Below are positions 1 to 56,731 of a DNA stretch of 56,731 bases, piece after piece. Both the position numbers and the translations under genes were made by a program. The notes below the pieces were generated by a model. That model saw nothing but the letters and a program-made list of their open reading frames with translations. It had not been told where the DNA came from and did no database searches. The number at the start of each line of letters is the position of its first letter. Position 1 is the stretch's first letter. The DNA lies in assembly GCA_024399615.1 (NCBI GenBank), contig JAKSNQ010000002.1, forward strand, positions 1 through 56,731, in the 5' to 3' direction. The stretch comes from Paludibacteraceae bacterium (GTDB lineage Bacteria; Bacteroidota; Bacteroidia; Bacteroidales; Paludibacteraceae).

Positions 1-250
1 TAACAATTAACGGGCAAAGCCCTAATTAACGGGCAAGCCCTAATTAACAATTAACGGGCAAAGCCCTAATTAACGGGCAAGCCCTAATTAACAATTAACA
101 ATTAACAATTAACGCCCTGAAGGGCTATTAACAATTAACGGGCAAGCCCTAATTAACAATTAACAATTAACGGGCAAGCCCTAATTAACAATTAACAATT
201 AACGGGCAAAGCCCTAATTAACAATTAACGCCTGAAGGGTACGTTATTGC
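1..250. repeat. Low-complexity intergenic repeat array
   Basis: The stretch is built from the heptamer AATTAAC, alone or in short runs, alternating with small palindromes GGGCAAGCCCT or GGGCAAAGCCCT (seven copies) and two related units with the core CCTGAAGGG. No reading frame is visible. Each GGGC-loop-GCCC unit could form a tiny hairpin. The array lies just 3' of the TlpA-like gene and may extend beyond the window. It is not a CRISPR: the units touch or overlap and there are no unique spacers. Its function is unknown; it may be a replication-slippage product. Confidence 0.85.
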
Positions 251-259
251 TATTTGTTA

Positions 260-1243
260 TTAGTCCTGCAAATGCAGAAGAACAGCTTCTTCGATGGCCG
301 TGCCGCGTAAGCCGCGAGCCAAGATGATACCATCTGCATCTATCATCAAAATCTCAGGAATACCCTTGATGCCATATGCGTCCGAGCCAATAGACTGCGC
401 ATTAAGAATCTGTGGATATGGGATACCATGTTCCTCGATCGCTTTGAGCGAAGCCTCAGGCGCATCCCATGTGGCTACTCCCAACACTTCGACTCCCTGA
501 TCCTTGTACCTTTGGTACACATCGATCAGGAAAGGTAACTCGCGCTTGCAAGGACCACACCACGAAGCCCAAAAATCGACAATAGTCAGTCGGTTCTTCC
601 CGCCGATATAGTCGCTCAGGCGCTGCGTCTCACCATTGTACTCCACCTCGATGTCGATATATGGTTGACCGACAGCAGAGTGCTTCACTATCGCCCAATT
701 CTCCAGAATCTTCTGTGTCAATCCGGGCTGTTTGGCCCCTTCTTCCAATAGGTCGAAGGCCGCTTCTGCTTCTTCCTGCTCAACAAACATGTCCAGGTAG
801 TAGAGCAGCAGACTTCCCAGGGCATCGTTGGTATGCAGCACGATGGCGTCGCTGATGATGGTGGCTACCGCGGCCTCGTTAGGCGCGTCTTCCAGTCGGG
901 TAAACAGCTGGTGCAGACTGTCGTTGAGCGGTGTGCCTGTGATAGTGCCATCGCCGGTCAGGTCCACCATGACAGTGCCCTGATCTCCAATAAACTCGTC
1001 ACGGAAACGGATGTCGGGAATAGACAGGCGATAGACCTCGCCAACAGCGGCCGTGGTCTGCCAGTGTGCTACTCCGTTCGTTATCATGACAGAATCAACC
1101 ATTGTGCCTTTGTCCGCCAGATTGCAGATGTAAGCCATGGCTTGTAGTGATGAGTCGGCCTGAATGTCAATAATCACATTCGTTTGCTTTTGGCAAGCCA
1201 CCAGGGCCAGCGCTACCATTGAGAAAAAAAGAATACGTTTCAT
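260..1243 (-). CDS. TlpA-like thiol:disulfide lipoprotein (thioredoxin fold)
   Basis: The product has 327 residues. The N-terminus is a lipoprotein signal with lipobox LVAC (Cys17), so it should be anchored in the cell envelope. Residues about 20-110 look like the DUF4369-type N-terminal domain seen in many Bacteroidota thioredoxin-like lipoproteins. Residues about 195-327 form a TlpA/ResA thioredoxin fold with the redox motif WCGPC (Cys229 and Cys232) and a late cis-proline stretch around GIPEILMI. By family it should reduce or exchange disulfides of periplasmic proteins; the specific partner is not visible. It lies downstream of the GH5 gene on the same strand, 42 bases apart, and that gap carries an end-like sequence of the repeat element found at 47761-48086. 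Confidence 0.88.
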   Translation of the reverse strand: MKRILFFSMVALALVACQKQTNVIIDIQADSSLQAMAYICNLADKGTMVDSVMITNGVAHWQTTAAVGEVYRLSIPDIRFRDEFIGDQGTVMVDLTGDGTITGTPLNDSLHQLFTRLEDAPNEAAVATIISDAIVLHTNDALGSLLLYYLDMFVEQEEAEAAFDLLEEGAKQPGLTQKILENWAIVKHSAVGQPYIDIEVEYNGETQRLSDYIGGKNRLTIVDFWASWCGPCKRELPFLIDVYQRYKDQGVEVLGVATWDAPEASLKAIEEHGIPYPQILNAQSIGSDAYGIKGIPEILMIDADGIILARGLRGTAIEEAVLLHLQD

Positions 1244-1258
1244 GTCTATGTGTTAATA

Positions 1259-1284
1259 AGGAGTGTTCTAAAAAGTCCCCGTTT
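1259..1284. mobile_element. Possible degenerate end of a MITE/IS element
   Basis: The sequence from 1260 (ggagtgttctaa) matches the terminal inverted repeat of the element at 47761-48086 at 11 of 12 positions. It is followed by a short block (gtccccgttta) that resembles a block just inside the right end of that element (gccccgttta). Only about 26 bases are recognisable, wedged between the GH5 stop codon and the TlpA-like gene. The reading as a remnant is an inference from this short match. Confidence 0.4.
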
Positions 1285-1285
1285 A

Positions 1286-2584
1286 TCATTTGGTGCTCTG
1301 CGCATCTATGCGGAGCTGCATGTTGCGAATGTAGGTGGTGTCTATTCGACAATGCGTTCGTGGGCAGTTGTCCAAGATATCGAAGATGGCCTTGTGTATG
1401 GTGGCATAATCCATTCCCTCGCGCCCGCGCAGGTCGCGTATAGAAAAATAGGTGTAGTGGTCCGCCTCGGCATAGTCCATCACGTTTTGCCAATTGTCCG
1501 GTGCATCAAACCCGAGCCATGACTCGGCACGTCCGTCCTGTCCCATCTGCTCGGAATGTGCCATTTTCTTGTATGGCCAGAACGTGTAACCGATATTGTG
1601 CTCGCTCATGATGCTGCACATTTCCGCCACCCATGTGAGGGTGTTATGTCCGGTTTCGCCCATGTACATGCACAGCTGCGTGCTATCCCTCCAGTCGATG
1701 AAATCCTGTATTCCTTCCAGCGTGGATGGTTGTCCGTAGCGATGGCAGGTCCACATGATGTTATCATCAAAATGCCAGTCGGTGAACACTCCCCTGAAGG
1801 TACCGTTCCATTGTGCACCTCCCAACAGGATGATATGGTGCTGATCGACCTTGCGAATAGCGGCAACGGTACGCTTGTAGAGAGGCTCCAGTTGGGCATT
1901 CAGTTGGGCTAAATCCTGCTGGAAATAGTGCGCAATGGGTTCGTTTATCAGTTCGTAACCCAGGATCACCGGTTCGTCATGGTAACGCTCGGCTATCCTG
2001 GTCCAGATGTCCACGAAGAGCTGCCGGGAGGTCTCGGATACCATCAGCCAAGGGTAGCCATAGCTGTCATCGATATTATCTCCGGTCTGTCCTCCGGGCG
2101 CATCATGCATGTCCAGAATCAGTCGCAGATGATGGCGTCGGCACCATGCTATCGTGCTATCCATTCGTATGAATCCCTCCTCGGGATTGTTGTTTCCCAG
2201 ATAGTAATCGGTGGTAAAGAGCTTGTAGTGGAAGGGCAGTCGGATGGTGTTGGCCCCGGTAGCGGCGATGAAGCAGATGTCGTCCTCGGTGATATACTCC
2301 TCTTTCCATCTCTGCCAGAACCGTGCCGTCTCGTCCGGGCCTATCAGTTGGCAGAAGACCTGATCGATCTGAGCGGCCGCATTGCAGCGTCGGAAACGGA
2401 ACATATATCCCTCCGGGTTCAGCCAGTTCCCCAGATTGGTTCCGCGTATGAAAAATGTGTCGCCCTCGGCGTCAAGTATGTGTGCCCCGGCTACATGCAG
2501 ATAGTTGGGACCGGTTTCTGGCGTGACGGAGCAACCCGTCATGAGGAGCAGCAATGCTGCCAAAAACGGAAAGAATAGTTTCAT
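1286..2584 (-). CDS. Glycoside hydrolase family 5 (cellulase-like) lipoprotein
   Basis: The product has 432 residues with a lipoprotein signal peptide ending MTGC (Cys18). The (beta/alpha)8 catalytic domain runs from about residue 25 to 400. Signatures visible are RGTNLGNW near the start, an RLPFHY strand, the acid/base glutamate in ELINEP (Glu215) and the nucleophile in MGETG (Glu310). By family it hydrolyses a beta-linked polysaccharide or glucoside; the exact substrate cannot be read. The signal suggests it faces the periplasm or outer surface. It lies downstream of rpsO after a clear terminator. No transporter pair is adjacent, so it is not an obvious part of a polysaccharide utilization locus here. 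Confidence 0.88.
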   Translation of the reverse strand: MKLFFPFLAALLLLMTGCSVTPETGPNYLHVAGAHILDAEGDTFFIRGTNLGNWLNPEGYMFRFRRCNAAAQIDQVFCQLIGPDETARFWQRWKEEYITEDDICFIAATGANTIRLPFHYKLFTTDYYLGNNNPEEGFIRMDSTIAWCRRHHLRLILDMHDAPGGQTGDNIDDSYGYPWLMVSETSRQLFVDIWTRIAERYHDEPVILGYELINEPIAHYFQQDLAQLNAQLEPLYKRTVAAIRKVDQHHIILLGGAQWNGTFRGVFTDWHFDDNIMWTCHRYGQPSTLEGIQDFIDWRDSTQLCMYMGETGHNTLTWVAEMCSIMSEHNIGYTFWPYKKMAHSEQMGQDGRAESWLGFDAPDNWQNVMDYAEADHYTYFSIRDLRGREGMDYATIHKAIFDILDNCPRTHCRIDTTYIRNMQLRIDAQSTK

Positions 2585-2627
2585 ACCTTTGAAAATGATG
2601 GTTCAGTAGAAGTGCATCTAAAAACAA

Positions 2628-2657
2628 AAATCGTCCGCCATGACAGACGGACGATTT
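2628..2657 (-). terminator. Rho-independent terminator of rpsO
   Basis: Arms aaatcgtccg (2628-2637) and cggacgattt (2648-2657) pair perfectly over ten bases. On the minus strand the hairpin is followed by a T-rich tract (complement of 2621-2630). It lies 16 bases after the rpsO stop codon. Confidence 0.85.
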
Positions 2658-2673
2658 CCTTTCTCGCCAAGTA

Positions 2674-2943
2674 TTACTTACGAATACCAAGAGCCTTGAT
2701 GATAGCGCGATAACGCTCGATGTCCTGAGCCTTCAGGTAGTCAAGCATAGAACGACGCTTACCAACGAGTGCAGCCAATGCATGAGCGGTACCTACGTCC
2801 TTGTGGTTCTTCTTCATATGCTCCGTCAAGTGCTTGATACGGAAGGTGAAGAGTGCGATCTGGCTCTCAGCAGAGCCGGTGTTCTTGGCATCGTTGCCAT
2901 ACTGAGCAAAAATCTCAGCTTTTTTTGCGGAATCCAAATACAT
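2674..2943 (-). CDS. rpsO: 30S ribosomal protein uS15
   Basis: The product has 89 residues, the usual length of uS15, which binds the central domain of 16S rRNA early in 30S assembly. Recognisable blocks are the TGSAESQIA stretch and LVGKRRSMLDYL near the C-terminus. The gene is monocistronic: it has its own promoter (3065-3096) and a terminator directly after the stop. The ATG at 2943 has no Shine-Dalgarno sequence. The leader of about 115 bases contains a hairpin that could serve autoregulation (see separate entry). Confidence 0.97.
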   Translation of the reverse strand: MYLDSAKKAEIFAQYGNDAKNTGSAESQIALFTFRIKHLTEHMKKNHKDVGTAHALAALVGKRRSMLDYLKAQDIERYRAIIKALGIRK

Positions 2944-2975
2944 GGTAGTTGTGTAATAAAAATGTTAAACGATGA

Positions 2976-3010
2976 TGCCCTTGTGGTAACCTGACGTATG
3001 CACAAAGGCA
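2976..3010 (-). promoter_or_regulatory. Hairpin in the rpsO leader, candidate S15 autoregulatory site
   Basis: Arms 2976-2985 (tgcccttgtg) and 3001-3010 (cacaaaggca) pair at nine of ten positions around a 15-base loop, inside the predicted rpsO 5' leader. In several bacterial groups uS15 represses its own mRNA through leader structures that differ between lineages. That this hairpin does so is an inference. Confidence 0.4.
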
Positions 3011-3064
3011 CATTTATAAATCATTTTGTGCTCTCGCCGAAGCGCATAACTCCAAAATGCGCTG

Positions 3065-3096
3065 CAAAGGTACAGCTTTTTTTTGAAATGACCAAA
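3065..3096 (-). promoter_or_regulatory. Promoter of rpsO (extended Bacteroidota type)
   Basis: Read on the minus strand: -33 box TTTG (3093-3096) within TTTGGTCATTTCA, a 20-base spacer, and -7 box TACCTTTG (3065-3072) followed by CAGC. Start of transcription is expected near 3059. It belongs to a group of six near-identical promoters in this window. Confidence 0.85.
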
Positions 3097-3173
3097 TTTT
3101 TTGGCGAAATAGTTGCGGGAACATCTGATTTTTGTCCCGTTACCGCTCGCCGAGAGCAGACAATAGTCGTTGA

Positions 3174-3926
3174 TTAGCGTGCCGCGATGATAGCCTCGAA
3201 CTTCTCAGCTACCAATGCAGCGCCACCAATCAGGCCACCGTCGATGTCAGGGCAAGAGAAGAGCTCTGCTGCATTCTTCTCGTTGCATGAACCACCATAG
3301 AGGATAGTCGTGTCGTCTGCAACCTGAGCGTCGTACTTCTCAGCTACGAGTGAACGGATGTATGCGTGAATCTCCTGTGCCTGCTCAGGAGTAGCAGTCA
3401 GGCCGGTACCGATAGCCCATACAGGTTCGTAAGCGAGCGTGATATTCTTCCACTCCTCAGCGGTGAGGTTAAATACAGATCCCTCGAGTTGTGCCTTAAC
3501 GACTTCGTTCTGCTTGCCAGCTTCGCGCTCCTCTTTTACCTCGCCGATGCAGAAGATCACCTTGAGGTTGTTGGCGAGTGCCAGTTTCACTTTCTCAGCG
3601 AGCACAGCATAGTCCTCGTGATAGTATGCACGACGCTCAGAGTGGCCCAAGATGCAGTACTCAGCGCCGGTAGAAGCCACCATCGCAGCAGATACCTCAC
3701 CGGTGTAAGCACCCTTCTCCTTGTCAGCGCAGTTCTCAGCAGCCACCTTGATAGCAGAGTCCTTCAGGAGCTCAGCTACAGTTGCCAAGTGGATGAATGG
3801 TGTGCCGATTACGACAGCACAATTAGGGTTCTTAACGTCATTTTTCAGTTCGGTAGCCAGAGCTACACCTTCTTGCAGGGTCTTGTTCATTTTCCAGTTG
3901 CCTGCAACCATTTTGATTCTTGCCAT
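3174..3926 (-). CDS. tpiA: Triosephosphate isomerase
   Basis: The product has 250 residues, the family's usual length. It interconverts dihydroxyacetone phosphate and glyceraldehyde 3-phosphate in glycolysis and gluconeogenesis, in the cytosol. Visible catalytic elements are the lysine in GNWKMN, the histidine in ILGHSERR and the glutamate in [11 protein letters not shown] (the loop that closes over the substrate). The phosphate-binding ends GGS and GGLIGGAAL are also present. It is the last gene of a probable operon with the DoxX-family gene 33 bases upstream; no separate promoter is obvious. Confidence 0.97.
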
Positions 3927-3959
3927 AATAAATTTATTTTTAAAATGTTAAATTATTGA

Positions 3960-5063
3960 TTATCGATTTCTTAAATTATATTTGTCCATAACGATACCAT
4001 TCTGCATGGTGACGATACCGGGATTGGCTCGCACGATGGTCTTAAGCGTGACAGGGTCGCATGAGTAAACAGGGTAGTCATAGCCGGTAGCCAGACGGAA
4101 TGCCTCAATCTCCTCTTCGCCCGAACCTGTGATGAGGTAGAATGGCCGGTCGTTAGCCTCGGCCTCGGCCGCCATCTCGTTGAGTCGGGTCGCCTGACGC
4201 AGGTCGGTCTTCTCGACCTTGTAGAGGATAGCCAATGTCACTTCGCGCTCGTCGTAGAGCACATCATCGGTGATGTCCTCATAGTCCTCATCGTAGATGA
4301 TGAAATCGTGAACAGGCGCCTCGTAGCCCTTCTTGATGAGTGTGGATTTTTGGTCAACAAAAGTCCATGAGGGGTCATCTTTCGGGTAATCGGCCAAGGT
4401 GAACTCCTGCTCCACGCCATCTTTCGCATAGATAAAGGTGATGGCATATTCGTCTTGTGGTGCTCCCTCGGGAATCTCCATCAGTTCGGGGATGTTGTTT
4501 CCGATGCGGTACGGACGGAAATCCATAACCGGCAGATGGGTGCGGCTGAAGGCCATGAATCCCATCACAAAACCGAGCGCCAAGCAGCAGATGCCGAGTT
4601 CGACAACCGGCGTGAACAGGCGCGGAATGTACTTGCGCGTCAGCAGCAAAACCGCCACGAGCACGAGGAGCACGATGTTTTTCCAGAAGGTCTGCCAATT
4701 GGTGAGCACCAACGCGTCGCCGAAACACCCACAGTCGGACACGGGGTTCTCCAGCGCGATGTAGAGCGTGAGTGGCGTCATGAAGAGCATCATCGCCAAG
4801 GCCAGCCATGAGGTGACTTTGGTCCACACATTGGTCAGCAGGAGCACACCGAGCACAAACTCGAATGCAATGAGGCCCCATGCCGCTACTTCTGCCAGAG
4901 GGGTCAGCGAGGTGAAGAATCCGCCGAAAGCGTTGAGATAATCCTCAATCTTGTAGGTGGTGCCCAGAGGGTCGATGGCTTTGACAAAACCGGAGAAAAT
5001 AAAGGTTATGCCCAGCAGTACACGGGCGATGGAACCGATGAAGTGGAGTGGTTTATTGTTCAT
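3960..5063 (-). CDS. DoxX/MauE-family membrane protein with degenerate thioredoxin-like C-terminus
   Basis: The preferred start is the ATG at 5063, giving 367 residues beginning MNNKPLHFIG; it overlaps the upstream DUF1599 gene by 11 bases, a sign of coupling. A longer reading from 5165 is possible but adds a poor N-terminus. The first 190 residues hold four to five membrane segments of the DoxX/MauE type, with a CGCFG motif in a loop after the third. The C-terminal half is soluble. Its last 60 residues (FYLITGSG through RANPGIVTMQNG) look like the end of a thioredoxin fold but lack a CxxC. The family is often tied to redox or sulfur handling at the membrane; the exact role is unknown. Confidence 0.75.
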   Translation of the reverse strand: MNNKPLHFIGSIARVLLGITFIFSGFVKAIDPLGTTYKIEDYLNAFGGFFTSLTPLAEVAAWGLIAFEFVLGVLLLTNVWTKVTSWLALAMMLFMTPLTLYIALENPVSDCGCFGDALVLTNWQTFWKNIVLLVLVAVLLLTRKYIPRLFTPVVELGICCLALGFVMGFMAFSRTHLPVMDFRPYRIGNNIPELMEIPEGAPQDEYAITFIYAKDGVEQEFTLADYPKDDPSWTFVDQKSTLIKKGYEAPVHDFIIYDEDYEDITDDVLYDEREVTLAILYKVEKTDLRQATRLNEMAAEAEANDRPFYLITGSGEEEIEAFRLATGYDYPVYSCDPVTLKTIVRANPGIVTMQNGIVMDKYNLRNR

Positions 5064-5598
5064 TTTCCAGCATTTTGATAAGGTAAAAAACAGAATAGTT
5101 GAGCATGTCAAAATAGTTTCCGTCAGCCCCTTCGGAGATGAGTGTTTGACCATCGTTTGCCGCAATCTGCTTGTTTCGATTGATCTTGGTGAGGATGATG
5201 TCGGTCAGGGAGGAGGGTAACATGTCGCGCCATGCCTCGCCGTAGTCGTGATTTTTTTTCATCATCAGCGCTTTGGCTTCGCCTGCATACTTGTCATAGA
5301 GGGCAGTTGCTTCTTCGGCAGACATGTCCACGGTATCGGCATAGCCTTTCTCGAGCTGAATGAGTCCCATGATGGAATAGTTGACGATGGCCATCAGTTC
5401 TCCCTGAATGCTATCGCCGATGAGGTTGACCCCGGTGGTCTCGATGGTGCGAATGCGCTTGGCCTTGATGAAGAGTTGGTCATTGACGGTCTGTGGACGC
5501 ATGATTCGCCATGATGGACCATAATCCTTCATCTTCAGCACGTACACCTTGCGGCAGCTGTCAATCACCTGATCGTATTGTTTGCTTGTATTTGGCAT
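5053..5598 (-). CDS. DUF1599 domain protein (internally duplicated)
   Basis: The product has 181 residues and matches the conserved Bacteroidota DUF1599 family, whose biochemical function is not established. The protein is a tandem duplication: KDYGPSWRIMRP near residue 25 aligns with HDYGEAWRDMLP near residue 120, each followed by a helix with a lysine/arginine-rich end (KAKRIRTIE and KINRNKQIA). The HDYG-type motif recalls MazG-like nucleotide pyrophosphohydrolases, but the similarity is too weak for a functional claim. It sits 43 bases after hisS and overlaps the DoxX-family gene by 11 bases. Likely cytosolic. Confidence 0.75.
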   Translation of the reverse strand: MPNTSKQYDQVIDSCRKVYVLKMKDYGPSWRIMRPQTVNDQLFIKAKRIRTIETTGVNLIGDSIQGELMAIVNYSIMGLIQLEKGYADTVDMSAEEATALYDKYAGEAKALMMKKNHDYGEAWRDMLPSSLTDIILTKINRNKQIAANDGQTLISEGADGNYFDMLNYSVFYLIKMLENEQ

Positions 5599-5641
5599 GT
5601 TGTTTGGTTGTTTAGCCCGAGGACGGTAGGAAAGGGGGCGT

Positions 5642-7012
5642 TCAGCCCTTCATTATCTCGAGCAGTTGTGAGAGTGTGACTTTGCGCTGCTCGCCGGAGG
5701 TCATGTTTTTCAGCATCACCACCTGCTCAGCCATCTCGTCCCCTCCTACGATAGCGACGAATGGGATGGCCTTGCTGTCGGCGTAACCCATCTGTTTTTT
5801 CATCTTGGTAGCTTCGGGGAAGACCTCCACGTTGAGTCCCTCCGCACGGAGTTGCTTTGCCCACGTGAGTGCGTATCGCAGTTCGTCGGTACCGAATGTA
5901 GCGAAAAGCAGCTGTGTGCTCTGAAGCACATCTTGTGGATAGAGGTCCAGTTCCGTCAGCACATCGTAGATACGATCCGCACCAAACGAGATGCCTACAC
6001 CCGACACACCCGGCATTCCGAAGATGCCGGTAAGGTTGTCGTATCGTCCACCGCCGGTGATAGAGCCCATCTGCACATCCAGCGCCTTCACCTCAAAGAT
6101 GGCTCCGGTATAGTAGTTCAAACCGCGTGCCAAGGTCAGGTCCAACTCGATGTTCAGGTTGACCCCTGCAGCCTCACACAGTCCAAAGATGGTCTCTGTC
6201 TCCTCTATACCCTTGACTCCCGTCTCGCTGCCGGCCAGTACCGTGCGCAGAGTCGCCAGCTTGTCGGCATTGGTGCCGCTCAGCGCCAGGATAGGCTGCA
6301 GGGCCTCCACTGCCTCTTGGCTCAATCCCTTGCTCAGCAACTCTTCGTTCACCTTGTCGAGGCCAATCTTGTCCATCTTGTCGATGGCCACGGTGATGTC
6401 CACAATGCGCTCAGGGCAGCCGATGTACTCGGCAATGCCGGCCAAAATCTTGCGGTTGTTCAGTTTCAGACAAACGCGTATGCCGAGGCGGCGATACACC
6501 TCCTCTACGATCTGAATCAACTCCAGTTCGCTGACCAGCGAGTCTGTTCCCACGACGTCAACGTCGCACTGGTAAAACTCGCGATAGCGCCCTTTCTGTG
6601 GGCGGTCTGCTCGCCATACCGGCTGGATCTGATAGCGCTTGAACGGAAAACTGATATCATTGCGGTACTGTGTGACGAAGCGCGCGAAAGGTACGGTGAG
6701 GTCGTAACGCAGACCTTTCTCGCTCACCTTGCCGGTAAGTGCACCGATGGTTTGGGTCTGTAGTGCTTCGCCATCGAGGGCGGCTTTCCAGTCTCCCGAG
6801 TTGAGAATCTTAAACAAGAGTTTGTCTCCCTCTTCGCCGTACTTGCCCATCAGGGTGGACAGGTTTTCAAGAGCAGGTGTCTCGATCTGCTGAAAACCAT
6901 ACAGACGGAAAACGGATTTGATTGTGTCGAAAATATAGTTGCGACGTGCCATCTGCAGTGGCGAAAAGTCGCGCGTGCCCTTAGGAATAGAGGGCTTGGT
7001 AATCTGAGCCAT
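5642..7012 (-). CDS. hisS: Histidine--tRNA ligase
   Basis: The product has 456 residues, near the family's usual length. It charges tRNA-His with histidine in the cytosol. Class II motif 2 is seen in [15 protein letters not shown]; the histidine-specific block appears as ARGLNYYTG; motif 3 is in [10 protein letters not shown]. The C-terminal 100 residues form the anticodon-binding domain ([18 protein letters not shown]). It lies 46 bases after the Kdo-transferase gene and 43 bases before the DUF1599 gene, suggesting one transcript. A short hairpin in the 7034-7053 gap lacks a T-run and is unlikely to stop transcription. Confidence 0.97.
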
Positions 7013-7058
7013 GAGTTAATAATGTATGATTTAGCGGGGACCCAAAGTCCCCCGTTGG

Positions 7059-8183
7059 TTATCGTAGTGTAGCGTCGAGGATGGTGTCGGAAGTGCCGAT
7101 ATCCTCGAGGATATATCGCTTGGCATTGGCACCTATCGTCTCGTGCTCGGCAAGCGCATGACTGAGTGCGTTCTCCAGCGAGCGACTGTCTTTTACACAG
7201 ATGGCGCCTCCCTGTTCCAACAGGTGGACGGCCTCTCGTGAGTGGCGATAATGTGTGCCAAAGATTACGGGCAGGGACTGCGCCGCCGGTTCTACCACGT
7301 TGTGTACCCCCTGGTCAAACCCTCCGCCGATATATGCTACATGTCCGTAACGATAGCATAATGCGAGGTTGACCGGTTTGTCAATCAGTAGCGTCTGGCA
7401 GGCTGTGAGGTTCTGCATAGTAGCCTGCGAAAGGCGAACAAAGCGTCCCTGAAACAAGTTGAAGATGAAGTGTATGTGCTCGTCGGATATGTCGTGAGGC
7501 GCCAGCACCAGCTTGAGTTCGGGATGCTCGTGCATATATTCGGCCAACAGCCGCTCGTCGCTTGGCCAGGTGTCCGCGGCTACAATCAACTGATGGCTGA
7601 CAGGCAGGATGATGCTGTCTGGGGTGACGCGTGGTTCGACAAATCGCTCCAGCTGAATGACCTCCCGCCGCTGCGTGCTCAGGTCGTATGCGCGATCAAC
7701 GAGTGTGTTGCCGGCTACGATTGTGTTGGTAATCTTTTGGTTTTCCAGACGGTCGCGTGAGGCCTCGTCTTGCACAAAAATGATATTGAAGCACTTCAGG
7801 GTCTTGCGCTCAGACCATCTGCTCCATCGCATACTGCTGTGTCTCTCGCCAATCAGGGCATTCAGCAGATAGACTTGCTGTTCGGCCTTGCGTAACGCAC
7901 GAATATATGCTTCTACATGGGCATATGATACGAAGAAAGCCATCTCAATCTTCGTGTTTTCGAGCCATTGCTTCACATTCTTTCGGTTGGCCTTGGGGAG
8001 TACCTGCGCCTCGTCAATAAGCGAATCCGTCTTGTGCCGTTCACATGCTTCGGGAGAAGAGAAGGTGACAAGAATCCTCTTGTATCCATAGCGATGACGG
8101 ATGCGCTCCATCAGCGGATACACCTGTTCCCATTCGCTTTGCGAGGTTACGTGAAACCAGATATATGTATAATCTTGCGACAT
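7059..8183 (-). CDS. waaA: 3-deoxy-D-manno-octulosonic acid transferase (WaaA/KdtA family), short N-terminus
   Basis: The product has 374 residues, about 40 shorter than typical family members. The enzyme transfers Kdo from CMP-Kdo to lipid A precursor at the inner face of the cytoplasmic membrane. The C-terminal GT-B half is clear: GGGFDQGVHNVVEPAAQ followed by PVIFGTHYRHSREA. The N-terminal half begins directly with IWFHVTSQSEWEQ, which aligns with the family's WFHASLGEFEQ stretch and keeps the glutamate expected to act as catalytic base. The usual N-terminal membrane-anchor helix is missing and no in-frame upstream extension is available. The gene heads the minus-strand operon and shares a divergent promoter with tsaD. 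Confidence 0.85.
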   Translation of the reverse strand: MSQDYTYIWFHVTSQSEWEQVYPLMERIRHRYGYKRILVTFSSPEACERHKTDSLIDEAQVLPKANRKNVKQWLENTKIEMAFFVSYAHVEAYIRALRKAEQQVYLLNALIGERHSSMRWSRWSERKTLKCFNIIFVQDEASRDRLENQKITNTIVAGNTLVDRAYDLSTQRREVIQLERFVEPRVTPDSIILPVSHQLIVAADTWPSDERLLAEYMHEHPELKLVLAPHDISDEHIHFIFNLFQGRFVRLSQATMQNLTACQTLLIDKPVNLALCYRYGHVAYIGGGFDQGVHNVVEPAAQSLPVIFGTHYRHSREAVHLLEQGGAICVKDSRSLENALSHALAEHETIGANAKRYILEDIGTSDTILDATLR

Positions 8184-8294
8184 TATTTTATAAGATACAT
8201 GTGCCTACGCGGCAGGGTGAGCGAGCGCACCTGTGAGTGCGTATATGTGCCCGAATGTGCGCCTGCGTGCGCAGCGTATGTGCATATTTCGGTG

Positions 8295-8325
8295 CAAAGA
8301 TACACATTTTTTTGCATATATCAAA
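8295..8325 (-). promoter_or_regulatory. Promoter of the waaA-hisS operon
   Basis: Minus strand: -7 box TATCTTTG (8295-8302) and -33 box TTTG (8322-8325), spacer 19. Transcription should start near 8289. The leader of about 105 bases is rich in alternating GTGCGC-type sequence. The promoter overlaps that of tsaD on the other strand. Confidence 0.75.
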
Positions 8326-8342
8326 AAAAAATAGTAATTTTG
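8311..8342 (+). promoter_or_regulatory. Promoter of tsaD
   Basis: Plus strand: -33 box TTTG (8311-8314), 20-base spacer, -7 box TAATTTTG (8335-8342). The start is expected near 8348. The boxes interleave with the divergent waaA promoter, so the two polymerases should compete for the same DNA. Confidence 0.8.
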
Positions 8343-8393
8343 CGGCAAAAATGTGCGCAGTTCGCTAACTGGACTTTGCAAACCTGAGAAAAT

Positions 8394-9518
8394 ATGTCGA
8401 AAGAAACCATTTTATTAGCTATAGAATCGTCGTGTGATGACACGTCTGCGGCGGTGATTCGTGATGGCCTGTTGCTCAGCAATGTGACGGCCTCTCAGTC
8501 GGTACATGAGGAGTATGGTGGCGTGGTGCCGGAGTTGGCCAGCCGCGCACATCAGCAGAATATCGTTCCTGTGATAGATACGGCTCTCAAGCGTGCCGGT
8601 GTGGACAAGTCGGACCTGTCCGCAATCGCTTTCACTCGTGGTCCCGGACTGTTGGGTTCGCTGCTGGTGGGCACCTCTTTTGCCAAGGGCCTGGCGTTGG
8701 GCGTGGCTGCAGCCAAGGGAGATGCTCAGTCAAAGGCGTGTCCCCTGGTCGAAGTGAACCATCTGCAGGGGCACATCATGGCACATTTTGTAGAGCCTTC
8801 TCCAGAGATGGTGCGGGCGGGCATGATCAAGGGCATGACTGAGGAGCAGTTGCCTCTCAAGCATCCCTCTTTCCCGTTTTTGTGTCTGCTGGTCAGTGGC
8901 GGAAACAGCCAAATCGTGCTGGTCAAGAGCCATCATGAGATGGAGATTATCGGTCAGACCATAGACGATGCTGCCGGCGAAGCGTTTGACAAGTGCGCCA
9001 AAGTGCTGGGCTTGCCTTATCCCGGTGGCCCATGGATTGACAAACTGGCCAAAGAAGGTAATCCGGAAGCCTTTCAGTTTGCCAAGCCCAATATCGCGGG
9101 CTACAACTATTCGTTCTCCGGTCTGAAGACATCGTTTCTGTACACGCTTCGCGACCTGATGAAGGCAGAGAACTTGGATTCGATCGAAGCCCTTTGTGAC
9201 GCGCATCCTCACCTGCAAAAAGACCTGTGCGCATCGCTGCAGAAAACGGTTATCGACATCCTTATGAAAAAACTGCGAAAGGCGGCCAAAGACCTGAATA
9301 TCAATACGGTGGCAGTGGCCGGGGGCGTGAGCGCCAATAGCGGTTTGCGTCAGGCCTTTCTGGATTATGGCAAGCGTTACCATGCGCATGTGTTTATCCC
9401 ACCATTCTCGTTTACGACCGACAATGCCGCCATGATTGCGCAAGCCGGGTACTACAAGTTCCTAGCAGGTGAGTATTGTTCGCTGGACAAGGCACCCTTC
9501 GCCAAAACGACCATTTGA
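8394..9518 (+). CDS. tsaD: tRNA N6-adenosine threonylcarbamoyltransferase TsaD
   Basis: The product has 374 residues. TsaD, with TsaB and TsaE, moves the threonylcarbamoyl group onto A37 of ANN-decoding tRNAs. Visible are the N-terminal ESSCDDTSAAV phosphate-binding stretch, the metal-binding histidines of NHLQGH (His123 and His127), LLVSGGNSQ, and the ASKH fold's GGVSANSGLR near the C-terminus. It is about 30 residues longer than the usual 340, owing to insertions near residues 108-116 and 135-157 around the metal site. It leads a two-gene unit with the exosortase fusion 30 bases downstream. Confidence 0.96.
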   Translation: MSKETILLAIESSCDDTSAAVIRDGLLLSNVTASQSVHEEYGGVVPELASRAHQQNIVPVIDTALKRAGVDKSDLSAIAFTRGPGLLGSLLVGTSFAKGLALGVAAAKGDAQSKACPLVEVNHLQGHIMAHFVEPSPEMVRAGMIKGMTEEQLPLKHPSFPFLCLLVSGGNSQIVLVKSHHEMEIIGQTIDDAAGEAFDKCAKVLGLPYPGGPWIDKLAKEGNPEAFQFAKPNIAGYNYSFSGLKTSFLYTLRDLMKAENLDSIEALCDAHPHLQKDLCASLQKTVIDILMKKLRKAAKDLNINTVAVAGGVSANSGLRQAFLDYGKRYHAHVFIPPFSFTTDNAAMIAQAGYYKFLAGEYCSLDKAPFAKTTI

Positions 9519-9548
9519 TCGTTTCGGAGGTGACGAATGCTATAGACA

Positions 9549-11321
9549 ATGTCTTCTATGAAGAAAATACTCGGTCCATATTACGACATACTCTTATTTG
9601 CAGTATGTATGATGGCAGCCAATTATTTCTGGAAACTCACCATTGTGAGCGATGAGATAATCAGGGACGGCAATGCCGGAATGGTTCTGTTTCTGGGCAT
9701 GAACCTGTCGCCCCTCTTCAATGTCGTTGCCGAACATACCGCTTCGTTGGTGTCGGCTCTTCTGCAATGGACCCGCCATGATGTGCACTATCTGCCCCCC
9801 TATACAATCCGTTTTGACGCGGGATTTACGATGAATATCGTATGGGGGTGCACGGCTTTGAAACAGTCGTTTATCTGGTTGGTTATCATGCTGTTTGCCC
9901 GTGGAGTTCAGTGGCGTAAACTGTGGTTTATTCCTTTGGGTTGGCTGGTGATTTACCTTTTTAATGACCTGCGCATCTATTGTATAGGTCAGTTCTGCTC
10001 GGCTCACCCCGACATGTTCTCGTTCTGGCACGACTATTTTTTCAAGTACCTGTTTTATTTCATCATCTTCATGCTATGGGTGTGGTGGAACGAAAAATTG
10101 GGTAAAAAACATTCTGCTACTCCATCTGTTACGGCGAAACAAACAGTCGGGAATGTGGCTCTTGTTTGGGGAGTAACAAGTGCCATGGGCCTGTTGTTGG
10201 GCAGTTGCTCTCCTTCCGTCGAGCGGCAATTAGGCGACCTGACAGAGCGTGTTTTTGCCGGTCAGAACGAACCGGGAGCTGTGGTCTTGGTGCATGATGC
10301 CACGCACGATATATGTGTGTGTACGGGTGTGGCAGATATGGAGCAGGGCAGGCCTGTCAATAGGCAGACTCTTTTCAATATCGCCTCCTGTTCCAAGCAG
10401 TTTACCGCCGTGTCGGTACTGCAACTGGTCGCCGCCGGTAAGGTTTGTCTGAATGCTCCGATAGCAGATTATTTCCCCGAATATACGCATCCGTTGTGGC
10501 AGAAAGTGACCATAGCACATCTGCTTTCTCACTCGTCCGGCATCCCTGATGCACGTGATTATCTGCCTCGTGAGAAGAAGGTGTATGGCGACGAGGAACT
10601 CGCTACGGAATATATGCAATGGGTGGATTCTCTGCATTTTGAACCCGGCACGGCGTATGAGTATATCAATCCTACGTTTGTACTACTGGGCCAACTGGTG
10701 GAACGTGTCAGTGGCGAACCATACACCGAGTACGTGTATCGTCATGTGCTGCAGCCGGCCGGTATGCTTCACTCAACGTTTTTTGATCCGGCCAATCCCA
10801 TCTTTGATGGCCATGCGCCGCAAGGTGCGAACACGTCGCATGGCTACGAGTATGCCGACGTAAGCGAAATGCCGGAGGAGCGACCGGCTTCTGTTGAGGC
10901 CGATATGCCCAAACAGTGGTATGAGTACGACTATGGTGAAGAAACCTTTTTTGCGACGCGTCCCGATGGCGGTCTGTACAGTTCAGCAGAAGACCTTCTG
11001 CGATGGGAGAACTATCTGCAGGCGCAAATGGCAGATACCACCTGTTTGGCTCGGTTGTTGCAGGATGCGATGCGTCCACATACCTGTGTGACAGGCAGCG
11101 TATGGAGCGATTATCAGAATCGTGAGGATACGTGGTATGGTTATGGTTGGTTTGTGGAACCGGAAAAAGGTTGCATTTATCACACGGGTGACAACGGGGG
11201 TTACAAGATATTGATAGCACGTTATCCTAAGAATGATGGTCTGCTAATTGTCTTGGCCAATCGTGCCGATTGGGATCGATATGCGTTCCAGACCCAAGTG
11301 GAAAAACTGATGGGTTGGTGA
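9549..11321 (+). CDS. Exosortase-family membrane protein fused to a serine beta-lactamase-fold hydrolase
   Basis: The product has 590 residues in two parts. Residues 1-182 are a multi-helix membrane domain with the exosortase/archaeosortase triad: Cys101 in WGCTALKQ, Arg142 in FNDLRIY and His161 in FWHDYF. Residues about 225-590 are a serine hydrolase of the class C beta-lactamase/PBP fold: SxxK at Ser280-Lys283 (SCSK), YxN at Tyr372-Asn374 (YIN), HTG at 545-547. Between them, residues about 202-220 form a hydrophobic stretch ending LLLGSC, which looks like a retained lipoprotein signal. Exosortases cut and re-attach C-terminal sorting signals of surface proteins; the hydrolase part would lie outside the cytoplasmic membrane. 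No sorting substrate is visible nearby. Whether the protein is cleaved into two parts is not known. Confidence 0.82.
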   Translation: MSSMKKILGPYYDILLFAVCMMAANYFWKLTIVSDEIIRDGNAGMVLFLGMNLSPLFNVVAEHTASLVSALLQWTRHDVHYLPPYTIRFDAGFTMNIVWGCTALKQSFIWLVIMLFARGVQWRKLWFIPLGWLVIYLFNDLRIYCIGQFCSAHPDMFSFWHDYFFKYLFYFIIFMLWVWWNEKLGKKHSATPSVTAKQTVGNVALVWGVTSAMGLLLGSCSPSVERQLGDLTERVFAGQNEPGAVVLVHDATHDICVCTGVADMEQGRPVNRQTLFNIASCSKQFTAVSVLQLVAAGKVCLNAPIADYFPEYTHPLWQKVTIAHLLSHSSGIPDARDYLPREKKVYGDEELATEYMQWVDSLHFEPGTAYEYINPTFVLLGQLVERVSGEPYTEYVYRHVLQPAGMLHSTFFDPANPIFDGHAPQGANTSHGYEYADVSEMPEERPASVEADMPKQWYEYDYGEETFFATRPDGGLYSSAEDLLRWENYLQAQMADTTCLARLLQDAMRPHTCVTGSVWSDYQNREDTWYGYGWFVEPEKGCIYHTGDNGGYKILIARYPKNDGLLIVLANRADWDRYAFQTQVEKLMGW

Positions 11322-11362
11322 GTCGTTACGGCGTCACAGGCATCTGTCATCTATAAAAAAAA

Positions 11363-11396
11363 GCGTGCTCGGGAGGATTGAAACCATCGAGCACGC
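11363..11396. terminator. Bidirectional terminator between the fusion gene and ypfJ
   Basis: Arms gcgtgctcg (11363-11371) and cgagcacgc (11388-11396) pair perfectly. An A-run precedes and a T-run follows, so it can end transcripts from both the plus-strand fusion gene and the minus-strand metallopeptidase. Confidence 0.85.
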
Positions 11397-11423
11397 TGTT
11401 TTTATACGCAGTTTTCGCTTGTG

Positions 11424-12302
11424 TTATCGCAAGAAATCGCCATATTTAGGCGAGAAGGAGTCTCCTTTACTGAGGTCACCTGTGGTGAGACCTTTTTTCA
11501 ACCAATGGTGACGCCACTCAGAACGTCCATGGTTGAAACTCTCAGGCACCTCGTACCCTTGCGCTTTTTTCTGCAGGTAGTCATCGCCGATTTTCATCGC
11601 CGCATTCAGGGCCTCGTCGATGTCACCATCTTCGATCGAGCCGAACATCTTGTTGTCGTGGTATGCCCACACGCCGGCATAGAAGTCGGCTTGTAACTCG
11701 AGTCGCACGCTGATCTGGTTGGCCTGCGTTTGGCTGACACGTGACATCTGATTGTGGGCTTGGCTGAGCGTACCCAGCAGGTACTGCACGTGGTGTCCTA
11801 CCTCGTGTGCGATGACGTAGGCATATGCGAAATCGCCATCTGCGCCCAATGTTTTGCGCATGTTCTTGAAGAAAGTGAGGTCGATATATACCTTCTGGTC
11901 AGCGGAACAGTAGAATGGACCGGTTTGAGCCGTAGCTCCGCCGCAACCAGACTGTACGCTACCGCTAAACAGGACCAGGCCCGGCGCCTGATATTCTCCC
12001 CAACCATTCTCACGGAACAGTTTGGTCCATACGTCCTCGGTACCCGCCAGGATTTGCTTGGAGAAATGTGCCAGTTCGTCGGTATCGGAAGTGTCGATGG
12101 AACTGTCAACAGCCGTTGTTTGCTGTTGTGCCATCTGGCTGCCTACATTGTTGATAACGTCTCCCAGGTCACCGCCTGTGAGGAATGTGAAGAGAGCTAT
12201 GATCAAGATGCCGCCGATGCCACCTATACCAGCCTTGGCACCACCTGACATTCTGCGGCGATCATCTACGTTGTTGCTTTCTCGTCGTCCGGTTAGATTC
12301 AT
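11424..12302 (-). CDS. ypfJ: YpfJ-family neutral zinc metallopeptidase
   Basis: The product has 292 residues. The N-terminus is basic and short, followed by one membrane helix (about residues 24-42), so the catalytic domain is membrane-tethered. The zinc motif is HEVGHH (His166, Glu167, His170), followed by the family's VQYLLG stretch and a downstream RLELQADFYAGVWA segment that supplies the third ligand region. The physiological substrate of this family is not settled. It lies alone, facing the exosortase fusion and separated from frdB by a terminator. Confidence 0.88.
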   Translation of the reverse strand: MNLTGRRESNNVDDRRRMSGGAKAGIGGIGGILIIALFTFLTGGDLGDVINNVGSQMAQQQTTAVDSSIDTSDTDELAHFSKQILAGTEDVWTKLFRENGWGEYQAPGLVLFSGSVQSGCGGATAQTGPFYCSADQKVYIDLTFFKNMRKTLGADGDFAYAYVIAHEVGHHVQYLLGTLSQAHNQMSRVSQTQANQISVRLELQADFYAGVWAYHDNKMFGSIEDGDIDEALNAAMKIGDDYLQKKAQGYEVPESFNHGRSEWRHHWLKKGLTTGDLSKGDSFSPKYGDFLR

Positions 12303-12335
12303 AATCTTGATTTTCTATGTGAAGGATAAAAAACA

Positions 12336-12366
12336 AATGCCCCGGAGCGTGATACCCCAGGGCATT
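12336..12366 (-). terminator. Terminator of frdCAB
   Basis: Arms aatgccc (12336-12342) and gggcatt (12360-12366) pair; on the minus strand they are followed by a T-rich tract (complement of 12327-12335). It lies 15 bases after the frdB stop. Confidence 0.75.
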
Positions 12367-12381
12367 GTCGTGTGTTGTTTA

Positions 12382-13137
12382 TCAGTCTTGGAACTTGGCG
12401 CAGATGAACTCGCGGTTGAGGCGAGCGATGTTTGCCAACGAAACAGACTTAGGGCACTCGGCAGCGCATGCGCCTGTGTTGGTACAGTTACCGAAACCGA
12501 GTTCGTCCATCTTAGCAACCATTGCCTTAGCGCGGCGTGCAGCTTCCACCTTGCCCTGTGGCAGGAGAGCGAGCTGGCTCACCTTAGCAGAGACGAAGAG
12601 CATGGCAGAACCGTTCTTACATGCAGCGGCACAAGCGCCGCAACCGATACATGAAGCAGCGTCCATTGCTTCGTCGGCTACCGGCTTAGGAATAGCAATA
12701 GAGTTTGCGTCAGGTACACCGCCGGTGTTAACAGATACGAAGCCACCAGCCTGCATGATCTTGTCGTAAGCACCACGATCCACCATGAGGTCCTTGATTA
12801 CAGGGAATGCACGGCTACGCCATGGTTCGATGGTGATGGTTTCGCCATCGTGGAACTTGCGCATGTGCAACTGGCAAGTGGTGATAGCCTGGTCAGGTCC
12901 ATGTGGGTGACCATTTACGTAGAGCGAGCACATACCGCAGATACCCTCGCGGCAGTCGTGGTCGAATGCGATAGGGTCCTTCTTCTCGGAAATCAGTTGC
13001 TCGTTGAGAATATCTATCATCTCCAGGAATGATGCACCCTGGAAGACGTTCTTTAGTTCGTAAGTCTCAAAATGACCTTGAGCCTTAGGTCCAGCCTGAC
13101 GCCAAACCTTAACCTTAATATTTATGTGTTGATCCAT
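12382..13137 (-). CDS. frdB: Fumarate reductase/succinate dehydrogenase iron-sulfur subunit
   Basis: The product has 251 residues and carries electrons between the flavin and quinone sites. The [2Fe-2S] ligands lie in [15 protein letters not shown] near residue 60. The C-terminal domain holds the [11 protein letters not shown] cluster and later [11 protein letters not shown], ligands of the [4Fe-4S] and [3Fe-4S] centres. It faces the cytosol. Last gene of the frdCAB operon, 54 bases after frdA. In anaerobic Bacteroidales this complex normally runs as menaquinol:fumarate reductase; direction cannot be proven from sequence. Confidence 0.95.
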
Positions 13138-13191
13138 TGTTTCTTAAGTTTATTCGAAGTGTCGATATCTCGATAATTCGATGATTTGACA

Positions 13192-15165
13192 TTAAGCTTT
13201 ATAGTTACGTGTTTTACGTTCGGTGAACTCGTAGTCGAGAGGCTCCTTGACGAGCTCAGGCTCGTTGCCTTCGCCCATGAACTTCCAGCAACCTACGTAT
13301 GAGAACTTCTCGTCCTGACGAAGTGCCTCACCATCTGGGGTCTGGTACTCCTCACGGAAGTGACCACCACATGACTCCTCGCGATGCAGAGCATCGACAG
13401 CCATGAGTCGACCAATCTCGATGAAGTCAGCCAAACGGAGTGCTTTCTCGAGTTCGTTGTTGAGAGCATCTGCCTGACCAGGGATGAAGACGTTGCTCCA
13501 GAATTCTTTCTTAATCTCGTCGATCTTCTTGATGGCGGTCTTGAGGCCTTCAGCCGTACGACCCATACCAACGAAGTCCCACATGATCAGACCCAACTCC
13601 TTGTGGATGGAATCAACAGAACGCTTGCCCTGGATCTTCATCAACTTGGCAATCTTCTCCTCGACAGCCTTCTCTGCAGCTGCGAACTCAGGCAGTTCGG
13701 TGGACATGCGAGGTACAGAAATCTGGTCAGCGAGGTAGTTCTGGATGGTGTAAGGCAATACGAAGTAGCCATCAGCCAAACCTTGCATCAGCGCAGAAGC
13801 ACCCAGACGGTTTGCACCGTGATCAGAGAAGTTCGCCTCACCGATGCAGAACAAGCCCTTAACAGAGGTCTGCAATTCGTAGTCAACCCAGATACCACCC
13901 ATGGTGTAGTGGATAGCAGGGAAGATCATCATTGGGTTCTCGTATGGATTCTCGTCAACAATCTTCTCGTACATCTGGAAGAGGTTGCCATATTTCTGTG
14001 CAACTACGTCCTTGCCCAGACGCTGGATAGCATCAGAGAAGTCGAGGAATACCGCCAAACCGGTGTTGTTTACGCCGAAACCGGCATCGCAACGCTCCTT
14101 GGCAGCACGTGATGCTACGTCACGAGGAACGAGGTTACCGAATGCAGGATAACGACGCTCCAAGTAGTAGTCACGATCCTCTTCCGGAATATCACGGCCT
14201 TTGATTTCACCTGCTTGGAGTTTCTTGGCATCCTCCAGTTTCTTTGGTACCCAGATACGACCGTCGTTACGGAGAGACTCTGACATCAGGGTCAGCTTAG
14301 ACTGGAAGTCGCCGTGCTTAGGAATACAGGTTGGGTGAATCTGTGCATAGCATGGGTTAGCGAAGTACGCACCATGACGGTACATCTGCATAGCAGCAGA
14401 ACCGTTAGATGCCATAGCGTTGGTAGAGAGGAAGAAGGTGTTACCGTAACCGCCGGTACCTACAACGACTGCGTGAGCGAAGAAACGCTCGATACGACCG
14501 GTCACGAGGTTGCGAGCGATGATACCACGAGCGCGCTCGGTGCCGTCTGCGTCCTTGATCATGACGATGTCCAGCATCTCGTAGCGGGTGTACATCTTCA
14601 CTTTGCCCTTACCAATCTGGCGAGAGAGTGCAGAGTATGCGCCCAAGAGGAGCTGCTGGCCGGTCTGACCCTTTGCATAGAACGTACGAGAAACCTGTGC
14701 GCCACCGAATGAACGGTTGTCGAGCAAGCCGCCGTATTCGCGAGCGAAAGGTACGCCCTGTGCTACACACTGGTCGATGATGCTATTTGACACCTCTGCC
14801 AAACGGTATACGTTTGCCTCACGAGCACGGTAGTCACCACCCTTGATGGTGTCGTAGTACAAGCGGTAAACAGAGTCACCATCGTTCTGATAGTTCTTGG
14901 CTGCATTGATACCACCCTGTGCGGCGATAGAGTGTGCACGACGTGGTGAGTCCTGGATGCAGAAGTTGAGTACGTTGAAGCCCATCTCGGCCAAACTTGC
15001 AGCTGCTGAAGCACCTGCCAAACCTGTACCTACTACGATAACGTCCAGCTTACGTTTGTTGGCTGGATTTACCAGTTTCTGATGGTCTTTGTAGTTAGTC
15101 CATTTTTTCTCAAGTGGACCCTGAGGGATCTTCGCCATTTCAGGCGTAATGATATTGTTTGCCAT
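13192..15165 (-). CDS. frdA: Fumarate reductase/succinate dehydrogenase flavoprotein subunit
   Basis: The product has 657 residues, the size of the large flavoprotein of Wolinella- and Bacteroides-type complexes. It contains the FAD-binding [19 protein letters not shown] at the start, the histidine for covalent flavin in [10 protein letters not shown], and the active-site stretch HPTCIP with a later [17 protein letters not shown]. It reduces fumarate to succinate (or the reverse) on the cytosolic side of the membrane. It is the middle gene of frdCAB, with gaps of 54 bases on both sides and no internal promoter visible. Confidence 0.96.
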
Positions 15166-15219
15166 ATCTTTATCTTTTGTTTTTCAGTTTCTTATAAGAT
15201 AGCATCCAGCATCTCCTAT

Positions 15220-15957
15220 TTAGCAATGTATGCCACAGAAGACAGCCAAATAGTAAACCGGTACCGCAGCAAAGAGCAAAACGATTAAGCTGGCAAAAAC
15301 GCAGCTGATCACCTTGATACGGTTGAACCAAATTAGGTTGTTAAAGCCCATGGTGTGAAGTGCAGACCAGATACCGTGAGTAAGGTGGAACCAGATAGCT
15401 GCCAACCAAACGAGATAGAGTGCGCAGTAAACGGGGTGAGACCAAGATGGCATGGTGAGCATCGAAGAATCGAAGTTGTCTGCGGTAACCACACCGGAGA
15501 AGAGGTACTTCACATAAGCAGCACCATTTTGTGGGTCGAATGCACCAGTGTGAAGGCCAGTCAACTCTGCGAACTGCATCTTGAACCAGAAATTGTAGAG
15601 GTGCAGGCAGAGGAACCCGAGTACTACAAAGCCGAGAGCAAGCATGTTCTTTGAGTTCCAATCCACACCCCATACTTTGGCGGTCTCTTCATAACGAGAG
15701 GTACCGCGTGCAGCACGGTTTTGGAAAGTAAGCCAAAGTGCATAGCAGAAGTGAATCAGTACCAGCGCTGCCAAACCCATGGTACCCACCAGGGCATACC
15801 AGTTAGCACCCAACATTTCACAAATCCAGTTGTAACCGCTCTCGGACAGGATGAGCACGAAGTTCATGCTGGCGTGGAAGAGAAGGAACAACACTAGGGC
15901 CATACCTGTGATAGACATCACAAACTTACGGCCAATAGAAGAATTGAATAACCACAT
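15220..15957 (-). CDS. frdC: Fumarate reductase/succinate dehydrogenase cytochrome b subunit
   Basis: The product has 245 residues with five membrane helices, the single-anchor, dihaem-type subunit of this complex class. Candidate haem-ligand histidines lie in LLFHASMN (helix I), LVLIHFCYA (helix II), LCLHLYNF (helix III) and WFHLTHGIWSALH (helix IV). It binds menaquinone/menaquinol and anchors FrdA and FrdB. First gene of frdCAB, with a promoter at 16072-16103 and a leader of about 109 bases. Confidence 0.93.
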   Translation of the reverse strand: MWLFNSSIGRKFVMSITGMALVLFLLFHASMNFVLILSESGYNWICEMLGANWYALVGTMGLAALVLIHFCYALWLTFQNRAARGTSRYEETAKVWGVDWNSKNMLALGFVVLGFLCLHLYNFWFKMQFAELTGLHTGAFDPQNGAAYVKYLFSGVVTADNFDSSMLTMPSWSHPVYCALYLVWLAAIWFHLTHGIWSALHTMGFNNLIWFNRIKVISCVFASLIVLLFAAVPVYYLAVFCGIHC

Positions 15958-16071
15958 AAGTTTTTTTTGTTTTTTATTTGTTTATAGATGTAATAATTTT
16001 CGACGCTATTTTTGCCTGCGCGCGATGAAGTTCTGCGAAACGACGAGAACTCGCGCGAGTATAATCGGGTG

Positions 16072-16103
16072 CAAAATTAGTAAAAAAAAATGGATTGCAC
16101 AAC
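16072..16103 (-). promoter_or_regulatory. Promoter of frdCAB
   Basis: Minus strand: -7 box TAATTTTG (16072-16079), 20-base spacer, -33 box with TTG (16100-16102). The start is expected near 16066. The leader contains the 12-base palindrome actcgcgcgagt (16049-16060), which could form a hairpin or protein site right at the start of the transcript. Confidence 0.7.
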
Positions 16104-16160
16104 AAATCGGGCGCTTTTTTAAATAATAAGGTGTATTTTTGCTGAAAAAAACTGCTAAAT

Positions 16161-16192
16161 CTTGCATATGTGCCAAAGTTTGTGTAACTTTG
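16161..16192 (+). promoter_or_regulatory. Promoter of porQ
   Basis: Plus strand: -33 box CTTG (16161-16164), 20-base spacer, -7 box TAACTTTG (16185-16192). The start of transcription should be near 16198. This decides the start of porQ: any start codon before 16198 would lie outside the message. Confidence 0.75.
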
Positions 16193-16218
16193 CAGAAATT
16201 TATAAATTGGCGAAGAAG

Positions 16219-17238
16219 GTGCATTTAAAACGATTGATACTATTTATGGGCCTGATGGCGGTAACATCAGGGCTGTATGCTCAGGCAGGGAGAAGCGTGT
16301 TTGCGTTTCTCGACTTGCCCTATTCGGCGCGACTGAATGCGCTGGGTGGGGCCAACGTTAGTTTAGGCAACGATCACGAAGTGACGGCGGCGCTCAATAA
16401 TCCGGCCCTCCTGTCGGCCGCTACGCAAAACATGCTGCAGTTGGGCTATGCAAACTATGGCGCTGCGATGAACTTTGCGCAGGTGGCCTATGGTCATAAC
16501 TGGGGCGATAACTATTTCGCCGTGGCGTTGCATTACCTTGATTATGGGCAGTTTCAATATGCGGATCCATATGGAAATATGCAGCAGGGGCAGACCTTCT
16601 CGGCTCGCGATGCCATGCTGGACATCATTTATAGTCGCCAGTTGGGTCCGTTGTTCCGTGTGGGGGCCTCGCTCAAACCTGTTTTCTCGTCTTACGAGAC
16701 ATATACCTCCTTTGCTTTGGGAGCGGATGTGGGTGGCTATTTTGCCTTGCCCGACTCTACGCTGCAGATAGGTTTGACGCTGCAAAACATAGGTTGGCAA
16801 CTCAAGGGATTCTATACGGATCTGTATGGTCAGCAGTTGTACATGATGCCGCTGAATCTTCAATTGGGTTTGTCATATAAGTTGCCACATGCTCCCCTTC
16901 GATTCTCGATGACCATCCATAATCTCCAGCGTTGGGACCTGAATTATTACCAACCCAATGCCCAGCCTGCCACGTGGTATGACATGCTGTTCCGTCACAC
17001 GGTGTGGGCCATCGATATTCTTCCCAAGAAAGATATTTTTTGGCTGACTGTCTCGTATAATCACCGTCGTCGCATGGAAATGCAACTGGTTGACCAGCGT
17101 TCTATGGCGGGATTTGCGATAGGCGCAGGTTTGAATATTAAGATGGTCAGACTGGGCTTTGCGATGTCGCAATACACTCGCGGAAACTTCACGTATCAGG
17201 CCTCATTCTCATTGAACATCAACGACTTACTGAAATGA
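16219..17238 (+). CDS. porQ: Type IX secretion system protein PorQ
   Basis: The product has 339 residues from a GTG start at 16219, chosen because the promoter rules out upstream starts, a purine-rich GAAGAAG precedes it, and the result is a proper signal peptide (LILFMGLMAVTSGLYAQ). After the signal comes the family's FAFLDLPYSARLNALGG motif followed by NPALLS, then repeated amphipathic strands of an outer-membrane barrel. PorQ is an accessory of the type IX secretion system that exports surface proteins through the outer membrane in Bacteroidota, acting with the attachment proteins that trim and anchor cargo. It overlaps cmk by four bases (ATGA). No other secretion genes are in the window. 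Confidence 0.87.
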   Translation: MHLKRLILFMGLMAVTSGLYAQAGRSVFAFLDLPYSARLNALGGANVSLGNDHEVTAALNNPALLSAATQNMLQLGYANYGAAMNFAQVAYGHNWGDNYFAVALHYLDYGQFQYADPYGNMQQGQTFSARDAMLDIIYSRQLGPLFRVGASLKPVFSSYETYTSFALGADVGGYFALPDSTLQIGLTLQNIGWQLKGFYTDLYGQQLYMMPLNLQLGLSYKLPHAPLRFSMTIHNLQRWDLNYYQPNAQPATWYDMLFRHTVWAIDILPKKDIFWLTVSYNHRRRMEMQLVDQRSMAGFAIGAGLNIKMVRLGFAMSQYTRGNFTYQASFSLNINDLLK

Positions 17239-17927
17239 ACAAAATAATCGTAGCCATTGACGGCTACTCATCTTGTGGCAAGTCCACTATCGCAAAAGCG
17301 TTGGCCAAGAAGGCCGGCTATAAATATGTTGACACGGGTGCGATGTATCGTGCTGTGGGGTTGTGGCTAATCCAACATGCAGCCGAGGCGATGCCTGACA
17401 ATCAGATTTGCGAATCGTATCTGCAGGAGCATATCGATGAACTCTGCATTTCGTTTGCGCTTCAGCCTGATGGCACACAACATACGACGCTCAATGGCAC
17501 AGATGTCGAAGCTCAGATTCGTACGCTGGAGGTGGGCAACATGGCTTCGCGTGTGTCGGCTATCGGCTTTGTGCGTCGTGCGATGGTTGCACAGCAACAG
17601 GCCATGGGAGCCGAGGGGGGCATCGTGATGGATGGTCGCGACATTGGTACGGTCGTTTTTCCTAATGCCGAACTCAAACTGTTTCTCACCGCCTCACCTC
17701 AGATACGTGCTGAACGGCGCTATAAGGAACTGATTGACAAAGGAGAAACGCCCAATTTTGAAGAGGTATTGGCCGATGTGAATGACCGTGACTACCGCGA
17801 TACCCATCGTGCAGAGTCTCCTCTGCGTCAGGCCGAGGATGCCGTCGTTGTGGACAATTCTTACCTCACTCGTGAGGAACAGATGGTAGAGGTGGAGCGT
17901 ATCTTTAATGAGCGTCTAAATGGTTGA
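17235..17927 (+). CDS. cmk: Cytidylate kinase
   Basis: The product has 230 residues. It phosphorylates CMP and dCMP with ATP in the cytosol. The P-loop is DGYSSCGKST near residue 9; the CMP-binding insert region and the VMDGRDIGTVVFP motif with downstream RAERRYKEL follow the family pattern. The start overlaps the porQ stop by four bases and the end overlaps ispH by eight bases, so porQ, cmk and ispH are probably translated from one message. Confidence 0.96.
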   Translation: MNKIIVAIDGYSSCGKSTIAKALAKKAGYKYVDTGAMYRAVGLWLIQHAAEAMPDNQICESYLQEHIDELCISFALQPDGTQHTTLNGTDVEAQIRTLEVGNMASRVSAIGFVRRAMVAQQQAMGAEGGIVMDGRDIGTVVFPNAELKLFLTASPQIRAERRYKELIDKGETPNFEEVLADVNDRDYRDTHRAESPLRQAEDAVVVDNSYLTREEQMVEVERIFNERLNG

Positions 17928-18807
17928 TATAGATGTAAATAGCGGATTCTGTTTTGGTGTAACGAGGGCCATTCAGCGTGCTGAGGAAGTGTTGCAGGAC
18001 GGACCTCTCTACTGCTTGGGTGACATCGTTCATAATGGTGCCGAGGTGGAACGACTGGCCAATCTGGGATTGGTCACCATCGACCACGAGCAGATGGCAA
18101 AACTGTCGGGTGCCAAGGTACTGCTGCGTGCGCACGGCGAACCTCCATCGACCTATCGTCTTGCCGAGGCGAACGATATACAACTGTTCGACGCCAGTTG
18201 CCCCGTTGTCTTGGGGCTGCAGAAACGCATCCGTCAGGCCTATCAGCAGAATCCTCAGGCACAGATTGTCATTTTTGGCAAGGAAGGCCATGCGGAGGTG
18301 GTGGGACTGGTGGGACAAACCGACGGACAGGCTATTGTAATAGAGCATGAGGATCAACTGGAACGTATTGATTTCCAGCGAGATATTTTCTTGTTTTCGC
18401 AAACAACCAAGTCGGTGGATGAGTTCGAAGCACTCGTTTTGGCTATTCAGAATAGGATAGGGAAAAACGTGCATTTTGAGCATTTCAATACCATCTGTCG
18501 AAATGTGGCCAATCGTGTTGCCAACCTTAAGCAGTTTGCGGTCGAGCATGACGCTGTCGTCTTTGTGGGGGGCCAGAAATCCTCCAATGCCAAAGTGCTT
18601 TTTCACCATTGTCTGGAGGCAAATCAGAATACGTTCTTTGTTAGCAAGGATTACGAACTGACGGACGAATGGTTTGCACAGTTGCAGAAAATTCTGTTGC
18701 CCAAGAGGCTGATTGATAGTAAGATAGGAATATGTGGTGCTACCAGTACTCCGCAATGGCTCATGGCTTCGGTGGCGCAGATTATCGAGAAAAAAAGTCA
18801 GGAATAA
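17920..18807 (+). CDS. ispH: 4-hydroxy-3-methylbut-2-enyl diphosphate reductase
   Basis: The product has 295 residues. It makes IPP and DMAPP from HMBPP in the last step of the MEP isoprenoid pathway. The three cysteines holding the [4Fe-4S] cluster are visible: Cys11 in NSGFCFGV, Cys94 in DASCPVV and Cys193 in NTICRNVANR. Substrate-binding histidines lie in DIVHNG and RAHGEPP. The end has the GATSTPQW motif. The partner ispG lies elsewhere in the window (41677-43092). It overlaps cmk by eight bases and is followed after 39 bases by the GGGP-synthase gene, which uses isoprenoid products. Confidence 0.95.
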   Translation: MVDIDVNSGFCFGVTRAIQRAEEVLQDGPLYCLGDIVHNGAEVERLANLGLVTIDHEQMAKLSGAKVLLRAHGEPPSTYRLAEANDIQLFDASCPVVLGLQKRIRQAYQQNPQAQIVIFGKEGHAEVVGLVGQTDGQAIVIEHEDQLERIDFQRDIFLFSQTTKSVDEFEALVLAIQNRIGKNVHFEHFNTICRNVANRVANLKQFAVEHDAVVFVGGQKSSNAKVLFHHCLEANQNTFFVSKDYELTDEWFAQLQKILLPKRLIDSKIGICGATSTPQWLMASVAQIIEKKSQE

Positions 18808-18846
18808 AGCGCAACATTCGTCTGGTTTTCGACAAATAGCATCATT

Positions 18847-19599
18847 ATGAATGTTGAAAATACCATACTCCAAGCCAAACGGGCCGGCAAAAAACTTTTG
18901 GCTGTTCTCATCGACCCAGAAAACCTCAGTGGTGACCGTCTTGTCGCTTTTGCCAAAAAGATTGCCGTTGATGGTCCCGATCTTGTACTAATTGGCGGAA
19001 GTACCTATTACCAATCGACTTCGTCTGCCATTTTGGCACTCAAGAATCACATTGGCGCGATTCCTGTATTGCTGTTTCCGGGACATCCTGCTCAGTTTTC
19101 TGCCGATGCCGATGCGCTGCTCTATTTGTCGCTCATCTCGGGGAACAATCCTGACACCCTCATCGGTCAGCAGATCGCTTCGGCACGTGAAATTCGGCGC
19201 TCCGGAATAGAGACCATTTCGATGGGGTATATCATGGTGGATGGAGGTAATCAGCCCACGACGGCTCGTGTTACCAACACAACGCCCATACCGGTGGAGC
19301 AACTGGACCGCATCGTGGATACGGCAATTGCCGGGGAGATGTTGGGACTGCATACCATCTATTTGGAAGCAGGGAGTGGGGCTGCACAACCGGCCGGTCA
19401 ACAAATCGTCCGTGCTGTCCGCCAACATATCGATTGTCCGCTTCTGGTTGGTGGTGGCATTCATACGCCTCAGCAGATGTGTGAAGCATTCGATGCCGGA
19501 GCAGATATCGTCGTCATCGGAAACTACCTCGAAACGCATCCGGAAAAACTGGCAGAGTTTTGTAAAAATAGACCCATTCGGGAGTGCTTAAATTCGTGA
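18847..19599 (+). CDS. Geranylgeranylglyceryl phosphate synthase family protein
   Basis: The product has 250 residues in a TIM-barrel fold. Family enzymes join a prenyl diphosphate to sn-glycerol 1-phosphate through an ether bond. Signatures seen are LLAVLIDPEN at the start, LIGGSTYYQ, LLFPGHPAQFS, ISMGYIMVDGG, IYLEAGSGA, and the phosphate-binding VGGGIHTPQQ and VIGNYLE. Bacteroidota carry a bacterial branch of this family. The chain length and true product in this organism cannot be read. Placement after ispH fits a role in isoprenoid-derived lipids. Confidence 0.9.
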   Translation: MNVENTILQAKRAGKKLLAVLIDPENLSGDRLVAFAKKIAVDGPDLVLIGGSTYYQSTSSAILALKNHIGAIPVLLFPGHPAQFSADADALLYLSLISGNNPDTLIGQQIASAREIRRSGIETISMGYIMVDGGNQPTTARVTNTTPIPVEQLDRIVDTAIAGEMLGLHTIYLEAGSGAAQPAGQQIVRAVRQHIDCPLLVGGGIHTPQQMCEAFDAGADIVVIGNYLETHPEKLAEFCKNRPIRECLNS

Positions 19600-19771
19600 A
19601 GTGGTTTTGAAGCCGACTTGAAGCCGTCTTCCTGCCGTTCTCGTTTTGTGTTTATGCACTCAATTTATATTGCAATAAACGTGACCGTCATTTCTACAAA
19701 AAAAACGGCTCATTTCCGCTATCTTGCGGCAAAAAAAATATCACATAAAAACGAAATAAACATATATCAGT

Positions 19772-20755
19772 ATGGAATATCAAATCAAATGTGTAGGTGT
19801 TCTCACCTCGGGTGGTGACTCACCGGCTATGAACGCTGCTATTCGCGCCGTTGTGCGTGCAGCTATCTCCAATGGCATTCGCTGCAAAGGTATCTATCGT
19901 GGTTATCAGGGCCTTATCGATGGCGAGGTGAAAGAACTCACTTCTCACGACGTGAGCGGTATCATCAGTCGTGGCGGTACTATCCTCAAGTCTGCTCGTT
20001 GTGCCGAGTTCCGAAATCCGGAAGGACGAAAGAAGGCGTTCGAGACCCTGCAGAAAGAAGGCATCGATGCTCTTGTCGTTATCGGTGGCGATGGCACCTT
20101 CACGGGCGCTCGCGCGCTTGCGCTTGAATATAATGTACCTATTATCGGTTTGCCGGGCACTATCGACAACGATCTCTGGGGTACAGATATGACCATCGGA
20201 TATGATACTTCGCTCAATACCATCATGGACTGCGTGGACAAACTCAAGGATACGGCTACCAGCCACGAGCGTGTCTTCCTCGTAGAAGTTATGGGACGTG
20301 ATGCTGGCTTCCTCACCCTCAATGCAGCCATCGCTGTTGGTGCCGAGGCGGCTATTATCCCTGAGCGTGAAGCCATTGCCGAGCAGATCGAGGCTGCTAT
20401 CGGTCAGGGACGTCGTAAGTCCAAGAACTCGGCTATCATCCTCGTGCAGGAGCATGCCATCGAAGGTGGCGCACCTGCTGTGGCCAAACTGCTTGAGGAA
20501 ACGCATCCCGAATACAACTGTCGTTGCACCATCCTCGGGCACCTTCAGCGTGGTGGTTCGCCTACTGCACAAGACCGTATCCTGGCCAGCCGTATGGGTA
20601 TCGCTGCTATTCAGGCGCTGCTCGAAGAACAGCGTTCTATCATGATCGGTATCCAAAATGACAGCATCGTGTATGTGCCACTCGCTAAGGCTATCAACGA
20701 GAAGAAGGATGTCAAGACCGACAAGTGGGATGCTATGCAGATACTCTCAATATAA
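19772..20755 (+). CDS. pfkA: ATP-dependent 6-phosphofructokinase
   Basis: The product has 327 residues. It phosphorylates fructose 6-phosphate in glycolysis. The glycine-rich start [19 protein letters not shown] binds nucleotide. Two positions distinguish ATP use from diphosphate use: here [12 protein letters not shown] has glycine after GGD, and GLPGTIDND has glycine where diphosphate enzymes have lysine, so ATP use is predicted. The catalytic TIDND and substrate-binding MGRDAGFLT are present. A second PFK at 39891-41540 has the diphosphate-type residues. A weak promoter-like TATCTTG lies near 19720. Confidence 0.95.
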
Positions 20756-20789
20756 AAATCAACTATGACTATCAACTGTAAAATCAACT

Positions 20790-21503
20790 ATGGACAATTG
20801 GAATCTTAACTTAAACTCACTGGAGACCACTCGCCAGCAAGATGGCGTATTGGCTACCCTCATGCGCAATGTGTACATCTGGATGACATTGGCGCTTATC
20901 ATTACGGGCATGACTGCGCTTTTGGCGGCACGTTCGGTTGCATATATGTCTTTCCTGCTCACGCACACATGGATGATGTGGGCCATTATGATTGCCGAAC
21001 TGGGACTGGTGTTCTACCTCTCTGCTCGCATTCAGCGCATCACGTTCTCTGCCGCTACCATTTTGTTTATCTTCTATAGTGCGCTCAATGGACTCATGCT
21101 ATCAACCATCTTCTTGGCATATAGCGCGAGCTCTATCGCTACCACATTCTTTGTGACAGCAGGCACGTTTGGCGCTATGGCGGCTATCGGGTCGTTTACA
21201 AAAAAAGACCTGAGCGGCATCGGTAAGTTTGCGCTCATCTCGCTCATTGGACTGATTATCGCCGGCATCGTCAATATTTTTCTTCATAACACGATGTTCG
21301 ACTTCATCATCTCGGTTCTTGGCGTGGTTATTTTTGCTGGTCTGACCGCATATGACTCACAAAAGATTCGTTTGATGCTAAGTCAGGCCGATGAAGTCAA
21401 CGACTCTGCGCTGAAGATTGCGCTATTTGGTGCGCTTTCGCTTTATCTGGACTTTATCAACCTCTTCCTCTATCTCCTGCGTCTCTTTGGTAGTCGCGAC
21501 TGA
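20790..21503 (+). CDS. Bax inhibitor-1/YccA family membrane protein
   Basis: The product has 237 residues with seven predicted membrane helices, the family's usual form. The N-terminus is a cytosolic stretch ending in a helix with MRNVYIWMTLALIITG, and the last helices carry the conserved AYDSQKIR segment and the LYLDFINLFLYLLRLFG end typical of BI-1. Homologues form pH-sensitive calcium leak channels, and some bind membrane proteases; the role here is not known. The 34-base gap from pfkA contains short repeats of the form atcaact, and the gene may share pfkA's transcript. Confidence 0.88.
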   Translation: MDNWNLNLNSLETTRQQDGVLATLMRNVYIWMTLALIITGMTALLAARSVAYMSFLLTHTWMMWAIMIAELGLVFYLSARIQRITFSAATILFIFYSALNGLMLSTIFLAYSASSIATTFFVTAGTFGAMAAIGSFTKKDLSGIGKFALISLIGLIIAGIVNIFLHNTMFDFIISVLGVVIFAGLTAYDSQKIRLMLSQADEVNDSALKIALFGALSLYLDFINLFLYLLRLFGSRD

Positions 21504-21572
21504 TAGATGGCGCTCACAGTTGACTTCTAACGCCTGCGGACTATTAAATCGTTTCCGTCAATACACCACTCG

Positions 21573-22868
21573 TTGAACTCGCAAGTCGTTCGACTCGCTG
21601 TTCCCAGTATTATCGCCAGTATCACGGTGCCTTTCGTAGGCATCGTGGACTTGGCTATTGCTGGACATATAGGTGATGCACTCACCATGTCGGGGGTCGT
21701 TATTGGCACCATGCTGTTTGACTTGATTTATTGGAACATGGGTTTTCTGCGTGTGGGAACTGCGGGACTCACGGCGCAGGCGTTTGGGCGCAAAGATCAT
21801 GCGGGTATGACGCAACCCCTCTTGCAGGGCGTTGTTACAGCCGCAGCAATGGCGCTTTTGCTACTTGCATTACAATGGCCTCTCGTCAAACTGATTCTCC
21901 ACCTTTTGAACTGTACGCCTGATGTGCAGGCGATGGCTTCGCGCTACTATTATATTCGCATTTGGGCGTTGCCGGCCACGTTGCAACTCTTTGTCATGAG
22001 GGGATGGTTTATCGGTATGCAGAATACACGTTTCCAGATGATAGTGGATGTGTGCGTGAATCTGATCAATATCTCTGCCAGTTTCTTGCTGGCTGTGTAT
22101 ACGCCATTGGCTTTCAATGGTATAGCACTCGGAACAGTTGTCGCTCAGTGGTCCGGCTTGGCCATTGCATTAGCACTTTTCGCTACCCGTTATCGTCATC
22201 TTATCCCCTATATTTCATGGCGGGACAGTCTTACTCGTGAGAAATTGCGTTTCTTTTTCCGACTCAATGGGGACAACTTCGTTCGTTCCGTCATGATGCA
22301 GGTAATCTATTGTGGGTTCACGTTTTTCGCTACCGATTTTGGCGAAGTGCAACTCGCCTTGTCTGCTGTCATGATGAAGATGCTGCTGTTGTTCTCGTTT
22401 TTCGTGGATGGATTTGCGTTTGCAGGCGAAGCACTTACGGGCCGTTTTATCGGCGAGAGAGAGCCGAAAAAACTGCAACAGATGGTGCGTGTGGTGATGT
22501 TGTGGGGTGTTGCTATCGGTTTGGTTTTTACGATGGGTTACATGGTCGCTGGTCAATGGACCGTCGCTTTATTCACCGGTGATGAGGCCGTGATAGAAGC
22601 CTCTCATGATTTTCTGTTCTGGTTATATCTGATGCCGGTTATCAGCTGTTTGGCGTTTATCTGGGATGGTATCTATATAGGTGCTACGGCATCCGCTCCT
22701 ATGCGTAACGCCATGATTGCTGCTGCATGTCTGTTTGTTGCTTCATTCTACGTGTTGCGTCCATGGCTCGGCATTCAGGCACTATATTGTGCCTATTTCG
22801 TACATTTGCTTGTACGATCTTCGTTCCTGACCATCACTTCTCGTCGCAGTATTCCTTATCTTGCGTAG
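21573..22868 (+). CDS. MATE-family multidrug/organic cation efflux transporter
   Basis: The product has about 431 residues and twelve membrane helices in two homologous halves. The N-terminal VRLAVPSIIASITVPFVGIVDLAIAG matches the start of bacterial MATE (DinF-like) proteins. These export drugs or cationic compounds in exchange for sodium or protons across the cytoplasmic membrane. No ATG is available near the expected start; the first usable codon is TTG at 21573 with no ribosome binding site, and the frame stays open upstream to 21525, so an ATT or CTG start further back is possible. It converges with the AraC gene at 22901. Confidence 0.85.
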   Translation: MNSQVVRLAVPSIIASITVPFVGIVDLAIAGHIGDALTMSGVVIGTMLFDLIYWNMGFLRVGTAGLTAQAFGRKDHAGMTQPLLQGVVTAAAMALLLLALQWPLVKLILHLLNCTPDVQAMASRYYYIRIWALPATLQLFVMRGWFIGMQNTRFQMIVDVCVNLINISASFLLAVYTPLAFNGIALGTVVAQWSGLAIALALFATRYRHLIPYISWRDSLTREKLRFFFRLNGDNFVRSVMMQVIYCGFTFFATDFGEVQLALSAVMMKMLLLFSFFVDGFAFAGEALTGRFIGEREPKKLQQMVRVVMLWGVAIGLVFTMGYMVAGQWTVALFTGDEAVIEASHDFLFWLYLMPVISCLAFIWDGIYIGATASAPMRNAMIAAACLFVASFYVLRPWLGIQALYCAYFVHLLVRSSFLTITSRRSIPYLA

Positions 22869-22900
22869 AGGTCCTTTGACCTGCCTGCTCTTGCACGAAT

Positions 22901-24118
22901 CTATTTTACGTATCCTTGGATAACGCGCCATTGCTTAGGCGTGACTCCTTCTTGTATTCTGAAGCGCTTGTTGAATGTGGCGGCATCGTTGTAGCCACAT
23001 TGTTTGGCGATATCTTCCTGCAACATGAACGGATTGGCGGCCATCAGCTCTTTGCTGTAATCGATGCGCAGTTTGTGCAGATAGTCACGGAACGATACAC
23101 CGTAGGTTGAACTGATCAGATTGGTTACAAACAAGCGGCTGGTGTTCATCTTGATGGCCAAATCATCCACAGTCAGGGTGGCATCGGTAAACAACCGTTC
23201 CACGGTCATCAGATGCGTTAATCTCTCCTTTTGATTTTCTGCCTCAGTTGCGGCGTTGATAGGGTTCTCGCGTGACTTGAACGCCTCCATCTCCTGACTG
23301 TTTGGCAACCTGAAGATCTGTGGGTGCAGCAACTCGTCGATGGTGAAGTCGGGTGCGTCAATGCCGGGACCCAGCATACATATCAGGTAGATGACGTCTG
23401 CCATACCATATGACAATACCATCGCCAAGACCGGATGTTCAATACAAGTCGAGCGGCCTAAGACGGTGTGAACGATACACAATATAATCAGCAGAAGAAA
23501 TAACCAACAATGCAGATGGAAGGCTTTGATCTCCTGATGATGCCATTGGAATTCCCATAATTGGCGAATGCCACTCTTGTCTCGACGCAGGCACCATATG
23601 ATATAGGCGACTACACCCAGCAGGCCGAGGATGCATATCGAGTGGAAAACGATGATGTCCAGCGTGTAGAAACTATGCATGGCGTTATCGCCTATGAACT
23701 GCTCTGGATATAGGCCCGTGTTCATGTACGCGCGCCAAAAATCTTTTGCTTTATCACGACCGACAATGATATATGGTAGGGTGCAGATGATACCCAGGGC
23801 CAGCGCCAAAAACGTGATATAGTTGATGCGAGTCAGGTCTCGATTGGGCTTGTGCATGAAGTACAGATAACGAAACAGCAGAAAGATCAACATGGGCGTT
23901 ACGACATGGCCGAAAATATCTACTTTGCCGATAAATGCGGCCGGAGCTTCAGGCAGGAAATAGGCCAAATCATAGACCGAGAAACATAGCGAGGCGAAAA
24001 GTAAACCCATGAACATTTTCTGTGCACGAGTTTTGTTGCTGCGAAAACTGAAACTGATGGTTTCCAGCAGCAAAATGCCCCAGGGCAATATACTGAAAAA
24101 GAATGCTATTGTGCTCAT
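22901..24118 (-). CDS. Membrane-anchored AraC-family regulator (copy 1)
   Basis: The product has 405 residues. The first 240 are hydrophobic with about seven membrane helices. The last 105 hold the two AraC helix-turn-helix motifs: LTVDDLAIKMNTSRLFVTNL and EDIAKQCGYNDAATFNKRFR, ending in GVTPKQW. This layout suggests a regulator that senses a signal at the membrane and binds DNA from there. It resembles the neighbouring 460-residue protein in both domains. The two are tandem paralogues 144 bases apart. The ligand and target genes are unknown. No clear promoter box is seen directly upstream. Confidence 0.83.
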   Translation of the reverse strand: MSTIAFFFSILPWGILLLETISFSFRSNKTRAQKMFMGLLFASLCFSVYDLAYFLPEAPAAFIGKVDIFGHVVTPMLIFLLFRYLYFMHKPNRDLTRINYITFLALALGIICTLPYIIVGRDKAKDFWRAYMNTGLYPEQFIGDNAMHSFYTLDIIVFHSICILGLLGVVAYIIWCLRRDKSGIRQLWEFQWHHQEIKAFHLHCWLFLLLIILCIVHTVLGRSTCIEHPVLAMVLSYGMADVIYLICMLGPGIDAPDFTIDELLHPQIFRLPNSQEMEAFKSRENPINAATEAENQKERLTHLMTVERLFTDATLTVDDLAIKMNTSRLFVTNLISSTYGVSFRDYLHKLRIDYSKELMAANPFMLQEDIAKQCGYNDAATFNKRFRIQEGVTPKQWRVIQGYVK

Positions 24119-24262
24119 GTTGTGATTGTGTCAGGAGTGTGCTGTTAGCAGAAATATGAAGTCATGATGACTGATCGTCATTTAGATTAGATACTGAAAG
24201 ACAAAACTGCAGAACGACTGTCGTTGCATTGCATGCAAAACGAGTAATTTCGGGAATACTCA

Positions 24263-25645
24263 TTATGCAAACAAACCTTGTGTTTCCATCCATTCACGTG
24301 GAGTAACCTGCATCACCTGACGGAATTTTTTGTTGAACGAAGTGGCATCGGGGAAACCGCTATTGATAGCAATAGACTCCTGTGTTTCCATGGAATGGGC
24401 CATCATGTATTTCTTGGCATATTCGATACGCAAGTTGTTCAGATATTCACGGAAAGTGATGCCTAAAATGCCATTTACTGCACGCGATACGTATAGACGA
24501 TTGGTATCCAATTCTGACGCCACTTCCTCGATGGTGATGTGTGGGTTCAGGAAAAGCAACTCTTCTGTCATCAGGTGCTGAATGCGTTGCAGAAGTTCCT
24601 GGTCTTGAGCAGAGTGGGGCTGAGCGTCTGGATTTGCCTGTGTGTTCATAGTTGGCTGTGCCACCGTTTCTTGTGGTTGGGCCGTTTCTGCCTCTTCTGC
24701 AGTCATGCTTTCTGCTTCAGCGGGTATGGACTCTGTTTTTTCTGCTATGACAGAGTCGGTTTGGATGGCGGGTGCCACTATATTCTCGTTTTCCATTCCG
24801 CGGAATGAGACTGGGTGGAAAAGGATATCTTTGTTGAGATATGGCAGCGCGTATGTGTTGGTCAGAAAGCATACACAATAGAGGAAAATGGTGACAATTA
24901 TGCTATAGGCTATCGTCCAACCCAGATGCTGTAGCATGAATGGAGTACCCGCGATGATGCGTATGCTATGAACGAAAATCAGTGGTAGGAAACATGTGGC
25001 GTATGCGATGTAGGGAGTGGTTTCTCCTCCTGCAAAAAGCATTTGGGAGACCTCAAAAAAGGTGCGTTTACGCTTGGCTAATTGGTAGATAGTAAAAATC
25101 AGTCCACCTAAGAACTCCATAGCCAACACAATGTAAAACACGGTCCCAAACAATGCAGAATAGAGACGATAGGTGCGCTCTTCGATACCTTCTGGCAACA
25201 GGAGATGACCTTGCATCACATCCAGTTGGCGAGCGTTGCGGATGATGTCTTCGTAGGTGACCAGTTCCGACAGACTGGTGGTAAAGAGTATGGTTATCAA
25301 CGTACTGATCCAGAGGATGGGTACGAAATACAATAGGTCTAAGTGGTATTTTTTATGATCAATGTGCAACATTGACAGCGCGATGAAAATGGCCATGATG
25401 GGCATTAGCGCTGCGGTGCAACAGTTCACAATATACGCAACCGCCAATAGAACCTTTTCGTTGCTTCCTATCAAATAAAAAGCATCAGATAGCGTATAGA
25501 TAAACACGCAAATGGTGAACAACAATGTTTGCCAATTGGTGGGGGATTTCTTCTTCATTCGCAATAAATGATTGGCAAAAATCCAGCATACCAATGGGGG
25601 CAGAAATGTTATCAGTTTGGCGTATAAGGGCATTTGTTCTACCAT
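24263..25645 (-). CDS. Membrane-anchored AraC-family regulator (copy 2)
   Basis: The product has 460 residues: about seven membrane helices in residues 8-265, a low-complexity linker (about residues 290-345) rich in glutamate, alanine, glutamine and proline, and a C-terminal AraC domain with ITIEEVASELDTNRLYVSRA and ESIAINSGFPDATSFNKKFR, ending VTPREW. The linker is the main difference from copy 1 and may allow the DNA-binding part to reach out from the membrane. It has its own promoter (25667-25698), close to the divergent mlaE promoter. Confidence 0.83.
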   Translation of the reverse strand: MVEQMPLYAKLITFLPPLVCWIFANHLLRMKKKSPTNWQTLLFTICVFIYTLSDAFYLIGSNEKVLLAVAYIVNCCTAALMPIMAIFIALSMLHIDHKKYHLDLLYFVPILWISTLITILFTTSLSELVTYEDIIRNARQLDVMQGHLLLPEGIEERTYRLYSALFGTVFYIVLAMEFLGGLIFTIYQLAKRKRTFFEVSQMLFAGGETTPYIAYATCFLPLIFVHSIRIIAGTPFMLQHLGWTIAYSIIVTIFLYCVCFLTNTYALPYLNKDILFHPVSFRGMENENIVAPAIQTDSVIAEKTESIPAEAESMTAEEAETAQPQETVAQPTMNTQANPDAQPHSAQDQELLQRIQHLMTEELLFLNPHITIEEVASELDTNRLYVSRAVNGILGITFREYLNNLRIEYAKKYMMAHSMETQESIAINSGFPDATSFNKKFRQVMQVTPREWMETQGLFA

Positions 25646-25666
25646 ATTTCACACATAATAAACGCG

Positions 25667-25698
25667 CAAAATTACATAATTTCTATCAATTATGCAAA
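25667..25698 (-). promoter_or_regulatory. Promoter of AraC-family copy 2
   Basis: Minus strand: -7 box TAATTTTG (25667-25674), 20-base spacer, -33 box TTTG (25695-25698). The start is near 25661, giving a leader of about 15 bases. Confidence 0.8.
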
Positions 25699-25776
25699 CT
25701 TTTTTGTCTTTTTTTGCGGTTTTTGACACTTTTAGCGTTTTTTTTGTTGTTTATATACGTGCAAGGGAAGTTTTTT

Positions 25777-25807
25777 TTTGTAGAATCAAGAATTTTTAGT
25801 AACTTTG
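25777..25807 (+). promoter_or_regulatory. Promoter of mlaE-mlaF
   Basis: Plus strand: -33 box TTTG (25777-25780), 19-base spacer, -7 box TAACTTTG (25800-25807). The start is near 25813. The leader of about 100 bases contains a GCGC-rich stretch (25826-25850) able to fold. Confidence 0.7.
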
Positions 25808-25915
25808 CACACTTTATATGTTGTACGCGCGATTTTGCGTGCGCGCACATGAGAGAAGAGGGACGTCTTTATTCGTCCGAAAAATGTGTTTTATCCAAAG
25901 AAAAAAATATAGCCA

Positions 25916-26659
25916 ATGGGATTTTTTCATATCTTGGGAGAATATGTCTTGTTGCAGGTGAAAGTGTTTCGTGCGCCAGACAAAGGACGGATGTTCTGGA
26001 GGCAATTTGCTGAAGAACTGGACAAATTGGGCACTCAATCCATTCCTATCGACCTGATTATTTCGCTCTTTATCGGAGCGATTATGACGATGCAGGTCAA
26101 GCTGGATACTTCCAATCCTCTGATTCCGCGATACTCGACAGGTCTTACCATGCGCGATACGTTGCTGCTGGAGTTCTCATCTACCATTTTATGCTTGATT
26201 TTGGCCGGCAAAGTGGGGTCTAATATCGCCTCTGAGATTGGTACTATGCGAATAACGGAGCAGATTGATGCGATGGATATCATGGGCATCAATTCGGCCA
26301 ACTATCTGATATTGCCTAAGATTACCGCCTTTGTGCTGATGATGCCGATGCTGGTCGTTTTTTCCATTGCATCGGGTCTGGTTGGAGGATACCTGATTGC
26401 TCGGTATGGAGGCATTATGACCGTGGATGACTATATGTATGGTATCACATATGCATTCATACCAATCCATGTGCCCTATGCCATTACCAAGTCCATGATT
26501 TTTGGATTTGTCATCACCAGCATCTCGGGATATTATGGATATTGTGTACGGGGAGGTGGCGCATTGGATGTCGGTAAAGCTTCGACCAATGCCGTTGTCA
26601 AGTCGATAGTAGTAATCCTTTTCTTGGATATTTTCATCACAAAACTTGTGTTAGGATAA
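25916..26659 (+). CDS. mlaE: MlaE-family lipid transport ABC permease
   Basis: The product has 247 residues, the typical size of MlaE. It is the membrane permease of the Mla retrograde phospholipid transport complex at the cytoplasmic membrane, moving lipid between outer and inner membranes. The family pattern is clear: an amphipathic N-terminus, the IDLIISLFIGAIMTMQV helix, the conserved EIGTMRITEQIDAMDIMGIN coupling segment (which contacts the ATPase), and a C-terminal helix pair. It is followed 11 bases later by the ATPase gene. The usual substrate-binding (MCE) protein gene is not in the window. Confidence 0.93.
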   Translation: MGFFHILGEYVLLQVKVFRAPDKGRMFWRQFAEELDKLGTQSIPIDLIISLFIGAIMTMQVKLDTSNPLIPRYSTGLTMRDTLLLEFSSTILCLILAGKVGSNIASEIGTMRITEQIDAMDIMGINSANYLILPKITAFVLMMPMLVVFSIASGLVGGYLIARYGGIMTVDDYMYGITYAFIPIHVPYAITKSMIFGFVITSISGYYGYCVRGGGALDVGKASTNAVVKSIVVILFLDIFITKLVLG

Positions 26660-26670
26660 GTCGTGAAGGT

Positions 26671-27438
26671 ATGATTAGTGTTGAAAACGTAAGTAAAAAT
26701 TTTGAAGGTCATGCAGTCCTGAAAGGAATATCATGTGTAATGCATGATGGACAATGCAACATGATCATTGGTCAGTCCGGCTCGGGCAAAACGGTACTGA
26801 TGAAGAGTGTTATCGGGCTTCACCAGATAGATGCCGGACGCATAGAGTATGATGGACGTAATCTGCCGGACATGAACCCACATGAGGTACGTGACCTCAG
26901 ACGCGAAGTGGGCATGCTTTTTCAGGGAAGTGCGTTGTTTGACTCAATGAGCGTGCTGGGAAATGTTATGTTTCCCTTGGAAATGTTCTCTTCGATGACC
27001 CAGATTGAGATGGAGAAACGTGCCAAGTTCTGTCTCGGACGTGTCAATATTCAGGATCATGCGTGGAATCTCTCGCCCGGTGAAATATCGGGTGGTATGC
27101 AGAAGCGTGTGGCGATTGCCCGTGCGATTGCCATGAATCCCAAGTATTTGTTTTGTGACGAACCCAACTCCGGACTCGATCCGAAGACCTCGCTTGTCAT
27201 TGACCAACTCATCCATGAGATTACGGTCGAGTACAACATTTGTACGATTATCAACAGTCACGACATGAACTCGATACTTGAGATTGGTGACAACATCATT
27301 TTCCTCAAGGAGGGCCGTTTGGGCTGGATGGGTCCAAGGACTGATGTTTACACAAAAGGTAACGAGGATTTAAATGATTTTGTTTTTGCAAGTGATTTGT
27401 TCAAGAAGGTGAAGCAGGTGCATGACATACAGTTATAA
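26671..27438 (+). CDS. mlaF: MlaF-family lipid transport ABC ATPase
   Basis: The product has 255 residues and powers the lipid transporter formed with MlaE. The Walker A motif is GQSGSGKT, the signature is LSPGEISGGMQKRVAIARA and Walker B is YLFCDEPNSGLDP, with a switch histidine in NSHDM. It is cytosolic and bound to the permease. It is co-directional with the permease and 51 bases ahead of the first M6 protease gene. Transcription may continue into that gene since no terminator is seen. Confidence 0.94.
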   Translation: MISVENVSKNFEGHAVLKGISCVMHDGQCNMIIGQSGSGKTVLMKSVIGLHQIDAGRIEYDGRNLPDMNPHEVRDLRREVGMLFQGSALFDSMSVLGNVMFPLEMFSSMTQIEMEKRAKFCLGRVNIQDHAWNLSPGEISGGMQKRVAIARAIAMNPKYLFCDEPNSGLDPKTSLVIDQLIHEITVEYNICTIINSHDMNSILEIGDNIIFLKEGRLGWMGPRTDVYTKGNEDLNDFVFASDLFKKVKQVHDIQL

Positions 27439-27489
27439 ATTCTATCTTCATGGACTTCTTATCACTCCTAAATTTATTGTGAACAACGT

Positions 27490-29073
27490 ATGAAGCGAAT
27501 TCTTTTATTGGTTCTTTGCATATTCACCTGCGCCTTTAGGCTTATGTCTGCGCCTCCACGTATGGAAACGGTAACACCTGACACATGGGAGGCTTGGCTG
27601 CAGGCAGAGCAGGAGATGTGGCAACAAATGCCGACTGCTGCATCACACCTGCCATATAGTCGAACAGCGGAACAGGCAGCAGCTACTCAGTCAGCATCTG
27701 CTGACGCTGCTGTTAACACGCCATTTTTTCTTTTTCCGCGTGTTCCGGTTATCATGGTTAACTTCAGCAACTATAGTTTCTCCACGACTAAACAGCAGGT
27801 GGACTCTATGTTCAATGCCGTTCATTGGGCTGAACCTAATCGTAGAGGTAGCGTAGCTCAATATTTCGATGACCAATCATACGGAGCATATCATCCTGTT
27901 TTTGACATCTATGGACCTGTTACTCTTAGCCAAGATTATGCGTTCTATGGTGCCGGACAGGGGAGAAGCGCGAAACCAGGTTATATGGTTGCCGAGGCCT
28001 GCGTACTGATGGATGACTCTCTGGATTTTTCGCAATATGACTCCAATAACGATGGATACGTGGATATGGTCTTTGTCCTTTTCGCCGGTTTTGGTGAGAA
28101 CGACCCTCCTGTATCTGCCCTGATTTCCGACCCTGCAAATCTCATTTGGCCTAATTACTGGACGCTCAGCATGGCAGGTTATGGCTCCCACCGGGTTGTG
28201 TTTGATGGGAAAACCGTGAATGCGTATGAGTGTGCGAATGAATTGGATGGCTATAGCTCTACGGTGAATAACAAAGTAACGGCAGGTATTCCCGTCTTAG
28301 TGCACGAATTCAGTCATGGCCTGGGACTTCGCGACATGTACACCACCAATAGCTCCAATCATAAAACGTTGGGAATGTGGACGCTTATGGACTATTGTTA
28401 CGGAGCCGACGGACTCAATCCTCCGGGCATGAACGCATTCGAAAAATGGTGTCTGGGTTGGTTGGAGCCGGAGCAGTTGTTGGATGAACGTAGTGATACG
28501 CTTCCGGCATTGGCATCTGCTCCTGTTGCACGATATCTGACACCGGATGGAAGTTCGATTAGTTCTCCCACCAGTTCTAATCGAACATTCTACATGCTGG
28601 AAAATCGCCAACGTATTGGCTGGGATGCCACCACCCGTGGCAATGGTTTGCTGTTGTACAAAATCATGTATTCCAGTGGGGTTTGGAGTAGCAACACCAT
28701 CAACAATGATTCCACCCGCATGGGGGTTGACATACTTGAAGCGGATGGTATTTCGGTAGGTTACAATACTTCGAATTCTCGCGATACACGTTGGGCTGGA
28801 AAACAAGGGGATTGTTACCCGTATATTGTCAACAACGACACCCTTGATTCTATTGTTGTGGTTCCGTCTGTCCCGATAACTCATATTCGTATGGAAAATA
28901 GGCTTATTACTTACGAAGTGAACGCACACAACACGCCTGAGACACCCACTCACGACATAGAAGTAGGAACCAATCAAGACAGAGTATGTATCATGTCAAA
29001 CGGACGGATTTATATCCGCTACGAAGATACGTGGTATGATTTATTGGGCCATAAACTGGAGAATTTACAATGA
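27490..29073 (+). CDS. M6-family secreted metalloprotease with short C-terminal tail
   Basis: The product has 527 residues, with a signal peptide (cleavage near residue 20, after LMSA). The catalytic domain runs from about residue 83. Its zinc motif is VHEFSHGLGLRD: His272, Glu273, His276 and Asp282. A typical M6 N-terminal propeptide is absent: only about 55 loose residues lie between signal and catalytic domain. The last 24 residues contain NGRIYIRYEDTWYDLLG, a tail shared with two other secreted proteins here and reminiscent of type IX sorting domains. It overlaps the 114-residue gene by four bases (ATGA). Expected to act outside the cell or at its surface; substrate unknown. Confidence 0.86.
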   Translation: MKRILLLVLCIFTCAFRLMSAPPRMETVTPDTWEAWLQAEQEMWQQMPTAASHLPYSRTAEQAAATQSASADAAVNTPFFLFPRVPVIMVNFSNYSFSTTKQQVDSMFNAVHWAEPNRRGSVAQYFDDQSYGAYHPVFDIYGPVTLSQDYAFYGAGQGRSAKPGYMVAEACVLMDDSLDFSQYDSNNDGYVDMVFVLFAGFGENDPPVSALISDPANLIWPNYWTLSMAGYGSHRVVFDGKTVNAYECANELDGYSSTVNNKVTAGIPVLVHEFSHGLGLRDMYTTNSSNHKTLGMWTLMDYCYGADGLNPPGMNAFEKWCLGWLEPEQLLDERSDTLPALASAPVARYLTPDGSSISSPTSSNRTFYMLENRQRIGWDATTRGNGLLLYKIMYSSGVWSSNTINNDSTRMGVDILEADGISVGYNTSNSRDTRWAGKQGDCYPYIVNNDTLDSIVVVPSVPITHIRMENRLITYEVNAHNTPETPTHDIEVGTNQDRVCIMSNGRIYIRYEDTWYDLLGHKLENLQ

Positions 29074-29414
29074 AAAAGATAGCATTACTGAGTTTCTTGT
29101 GTTGGATAGTCTGCTCAATATGGGCGGTACCCGCTCGACGTGAACCTTTTCAACGCGTACAACCTAATGGCGATACCCTTACTGTGCGCCTGATTGGTGA
29201 CGAACATTGGCATGCCATGTACACCGAGGACGGCTATCTGGTATGTGAGGACGAGCAGGGCTACTTGTGTTATGCCAAATGGGCCCCAATACCCGAAGAG
29301 GCGACGGACTATCGTCGTAAGGCTGTGCCAACCCGTAAAAGAGCTAAGGATGCTGACAAACGAACATGTTGCGAAAAACGCTGGTTGGTTCGAAAGAAAA
29401 TAGCTACTCTATGA
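29070..29414 (+). CDS. Detached M6-protease propeptide-like small secreted protein
   Basis: The product has 114 residues. A signal peptide (about 1-20, ending SIWA) is followed by VPARREPFQRVQPNGDTL, then LRLIGDEHWHAMYTEDGYL in spirit: the pattern matches the N-terminal domain that normally precedes the catalytic domain in full-length M6 proteases. No catalytic domain follows; the C-terminus is short and basic (RKRAKDADKR). Both flanking proteases lack this domain. Start and stop each overlap a neighbour by four bases (29070-29073 and 29411-29414), so production of all three should be linked. Possibly an intramolecular-chaperone or inhibitor domain supplied in trans; a decaying fragment is the alternative. 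Confidence 0.7.
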   Translation: MKKIALLSFLCWIVCSIWAVPARREPFQRVQPNGDTLTVRLIGDEHWHAMYTEDGYLVCEDEQGYLCYAKWAPIPEEATDYRRKAVPTRKRAKDADKRTCCEKRWLVRKKIATL

Positions 29415-31036
29415 TGAAACGATATCTATTTTTGCTTATGCTATTGGCTGCGACGACGTTCATGTCTGCAGCTGTTCCGCCCAGTCCGCAATGGATTGAG
29501 CATCTGGCAGAACAGGGAGATACGGCTTCTATCAGGATGTTATACAATCGCTTCCTGCAGATGGAGAAGCAGCGTTATGCTGTGCTGTCGGAGAAACAGT
29601 CGCGTGCTGTACAGGCTGCACGACCGCTCAAACTTGCTCCACGTGGACTGGTGATTATGGTCAATTTTACCGATCTGGCCTTCCAAAACAGCCGTGAAGA
29701 TATGGATCAGATGCTCAATGGTGAACACTATGTACGTGATTACTATTCTGCATACACTCAAAAGAAAATACATTCTGAGGGGTCTGCGCGCCAGTATTTT
29801 ATCGACCAGTCGATGGGGCAATATACTCCTCAGTTTGATGTCGTTGGTCCCTATACCGTTTCGCACAATATGGCTTATTATGGCCGCAACTCATTTAGTG
29901 GGGAAGACGTAAATGTCAAGGAACTGGTTATCGAGGCATGCCAATTGGCTGTGGCCAACGGTGTGAACATGTCTGATTATGATAGAGACAACGATGGAAC
30001 GGTGGATTATGTGGTTATCTACTATGCTGGTTATGGTGAAGCGAATGGTGGTAGCGATGATACGATTTGGCCTCATTCCTATGCATTGGAAAACTATGGC
30101 GGAGCGTCTGCATGGTTCTACTTGGACGGCAAACGTATCAACGACTATTGTTGCTTCAACGAGATGAGTTATCTGTCTGGCCAACATGAGGGAATCGGCA
30201 CTTTTGTACACGAGTACTCTCACGTGATGGGCTTGCCGGATCTTTATGCCACCAGTTATGGTAGTCACAAGACGATGGGCCGTTGGGATGTGTTGGATAG
30301 TGGCCCATACAACAATGATGGTAATACACCTCCGGCCTATTCGGCTTACGAACGTTTTTTCTGCGGATGGCTGACGCCTCAGATACTTAACCAGCCTGCA
30401 ACTATTGCCTTGGAACAGTTGCAGCAGTCCAATGAGGCATATCTCATCAGCCAATCGGGGACACATAACATGCAAGGTCGTGACCCTGTAGCCTCTACCT
30501 TTTATTTGCTGGAAAACCGCCAAAAGCAGGATTGGGATGCCTATATCCCCGGACATGGACTGCTTATTACCAAGATACAATACTCGTTTGCCAAATGGGA
30601 ATGGAATCGAGTGAATGATGATGCGAATCACATGGGAGTGGATTTGATTGAAGCTGATGGTAAAGAGACGCGTGGTTCGGCAGGTAAGCAGGGAGATGCA
30701 TTCCCTTACTATTCAAGCAAAGAGGAGGTTAATTATTTTACGCCTTATGAACAATATCCGATAACGAATATTCAGGAAAGAGAGGGCGTGATCTGGTTCG
30801 ATTTTATGGGTGGTGCAGATCGGTTTGCCAAAATCGTCTTGGACGAGGCCAATGCCGATAGTCAACTGCCTTTTCGGTACATCGTAGCGGTGTATGATCG
30901 TGCCGGAAATATACTGATGGAGGGTGAAGACCTGGTGATACGTGATTTACCTGCTGGGTTCTATATCGTACGAACTTATACGGGTGAAGGAACCGAACGC
31001 GATCAATATAAATCTGTAAAACTCGTGATCCAATGA
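29411..31036 (+). CDS. M6-family secreted metalloprotease with type A-like C-terminal sorting domain
   Basis: The product has 541 residues from ATG 29411 (overlapping the preceding gene by ATGA); a reading from 29366 would add a poor N-terminus. A signal peptide ends about FMSA (residue 20). The catalytic domain carries VHEYSHVMGLPDLY: His267, Glu268, His271, Asp277. About 55 residues lie between signal and catalytic core, not a typical propeptide. The last 70 residues resemble a type IX type A sorting domain: VYDRAGNIL, then a GFYIV strand and a KLVIQ end. Likely exported to the surface or medium. It overlaps the exonuclease gene by four bases, an odd pairing that may only reflect gene packing. 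Confidence 0.86.
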   Translation: MMKRYLFLLMLLAATTFMSAAVPPSPQWIEHLAEQGDTASIRMLYNRFLQMEKQRYAVLSEKQSRAVQAARPLKLAPRGLVIMVNFTDLAFQNSREDMDQMLNGEHYVRDYYSAYTQKKIHSEGSARQYFIDQSMGQYTPQFDVVGPYTVSHNMAYYGRNSFSGEDVNVKELVIEACQLAVANGVNMSDYDRDNDGTVDYVVIYYAGYGEANGGSDDTIWPHSYALENYGGASAWFYLDGKRINDYCCFNEMSYLSGQHEGIGTFVHEYSHVMGLPDLYATSYGSHKTMGRWDVLDSGPYNNDGNTPPAYSAYERFFCGWLTPQILNQPATIALEQLQQSNEAYLISQSGTHNMQGRDPVASTFYLLENRQKQDWDAYIPGHGLLITKIQYSFAKWEWNRVNDDANHMGVDLIEADGKETRGSAGKQGDAFPYYSSKEEVNYFTPYEQYPITNIQEREGVIWFDFMGGADRFAKIVLDEANADSQLPFRYIVAVYDRAGNILMEGEDLVIRDLPAGFYIVRTYTGEGTERDQYKSVKLVIQ

Positions 31037-31839
31037 AAATAGTATCATACAATCTCAATGGTATCCGTTCGGCCATGAACAAAGGGCTGTTGGACTGGTT
31101 GAGGGAAGAGAATCCGGATGTTTTTTGTGTACAGGAACTCAAGGCACAGCCTGATCAGGTGGATGTGTTGGCTTTTGCTGAATTGGGCTATCTGAGTTAT
31201 CTGCATGCAGCAGAGAAGAAAGGTTATTCGGGTGTAGGCATCTTTTCCAAGCGTGAACCGGATTATGTGAAAGCAGGAATGTGCAGTTCGGAGTTTACTC
31301 CGGAACAAAACCAACGGTATGCTAAGTACGATGCCGAAGGGCGTGTACTTCGTGCCGATTTCGGTGATAGCCAGACGGGTGTGACGGTGGTATGCGTCTA
31401 TGTGCCAAGTGGCACGACCGGCGATGTGCGACAGGATTTTAAGATGGAGTTTCTGGCCGATTTTCTGCCATGGGTAAATGCACTCCGTCAGCAACGTCCC
31501 AATGTGATAATCTGTGGAGACTACAATATCTGTCACAAGCCTATAGACATCAATCACCCAGAGCGTCAAAAGGGTGTCAGTGGTTTCCTGCCTGAGGAGC
31601 GCGAATGGCTTGATCGTTTTGAAGCATCGGGACTGATAGACAGTTTCCGTGTCTTCTGCTCGGATCCTGAGCAGTACTCATGGTGGAGTATGCGATTTGG
31701 TGCCAGAGCGCGAAATGCAGGATGGCGTATCGATTACCACTGGGTCTCTCAGCCTCTCAAAGAGCGCCTTCGGAACGCTACCATTCTTCAACAGGTGGTT
31801 CATTCCGATCATTGCCCGGTGGTGGTAGAGATTGATTAA
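31033..31839 (+). CDS. xth: Exodeoxyribonuclease III (AP endonuclease)
   Basis: The product has 268 residues, of the ExoIII/APE1 family. It cuts abasic sites and removes 3' blocks in base excision repair, in the cytosol. Catalytic blocks seen are SYNLNGIRSA at the start, the glutamate in CVQELKAQ, the NVIICGDYNICH stretch and the terminal histidine in VVHSDHCPVVVEID. Its start overlaps the M6 protease stop (ATGA). No functional link to the proteases is implied. Confidence 0.94.
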   Translation: MKIVSYNLNGIRSAMNKGLLDWLREENPDVFCVQELKAQPDQVDVLAFAELGYLSYLHAAEKKGYSGVGIFSKREPDYVKAGMCSSEFTPEQNQRYAKYDAEGRVLRADFGDSQTGVTVVCVYVPSGTTGDVRQDFKMEFLADFLPWVNALRQQRPNVIICGDYNICHKPIDINHPERQKGVSGFLPEEREWLDRFEASGLIDSFRVFCSDPEQYSWWSMRFGARARNAGWRIDYHWVSQPLKERLRNATILQQVVHSDHCPVVVEID

Positions 31840-31905
31840 TGTTTTTTACGTCATTTTATTAGAGTTGTAATGGCCTATATGTTGCGATAGGAGGGAATTT
31901 AAAAT

Positions 31906-32757
31906 ATGGAAAGTAAACAAATGGTGCTTCGCACCGAGCATCTCGTCAAAAAATATGGCAAACGAATAGTGGCCAACGATGTGTCCATCAATGTCCATCA
32001 AGGAGAGATTGTCGGACTACTTGGCCCTAATGGCGCCGGAAAGACCACCACTTTCTACATGACAACAGGTCTGGTTACTGCCAATGCAGGTGATATCTAT
32101 CTGGATGTGGAGGACGAAGGTGAGGTTAAAACTATCTGCATCACGAAGTATCCTATGTATAAACGTGCGCAGTTGGGCATCGGATATCTGCCTCAGGAGG
32201 CCAGCGTGTTTCGTAAGATGACGGTTGAGGATAATATCCGCTCAGTGCTTGAGATGACCAAATTCAGTAAGGAGTATCAACAGCAAAAATTGGAACAACT
32301 GATACGTGAGTTCAATCTGGGGCATGTTCGTAAGAATCTGGGTGATCGTTTGTCTGGTGGTGAACGACGCCGTACCGAGATTGCCAGATGTCTGGCCATC
32401 GAACCTCGTTTTGTCATGCTCGACGAACCTTTCGCCGGTGTTGACCCTATTGCCGTGCAGGAAATTCAAGACGTCGTATGGCGGCTCAAAGATAAGAACA
32501 TAGGTATTTTGATTACTGATCACAACGTGGATGAGACCTTGCAGATCACCGATCGTGCTTACCTTCTCTTTGAAGGAAAGATTCTCTTCCATGGTACACC
32601 GGAAGAACTGGCTGCCAATCCAATCGTAAGAAAGAACTATTTGGGGCGTGATTTCCAACTCAAGAAGAAAACCAAGGCGGCAGAGGTTGAGTATCGCGAC
32701 GAGCGTGCAGCTGAAGAAGAATTCCGTGCGGCAACTGCAACTGAACAGCAGGAATAA
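31906..32757 (+). CDS. lptB: LPS export ABC ATPase LptB
   Basis: The product has 283 residues. LptB powers extraction of lipopolysaccharide from the cytoplasmic membrane with LptF and LptG. Walker A is [15 protein letters not shown]; the signature is [16 protein letters not shown]; Walker B is [13 protein letters not shown]; the switch histidine is in ITDHNVDET. The last 36 residues form a charged, glutamate-rich tail (from about residue 248) not found in the usual 240-residue LptB. The start is preceded by an AGGAGGG stretch 10 bases away, unusual for this genome and possibly chance. Confidence 0.92.
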
Positions 32758-32851
32758 TGGGTCCTCGTCATTGGTGTGGCTCGTATCTTTTGCTTTCCCA
32801 AGTGCGTTTTTTGTTTGTCATTTCCTGTTTAACACACGGGTAAAAAAGAAG

Positions 32852-32888
32852 AACTGCCTGACAACGTGAGTTGCCAGACAGTTTTTTT
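32852..32888. terminator. Terminator between lptB and the 291-residue secreted protein gene
   Basis: Arms of about 14 bases (aactgcctgacaac and gttgccagacagtt, 32852-32865 and 32869-32882 approximately) pair with two mismatches around a short loop, followed by a T-run on the plus strand and preceded by an A-run. It can serve the converging genes. Confidence 0.75.
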
Positions 32889-32928
32889 TAGTTTCCCTTG
32901 TGGAAAACCCTAAATTGACTGCAGATGA

Positions 32929-33804
32929 TTACTTCGTAGCAGTACCGAGTACGTTGTAGATAACGCCGTTCTTCTCGATGAAGAGCTGACCATTCTTAAC
33001 ATACTTAACTGCCTTCTGCTCGGTAGCTACGTTCTCAACAGCAGAAACAGTAACTGCAGGGAGGAGTTCGATCTTGTCCTCGCCACCAACTTTTGCTACA
33101 GAGATAGCTTCAGTTCCGAAGTAAGCGCCGAGGAAAGACATCTTTGAACCGGTAGCACCGAAGAGGTACTTGGTATCCTTGTAAACAGGGAAACGCATTG
33201 CTGCCTCACCATTCTTAGACTTGATAGAGTCGCCGTTTGCTGCTACAGGAACGATGGTCTGAACGAAGTCAATCTTTGCAGATACCCAGTTGTACTCACC
33301 TTCACCTGCTATGGTATAAGCGATTGCCTCTGGAGCGTCTGCTACCTTAACGAGCTGAGCGTACTCATAACCAATAGCCTTACCTTCCTCGAAAACAATG
33401 TACTGCTTGTTAGAAGAACCCTTGTGGAATACGGTCAAGTAGCCATCAGCAGTTGCCTCGAATGCAAGAGCAGCGCCTGAAGCGTAAGGGAGAAGGGTGT
33501 TTGCTGGGTTGCCACCATCAGCGTCCTTACCGTTAGTCTGACCCTGAGCACCAATGGTATCGGTGTTGAGAGCGGTCTCACCTGCGTAGAACCAGCCGTA
33601 GCCATCGGTCTTAACGTTTACTGACTTCCAGGTGTCATCGAAAGCAACAGTTACGTTACCACCTGCGGTAGCAGCCAATACGGTACCTACTGACAAAGAG
33701 CGAGCTTCGTCTGCGCTCAATGCAGAGTAATCAACGTGAGCGTACTGAGCGCTCATTGAAACAGATGCTACGAGAGCAGCTGCGAAAAAGAAGAACTTCT
33801 TCAT
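32929..33804 (-). CDS. Secreted protein of unknown function with short C-terminal tail
   Basis: The product has 291 residues with a signal peptide (ends VSMSA, residue 19). The body is beta-rich with no recognised domain; it has many threonine, alanine and glycine residues and no catalytic motif. The last 21 residues contain NGQLFIEKNGVIYNVLG, the same tail pattern as in the first M6 protease and the 390-residue protein at 49156. It lies 3' of the SusCD locus and accessory lipoprotein, separated by a hairpin at 33861-33888. It may be a secreted or surface-attached partner of that locus; function is not known. Confidence 0.75.
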   Translation of the reverse strand: MKKFFFFAAALVASVSMSAQYAHVDYSALSADEARSLSVGTVLAATAGGNVTVAFDDTWKSVNVKTDGYGWFYAGETALNTDTIGAQGQTNGKDADGGNPANTLLPYASGAALAFEATADGYLTVFHKGSSNKQYIVFEEGKAIGYEYAQLVKVADAPEAIAYTIAGEGEYNWVSAKIDFVQTIVPVAANGDSIKSKNGEAAMRFPVYKDTKYLFGATGSKMSFLGAYFGTEAISVAKVGGEDKIELLPAVTVSAVENVATEQKAVKYVKNGQLFIEKNGVIYNVLGTATK

Positions 33805-33860
33805 GTTGTGAAAGTTTTAAAAATTAATAAATTAATTGGATTAAAATAAATGTGGGGTAT

Positions 33861-33888
33861 AGGTAGCACCTCGGATGAGGTGCTACCT
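33861..33888 (-). terminator. Hairpin after the SusCD-linked lipoprotein gene
   Basis: A perfect 12-base stem (aggtagcacctc, 33861-33872; gaggtgctacct, 33877-33888) with a four-base loop lies 11 bases past the lipoprotein stop. The T-run after it on the minus strand is weak, while a T-run on the plus strand is strong, so it may attenuate rather than end minus-strand transcription. Confidence 0.6.
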
Positions 33889-33899
33889 CAAAATTTTTT

Positions 33900-34391
33900 T
33901 TAGTGGAACGAGTATTCAAATGTCTTGAGCTTACGGCCATCGCGTTGCTCTATCTTGAAGTCAACGATAATCTTGGGTGATGCACCATATGCATTTTGGA
34001 TACGACCATAGATTGGTGCGCCAAAACCGCCCTTCTCCACTTCAACAGTCTTGTTGTTTGAGAAGATGATATCATCGCCTGCGTGCATTACGTTTACAAC
34101 ACCTGTGTTATCAAGTGAGAACTCTGCGCAAACAGCGTGAATCATGGCTACATTGTCAGCGCCTGCTTTGGCAATGATAGAATCAACGGTGCATGCTGCA
34201 AATGTCACGGTGCCGGCAGCAGTGCCTTCACCTTCGGGAGAAACGCGTTTCCATGTTCCCTCCATTGCGCCTAAAGCAATGGCTTTCTCGGCAGCAGACT
34301 CACCATATACGCGAACTTCATCACGATTTTTGGTGCAACTTGCCATCGTCAGTGAGGCAAGTGCAATAGCTATATAAATTAGTTTCTTCAT
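33900..34391 (-). CDS. Small lipoprotein downstream of susD
   Basis: The product has 163 residues with a lipobox TMASC (Cys19), so it should be membrane-attached. The mature part starts with a charged segment and a GTWKRVSPEG stretch, followed by a beta-rich region with no recognised catalytic residues; a small lipocalin-like barrel is possible but unproven. It lies 24 bases after susD, in the same direction, so it is probably the third gene of the SusCD operon. Confidence 0.75.
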   Translation of the reverse strand: MKKLIYIAIALASLTMASCTKNRDEVRVYGESAAEKAIALGAMEGTWKRVSPEGEGTAAGTVTFAACTVDSIIAKAGADNVAMIHAVCAEFSLDNTGVVNVMHAGDDIIFSNNKTVEVEKGGFGAPIYGRIQNAYGASPKIIVDFKIEQRDGRKLKTFEYSFH

Positions 34392-34415
34392 ACCTGTAAT
34401 CGATTATTTTAGTGA

Positions 34416-36227
34416 TTAGAAGCCTGGATTCTGGTCCTCGTTGGTGAGGGCGCTGTTTGAGTTAATCTCAGTTTGTGGGATAGGACGATAGGTCTTCACC
34501 TCACCTGCCAGGTGGATGTTGAATGCTTTGTTGTAGCGAACCAATTGGCGGGTACGACGGAGGTCCATCCAGCGTTGGCACTCACCATAAAGCTCACGAG
34601 CACGCTCGTCAAGGATGAAGTCGATATTGCCCTCTTCAAAGCCGGCTGCTACGGCATATGGAGCCGAATATGCACTCATGCTTGACAACTCTGCCAAACC
34701 TGCACGTGAACGAACGGCATTCAATCGCTTAAGCGCTTCTGATTCATTGTTCATCATATAGTATGCCTCTGCCTCAATCAAGTAGAGATCAGATGCGTGA
34801 AGAACGGGTACGTTACGATAGCTGTTGGCAGTAGTCAATGCTAACTGGATTGAGTTTGGATCGTCCCATTTCTTCAATGGTGGGCAGAACTGCATGAGCG
34901 AGTTGATATTCTCCTGGAAATTGAGATTATCGGTGCTCTTTACGGTACCATCTTCGTTGATGTTGATGCGAACAACAGGATCAGACATGATATAAGCAGT
35001 AGGACTGTTAGCGCCACCCTCAATATTCTTGAATTGGTCTGCGTGTGCGTTTACCCAAGCCTTTGCATCAGCTACGCTGGTCCATGCTGGGAAATACTTA
35101 TACGCGATAGAGAGGTTTGCAAAATCGTTATTGTTGTAGTAGCCATAGTAGCCGTGTGAACCCCATGCGTAGTCAGCGCCGTTATAGTTAGCCAACTGGG
35201 TCATGAAGTATGCTTCATAACGCTTGTCGCCTTCTTCCCAAAGCAGGAGTGCTTTTGGAGTAGGTGCGAGACGTGAGTTGACATATTTCAAACCGGTGGT
35301 TGTACAGTCGCCGTAGTAGTTTCCGAAGGTGTTCTGCAAACCATGACCGCCTTTGGCATCCTCACCTGGGTTGCCCTCGCGGCACCATTGGATAGCGAAG
35401 AGTACCTCGACATTGTCTTCGTAAGCAGGCGACCACTTCTGCTCGTTGGTAAGGCTGAGAGTGGTGTTGCCAGAGAGGGTAAGTGCAGAGTCTGCAGCAA
35501 CTACAGCTGCTTGGAAGTAGGTGTTGCCGGTGGCTGATACAGCGAGACCTTCACCCGTTACCTCCAAATCCCAACCTGCTGCCAGATTGAGTTTTGCCAT
35601 CAGTGCCCAGCAAGCGGCCTTGTTTGCACGACCGGTAGCGTCTGTATCGAGCAAATCATTACCTCTCACCACATCTTTCAAATCTGCGATGACGTTGTCA
35701 TACAATTCTTTGGTAGAGCAGAGAGGATAGTTGCGCTCTGCGCTGTTAACATAGGTGGTGATATATGGCACACGACCAAACTGCTGGCTGAGCATGTAGT
35801 ATGCCCATGAGCGGATGAAGCGAGCTTGTGCAATGATAGATGCTGCATTTGAAACGTCCGATTTCTCAGCGTAGAAAATAGCAGCATTGGCGTTGTTGAT
35901 GCAACTGAACGCATTTTTGTAGAAGGTCTCTACGGTGCTGTTCTCTGCATTCATTGTGTACTGTTGAAACTCGGTAGCAGTCTGGTTACGTGAAGGCTGA
36001 TAAAGATCGGTACCATCACACATCAGGTTGACGGTATTGATGTCGTTGAAAACCAGCGAACGAGTCAACGAATAGGCGTAGGTCAGCAGCGCCTCTGGAT
36101 TTTCAGAGAAGTATTGCTCTGCTGTCTGACCACCTGCGGTCTTGTTGACCGGAGTAAGGAAAGCATCGCAACTGGTCATGCTCAGAGCAGCTACGAGCAT
36201 TGCGCAAATATAGATAGTCTTTTTCAT
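34416..36227 (-). CDS. susD-like: SusD/RagB-family nutrient-binding outer-membrane lipoprotein
   Basis: The product has 603 residues. The lipobox is SMTSC (Cys20). The N-terminal part has TPR-like helices and the family's FLTPVNKTAGGQT segment, with ARFIRSWAYYMLSQQFG for the membrane-facing helices. The C-terminal end carries the common LDERARELYGECQRWMDLRR and YRPIPQTEINSN motifs. It binds substrate at the cell surface as a lid over its SusC partner. It is 33 bases after susC. The substrate cannot be read, because no glycosidase or protease lies in the locus. Confidence 0.93.
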   Translation of the reverse strand: MKKTIYICAMLVAALSMTSCDAFLTPVNKTAGGQTAEQYFSENPEALLTYAYSLTRSLVFNDINTVNLMCDGTDLYQPSRNQTATEFQQYTMNAENSTVETFYKNAFSCINNANAAIFYAEKSDVSNAASIIAQARFIRSWAYYMLSQQFGRVPYITTYVNSAERNYPLCSTKELYDNVIADLKDVVRGNDLLDTDATGRANKAACWALMAKLNLAAGWDLEVTGEGLAVSATGNTYFQAAVVAADSALTLSGNTTLSLTNEQKWSPAYEDNVEVLFAIQWCREGNPGEDAKGGHGLQNTFGNYYGDCTTTGLKYVNSRLAPTPKALLLWEEGDKRYEAYFMTQLANYNGADYAWGSHGYYGYYNNNDFANLSIAYKYFPAWTSVADAKAWVNAHADQFKNIEGGANSPTAYIMSDPVVRININEDGTVKSTDNLNFQENINSLMQFCPPLKKWDDPNSIQLALTTANSYRNVPVLHASDLYLIEAEAYYMMNNESEALKRLNAVRSRAGLAELSSMSAYSAPYAVAAGFEEGNIDFILDERARELYGECQRWMDLRRTRQLVRYNKAFNIHLAGEVKTYRPIPQTEINSNSALTNEDQNPGF

Positions 36228-36260
36228 TTTCTTATATATATATTAAGGTGTCAGACATTC

Positions 36261-39200
36261 TTAGAACTTGAGATTTACACCCAACTGAACGTTGAGGGTA
36301 GAAGGTGCGTCATTCTTAAGCGATGCGTGTGCCCACTCTGGATCGAAGCCAAGATAAGAGGTGGCAACGAATGGATTGGTAAGTGTGCAGTAGATACGCA
36401 GTTTCTGCATGTGCATCTTCTCCAGTTGCTTTTTCTGGAATGAGTAAGCCAATGTGATATGCTTAACCTTAAGGTAAGAAGCATCTACGATTTTGTTTAC
36501 ACCATCAAGGTAAAGACTGGTACCCAAGCCGGAGTTTGCTGCCGCATTGTTTGGCATTGGGAACATACCATAGTGGGTAACCTCCTGATATTTAGGATTG
36601 ATGTACGAACCGTCCGCATTGACGCCATCGCAGTCGATAAGAGTACCTGCTGGGATGTAGTAGTCCATTGCGATGTGCATACGACCACGGTCTGCATAGT
36701 TGAGATACTCACCGTAGAATGCAGACTGAACGGTGTTGCCGTACTTGCCATACAGCGAGAATTGGAACTCGAAGCCCTTATAACTAAGAGTAGAAGTCAT
36801 TGAGCCGGTGAGCTTAGGATCAGAGCTATACACTTTCTTGTCGGACTCGTCATACTTGCCGTCACAGTTGGCATCAATGATGAGTGGCTGACCTTCGGTC
36901 TGACCATAGCATGCATAGTAGTAGTCACATTCGCGCATGGTTTGACCGGCGGTGATACCATGCGCAGCATATTTATCTGCGAGAATAGAACCTTCCTTAG
37001 CGGCTGGTACGACCATGTCTCGGTTGCTGATGATGCCACCATTTTGGTAACCATATACGTTGTTGATCGGTTTGCCGATGAAAAGACCATCCTCTGGCAA
37101 GTCCTCACCCTGACCGTTAATCTCAAGCACGCGGTTCGCATTGTGTGCAAGGGTGAACGAGGTCTCCCAACGCCATCCGTCTTTGTCGACGTTGATGGTC
37201 TTCAAACCAAATTCGATACCACGGTTCAATACCGAACCTACGTTGGTGGTCAACTTGCCGCCACCTGCCTCGAGAGGCAATTGTACAGAGTAGAGCAGGT
37301 TGCTTGACACCTTATTATAAAAGTCGATGGTACCGGTGATGCGATCACGCAGGAAACCGAAGTCTACACCTGCGTTCCATTCCTTTGAGGTCTCCCAGGT
37401 GAGGTCGCCATCTACGATGGCATTTGGATAGAAACCATTGAGGTAAGAGCCTCCAAATGGGTAATATACTGGACCGGCAACGGTCTGTTGGGTGGCATAG
37501 TTGCCGATACCCGTGTTGTTACCTGTCATACCATATGAGAGACGCCACTTGAGGTTGGTCAGCCACTCGGCATTCTGCATCCATGCCTCCTCGGACATAC
37601 GCCATGCGAGTGCTACTGATGGGAAATAACCCCACTTGTGGCCAGTGGCAAACTTAGAGCTACCATCACCACGGACGGTGGCAGTTACCATATAGCGGCC
37701 TGCGTATGAGTAGTTGGCACGAAGTGCCCATGATACCATGTTCCATTCTGAATAGCCGGTATAACTCTTGTCGTCGCCATCTGCTACGATGGTACCGGTG
37801 CCCAGGTTGTGCCAGAGGGTGCCGTCCATCACGTTGGTATAGCGCAGATAGGTCTGCTCGAAGGTACCACCCGTCATTGAGTACAAGCCCATCACGTTTA
37901 CTGAGTGCTTCTCTGCAAAGGTGTTGGAGTAGTTGATGGTGTTATCCCATGTGTAGTCGAAATAGCTGCGATGAGTAGTCTGTGCTATGTTCTCGTCGTT
38001 GATGGCTGCTAAAGTGCCGTCAAACTGACCCTGCTTGCTGGTACGATAGCCGGGAGCGAACATGGTCTTGAGGGTAAGACCCTTTACAGGGGTTACCTGA
38101 AGGTAGAGGTTGCCCATGAAACGCCATGCGTCCTTGTGCTTCTCTTGGTTCAGTTGATAAATGAGTGGGTTAACCTGATCAGAGAACTGGTTGGCTGTAC
38201 CCGAACCCATAGAAACATAGTTACCTGGCTTCTCATTCATCACGCCCTCTGCATTGTATGGCTGCATGAATGGATTGGCGCGGAATGCATATTGAACGGC
38301 CTGGTCATTGGCATAGTCGTTACCCAGGTAGCTGGCGTTGAGGTTCAAACCGGCTGAGATATACTTGTTGACTGTTACGTCCAATGATCCCTTGAAGTTT
38401 ACACGCTGTTGCTTATCACCTACGAAAACACCTTCGTCTGAGTTGTAGCCTACACCCATGTGGTAAGCTGCGTGCTCGCTGGAACCGCTGACAGACATGT
38501 AGTGGTTGTGCTGGAAGGCATTGCGGGTAACAAGGCCTGGCCAGTTGGTGGTCGCATTTTCGGCGAGCAGGGTTTTCAAGCGATATTGACCTGCGTTCTC
38601 AGGTGCGTTGGTGCCGTCGTTGTAGAGGGCCATTTGTTCGAATGCACCCATCTGATACACGGGCTGACCATTGTTAGCCACGCTCAAACCACCTGCGTAG
38701 GTGAGGAACTTGAGGAAACGGTAGTTGTAGAACTCCTCACCATCCTGGAAGTTATCCATGCGAACAGGATTAACCCAACCAACATATCCGTCGTATGAGA
38801 CTGAAGGTTTCTTCTCTTTCTTACCTTGTGAAGAACCGGACTTGGTGCTGATTTGCACGACACCGGCAGTTGCACGGCTACCATAGATAGCGGTAGAAGA
38901 TGCGTCCTTGAGTACGTCGATGCGCTCGATATCTTGTGGGTTCAGCCAGTCGATATCGTCGCAGATCATACCATCCACTACGTAAATAGGCTTGGTGTCA
39001 GAGTTGGTAGATGACTTACCGCGAATCTCGATGTCGAAACCGCCACCTGTACGACCCGTTGCCTGAGTGATGCTTACACCGGCTACTGCACCTTGGAGAG
39101 CTTCCAATGCACCGGTGGTACCTTTTGATGTCAATGCATCGGTACCTACTGAAGAAACCGAACCGGTCAAGTCGGTCTTCTTCATCTGACCGTAACCTAC

Positions 39201-39530
39201 GACAACAACCTCATCCAGCTTCTTGGTGTCCTCTGCCAGGACAACTTTTACTGTGGTTTGGTTGCCTACTTTCAATTCTTTGTTGGTGTAACCAATGTAA
39301 GAGAAAACCAGCACGTCAGATGCCTGAACCGATGGCAATACAAAGTTACCATCGAAGTCGGTAATTGAGCCAGTAGTGCTTCCCTTGACTTGAATACTTA
39401 CGCCAATCAGTGGCTCGCCGGCCTCATCTACTACGACGCCGGTCACCTGCTGCTGGGCATAAGCAAAAAGGCCGAACGCGCTCAGGATGAGCATCAGCGT
39501 TGCCTTCTTGATTGAAAAAATACTGTTCAT
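36261..39530 (-). CDS. susC-like: SusC/RagA-family TonB-dependent outer-membrane transporter
   Basis: The product has 1089 residues. A signal peptide (to FAYAQ, residue 26) leads to a carboxypeptidase-regulatory-like domain (about 27-105), then the TonB box LDEVVVVGYG (about 105-114), a plug with PIYVVDGMI and a 22-strand barrel ending in a typical LNVQLGVNLKF C-terminus. It imports nutrients using TonB energy together with its SusD partner. It is the first gene of the locus; a promoter lies at 39647-39677. The stretch 39531-39890 otherwise holds only that promoter and pfp's terminators. Confidence 0.94.
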   Translation of the reverse strand: MNSIFSIKKATLMLILSAFGLFAYAQQQVTGVVVDEAGEPLIGVSIQVKGSTTGSITDFDGNFVLPSVQASDVLVFSYIGYTNKELKVGNQTTVKVVLAEDTKKLDEVVVVGYGQMKKTDLTGSVSSVGTDALTSKGTTGALEALQGAVAGVSITQATGRTGGGFDIEIRGKSSTNSDTKPIYVVDGMICDDIDWLNPQDIERIDVLKDASSTAIYGSRATAGVVQISTKSGSSQGKKEKKPSVSYDGYVGWVNPVRMDNFQDGEEFYNYRFLKFLTYAGGLSVANNGQPVYQMGAFEQMALYNDGTNAPENAGQYRLKTLLAENATTNWPGLVTRNAFQHNHYMSVSGSSEHAAYHMGVGYNSDEGVFVGDKQQRVNFKGSLDVTVNKYISAGLNLNASYLGNDYANDQAVQYAFRANPFMQPYNAEGVMNEKPGNYVSMGSGTANQFSDQVNPLIYQLNQEKHKDAWRFMGNLYLQVTPVKGLTLKTMFAPGYRTSKQGQFDGTLAAINDENIAQTTHRSYFDYTWDNTINYSNTFAEKHSVNVMGLYSMTGGTFEQTYLRYTNVMDGTLWHNLGTGTIVADGDDKSYTGYSEWNMVSWALRANYSYAGRYMVTATVRGDGSSKFATGHKWGYFPSVALAWRMSEEAWMQNAEWLTNLKWRLSYGMTGNNTGIGNYATQQTVAGPVYYPFGGSYLNGFYPNAIVDGDLTWETSKEWNAGVDFGFLRDRITGTIDFYNKVSSNLLYSVQLPLEAGGGKLTTNVGSVLNRGIEFGLKTINVDKDGWRWETSFTLAHNANRVLEINGQGEDLPEDGLFIGKPINNVYGYQNGGIISNRDMVVPAAKEGSILADKYAAHGITAGQTMRECDYYYACYGQTEGQPLIIDANCDGKYDESDKKVYSSDPKLTGSMTSTLSYKGFEFQFSLYGKYGNTVQSAFYGEYLNYADRGRMHIAMDYYIPAGTLIDCDGVNADGSYINPKYQEVTHYGMFPMPNNAAANSGLGTSLYLDGVNKIVDASYLKVKHITLAYSFQKKQLEKMHMQKLRIYCTLTNPFVATSYLGFDPEWAHASLKNDAPSTLNVQLGVNLKF

Positions 39531-39646
39531 AATAGGATATAAAATTGTGTTTTTTGTTTTGTGCTGAGAGCTTACGTCTCGCAGATTCCTATTCGTTAAG
39601 TCGAATGTCTGTCAATGCGAGTGAGATTATGCAACGTAATCGAGTG

Positions 39647-39677
39647 CAAAGATACTACTTTTTATGCATATATACAA
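39647..39677 (-). promoter_or_regulatory. Promoter of the susCD locus
   Basis: Minus strand: -7 box TATCTTTG (39647-39654), 20-base spacer and -33 box with TTG (39675-39677). The start is near 39641; the leader of about 110 bases could hold regulation but shows no recognised element. It lacks the GGTCAT extension of the other promoter group. Confidence 0.7.
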
Positions 39678-39787
39678 GTACAAACTGACACAAGATGGGG
39701 AAAAATTGCCGTTTTTGAGTTATTTTTATGCCTGATTGGCAAATTTTACCATAAATAAGTCAAAAGTGTGGGTGCGCATACAAAAAA

Positions 39788-39812
39788 TGCGCTCGCATTC
39801 GTGTGCGAGCGC
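39788..39812 (-). terminator. Terminator of pfp
   Basis: Perfect ten-base stem tgcgctcgca/tgcgagcgca (39788-39797 and 39803-39812) with a five-base loop and, on the minus strand, a T-run after it. Confidence 0.85.
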
Positions 39813-39838
39813 AAAAGGTGTTAATTCTGTGTTGTTGT

Positions 39839-39873
39839 GTCACTTTTCACAATCATTATTTGTGAAAAGTGAC
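39839..39873 (-). terminator. Second hairpin after pfp
   Basis: A perfect 13-base stem (39839-39851 with 39861-39873) with a nine-base AT-rich loop lies 18 bases past the pfp stop. It has no T-run and may protect the 3' end rather than stop transcription. Confidence 0.55.
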
Positions 39874-39890
39874 ATTCCTTTTGATGCGGA

Positions 39891-41540
39891 TTAGCAGCCT
39901 TTCTCCAACTTGAGTGTACGGGTTGGTTGATCACATACTTCGGTTGGACCGTAGTATTGGATTGGGCCTGGGTAGATGTAACTGGTGTTGGCGTCTGCCC
40001 ACTCCTCGCGGTGTGCTACCAGGTACTTGTATGGAGCACCATTGAGGTCAACGAGCGCTTTTTGGATAACAGGCTTCATCTTGCCGTTACGCTTCTCCAT
40101 GTTCATCATCATGGTGATAGGTACACCACCTGCAATCCACTCTGATGCTGGCTTGGTCAGATTCTGTACCAATGACATGTAGCCGGTCTTGCCGTTGGCA
40201 ATCAGCCAGGTGGCGGTCACGCCGATAGAGTAGCAGTAATCTGCATCGAAATTTGATGGGATAGCACAACGACCTTCGTAGCCGAAGAAGTGGTTGATGG
40301 CGTTGAACTTGCCCTTGTAGCTGCCCTCACCCTTCATGACAGCCAGTTTCTTGGCTACCATCTCGATAAGCAGTTTCTCGGTTTCGATCTGTGATACCAT
40401 CACGTTGCCGTGTGGGTCGCGATCCAGCATCAACTGGCGTGCGATACCCTTTGGCAGGTCGCGGAACAATGCGCATGCCTCTGGTGACAAGCAGGCTTTT
40501 ACAAACTGACGCTTCTCGTCATCGGTAGCCAAACCTTGGAACTCCTCTGCGTGTACGGCAAGCAGGTCGTTGAGCTCTGCGATGAGGCGCTTCATGGCTG
40601 GGATGAACTCGATCAGACCTTCTGGAATCAGTACGGTACCGAAATTCAAACCGGCATCTGCGCGTGCTACGATGACTTTAACAATCTGGTCAACTACGTC
40701 GTTCAGGGTTTGCTCTTGTGCTTCTACTTCCTCTGAGATGAGACATACGTTTGGTTGAGCCTGAAGTGCGCACTCCAATGCAATATGAGATGCTGAGCGG
40801 CCCATCAAACGGATGAAGTGCCAGTATTTCTTTGCAGAGTTGGCATCACGTTGGATGTTACCAATCAACTCTGAATATACCTTACATGCGGTGTCAAAGC
40901 CAAATGAGGTCTCGATTTGTTCGTTCTTCAGGTCGCCATCGATGGTCTTGGGGCAACCGATTACCTGAATGCCGGTCTCTTTCTGGAGGTAGTATTCTGC
41001 CAATACGCAGGCATTGGTGTTGGAGTCATCACCGCCGATGATAACTACGGCCTTGATTCCCAACTTGTTGCAGATCTCGATGCCTTTATCAAATTGCCAG
41101 GTCTCTTCCAGCTTGGTACGACCGGAACCGATAATGTCGAAACCGCCGGTGTTGCGATACTCGTCGATAATCTCACCGGTCAACTCGATGTACTTGTGCT
41201 CAATCAGACCGCTTGGGCCACCCAGAAAACCATACAGTTTGTTGGCTGGGTTGAGATTCTTCAATCCGTCATACAAACCGGAGATGACGTTGTGACCGCC
41301 GGGGGCCTGGCCACCTGACAGGATGACACCTACGTTCATTGGCTCGTAGGTCTTCTTCTCGCCTTTCACCAGTTTCAGTACTGGCATGCCATAGGTGTTA
41401 GGGAAGAGAGCTTTGATATCTTCCTGATCAGCAACTGATTGGGTAAGTTCGCCGGCTTCGATAGCCACATTACCCTTAAGAGCCTGCGGCAATTTTGGCT
41501 GATAACTGCCGCGTGCAATTTGAAGTGGACTTTTTTGCAT
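39891..41540 (-). CDS. pfp: Diphosphate--fructose-6-phosphate 1-phosphotransferase
   Basis: The product has 549 residues from ATG 41540 ([18 protein letters not shown]), the usual start of Bacteroidota PFP; a start at 41612 adds 24 residues of poor match. It reversibly phosphorylates fructose 6-phosphate with diphosphate. The diphosphate-type residues are visible: [12 protein letters not shown] has aspartate after GGD, and [10 protein letters not shown] has lysine before TID. The long form is typical of the class II plant-like group. Together with pfkA the cell can run both routes, and diphosphate use allows reversible flux. Confidence 0.95.
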
Positions 41541-41638
41541 ATGCTTAAAATAATTAAAGATGTTGTTTCTCGTCTGAAATGTCGCATCATGGTGGTTGCT
41601 CTTGACTTTCATGATGCGCAGATTTCAAAAATCCGGTG

Positions 41639-41669
41639 CAAAATTACTAAAAATATCGCATGTGTGCAA
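41639..41669 (-). promoter_or_regulatory. Promoter of pfp
   Basis: Minus strand: -7 box TAATTTTG (41639-41646), 20-base spacer and -33 box with TTG (41667-41669). The start is near 41633, with a leader of about 93 bases. The promoter partly enters the zone just before ispG's 3' end at 41677. Confidence 0.65.
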
Positions 41670-41676
41670 GAAAAAT

Positions 41677-43092
41677 CTACATTTCTTGCCATTTGCCATC
41701 TTGTTTTATCAATTTGACCAGTTCTTCGACAGCTTCCTCTTGGGGGATATTTTTCATTACGCACTCTTTTTGTCGGTAGAGCGAGACTTTCCCTCTGGCA
41801 GCTCCTACATATCCGTAATCGGCATCCGCCATCTCGCCGGGACCGTTCACTATGCAACCCATCACGGCTATCTTCAGTCCCTTGAGATGACCGGTGGCCT
41901 GGCGAATCTCGCGAATAACGTCTTCGATCTGAAAGAGCGTTCTGCCGCATGAAGGACAGCTGACGTACTCCGTCTTGTAGCGAATGACACCGGCCGCCTG
42001 AAGGATGTCTTTGGATAGTGTCTCCAGTCGTTCGGTAGAGAAATGTGCATTGGATAACTCGATTTGTTGTATGCCCTGTTGACTCCAACAGAAGCGACCA
42101 CATTCGGCAGCTGCTTGCAGCTGGAAGAGCGACCAATCCTCTTGTTGACTCTCGTAATGCAGCGTACGACCATCTGCGTTTAACTCGGCCGTTACTCCAT
42201 TGTAGCGGATGCTTTGGTTGTCGGTGAAATAGTCTCGAAGTGCGGTGGCGACCGGAATCTCGGCTTCTGGTGCTTCGCTCAGGGACACACGTATGGTGTC
42301 ACCGATGCCATCGGCCAAAAGGGCGCCAATGCCTACTGCTGACTTGATGCGACCATCTTCGCCTTCACCGGCTTCCGTTACGCCCAGATGGAGTGGGAAG
42401 TGCATGTCTTCGGCGTCCATTTTCTCTACCAGCAGACGCACGGTCTCTACCATGATGCGGGTGTTGCTGGCCTTGATGGAGAGTACGATGTCGCTGAAAT
42501 GTTCGCGTACCGCTACACGAAGAAACTCAAGGCAACTCTCCACCATGCCTGCCGGAGTGTCGCCATATCGAGACATGATTCGATCCGACAAACTGCCGTG
42601 ATTGACGCCAATGCGTATGGCGGTATGGTGCGATTTGCAGATGTTGAGCAACTGTGTGAAACGCGCCGCCAGACGCTCCAACTCTTCTGCGTACTCCGCA
42701 TCGGTATAATCCAGGTGTTTGAACTGCCGTGCCGGATCCACATAGTTGCCGGGGTTGATGCGTACTTTCTCAACGTATTGTGCGGTCAGGTCCGCTACGT
42801 TGGGATTGAAGTGAATATCGGCTACAAGAGGTGGCATGACCGCCCTTTTATGAGCCAATAGCTCATGTATCTGCTTGAGGCTCTCGGCTTCACGCGACCC
42901 CTGGGTGGTGTAGCGTAGCAGCTCTGCACCTGCGGCAAAGCAACGCTCGGCTTGGGCGACCGAGTTTTCGATATCATTCGTATCCGTGTTCGCCATCGTT
43001 TGGATGCGAATGGGATACGCTGAGCCTATACATAGTGCTCCTACGTGTGTCGTGCTGGTCGCACGACGGGTATAGATGAGTGGTAACGACAT
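41677..43092 (-). CDS. ispG: 4-hydroxy-3-methylbut-2-enyl diphosphate synthase, with shortened middle domain
   Basis: The product has 471 residues. It makes HMBPP from the cyclic diphosphate in the next-to-last step of the MEP pathway. The TIM-barrel part (to about 280) includes QTMANTDT, ADIHFNP, VRINPGN and GVNHGSLSDR. The iron-sulfur domain has Cys379 and Cys382 (CPSCGR), Cys413 (GCIVNGPGE) and Glu420. Between them, residues about 285-370 are a reduced A* insertion: bacterial short forms (about 370 aa) lack it and most Bacteroidota forms (about 600 aa) have a far longer one. It has its own canonical promoter. Confidence 0.93.
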   Translation of the reverse strand: MSLPLIYTRRATSTTHVGALCIGSAYPIRIQTMANTDTNDIENSVAQAERCFAAGAELLRYTTQGSREAESLKQIHELLAHKRAVMPPLVADIHFNPNVADLTAQYVEKVRINPGNYVDPARQFKHLDYTDAEYAEELERLAARFTQLLNICKSHHTAIRIGVNHGSLSDRIMSRYGDTPAGMVESCLEFLRVAVREHFSDIVLSIKASNTRIMVETVRLLVEKMDAEDMHFPLHLGVTEAGEGEDGRIKSAVGIGALLADGIGDTIRVSLSEAPEAEIPVATALRDYFTDNQSIRYNGVTAELNADGRTLHYESQQEDWSLFQLQAAAECGRFCWSQQGIQQIELSNAHFSTERLETLSKDILQAAGVIRYKTEYVSCPSCGRTLFQIEDVIREIRQATGHLKGLKIAVMGCIVNGPGEMADADYGYVGAARGKVSLYRQKECVMKNIPQEEAVEELVKLIKQDGKWQEM

Positions 43093-43116
43093 GGTCTGAA
43101 GATTTCAAATAGGCTG

Positions 43117-43148
43117 CAAAGATACGAAATAATTCTGATATAACCAAA
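43117..43148 (-). promoter_or_regulatory. Promoter of ispG (extended Bacteroidota type)
   Basis: Minus strand: -33 box TTTG (43145-43148) in TTTGGTTATATCA, 20-base spacer, -7 box TATCTTTG (43117-43124) then CAGC. The start is near 43111, giving a leader of about 19 bases. Confidence 0.85.
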
Positions 43149-43172
43149 TAAAATCTTATTTGGGCATAAAAA

Positions 43173-43203
43173 AAGAAGCATAGTAGCGAACTACCTGCTT
43201 CTT
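43173..43203 (-). terminator. Terminator of the unassigned transcript
   Basis: Arms aagaagca (43173-43180) and tgcttctt (43196-43203) pair, extended by an inner tagt/acta stem. On the minus strand the hairpin is followed by a T-run (complement of 43168-43174). It ends the transcript that starts near 43579. Confidence 0.8.
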
Positions 43204-43579
43204 TGTGGGGAAATGCTCTCGTTTATAGAGGATTTTTATTCGCTCCATAAACGTTGCGCAAACCTGGGTTAACATGCAACCATCGTTTGCAGCGCATCCG
43301 CGAGGATGGAGAGCATCGGAATCAAACCAATAAACAATCTTCTCATACGTTAAGTTACTTAAGTTTGGTGCTCAGCTGCACCTGTAAAACACAAAACACA
43401 ATCTTAATTTCCTTTTTGAAAGGGGCTGCGTGCCGGAGGAGGATAAAACCGGCTCCATTTCCGCAGGCCCCGCGGGATTAACAGACTAATCCTAAATCGA
43501 GTAGGCCAACTCGGTGGCTACTACTCGGCCAATCGATGAGGTTTTTCAGTACAGTTCGATAGTACTCCTTTTCGAAAGG
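43204..43579 (-). ncRNA. Candidate structured RNA with a tiny reading frame, own promoter and terminator
   Basis: A clear promoter and a terminator frame a transcript of about 400 bases with no long reading frame. On the minus strand its first half can fold into several stems: 43498-43504 with 43521-43527 (enclosing gcca/tggc), 43475-43480 with 43487-43492, and a longer stem 43422-43430 with 43462-43471 (one bulge) capped by gccgg/ccggc. It then contains a 25-codon frame (43269-43346). I do not see the landmark sequences of tmRNA, RNase P, SRP or a known riboswitch. It may be a regulatory RNA, a leader for the small peptide, or both. Confidence 0.55.
43269..43346 (-). CDS. Possible 25-residue hydrophobic peptide
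   Basis: The reading frame begins ATG at 43346 and codes for MRRLFIGL... ending ...MVAC. It is basic at the start, hydrophobic along its length and ends with cysteine. No Shine-Dalgarno is seen, as usual in this genome. Short hydrophobic peptides of this pattern occur in Bacteroidales, but I cannot show that this one is a member of any named family. It lies 3' of the structured part of the same transcript. Confidence 0.35.
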   Translation of the reverse strand: MRRLFIGLIPMLSILADALQTMVAC

Positions 43580-43584
43580 CGCTG

Positions 43585-43616
43585 CAAAGATAGCATGAGT
43601 TTTTGATATGACCAAA
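43585..43616 (-). promoter_or_regulatory. Promoter of the unassigned transcript (extended Bacteroidota type)
   Basis: Minus strand: -33 box TTTG (43613-43616) in TTTGGTCATATCA, 20-base spacer, -7 box TATCTTTG (43585-43592) then CAGC. The start is near 43579. Confidence 0.85.
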
Positions 43617-43720
43617 TTTTTCGACTAAAAAATGTGCGATTCTTAAAAAATGATAGTCGCATCTTAATAATCGGCAATCGTGTTTCTCTTGTTTGTGTGT
43701 TTTATTTTACTATAAAAACG

Positions 43721-43753
43721 GCCATTTTGCTAACTCTGAATTAGCAAAATGGC
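43721..43753 (-). terminator. Terminator of the S4-domain gene
   Basis: A perfect 13-base stem (43721-43733 with 43741-43753) and a seven-base loop, followed on the minus strand by a T-rich tract. It ends transcripts from the S4-domain gene. Confidence 0.8.
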
Positions 43754-43841
43754 TATAAATAGGGGTGTTTTGTGGATTATTGGTGAATTTTGAACCTGTA
43801 CCTGCTGTAAAAGTGTGGTTTTGTAAAATCGCGGCTGCGTG

Positions 43842-44063
43842 TTATAGCACCTCAATACGATATTGGTCAAACTCGATCACCTCACCCGATGTGATCTTGG
43901 CACGTTTACGCAGTTCTATCACGCCATTGCGTGTCACCATGCCTGCTGCAACCACTTCTTGTGCCTCGGAACCCGAATATACACAATTGGTGGCCTTGAG
44001 CAGTTGTATCAATTGGATGGAATCGTCTTCTCCACCACGCAGGGCAAACTGAATAGTAGTCAT
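43842..44063 (-). CDS. S4-domain RNA-binding protein
   Basis: The product has 73 residues, almost entirely one S4 fold like YbcJ. The pattern IQLIQLLKATNCVYSGSEAQ then VVAAGMVTRNGV and RKRAKITSGEVIEF is typical. Homologues bind structured RNA and some bind ribosome parts; the role here is unknown. The ATG lies 20 bases after the rpsU terminator and no separate promoter is seen, so it may depend on readthrough from rpsU. Confidence 0.8.
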   Translation of the reverse strand: MTTIQFALRGGEDDSIQLIQLLKATNCVYSGSEAQEVVAAGMVTRNGVIELRKRAKITSGEVIEFDQYRIEVL

Positions 44064-44082
44064 AATGAATATAAAATAAAAA

Positions 44083-44108
44083 AGGCTACCTGCCGCAGCA
44101 AGTAGCCT
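44083..44108 (-). terminator. Terminator of rpsU
   Basis: Arms 44083-44093 and 44098-44108 (aggctac... and ...gtagcct) pair with one mismatch, followed on the minus strand by a T-run. It separates rpsU from the S4-domain gene and may be leaky. Confidence 0.75.
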
Positions 44109-44122
44109 GTGGTTGCGAAGGA

Positions 44123-44314
44123 TTAATCCTCTGCAGCACGCAATTGTTGCACATAGATAGCGTGCTCCATCTTAAGGCGCTTCTTCTCGCTTGGTGCCTG
44201 GAAAGCCTGACGACGACGGAGCTCTTTGATGGCACCGGTCTTCTCGAATTTACGCTTGAACTTCTTCAACGCGCGTTCGATGTTCTCACCTTCTTTTACT
44301 GGTACGATAATCAT
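44123..44314 (-). CDS. rpsU: 30S ribosomal protein bS21
   Basis: The product has 63 residues, with the family pattern IIVPVKEGENIERALKKFKRKFE and a basic C-terminus. bS21 sits at the 3' end of 16S rRNA, beside the anti-Shine-Dalgarno. In Bacteroidia bS21 helps hide the anti-Shine-Dalgarno. The gene here has a strong AAGGAGGT at 44323-44330, eight bases before ATG 44314, in a genome that otherwise almost lacks such sites. This matches autoregulation: ribosomes lacking bS21 can use the site. A terminator follows the gene and tRNA-Leu precedes it. Confidence 0.96.
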   Translation of the reverse strand: MIIVPVKEGENIERALKKFKRKFEKTGAIKELRRRQAFQAPSEKKRLKMEHAIYVQQLRAAED

Positions 44315-44322
44315 GCGTTTAC

Positions 44323-44330
44323 ACCTCCTT
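44323..44330 (-). promoter_or_regulatory. Strong Shine-Dalgarno of rpsU
   Basis: AAGGAGGT on the minus strand, eight bases from the start codon. It stands out because rpsO, tpiA, lepA and most other genes here have no such site. Likely part of bS21 autoregulation. Confidence 0.9.
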
Positions 44331-44441
44331 CTCTTTTACCCACTGCCGATGCACGACATTCAGGGTGATAGCCCTTGTTTAAGTCTTAGGCTTGACCTTT
44401 AGTTTTGTGATGGGGGGAAAACGCCCCCTCGTTTAGTCGTT

Positions 44442-44467
44442 AAAAAAAGGTCGGTATTACCCAACCT
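44442..44467 (-). terminator. Terminator of tRNA-Leu
   Basis: Hairpin of about seven base pairs (44448-44454 with 44461-44467) followed on the minus strand by seven T residues (complement of 44442-44448). It lies seven bases past the tRNA end. rpsU downstream must either use readthrough or a weak promoter I could not identify. Confidence 0.7.
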
Positions 44468-44473
44468 CTTTTG

Positions 44474-44558
44474 TGGTACCCAGGACCGGGATCGAACCGG
44501 TATGCCTCGCGGCACTGGTGTTTGAGACCAGCGCGTCTACCTATTCCGCCACCTGGGC
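44474..44558 (-). tRNA. tRNA-Leu (CAA)
   Basis: An 85-base gene including a coded CCA. The acceptor arms GCCCAGG and CCTGGGT pair (first pair G-T). The D arm starts TGGCGGAATAGGTAGACGC, typical for leucine. The anticodon loop is CTCAAAC with anticodon CAA (44522-44524), which reads UUG. A class II variable arm with stem TGCC/GGCA follows, and the T arm has GGTTCGATCCC. The 5' end is at 44558. It has a canonical promoter (44608-44639) and a terminator directly after it. Confidence 0.96.
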
Positions 44559-44607
44559 TCGCGTGGATAATCCGCACGATGTAGACTGCTCTTTTGAAAA
44601 GCGGCTG

Positions 44608-44639
44608 CAAAGGTACTGCTTTTTTCTGACATGACCAAA
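44608..44639 (-). promoter_or_regulatory. Promoter of tRNA-Leu (extended Bacteroidota type)
   Basis: Minus strand: -33 box TTTG (44636-44639) in TTTGGTCATGTCA, 20-base spacer, -7 box TACCTTTG (44608-44615) then CAGC. The start is near 44602, about 44 bases before the tRNA. Confidence 0.85.
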
Positions 44640-44674
44640 TATTTCTGTCAAAAAATGTGTTTTTGGCATAAAAA

Positions 44675-44723
44675 AGGTCCGAAAACAGTCGTTTTTGTGC
44701 AAGAAAGAACGGTTTTCGGACCT
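44675..44723 (-). terminator. Terminator of korAB
   Basis: A perfect 12-base outer stem (44675-44686 with 44712-44723), extended inside by a weaker stem, followed by a T-run on the minus strand. It lies 22 bases after the korB stop. Confidence 0.85.
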
Positions 44724-44744
44724 CTAAAGGGACTGTGTGAGCTG

Positions 44745-45791
44745 TTACCAGGTCTCCAATGTGTGGGTCAGTTCGTCAAAGCAATGTACTTTTCCGCTGG
44801 CCTTCAGTTGCTCGATTTGCTCGTTGACTGCCTGATCGTATGGCTGGCAGCTGGCCTCGGCTGGCACGTCGCGAATCACGCCCAAGGCGATAGGTAACTC
44901 CGAACCATTGGCTTCCATCTCGGCTTTTGCTTCGACGGTGTCGGGTTGACCCATCAGCGCCAACATACGATGCAGCGTCGGGTCGGACATTTGTGCATCG
45001 TGCGTGAGTACGCGCTCGTCATCTGCGGGTACTACAATAAGGTGTGGGATGACGGTCGAGTAGTCCAATGCCAAACCTTTGTCCATCTCTTTTCCGAAGA
45101 GCATCTTCTTCCCATGCTCGAGGAGGATGGTGCGGTCGGCACGGGTCTCTCTGTCCGCGATGAAATTATGCGTACCATTGTTGAAAATAACGCAGTTGAC
45201 CAGACACTCTATCAGCGATGCTCCCTTGTGGGCATTGGCTGCCACCATGCACTTCACCGTGGTTGGCATATCCACATCCAGCGTACGAGCGAAGAATGTG
45301 CCACGTGCGCCAAAACAGAGTTCGGCTGGAATGAATGGGCGCTCTACGGTTCCGAATGGGCTGCTCTTGGATACAAAGCCCTTAGGGGAAGTGGGGGAGT
45401 ACTGACCTTTGGTCAAACCGTAGATGCGGTTGTTGAAAAGGCAGATGTTCAGGTCCACATTTCGGCGGATGGAGTGGATGAAGTGATTACCACCGATGGC
45501 TAGGCAGTCGCCATCACCGGTCATCTGCCAAACGGTAATCTCGGGGTGAGACGTCTTGACACCGGTTGCGATTGCGGCACCGCGACCATGGATGGTGTTG
45601 AAACCATAAGGAGCCAGGTAGTGAGGCATACGGCTGGAACAGCCGATACCCGAGATGACGGCAACCTGATGAGCTGGGACACCTATCTCGGCCATTGCTT
45701 TCTGCAGGGCCATGGCTATGGCGTGGTCACCACAACCGGGGCAAAAACGTACGTATTGATCGGATTTAAAATCTTTTGCTTCCATAATCAT
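44745..45791 (-). CDS. korB: 2-oxoacid:ferredoxin oxidoreductase beta subunit
   Basis: The product has 348 residues (346 if the second ATG at 45785 is used). The beta subunit binds thiamine diphosphate and carries iron-sulfur ligands: RFCPGCGDHAI at the start, ISGIGCSSRMPHY, and the GDGDCLAIGGNHFIHS diphosphate/magnesium site with GLTKGQYSPTS after it. With KorA it oxidises a 2-oxoacid (most likely 2-oxoglutarate) with CoA and ferredoxin, a reaction sensitive to oxygen, in the cytosol. It is 53 bases after korA. Separate gamma and delta genes are absent; the gamma part is fused to korA. Confidence 0.92.
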   Translation of the reverse strand: MIMEAKDFKSDQYVRFCPGCGDHAIAMALQKAMAEIGVPAHQVAVISGIGCSSRMPHYLAPYGFNTIHGRGAAIATGVKTSHPEITVWQMTGDGDCLAIGGNHFIHSIRRNVDLNICLFNNRIYGLTKGQYSPTSPKGFVSKSSPFGTVERPFIPAELCFGARGTFFARTLDVDMPTTVKCMVAANAHKGASLIECLVNCVIFNNGTHNFIADRETRADRTILLEHGKKMLFGKEMDKGLALDYSTVIPHLIVVPADDERVLTHDAQMSDPTLHRMLALMGQPDTVEAKAEMEANGSELPIALGVIRDVPAEASCQPYDQAVNEQIEQLKASGKVHCFDELTHTLETW

Positions 45792-45844
45792 AAAAATAAC
45801 GAAGAATCTAATTCTGTGGCTCTAATCGCTTGTTATAAAGCAGA

Positions 45845-47656
45845 TTAGCATCCCTTTACGTAGCTGACAATGTCACTTACCTGGAATGGCTGACCTTCCA
45901 TGCGGTTGAATTGTTCCATCTTGATCTCTGGGAACTGACTGCGCAGATAGGCAACAAACTGACCGCAGTTGAGTTCGCATACGACGATTCGCTTGTAGCG
46001 CTCGAGCACCTGACGGGTGTTGCGTGGCAGAGGGTTGATGAAGTTAAAATGGGCAAGGCTGCAGCCCAGTTCGGTTGCTGCTGCGCGCAGGTGGCCTTCG
46101 GTTGAACCCCAACCTACGAGCAGCGTCTCTTTGTCGGTTACCACTTCCGGTTGCCATACGTTCAGGTATGGTATGCGGTTTTCTATCTGTTTTACTTTCG
46201 CTGCACGAGCCAGCGTCATCTTCTCGTGGTTGGCAGGGTTGGTTGAGATGGTGCCCTTCTCGGCATCACGCTCCAAACCGATGTTGCGGTGGTTATAGCC
46301 TTCCATGCCGGGATAGGCCCAATAGCGAACGCCGTTCTCGTCGCGCAAGGCGGGATTATATTGTCCCTTGTGCTCCTCGAGTACCCCCTGTGGATGAATC
46401 TCGGGAAGACCATTCAGGCTGGGCACGTTCCAGATGCTGGTGCCGTTGGCCAGATAGGTGTCTGTCAGCAGCACGACCGGTGTCATGTTCTCCAGCGCTA
46501 TCTTTGCTGCCATGAAGGCGAAGTCGAAGCAGTTGGCCGGAGTTGAGGCTGCCATAACTACGGCTGGACATTCGCCGTTGCGGCCATACAGGGCCTGCAG
46601 CAGGTCTGTTTGCTCCGTCTTGGTCGGCAAACCGGTAGAGGGACCACCACGTTGCACGTCCACTACGACCAATGGCAATTCGGCCATGACGGCCAATCCT
46701 AATGCCTCGCCTTTCAGGCTCAATCCCGGTCCGGAAGTGGTGGTTACTGCCAGATCACCTGCGAACGAAGCACCGATGGCGGTACAGATTCCGGCAATCT
46801 CATCCTCCGCTTGGACTGTCATCACGCCGCAGGACTTGAGCGTACTCAACTCGTGCAGAATATCGGTGGCAGGAGTGATAGGATATGAACCCAGGAACAG
46901 TTTCTTTCCTGCTTTCTCGGCTGCGGCAACCAGGCCCCATGCGGTGGCTTTGTTACCTGCGATCGACGCATGACGGCCTTCGCTCTTCACGCTGGTATTG
47001 GCCTCAATACGTATCTGGTTTACGCTCAGAGCCAGGTTCTGGCCGTAGTTATAACCGTCGGTCAGTACTTTGACGTTAGGCGCGATCAGTGCCGGTTTCT
47101 TTTTGAACTTATCCTCCAGGAACTTAACTGCGTTCTCGATAGGACGGTCGAAGAGCCAGCAGACCAGACCCAACGCGAACATGTTCTTTGAGCGCACGAT
47201 GGCTTTTTGGTCCAGACCGGAGTCTTTGAGGCTCTCTTTGGTCAGCGAAGTCAGCGCTACGGGAACCACTTGAACGCTCTCAGGCAAGGCCAACTCCGTG
47301 AATGGATTATCCGTCTTGTACAGAGCTTTTTCCAGGTCTTTCGCCGTGAAACTGTCGGTGTCGCAAATCACGATGGAGTGGGCATGAATATGCTCCACGT
47401 TCACTTTCAGGGCGGCGGCATTCATCGCTACCAGAACGTCGGCCTTGTCGCCCGGCGTGTAAACACCCTTGCCTAAATGCACTTGGAAACCACTCACGCC
47501 GCCCAATGTACCTTGGGGCGCACGTATCTCGGCCGGAAAATCAGGGAAGGTAGAAATCTCGTCGCCCAGGATGGCGGACAGAGAAGAAAAGAGGTTACCC
47601 GTCAGCTGCATGCCGTCACCCGAGTCACCTACAAATCGAACTACTACAGATTGCAT
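45845..47656 (-). CDS. korA: 2-oxoacid:ferredoxin oxidoreductase alpha subunit with fused gamma domain
   Basis: The product has 603 residues. Residues 1-190 are a gamma domain (RFVGDSGDGMQLTGNL, PAEIRAPQGTLGGVSG), and the rest is the alpha domain with PITPATDIL, AEDEIAGICTAIGASFAG and TTSGPGLSLKGEALGLA. This two-gene form (gamma-alpha and beta) is standard in Bacteroidales. The substrate is most likely 2-oxoglutarate; other branched-chain 2-oxoacids are possible. It has its own promoter and heads the korAB operon. Confidence 0.93.
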   Translation of the reverse strand: MQSVVVRFVGDSGDGMQLTGNLFSSLSAILGDEISTFPDFPAEIRAPQGTLGGVSGFQVHLGKGVYTPGDKADVLVAMNAAALKVNVEHIHAHSIVICDTDSFTAKDLEKALYKTDNPFTELALPESVQVVPVALTSLTKESLKDSGLDQKAIVRSKNMFALGLVCWLFDRPIENAVKFLEDKFKKKPALIAPNVKVLTDGYNYGQNLALSVNQIRIEANTSVKSEGRHASIAGNKATAWGLVAAAEKAGKKLFLGSYPITPATDILHELSTLKSCGVMTVQAEDEIAGICTAIGASFAGDLAVTTTSGPGLSLKGEALGLAVMAELPLVVVDVQRGGPSTGLPTKTEQTDLLQALYGRNGECPAVVMAASTPANCFDFAFMAAKIALENMTPVVLLTDTYLANGTSIWNVPSLNGLPEIHPQGVLEEHKGQYNPALRDENGVRYWAYPGMEGYNHRNIGLERDAEKGTISTNPANHEKMTLARAAKVKQIENRIPYLNVWQPEVVTDKETLLVGWGSTEGHLRAAATELGCSLAHFNFINPLPRNTRQVLERYKRIVVCELNCGQFVAYLRSQFPEIKMEQFNRMEGQPFQVSDIVSYVKGC

Positions 47657-47702
47657 GATATTTGTGTGTGTTTTGATTATCAGGAATGTTTTTAAGGGAC
47701 TG

Positions 47703-47734
47703 CAAAGTTACTATAAATTATTGACATGACCAAA
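47703..47734 (-). promoter_or_regulatory. Promoter of korAB (extended Bacteroidota type)
   Basis: Minus strand: -33 box TTTG (47731-47734) in TTTGGTCATGTCA, 20-base spacer, -7 box TAACTTTG (47703-47710) then CAGT. The start is near 47697 with a leader of about 40 bases. Confidence 0.85.
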
Positions 47735-47760
47735 TAAAATCGTCATAAATCGACAAAAAG

Positions 47761-48086
47761 GGGGTGTTCTAACAATTGCTTTTTGTTTGATTTGACAGTT
47801 TTGGGGTAGTAGATTGTTGAGTTGAGTGAAATGGAGAATGTCCAGTGAACATTCGAAGAGACTCTATGCGGGCATAGTGACTGAATGATACTCAGCAAGA
47901 TACAAGCCAAAAGGACAAAGCGTCCACAGCTTGCAGATCGTGTGAGCTCTGCGCACTTTCAGATCGTTCCCTTTAGGGATAAGAACTAAGAAAATAGTAT
48001 AGAACTACCCATTTTTATTGTTAAAAATGTAAACGGGGCACATTTATGATCGTCCCCCTTGTGGGGAAAGAATTTTAGAACACCCC
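47761..48086. mobile_element. MITE-like element with perfect 12-base inverted ends
   Basis: The segment of 326 bases begins GGGGTGTTCTAA (47761-47772) and ends with its exact reverse complement (48075-48086). It contains no convincing reading frame. Near the right end lies an inner inverted repeat (ccccttgtgggg). Flanks are A-rich on both sides (aaaaag and aaaaaa), so a target duplication cannot be settled. No transposase is in the window. It most likely is a short element moved by an IS elsewhere in the genome. It makes up most of the 545-base gap between korA and the lipoprotein gene, with the korA promoter and a terminator on either side. Confidence 0.65.
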
Positions 48087-48090
48087 AAAA

Positions 48091-48118
48091 AAGAGCCTGC
48101 TCATCCGAGCAGGCTCTT
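48091..48118 (-). terminator. Terminator of the lipoprotein cluster
   Basis: A perfect 12-base stem (aagagcctgctc, 48091-48102; gagcaggctctt, 48107-48118) with a four-base loop. On the minus strand a T-run follows directly (complement of 48087-48092). It lies 83 bases past the stop at 48202. Confidence 0.8.
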
Positions 48119-48201
48119 CCTCCGTGAAAGGTTTTGTGGGGCTTTTGCCCCGATTATAACTCGCGCTATCGGGAAATAGGTGAGTTTTGGGTTGCGTATG
48201 G

Positions 48202-49128
48202 CTATTCCGTTGTGATTATCTCCCCCGTGTATTGGAGTTCGATAACGCTATGGTTGGCGGTGGTCAGGTTGGCTCGAATGACGCAGTTCTCGGCTTCGTC
48301 TCTTTCGATCTGCATCTCGCCTGCTGTCACCCAATACTTAACGCCCTTCGACTCGTCTGCCAGGTAATAGGTGGTGATGTCGTATTTGGCCAGCGCGCCG
48401 GCATCGCCGTGATTGAGGGTCATTGGCGCATACGACTGATACGCCCCTACGGTGTAGGTTCCTGTGGGTAACTGTCCGTAGTCGTCTGGCTCGCTTGTGC
48501 CCATCAGGTCCACATACAGGATGGAACCATCGGTGGCAGGTAAGACAACCAGGTAGTTGTTGATGCCGCACTGGTAATAGTCGCCATATGGGCTGAGGAT
48601 GCACGCTTCGGCTGTCAACGCAAAAGTGGAAGCATCCGCAGGTTCTCCGCTGTAGTCTGCCTGTTCCTTGGGCGAGGCTTCATGGATGACGAAAGAACTG
48701 ACTTTTACCACGGAGTTCAGGAGGTAGGATGTGCCATTATCCCCTCGGACTTTACCTTTGAAGCGGTAACGTCCGTCTGCGGTCTGCTCAATGCTGATGG
48801 CGCATTCGTGGAAGAATACAAAATGCTGTCCGTCGGTGGTGTATTTGCATCCGTCCTGTACCATGTCATTGTTGACATAGGTGCCGGTGATGTCAAACTC
48901 GTTATCTTTCAGTCGATTGGCATCGGTCAGATAACGGAAATCCAACCATAGTACTGTCTCCGGTTGTTTTTCGTAGGTGAGCTTACAACGGAAATCGGCC
49001 TCTTTCGCTCCCGTCTCAGGCATGAATACCTCTACCTCGGTCTGATCTAATCGAACCGTTACCTGGGGCTCGCGTTCGCAGGAAAGCATCATCGCGGCCG
49101 CAATGAGTATGTAGAGGAGTCGTTTCAT
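48202..49128 (-). CDS. Lipoprotein of unknown function, beta-rich
   Basis: The product has 308 residues with lipobox MMLSC (Cys17). Two beta-rich parts follow. The second, from about residue 165, has the pattern of an aligned repeat found in the two upstream genes: a segment like NNYLVVLPATDGSILYVDL, then PTGTYTVGAYQ, then YYLADES and a final LTTANHSVIELQYTGEI. No catalytic motif is seen. It lies 27 bases after the 390-residue gene in the same direction. Confidence 0.7.
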   Translation of the reverse strand: MKRLLYILIAAAMMLSCEREPQVTVRLDQTEVEVFMPETGAKEADFRCKLTYEKQPETVLWLDFRYLTDANRLKDNEFDITGTYVNNDMVQDGCKYTTDGQHFVFFHECAISIEQTADGRYRFKGKVRGDNGTSYLLNSVVKVSSFVIHEASPKEQADYSGEPADASTFALTAEACILSPYGDYYQCGINNYLVVLPATDGSILYVDLMGTSEPDDYGQLPTGTYTVGAYQSYAPMTLNHGDAGALAKYDITTYYLADESKGVKYWVTAGEMQIERDEAENCVIRANLTTANHSVIELQYTGEIITTE

Positions 49129-49155
49129 GCCTGAAAATGGGGGTTGCTCGGGGTG

Positions 49156-50328
49156 TTATTCGATGACGTTGCCGAGGAGGTTATAAAGTTTGTTGTCCTT
49201 CTCGATAACGATTTGCTGATTCATCAATCGCTTTTGTGCAGAGGTGGCTGTTTCTACGTTTTCTACAGCTGTTCCCGCAACGGCTTCAATGGTGGCGCTG
49301 ATGGTGCGGCCATAGGAATTGGTGCCATCTACGACGATATGGGCTCTGCCCTCATTGTTGGTTACAGTAACAGTACCACCTACCAGGAACCATACATCGC
49401 TGATGTACTCTCCGTTTAATATTCCGGCAAACGAACCTACGATGCTGTTTCCGTCAAGTCCTTCACTTGCCCAAACCGTACCGAAATCCAACGTCTCATT
49501 GACAGCATAGGTGCCGGCTGGGATGATGATAGTGTTGTCAAGGTGGTCAACTCGGAAGAATAGACCGACTGTGGTGGTGGCATCATATGCATTTACTGTC
49601 ACTATGCCATATTGTGTGAAGTATGAAGTGTCAAATTGAGCTCTGGTGTAGTTGTGCTGGAAATCTGCGTCAGGAGTGTCATAATCCAATCCATCAGGAA
49701 CATTAGGCTCGCCCGGATCTTCTATTTCTGGTCCGTCCTGTAGCTCGATTTCTGATGGGTAACCATAGTAATAGTAGAGGTAGTCGTATGCATCTACTTC
49801 CAATGTCTGATTGAGCGTGTAGGTGTTGTTGGCGGCATCCTGCATCGTAACCGAGAAGTCGTACAGCAAACCGTCGTTGTGGCTGATGCTCATCGTTCCG
49901 CTGGTTATTTCGACCGTATCTCCTGCGGCGCGAATAACGAGGGCTTCGTAGATAGACTCATCTGCGAAGGTGTATGTGCCGGCTATATGCGTGGCATCGG
50001 CATTTCCGTACATGTCCACGTACAGGCAGAAAGAATTGTTGGAGTCCAGGAAATAGAGAGTCCAGTCTGAGACATCTTCCGTATATGTTCCCCAGTATGC
50101 AGCCTCTACACCGATGGCATTCAAGGTGTAGTTCTGATTGATGGCACGCGACATTTGCGCTTGTGGGGCAGAAACGAATCGGTTTGATTGCTTTTTGTCC
50201 AAATGGGTTGGACGAGCCATCTGACGGAGGGCCATTGTTTGGGCAAAATCTGCAGTTGATTGGATTTCAAATGCATGGGCGCAAGTCATGACAACTAATG
50301 CGCAAAGAAGAAAGTAGATTCTTTTCAT
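49156..50328 (-). CDS. Secreted beta-repeat protein with short C-terminal tail
   Basis: The product has 390 residues with a signal peptide (ends CAHAF, residue 20). Two copies of a beta-rich repeat are seen (about 70-185 and 225-355), each with a strand like WTLYFLDSNN, a HIAGTYTF or IPAGTYAV turn and a final GTMSIS or GGTVTV. The last 21 residues contain NQQIVIEKDNKLYNLLG, the tail shared with the M6 protease and the 291-residue protein. No enzyme motif is seen. Likely exported and surface-attached. It is the middle gene of a three-gene group. Confidence 0.7.
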   Translation of the reverse strand: MKRIYFLLCALVVMTCAHAFEIQSTADFAQTMALRQMARPTHLDKKQSNRFVSAPQAQMSRAINQNYTLNAIGVEAAYWGTYTEDVSDWTLYFLDSNNSFCLYVDMYGNADATHIAGTYTFADESIYEALVIRAAGDTVEITSGTMSISHNDGLLYDFSVTMQDAANNTYTLNQTLEVDAYDYLYYYYGYPSEIELQDGPEIEDPGEPNVPDGLDYDTPDADFQHNYTRAQFDTSYFTQYGIVTVNAYDATTTVGLFFRVDHLDNTIIIPAGTYAVNETLDFGTVWASEGLDGNSIVGSFAGILNGEYISDVWFLVGGTVTVTNNEGRAHIVVDGTNSYGRTISATIEAVAGTAVENVETATSAQKRLMNQQIVIEKDNKLYNLLGNVIE

Positions 50329-50379
50329 ATGGAATGGATTTTATTGGAAAAATAGGTAAAAACAGGGGAAAATAGGTAA

Positions 50380-50414
50380 AAACGGAGGCCAAGCCATTAT
50401 GCTGACCTCCGTTT
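50380..50414 (-). terminator. Terminator of the 459-residue lipoprotein gene
   Basis: Stem aaacggagg/cctccgttt (50380-50388 and 50406-50414) with a T-rich tract after it on the minus strand. A direct repeat (aaataggtaaaaac, twice between 50349 and 50383) lies beside it. Confidence 0.75.
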
Positions 50415-50434
50415 CACTTATCTATCAGTTACGA

Positions 50435-51814
50435 TTAGTGCTTGAAGGTGACAATCTTTGGCTCGATTTTTCTGGCCTCAATCTGGCGACCGATTTTGGT
50501 TGCCTTAGGAGCCTTCTTCGCTGGAGCGCTGAAGGTTACTTCCTCCAGTGGCAGAGTTGCGGTGCCGCTTACTACGTGGTTGAGGGCATCGGTGGCGTTG
50601 ATGGTGATGGTCGTATTCTCGCCGTTCTGGCTGAATGCAACGGTACCGCCGCACAATGCTGCATATGGCTCCGTGATGCTGTTGCCTGACAGGGTGTAGT
50701 ACCATGAACCTGCGATGTATTGGTTATTCTCCAGGTAACCAGGCAGGGCGGTACCTACTCTGCCGGTCATGTTGGCATCGATGGTGTAGGTCTGGCCGAA
50801 TACCTGAGTGCCCTGAGCGGCAACGAGGTAGAACTGGCAACCCTCTGTCTCGCGAGCATTGTCAACCTCTACGTAATATACTGAAGCGCCGTTTTCGAGG
50901 CGACCTGCATTAGCGTAAATGATGCGACTTGCTGGAGTAAAGGATACATTGCCTCTGAGGGTGGTTGGGAATACATCTGCCAAAGATGCCTCGGTGGTAG
51001 TGAAGTTCTTGGTTGCTGCATCACCGATGAGTTCTCCGGTAAATGGATTGACTGCTACTGCTATGACTACATATTCGGTTGAACCATTCAAGCCGCTGTA
51101 ATCGTAGCTGTCGGTGCCTTGTGACAATACCTGTGCGAGGGTGTAGCCGTAGATGTCGAGCTGGTCGTTCAGGTCGTCGATGAGGTACTGAGCTGCGCCG
51201 CGAGCGCCACCCAGACCATCAAAACTGCGCTTATCTACGATGTCGAAATAGTAGTAGGCATCTGCTGGCTTGGCGGTAACGGATACGGAAGCGGTGCTGC
51301 TGGTGATGTCGCTTACGTTGATGGTGAAGCTTACCTTGCTTGGTGCTACGTACTCTGCGGTAGTGAACTCTTGCTTGTAGATGCGTGGTACGATTATTTT
51401 ACCCTTGGGGCTCAGGTAGAATGCATAGGCAATATAAGTGGTGCTGCCGTCCAGGCCTTCCAGAACATCATCATATGCGCCTTTTACCAGCAGATCCTCA
51501 TAGGTTATGTCCATACCCAACTGAGCGTAGAAATCTATCACTTGGTCGAAATAATCAACCATATCGGCGATGACTGCAGAGTCGCTCATCTCGCCGTACT
51601 TTTCTACATAGGCATCCTTAGGTGCGTATGAGCATACATAGTAAAGGCTGTCGTGAGATGGTGTAACGCTGATGTCTGCACCATTATACACGATGTTTGA
51701 CAATTTGATGTCGATTTTGTAGCTTGCATATGGGTCGGCCGGAGTCTTTGGCTTGCATGACGCAAAACCCAATGCGATGGCAATTACTGCCAAGACGTTA
51801 AAAAACTTTTTCAT
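50435..51814 (-). CDS. Lipoprotein with fibronectin-like and beta repeats
   Basis: The product has 459 residues with lipobox GFASC (Cys20). Two segments of similar layout follow (about 30-150 and 155-275): each has a strand pattern like a fibronectin type III module and ends in a phrase of the type GSTTYIAYAFYLSP or GSTEYVVIAVAVNP then a FTT strand. The C-terminal part (about 290-430) carries the beta repeat also seen in the two genes downstream (YYVEVDNA, QTYTIDAN, GGTVAFSQ). No enzymatic motif is seen. It has an extended-type promoter directly upstream and a terminator after it, so it is transcribed apart from the 390-residue gene, at least partly. Confidence 0.7.
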   Translation of the reverse strand: MKKFFNVLAVIAIALGFASCKPKTPADPYASYKIDIKLSNIVYNGADISVTPSHDSLYYVCSYAPKDAYVEKYGEMSDSAVIADMVDYFDQVIDFYAQLGMDITYEDLLVKGAYDDVLEGLDGSTTYIAYAFYLSPKGKIIVPRIYKQEFTTAEYVAPSKVSFTINVSDITSSTASVSVTAKPADAYYYFDIVDKRSFDGLGGARGAAQYLIDDLNDQLDIYGYTLAQVLSQGTDSYDYSGLNGSTEYVVIAVAVNPFTGELIGDAATKNFTTTEASLADVFPTTLRGNVSFTPASRIIYANAGRLENGASVYYVEVDNARETEGCQFYLVAAQGTQVFGQTYTIDANMTGRVGTALPGYLENNQYIAGSWYYTLSGNSITEPYAALCGGTVAFSQNGENTTITINATDALNHVVSGTATLPLEEVTFSAPAKKAPKATKIGRQIEARKIEPKIVTFKH

Positions 51815-51858
51815 ACCTAATTTCTATAATAATTACATTTTGTTACAAAATTGGGCTG

Positions 51859-51890
51859 CAAAGATAGCAAAAATATGTGATACGACCAAA
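51859..51890 (-). promoter_or_regulatory. Promoter of the 459-residue lipoprotein gene (extended Bacteroidota type)
   Basis: Minus strand: -33 box TTTG (51887-51890) in TTTGGTCGTATCA, 20-base spacer, -7 box TATCTTTG (51859-51866) then CAGC. The start is near 51853, with a leader of about 39 bases. Confidence 0.85.
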
Positions 51891-51915
51891 TTTTTTGACA
51901 ATAATCCTGCTAAAA

Positions 51916-51947
51916 CTTGCATATTTGAGAAAAAAGCAGTACTTTTG
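51916..51947 (+). promoter_or_regulatory. Promoter of lepA
   Basis: Plus strand: -33 box CTTG (51916-51919), 20-base spacer, -7 box TACTTTTG (51940-51947). The start is near 51953, giving a leader of about 63 bases with a GCGC-rich stretch. Confidence 0.75.
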
Positions 51948-52015
51948 CATCTTTATTCATGCGCATATATGGGTGCGCACTCAGTATTGAGGTACAAAAC
52001 TTATTCGTTTAGAGA

Positions 52016-53791
52016 ATGAATCATATTCGAAATTTTTGCATTATTGCACATATCGACCATGGCAAATCGACTATTGCCGACCGTCTGCTGGAGTTTACCA
52101 ATACGGTGGATCAGCGCGATATGGAGAATCAGGTGCTGGACGACATGGATCTGGAGAAGGAGCGTGGTATTACCATCAAGTCGCACGCTATTCAGATGCG
52201 ATACCGGGACTACACGCTGAACCTGATCGACACTCCGGGGCACGTGGACTTCTCCTATGAGGTGTCGCGCTCTATCGCGGCATGCGAGGGAGCATTGCTC
52301 ATCGTCGATGCTTCTCAGGGAGTACAGGCACAGACCATCTCCAATCTCTACATGGCCTTGGAGCATGACCTCGAAATCATACCGGTCATGAACAAGTGCG
52401 ATATGGACTCGGCTATGCCCGACATGGTCGAGGACGAGATTGTGGAACTCCTGGGCTGCAAGCGCGAAGAGATCATCCGCGCCAGCGGAAAAACAGGCAT
52501 GGGCGTGGAGGAAATTTTGGAGGCTATCGTCGAGCGTATTCCTGCACCAAAAGGCGACCCGGAGGCTCCGCTCCAAGCACTTATTTTTGACTCGGTGTTC
52601 AACTCTTTCCGTGGCATCATTGCCTATTTCAAGATTGTGAATGGCACGCTCCGCTCCGGAGATAAGGTGAAGTTCTTCAATACCGGAAAGGAGTATGCGG
52701 CCGATGAGATTGGTATCCTCAAGCTGAACATGCAGCCGACCAAAGAACTCTCGGCCGGAAACGTGGGCTATATCATCTCCGGTATCAAGACTTCCACCGA
52801 AGTGAAGGTCGGCGATACCATCACACATGTGGCACGGCCTTGCGAGAAAGCGATTGAGGGATTCCAGGAGGTGAAACCGATGGTCTTTGCCGGTGTCTAT
52901 CCTATCGAAACGGAGGATTTTGAGAACCTGCGTGCTTCGCTCGAGAAACTGCAACTCAACGATGCTTCGCTCACCTTTACGCCCGAGTCTTCTGTTGCAC
53001 TCGGATTCGGTTTCCGTTGTGGATTCCTCGGCTTGCTGCATATGGAGATTGTGCAGGAGCGACTGGATCGCGAGTTCGATATGGACGTCATCACCACGGT
53101 CCCAAACGTGTCTTATCGGGTCTTTACCAAGGATGGACAGATGACCGAGGTGCACAACCCGGCTGGCATGCCGGACCCCACACTCATCGACCATGTCGAG
53201 GAGCCATATATCCGAGCATCTATCATCACGACGACCAATTTTATAGGGCCTATCATGACGCTTTGCCTCGAGAAGCGGGGCGAACTGATTAAGCAGGAGT
53301 ATATCTCTGGCAATCGTGTCGAGATTTATTTCGACTTGCCTCTGGGCGAGATTGTGATTGATTTCTATGACAAGCTGAAGTCTATCTCCAAGGGATATGC
53401 TTCCTTTGACTACCACGGCAATGGCTTCCGTCAGTCTGATCTCGTCAAACTGGATATCCTGCTCAATGGCGAGCAGGTGGATGCGCTTTCCACGCTTACT
53501 CACCGCGCGAATGCCGTCGATTTCGGAAGACGCATGTGCGAGAAACTCAAGGAGTTGCTGCCTCGCCAGCAATTCGATATCGCCATTCAGGCAGCTATCG
53601 GCGCCAAGATTATTGCGCGTGAGACGGTCAAGCAGGTGCGAAAAGATGTGCTGGCCAAGTGCTATGGTGGCGACGTCAGCCGTAAGCGTAAGCTCCTTGA
53701 GAAGCAGAAAAAAGGTAAGAAGCGCATGAAGCAGATTGGTAATGTCGAGGTACCACAGAAAGCCTTCCTTGCCGTACTAAAACTGGATTAA
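52016..53791 (+). CDS. lepA: Elongation factor 4 (LepA)
   Basis: The product has 591 residues, near the usual 600. This ribosome-bound GTPase acts in translation under stress and in 30S assembly. The GTP-binding blocks are [17 protein letters not shown] and MNKCDMD. The EF-G-like domain follows, and the C-terminal LepA-specific domain has [27 protein letters not shown] with a basic end. The start has no Shine-Dalgarno. It is followed 12 bases later by the antiporter gene. Confidence 0.97.
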
Positions 53792-53803
53792 ATCACTAAA
53801 TAT

Positions 53804-55123
53804 ATGGAACCATTAGAACATCTCATCCCTGCGTGGATGCTTATCCCTTTCGCCTGCATGCTGCTGTGCATCGCTATCCTTCCTCTTGTGCCGAAGGTGG
53901 GCGAGTGGTGGGAACACAACACTCACAAACTGTACGTCTCCCTCATACTGGGCGTACCGGTGGCTATCTGGCTCTGCCTGCATGGCATGAGTCACGAACT
54001 CATTCATCAGATGGTGTACGACTATGTGCCGTTTATCCTGTTGCTCATGGCGCTGTTTGTTACTACCGGAGGCATCTGTATCCGTGGTGACTATCGCGCT
54101 ACACCTACCATCAACACCATCATCCTCGCCATCGGATGGGTACTCGCTTCGTTCATGGGAACGACCGGAGCGGCCATGTTGCTCATCCGTCTGCTCCTAT
54201 CCACTATCTCACAACGTCAGTACAAGGTGCATACCATACTGTTTTTCATCGCTATTGTGGCCAACTGTGGTGGACTGCTCAGCCCGCTGGGCGATCCTCC
54301 TTTGTTCCTCCTCTTCCAGAAGGGAGTTCCGTTCGCTTGGTGGATGCAGAATATGTTCCCCGAGTGGCTCGTGACCGGACTGCTCTTGCTCACTATCTAT
54401 TTCATCTGGGATACGATCCTCTACAAGAAAGAGCCGCTTGAGGCATTGATGTCAGATGCACGTGAGGCGACCAAGTTGCAGGTCAGCGGACTGATCAACA
54501 TCTTCTGGTTGCTCTGTGTCATCGCATCTACCATGTTCATCAACGCGACTTATATCCCCGCCATGGGCGAGCACGATGCGCCGTTCTACCTCAAACTCCT
54601 GCGCGAGTGGGTGTTCATCGCCATCATCGCTGGCAGCTGGATCACTACGCGTAAGCATGTCCGCGTGCAGAACAACTACTCCTGGACGCCTATCATGGAG
54701 GTGGCATGCGTCTTCTTGGGCATTTTCGCTACCATGACGCCTGCGCTCATGTTCCTTCAGGCGATGAAGGGAGATATCGCGGCTGTCCTGAGCGCTCCTT
54801 GGCAGTTTGTCTATTGCACGGGTACACTCTCCGCCTTCCTCGACAATGCGCCTACTGCCATGGTCTTCTACTCGATGGCTCCTCAGGCTGCGGATATGGC
54901 ACTCAATGTGGCGAACATCGACCCGGTATTCCTTAAGGCCATCTCATTTGGAGCTGTCTTCTTCGGCTCGCTCACCTATATCGGTAATGGACCTAACTTC
55001 ATGGTCGCTTCCATCGCGCAGCAGGAGGGCATCAAGATGCCGTCGTTCTTTGGATACATGATTAAGTTCTCGCTTATCGTCTGCCTGCCGGTATATATCT
55101 TGGTACAGATTCTGTTTATCTGA
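53804..55123 (+). CDS. NhaD-like sodium:proton antiporter (ion transporter superfamily)
   Basis: The product has 439 residues and about eleven to twelve membrane helices. The sequence resembles the sodium:proton antiporter group of Bacteroidota related to NhaD and the citrate transporter superfamily: TGAAMLLIRLLLST and CGGLLSPLGDPPLFL in the first half, and SAFLDNAPTAMVFYS and YIGNGPNFMVASIA in the second half are the paired re-entrant motifs. It would export sodium from the cytosol. It lies between lepA and the TPR gene with short gaps (12 and 8 bases), so one transcript is likely. Confidence 0.87.
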   Translation: MEPLEHLIPAWMLIPFACMLLCIAILPLVPKVGEWWEHNTHKLYVSLILGVPVAIWLCLHGMSHELIHQMVYDYVPFILLLMALFVTTGGICIRGDYRATPTINTIILAIGWVLASFMGTTGAAMLLIRLLLSTISQRQYKVHTILFFIAIVANCGGLLSPLGDPPLFLLFQKGVPFAWWMQNMFPEWLVTGLLLLTIYFIWDTILYKKEPLEALMSDAREATKLQVSGLINIFWLLCVIASTMFINATYIPAMGEHDAPFYLKLLREWVFIAIIAGSWITTRKHVRVQNNYSWTPIMEVACVFLGIFATMTPALMFLQAMKGDIAAVLSAPWQFVYCTGTLSAFLDNAPTAMVFYSMAPQAADMALNVANIDPVFLKAISFGAVFFGSLTYIGNGPNFMVASIAQQEGIKMPSFFGYMIKFSLIVCLPVYILVQILFI

Positions 55124-55131
55124 CATCCCCT

Positions 55132-56589
55132 ATGTCAAAACCCGCTATTGTAACACAATACGAAGAGCAATTGGCTGCCGGTACGGCGATGTATTTCGAT
55201 CCGGTCGAACTGGACGAGATTTTCCACTACTATGCCGAGGATAACCGGTTGAACATGTTGGCCGAGGTGCTGGCGCTGTCTATGCGCCTGCACCCCGACG
55301 ATGTGATGGTGCGGCAGATGGATGCCGAGTACGAACTGAACATGGGCGACACGGCGCTGGCCTTGGAGAAATTGGATAGGATATACAATCCGGATCATCC
55401 GTTCCATAATATCCTCCGTTCGGCGGCCTTGGCCAAACTGGGACGTACGGCGGAGGCGTTGGAGGCGGCCCAACTGGCCCTGCGTGACGAGGACCCCAAG
55501 GAGTTTGTGGCATATGATGTGGCCTTGGGATTCATGAATGCCAACATGTTCGCCCTCGCGCAGCAGTATTTCCGTCAGTCGCTTCGCCATCATCCCGACG
55601 ATTCCCGAACACTCTCTGGACTGCTGTATTGTGCCTCGCAACTGAGTCTCGTGTCTCCACAGGACGACATATCCGACATAGCGGAGCGATTGCTGCAATT
55701 GGACCCTTACAACTACGAGGCATGGATGGCGAAAGGCAACACCCTGGCGCAGAAAGAACTCTATGCCGAGGCTATCGATGCCTACGACTACGCCATGGCT
55801 ATTGCACCCGACGAACCCGACCCGCAGATTTTCAAGGCCCATTGCCTGGTTGCGCTCGAGCAACCGGAGGAGGCCATGCGCCTGCTGACCGAGGCTCGGG
55901 AGAGAGTCGAGGGAGAGCAACTGGCTACTATCTGTCTTGTCCTGTCTGCCATGTATGCAGAACATAAGCAGGTGGACGAGGCCAAAGAGGCCGCATGGAC
56001 GGCTGTTACTGCATCTGGAGGCGACACTACCTTGCTCCTCAAGGCAGCCTATGCCTTTCTGGATATAGAGGCAGAGGTCGAGGCGCTGACGGTCTTCGAG
56101 GCCGTGGACGAAAAAATGCCCGACGATGTGACGGTATTGGGTCATCTCGCTGAACTGTATGGCAAGACGATGCAGTTCGAGCTGGCGAACAAAATATATC
56201 AGCGACTGTCGGAAATAGCACCCGGCGCGAGCGTGTATGCGCTATGGGGAGGACTGAACATGTCGCAGGGAAAGTACCGAGAGGCCTATCGGCTCTTCAA
56301 CAAGGCCAACCAAATGGAGCAGATGTGGCAGACATGCATTCTCATGGCCGCATGCGATGTCGAACTGCAGTACACGCAGCGGCTCATTCAGGATTTGCGA
56401 TTGGCCTATGCCATGTGCCCGGACGAGTGTTTCCGGTTTTTCGAGACGTTGTGTCCGGACATGTATAAGGAGCTTACGCTCAAGGGGACTATTGATGATA
56501 TTGTGGTTGCTTATCATCGTTGGCTCGACAAGTACGAGGACCAGCTCCGCCGCCAGCACCACTCCAACCCTTCCCAATCCCCTAAATAG
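55132..56589 (+). CDS. Tetratricopeptide repeat protein
   Basis: The product has 485 residues, almost wholly helical, with about a dozen TPR-like helical pairs (for example AEALEAAQLALRDEDP, YAEAIDAYDYAMAIAPDEPD and KYREAYRLFNKANQ). There is no signal peptide or membrane helix, so it is likely cytosolic. TPR proteins act as scaffolds; the partner is unknown. It is the last gene of the lepA unit, eight bases after the antiporter gene. A short-repeat array begins right after the stop codon. Confidence 0.85.
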   Translation: MSKPAIVTQYEEQLAAGTAMYFDPVELDEIFHYYAEDNRLNMLAEVLALSMRLHPDDVMVRQMDAEYELNMGDTALALEKLDRIYNPDHPFHNILRSAALAKLGRTAEALEAAQLALRDEDPKEFVAYDVALGFMNANMFALAQQYFRQSLRHHPDDSRTLSGLLYCASQLSLVSPQDDISDIAERLLQLDPYNYEAWMAKGNTLAQKELYAEAIDAYDYAMAIAPDEPDPQIFKAHCLVALEQPEEAMRLLTEARERVEGEQLATICLVLSAMYAEHKQVDEAKEAAWTAVTASGGDTTLLLKAAYAFLDIEAEVEALTVFEAVDEKMPDDVTVLGHLAELYGKTMQFELANKIYQRLSEIAPGASVYALWGGLNMSQGKYREAYRLFNKANQMEQMWQTCILMAACDVELQYTQRLIQDLRLAYAMCPDECFRFFETLCPDMYKELTLKGTIDDIVVAYHRWLDKYEDQLRRQHHSNPSQSPK

Positions 56590-56700
56590 TCAAATTGTAA
56601 ATAGTCAAATAGTCAAATAGTAAATAGTCAAATTGTCAAATCAGATAATTGTCAAATAGTCAAATCAGATAATAGTCAAATCAATTAATTGTCCACACGA
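56586..56700. repeat. Short direct-repeat array
   Basis: Eight copies of GTCAAAT, most as AGTCAAAT or TGTCAAAT, are mixed with GTAAAT and two copies of CAGATAAT. The array starts inside the TPR stop codon region and runs to about 56690. It resembles in style, not in sequence, the array at the start of the window. No reading frame or spacer pattern is visible. Confidence 0.8.
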
Positions 56701-56731
56701 AGTGATCAGGCGTCGCCGTACCCCTTGTGGG

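Follow-up and report, generated by a model that had tools for sequence, protein, structure and literature searches.

The gene at 9549-11321 on the plus strand raises the question of what a single chain would do that begins as an exosortase, ends as a serine beta-lactamase-fold hydrolase and carries, at the join, what looks like the signal of a lipoprotein. Translation of the window, that is, of the whole 56,731-nucleotide stretch of DNA analysed here, gives at this place a single open frame of 590 residues without an interrupting stop codon, and the first-pass annotation's observation of this frame is sound. The reading that we put forward, and to which we give an even chance, is a lineage-specific fusion whose chain is cut at the internal lipobox into an exosortase and a lipoprotein hydrolase.

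The exosortase half comprises residues 1-188 (9549-10112, plus strand). Its membership of the exosortase/archaeosortase superfamily was confirmed at the sequence level by an HMM search, in which TIGR04178 matched residues 96-181 with 51.3 bits (cut-off 23), and 57 relatives could be aligned with it. In the resulting 58-row alignment, made up of the window and the relatives matching at E 1e-10 among the loci examined, three residues are identical in every row (58/58): Cys101 (9849-9851), the presumed nucleophile, Arg142 (9972-9974) and His161 (10029-10031), all on the plus strand. The hydropathy profile of residues 1-188 contains six hydrophobic peaks, two of which overlap (region 45-75). Exosortase X (XrtX, NF046081) is the best-scoring model, covering residues 59-188, but its 67.0 bits against a cut-off of 170 rule it out as the family of this half; XrtF (TIGR04128) reaches 46.1 bits, below its cut-off of 90. 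The half is like the TIGR04178 family, XrtX and XrtF in its size, its hydrophobic segments, its Cys, Arg and His residues and a superfamily score above the cut-off, and unlike XrtX and XrtF in scoring below both cut-offs, in its site after tsaD and, here, in its hydrolase extension. Among solved structures, no sequence matched the exosortase half at E 1. One exosortase was detected in the genome of the window.

The gene upstream (8394-9518, plus strand), which we take to be a relative of tsaD, marks a conserved site of the exosortase gene. The two lie on the same stretch in 23 of 27 loci (L009-L035), and in most of those examined for gene order the tsaD relative stands directly upstream of the exosortase, the exceptions being L069 and L073. 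A wider block at 5642-9518 in the window, with hisS and a glycosyltransferase-like gene on the minus strand and then tsaD, leading into the exosortase, on the plus strand, recurs in several relatives (L055, L062-L065); the names hisS, glycosyltransferase-like and tsaD are presumptive throughout. Behind the fusion gene lies an inverted repeat that is a possible terminator (11356-11403, without strand); its arms of 16 nt are 94% complementary, and runs of A and of T accompany it. It is absent from the list given by a terminator scan of the region because the loop limit of that scan was 8, whereas the loop here is 16.

The hydrolase half (residues 221-590 and the stop codon; 10209-11321, plus strand) belongs to PF00144, which matches residues 238-578 and gives the half alone 207.1 bits against a gathering cut-off of 27. 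Alignment with separate orthologues places its SxxK motif at residues 280-283 (10386-10397), YxN at residues 372-374 (10662-10670) and HTG at residues 545-547 (11181-11189), all on the plus strand, and all three are retained in each of five separate hydrolase orthologues. It shares this fold family and these motifs with the serine beta-lactamase/PBP-like hydrolases of PF00144. The best NCBIfam matches of the half are the AmpH DD-carboxypeptidase/endopeptidase (NF007943; 91.1 bits, cut-off 266) and the class C beta-lactamase (NF033085; 85.7 bits, cut-off 415), from which it differs in scoring below both cut-offs. The nearest solved sequence is 3tg9, named a penicillin-binding protein (E 1.2e-25). 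Besides the fusion gene, two further hydrolase loci in the genome of the window match this C-terminal half; a single search of viral contigs with the hydrolase half gave no match. The first-pass annotation had assigned both halves and named the Cys101, Arg142 and His161 residues and the SxxK, YxN and HTG motifs, and all of these assignments hold.

Between the two enzymes lie a linker of residues 189-202 (10113-10154), presumed to be cytoplasmic, a hydrophobic segment of residues 203-219 (10155-10205) and Cys220 (10206-10208), all on the plus strand. The hydrophobic segment, with a hydropathy of 1.70 over 17 residues, is followed by a lipobox-type pattern that ends at Cys220, as judged by what we take to be the lipobox consensus. 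The segment aligns with the N-terminal signals of the separate hydrolases, and Cys220 aligns with the Cys that ends the hydrophobic signal in four of these five proteins; the fifth, L008, has no Cys there. Two controls indicate how rarely the pattern arises: among 74 internal hydrophobic segments in window open reading frames of at least 100 residues it is present once, in the Cys220 segment, and it is present in none of 249 hydrophobic segments in 58 exosortases. The LLLGSC junction had already been described as lipobox-like and the gene as a union of two once-separate ones. Since the lipoprotein-type Cys is aligned in four of the five separate hydrolases, the junction is probably a retained lipoprotein signal, which lies inside the chain here (residues 203-220 of 590) and at the N-terminus in those four orthologues. 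We presume that the segment makes an extra membrane crossing and that Cys220 is the site of lipidation and cleavage.

The origin in two genes also agrees with the arrangement in relatives, where the parts lie apart. Among the matches listed, which in the family-genome search for the fusion go down to about 7e-39, a full-length match occurs in the genome of the window only, out of 358 family genomes; the same fusion was not found among the matches listed for 60 relatives or for the 357 other family genomes, the number of candidates being capped in some genomes. The longest other frames among the exosortase matches listed (G121 and G327) proved on inspection to be separate genes, and a contig search with the exosortase half gave two loci, both unfused; L034, which agrees with it in length, is apparently the contig G191:C43. 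All 57 aligned exosortase relatives end 3-30 residues past the position of window residue 183. A separate hydrolase gene with 46-56% identity is present, among the matches listed, in five other genomes of the genus (G010, G019, G023, G024 and G164). In the first four it lies on a different contig from the exosortase and in varying surroundings, and the gene after the exosortase end is not this hydrolase. A tree of 58 exosortases groups that of the window with five others (from G008, G010, G076, G141 and G197; support 99/95), all of which are unfused. Because these five and the relatives are unfused, sequence comparison makes the exosortase the inherited part and the fusion a later event, one that is probably both real and recent.

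The steps of the preferred reading, a fused chain that is cut at its internal lipobox, would be as follows. Comparison with the relatives has the exosortase gene after tsaD running in frame into a formerly separate lipoprotein hydrolase gene, and the fused chain is probably made from one message; the lack of promoter-like boxes in the region, given below, also favours this reading. The exosortase half would be an inner-membrane protein whose active site faces the periplasm and whose end lies on the cytoplasmic side, as suggested by the published exosortase model and by the loop charges, which amount to three Lys or Arg residues in residues 118-124 and one in residues 142-163. Residues 181-202, that is, the linker plus residues 181-188, are basic, with four Lys or Arg residues versus one acidic residue. 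This pattern would fit an exosortase that ends in the cytoplasm and a single further crossing, formed by the old lipoprotein signal together with the basic linker before it, by which the hydrolase would reach the periplasm. Lipoboxes are the targets of Lgt and signal peptidase II, which work on the outer side of the inner membrane; these enzymes would most likely handle Cys220 like that of an ordinary prolipoprotein, cutting before it. Since they could plausibly accept any segment that comes in from the cytoplasmic side and finishes in a lipobox, regardless of what stands before it, the fused chain would be cut, an outcome that we regard as about evenly balanced, and one gene would then yield an exosortase and a separate lipoprotein hydrolase. 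The exosortase half would probably retain its ancestral task of cutting small secreted proteins of the PIG[DE]G type, and the hydrolase would keep its own separate role. Several points speak against a lineage-specific fusion with cutting: it was seen in one draft genome only, the lipobox lies inside a chain, L008 has no Cys at the aligned position and the codon score is below zero at the join.

Alternatively, the chain may remain whole as a stable two-headed enzyme, with the hydrolase tethered to the exosortase and both acting on the same substrate or acceptor. Both active sites are kept in one frame, and both would face the periplasm if the topology given above is correct. Exosortase fusions are also known, with EpsI and with CAAX-protease-like domains (in the passage of PMC1569441 that treats them), and a glycosyltransferase-like fusion, named by eye, is present in G480. 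Nevertheless, we regard a two-headed enzyme as unlikely. The lipobox is retained at the join; close hydrolase orthologues were detected, among the matches listed, in only five genomes of the genus besides that of the window, versus an exosortase in 158 of 178; and G164 has a separate hydrolase and no detected exosortase. Because the orthologues are rare, the exosortase is common in the genus and G164 is without one, the hydrolase is not a part of the sorting machinery in general. These counts do not support the coupled processing and attachment that had been proposed for the two halves, and the functional tie between them is weak.

The join could instead be an assembly or sequencing error between two genes that are separate in the living genome. 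The genome is a draft of 84 contigs and 76% complete, the genes are separate in relatives, and the codon score of the fusion frame drops below zero across the join (10089-10209), as it also does at 10269-10359. The first-pass annotation had counted absence of the fusion from every other genome as one of two joint marks of such an error, and that absence does hold within the genomes searched, among the matches listed. However, across the join the fusion frame either ranks first or is the sole one open: it has the best codon score in 19 of the 20 stretches listed for 9909-10479, and at 10359 another frame scores slightly better but contains a stop. No repeats of at least 9 nt were reported at 10000-10300, so that the join offers no repeat able to mislead an assembler, and an assembly chimera at a repeat was rejected for this reason. 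By our reasoning, more than one error would be required to give this appearance from two ordinary genes. We therefore consider an error of this kind quite improbable.

The least probable of the readings is that translation starts a second time within the 3' end of the exosortase part, which would yield an ordinary lipoprotein hydrolase beside or instead of the long chain: in-frame alternative start codons (TTG and GTG) do occur shortly before the signal, but no TAnnTTTG box, which we take to be the Bacteroidetes-type promoter box, is present on the plus strand at 9301-10400, a scan of 9300-11600 for sigma-70-type promoters gave three matches against a chance mean of 2.6, which is no excess, and no other evidence points to it.

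An exosortase is expected to have target proteins with a C-terminal sorting signal in the same genome. A scan of the genome for such proteins had been suggested at the outset; it gave nothing with the known PID-CTERM model (NF046080), which had no match in the genome of the window at E 10, and one weak match (E 0.0029) with a new profile, A2. Since PID-CTERM is above its 26-bit cut-off in none of 151 genus genomes, it was ruled out as the known signal here. Some of its best weak matches are the ends of small proteins of secreted type, in which a PIG[DE]G motif is followed by a hydrophobic stretch and then a basic tail, and A2 was built from nine PIG[DE]G-type tails of genus proteins. At E 0.01, A2 matches 136 of 178 genus genomes. 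The match in the genome of the window lies close to the C-terminal end of a protein of 243 residues, where the motif takes the variant form PVGDA; in the window itself, A2 found no signal (best E 1.3). The signal resembles PID-CTERM in its Pro-Ile motif, hydrophobic stretch and basic end, and differs in its usual motif, PIG[DE]G. Ten signal proteins, including that of the genome of the window, fall below the cut-off of every NCBIfam model that they match. The PID-CTERM model matches three of these ten weakly, with 16-21 bits, and does not match the candidate of the window's genome.

Two other searches were set aside. When the window and the loci examined were scanned coarsely by hydropathy for sorting signals, a single hit was obtained, which was taken as unrelated. 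The PIG[DE]G pattern at the DNA level occurs at four places in the genome of the window, none of which is a C-terminal signal: two lie in an open reading frame without a fitting tail and two have no open reading frame that reads them. In a genus sample this DNA pattern was not clearly commoner than its backward control, and the case for the signal therefore rests on the protein profile.

The signal and the exosortase tend to occur in the same genomes. At E 0.001, where the genome of the window counts as signal-negative, an exosortase is present in 281 of the 358 family genomes and the A2 signal in 153. The signal was found in 144 of the 281 genomes with an exosortase vs nine of the 77 without (Fisher p 7e-11), and, when genomes with a completeness of 90% or more and a contamination of 5% or less are taken, in 62 of 136 vs one of 31 (p 2e-6), both p values being too small because the genomes share ancestry. 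The nine genomes with the signal and no exosortase are G012, G032, G035, G068, G085, G110, G127, G332 and G370. Within the genus, the counts are 112 of 158 with an exosortase vs six of 20 without, and in the family outside the genus 32 of 123 vs three of 57; A2 favours the genus because it was built from it. About half of the exosortase genomes have no signal match. One of the nine, G035 (L161), is 97% complete and has two signal matches (E 2e-10 and 3e-5) with no detected exosortase, which may reflect a gap in the assembly, the loss of the gene or a case that departs from the pairing.

Outside the family, 80 genomes were searched, and the signal was found in two of 40 with an XrtX-model match and in none of 40 without, 20 of the latter being listed as such and 20 taken as such from their absence among the matches listed. 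Both positives (G403 and G493; L169-L172) belong to one genus, so that these genomes lend the pairing little support outside the family. Their proteins of 80-104 residues, of which G493 has several, close with TPIGSG followed by a hydrophobic stretch and a basic tail. On the strength of the co-occurrence within the family, we infer that the exosortase half probably cuts small secreted PIG[DE]G-type proteins.

The signal genes, among them those of the relatives at L161-L168 and L121-L150, have large neighbours. In all nine loci examined for this purpose, eight of them picked among good matches and not at random, the signal gene adjoins a large frame that reads in its direction and has 760-2404 codons, some of these frames running off the stretch; for L162 and L167, the position of the small signal gene was taken from the signal matches. 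Among 31 loci with at most 1.5 kb of flank, 24 show a co-directional neighbour of at least 300 codons. When the nine large neighbours were searched with TIGR04183, the type IX secretion tail, four were above the cut-off, one was just under it and four had no match. In the genome of the window (L160, contig C24), the 243-residue secreted-type PVGDA protein is encoded at 532-1263, directly before a frame at 1306-8265. The latter, of 2319 codons, encodes Listeria-Bacteroides/InlB-type repeats together with a type IX secretion tail that scores 29.6 bits with TIGR04183 (cut-off 23) and 16.9 with the Pfam model of this tail, which is below its cut-off of 27.

Taken this far, the tsaD-linked exosortase may cut PIG[DE]G proteins that are made beside giant surface proteins, several of them with type IX tails, such that two export routes would serve one surface structure; we offer this tentatively, at slightly less than an even chance. 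We place similarly, just short of the midpoint, the proposal that in this species the exosortase is made as a bacterial polyprotein from which signal peptidase II would free the lipoprotein hydrolase. That both apply together, as an undescribed surface-display pair and a polyprotein-borne exosortase, is doubtful.

There are partial precedents for such a chain. The fusions of the exosortase-like EpsH with EpsI and with CAAX-protease-like domains, as that passage of PMC1569441 presents them, likewise have an extra domain on an exosortase in one chain. They differ from the present case, in which the partner is a serine hydrolase that has a lipoprotein-type signal in four of five relatives and whose signal is kept inside the chain. 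In G480, a frame of 486 residues (L173, 1074-2534) has a first part that is glycosyltransferase-like by eye and an exosortase as its last part. The Bradyrhizobium cytochrome b/c1 precursor (fbcH) is reportedly one chain that gives two membrane-linked proteins by signal-peptidase cutting, and the chain described here would be alike in giving two membrane-linked proteins from one bacterial chain. It would be unlike fbcH in that signal peptidase I and a respiratory complex are said to be involved there, whereas signal peptidase II and two unrelated enzymes would be involved here.

For Bacteroidota exosortases, the available text of PMC10936215 ties XrtF to the colonisation of surfaces without settling what its substrates are, and according to a 2025 paper the XrtF targets have yet to be identified (PMC12188702). 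The XrtF gene is merely listed in the relevant part of PMC12645872, and a passage of PMC7468200 speculates that exosortase systems may be connected with type IX linking sugars. In the literature covered, mostly outside subscription journals, we recognised nothing as the PIG[DE]G signal or as an exosortase-hydrolase fusion.

The interest of the fusion lies in its retained lipoprotein signal. Should cutting at the internal lipobox occur, a single chain would supply two unrelated envelope enzymes via the ordinary lipoprotein pathway. The PIG[DE]G signal provides candidate targets for a Bacteroidota exosortase other than XrtF, beside large surface-type proteins, and the tsaD-linked exosortase with its own C-terminal signal beside giant surface-type proteins is a lead at least equally worthwhile.
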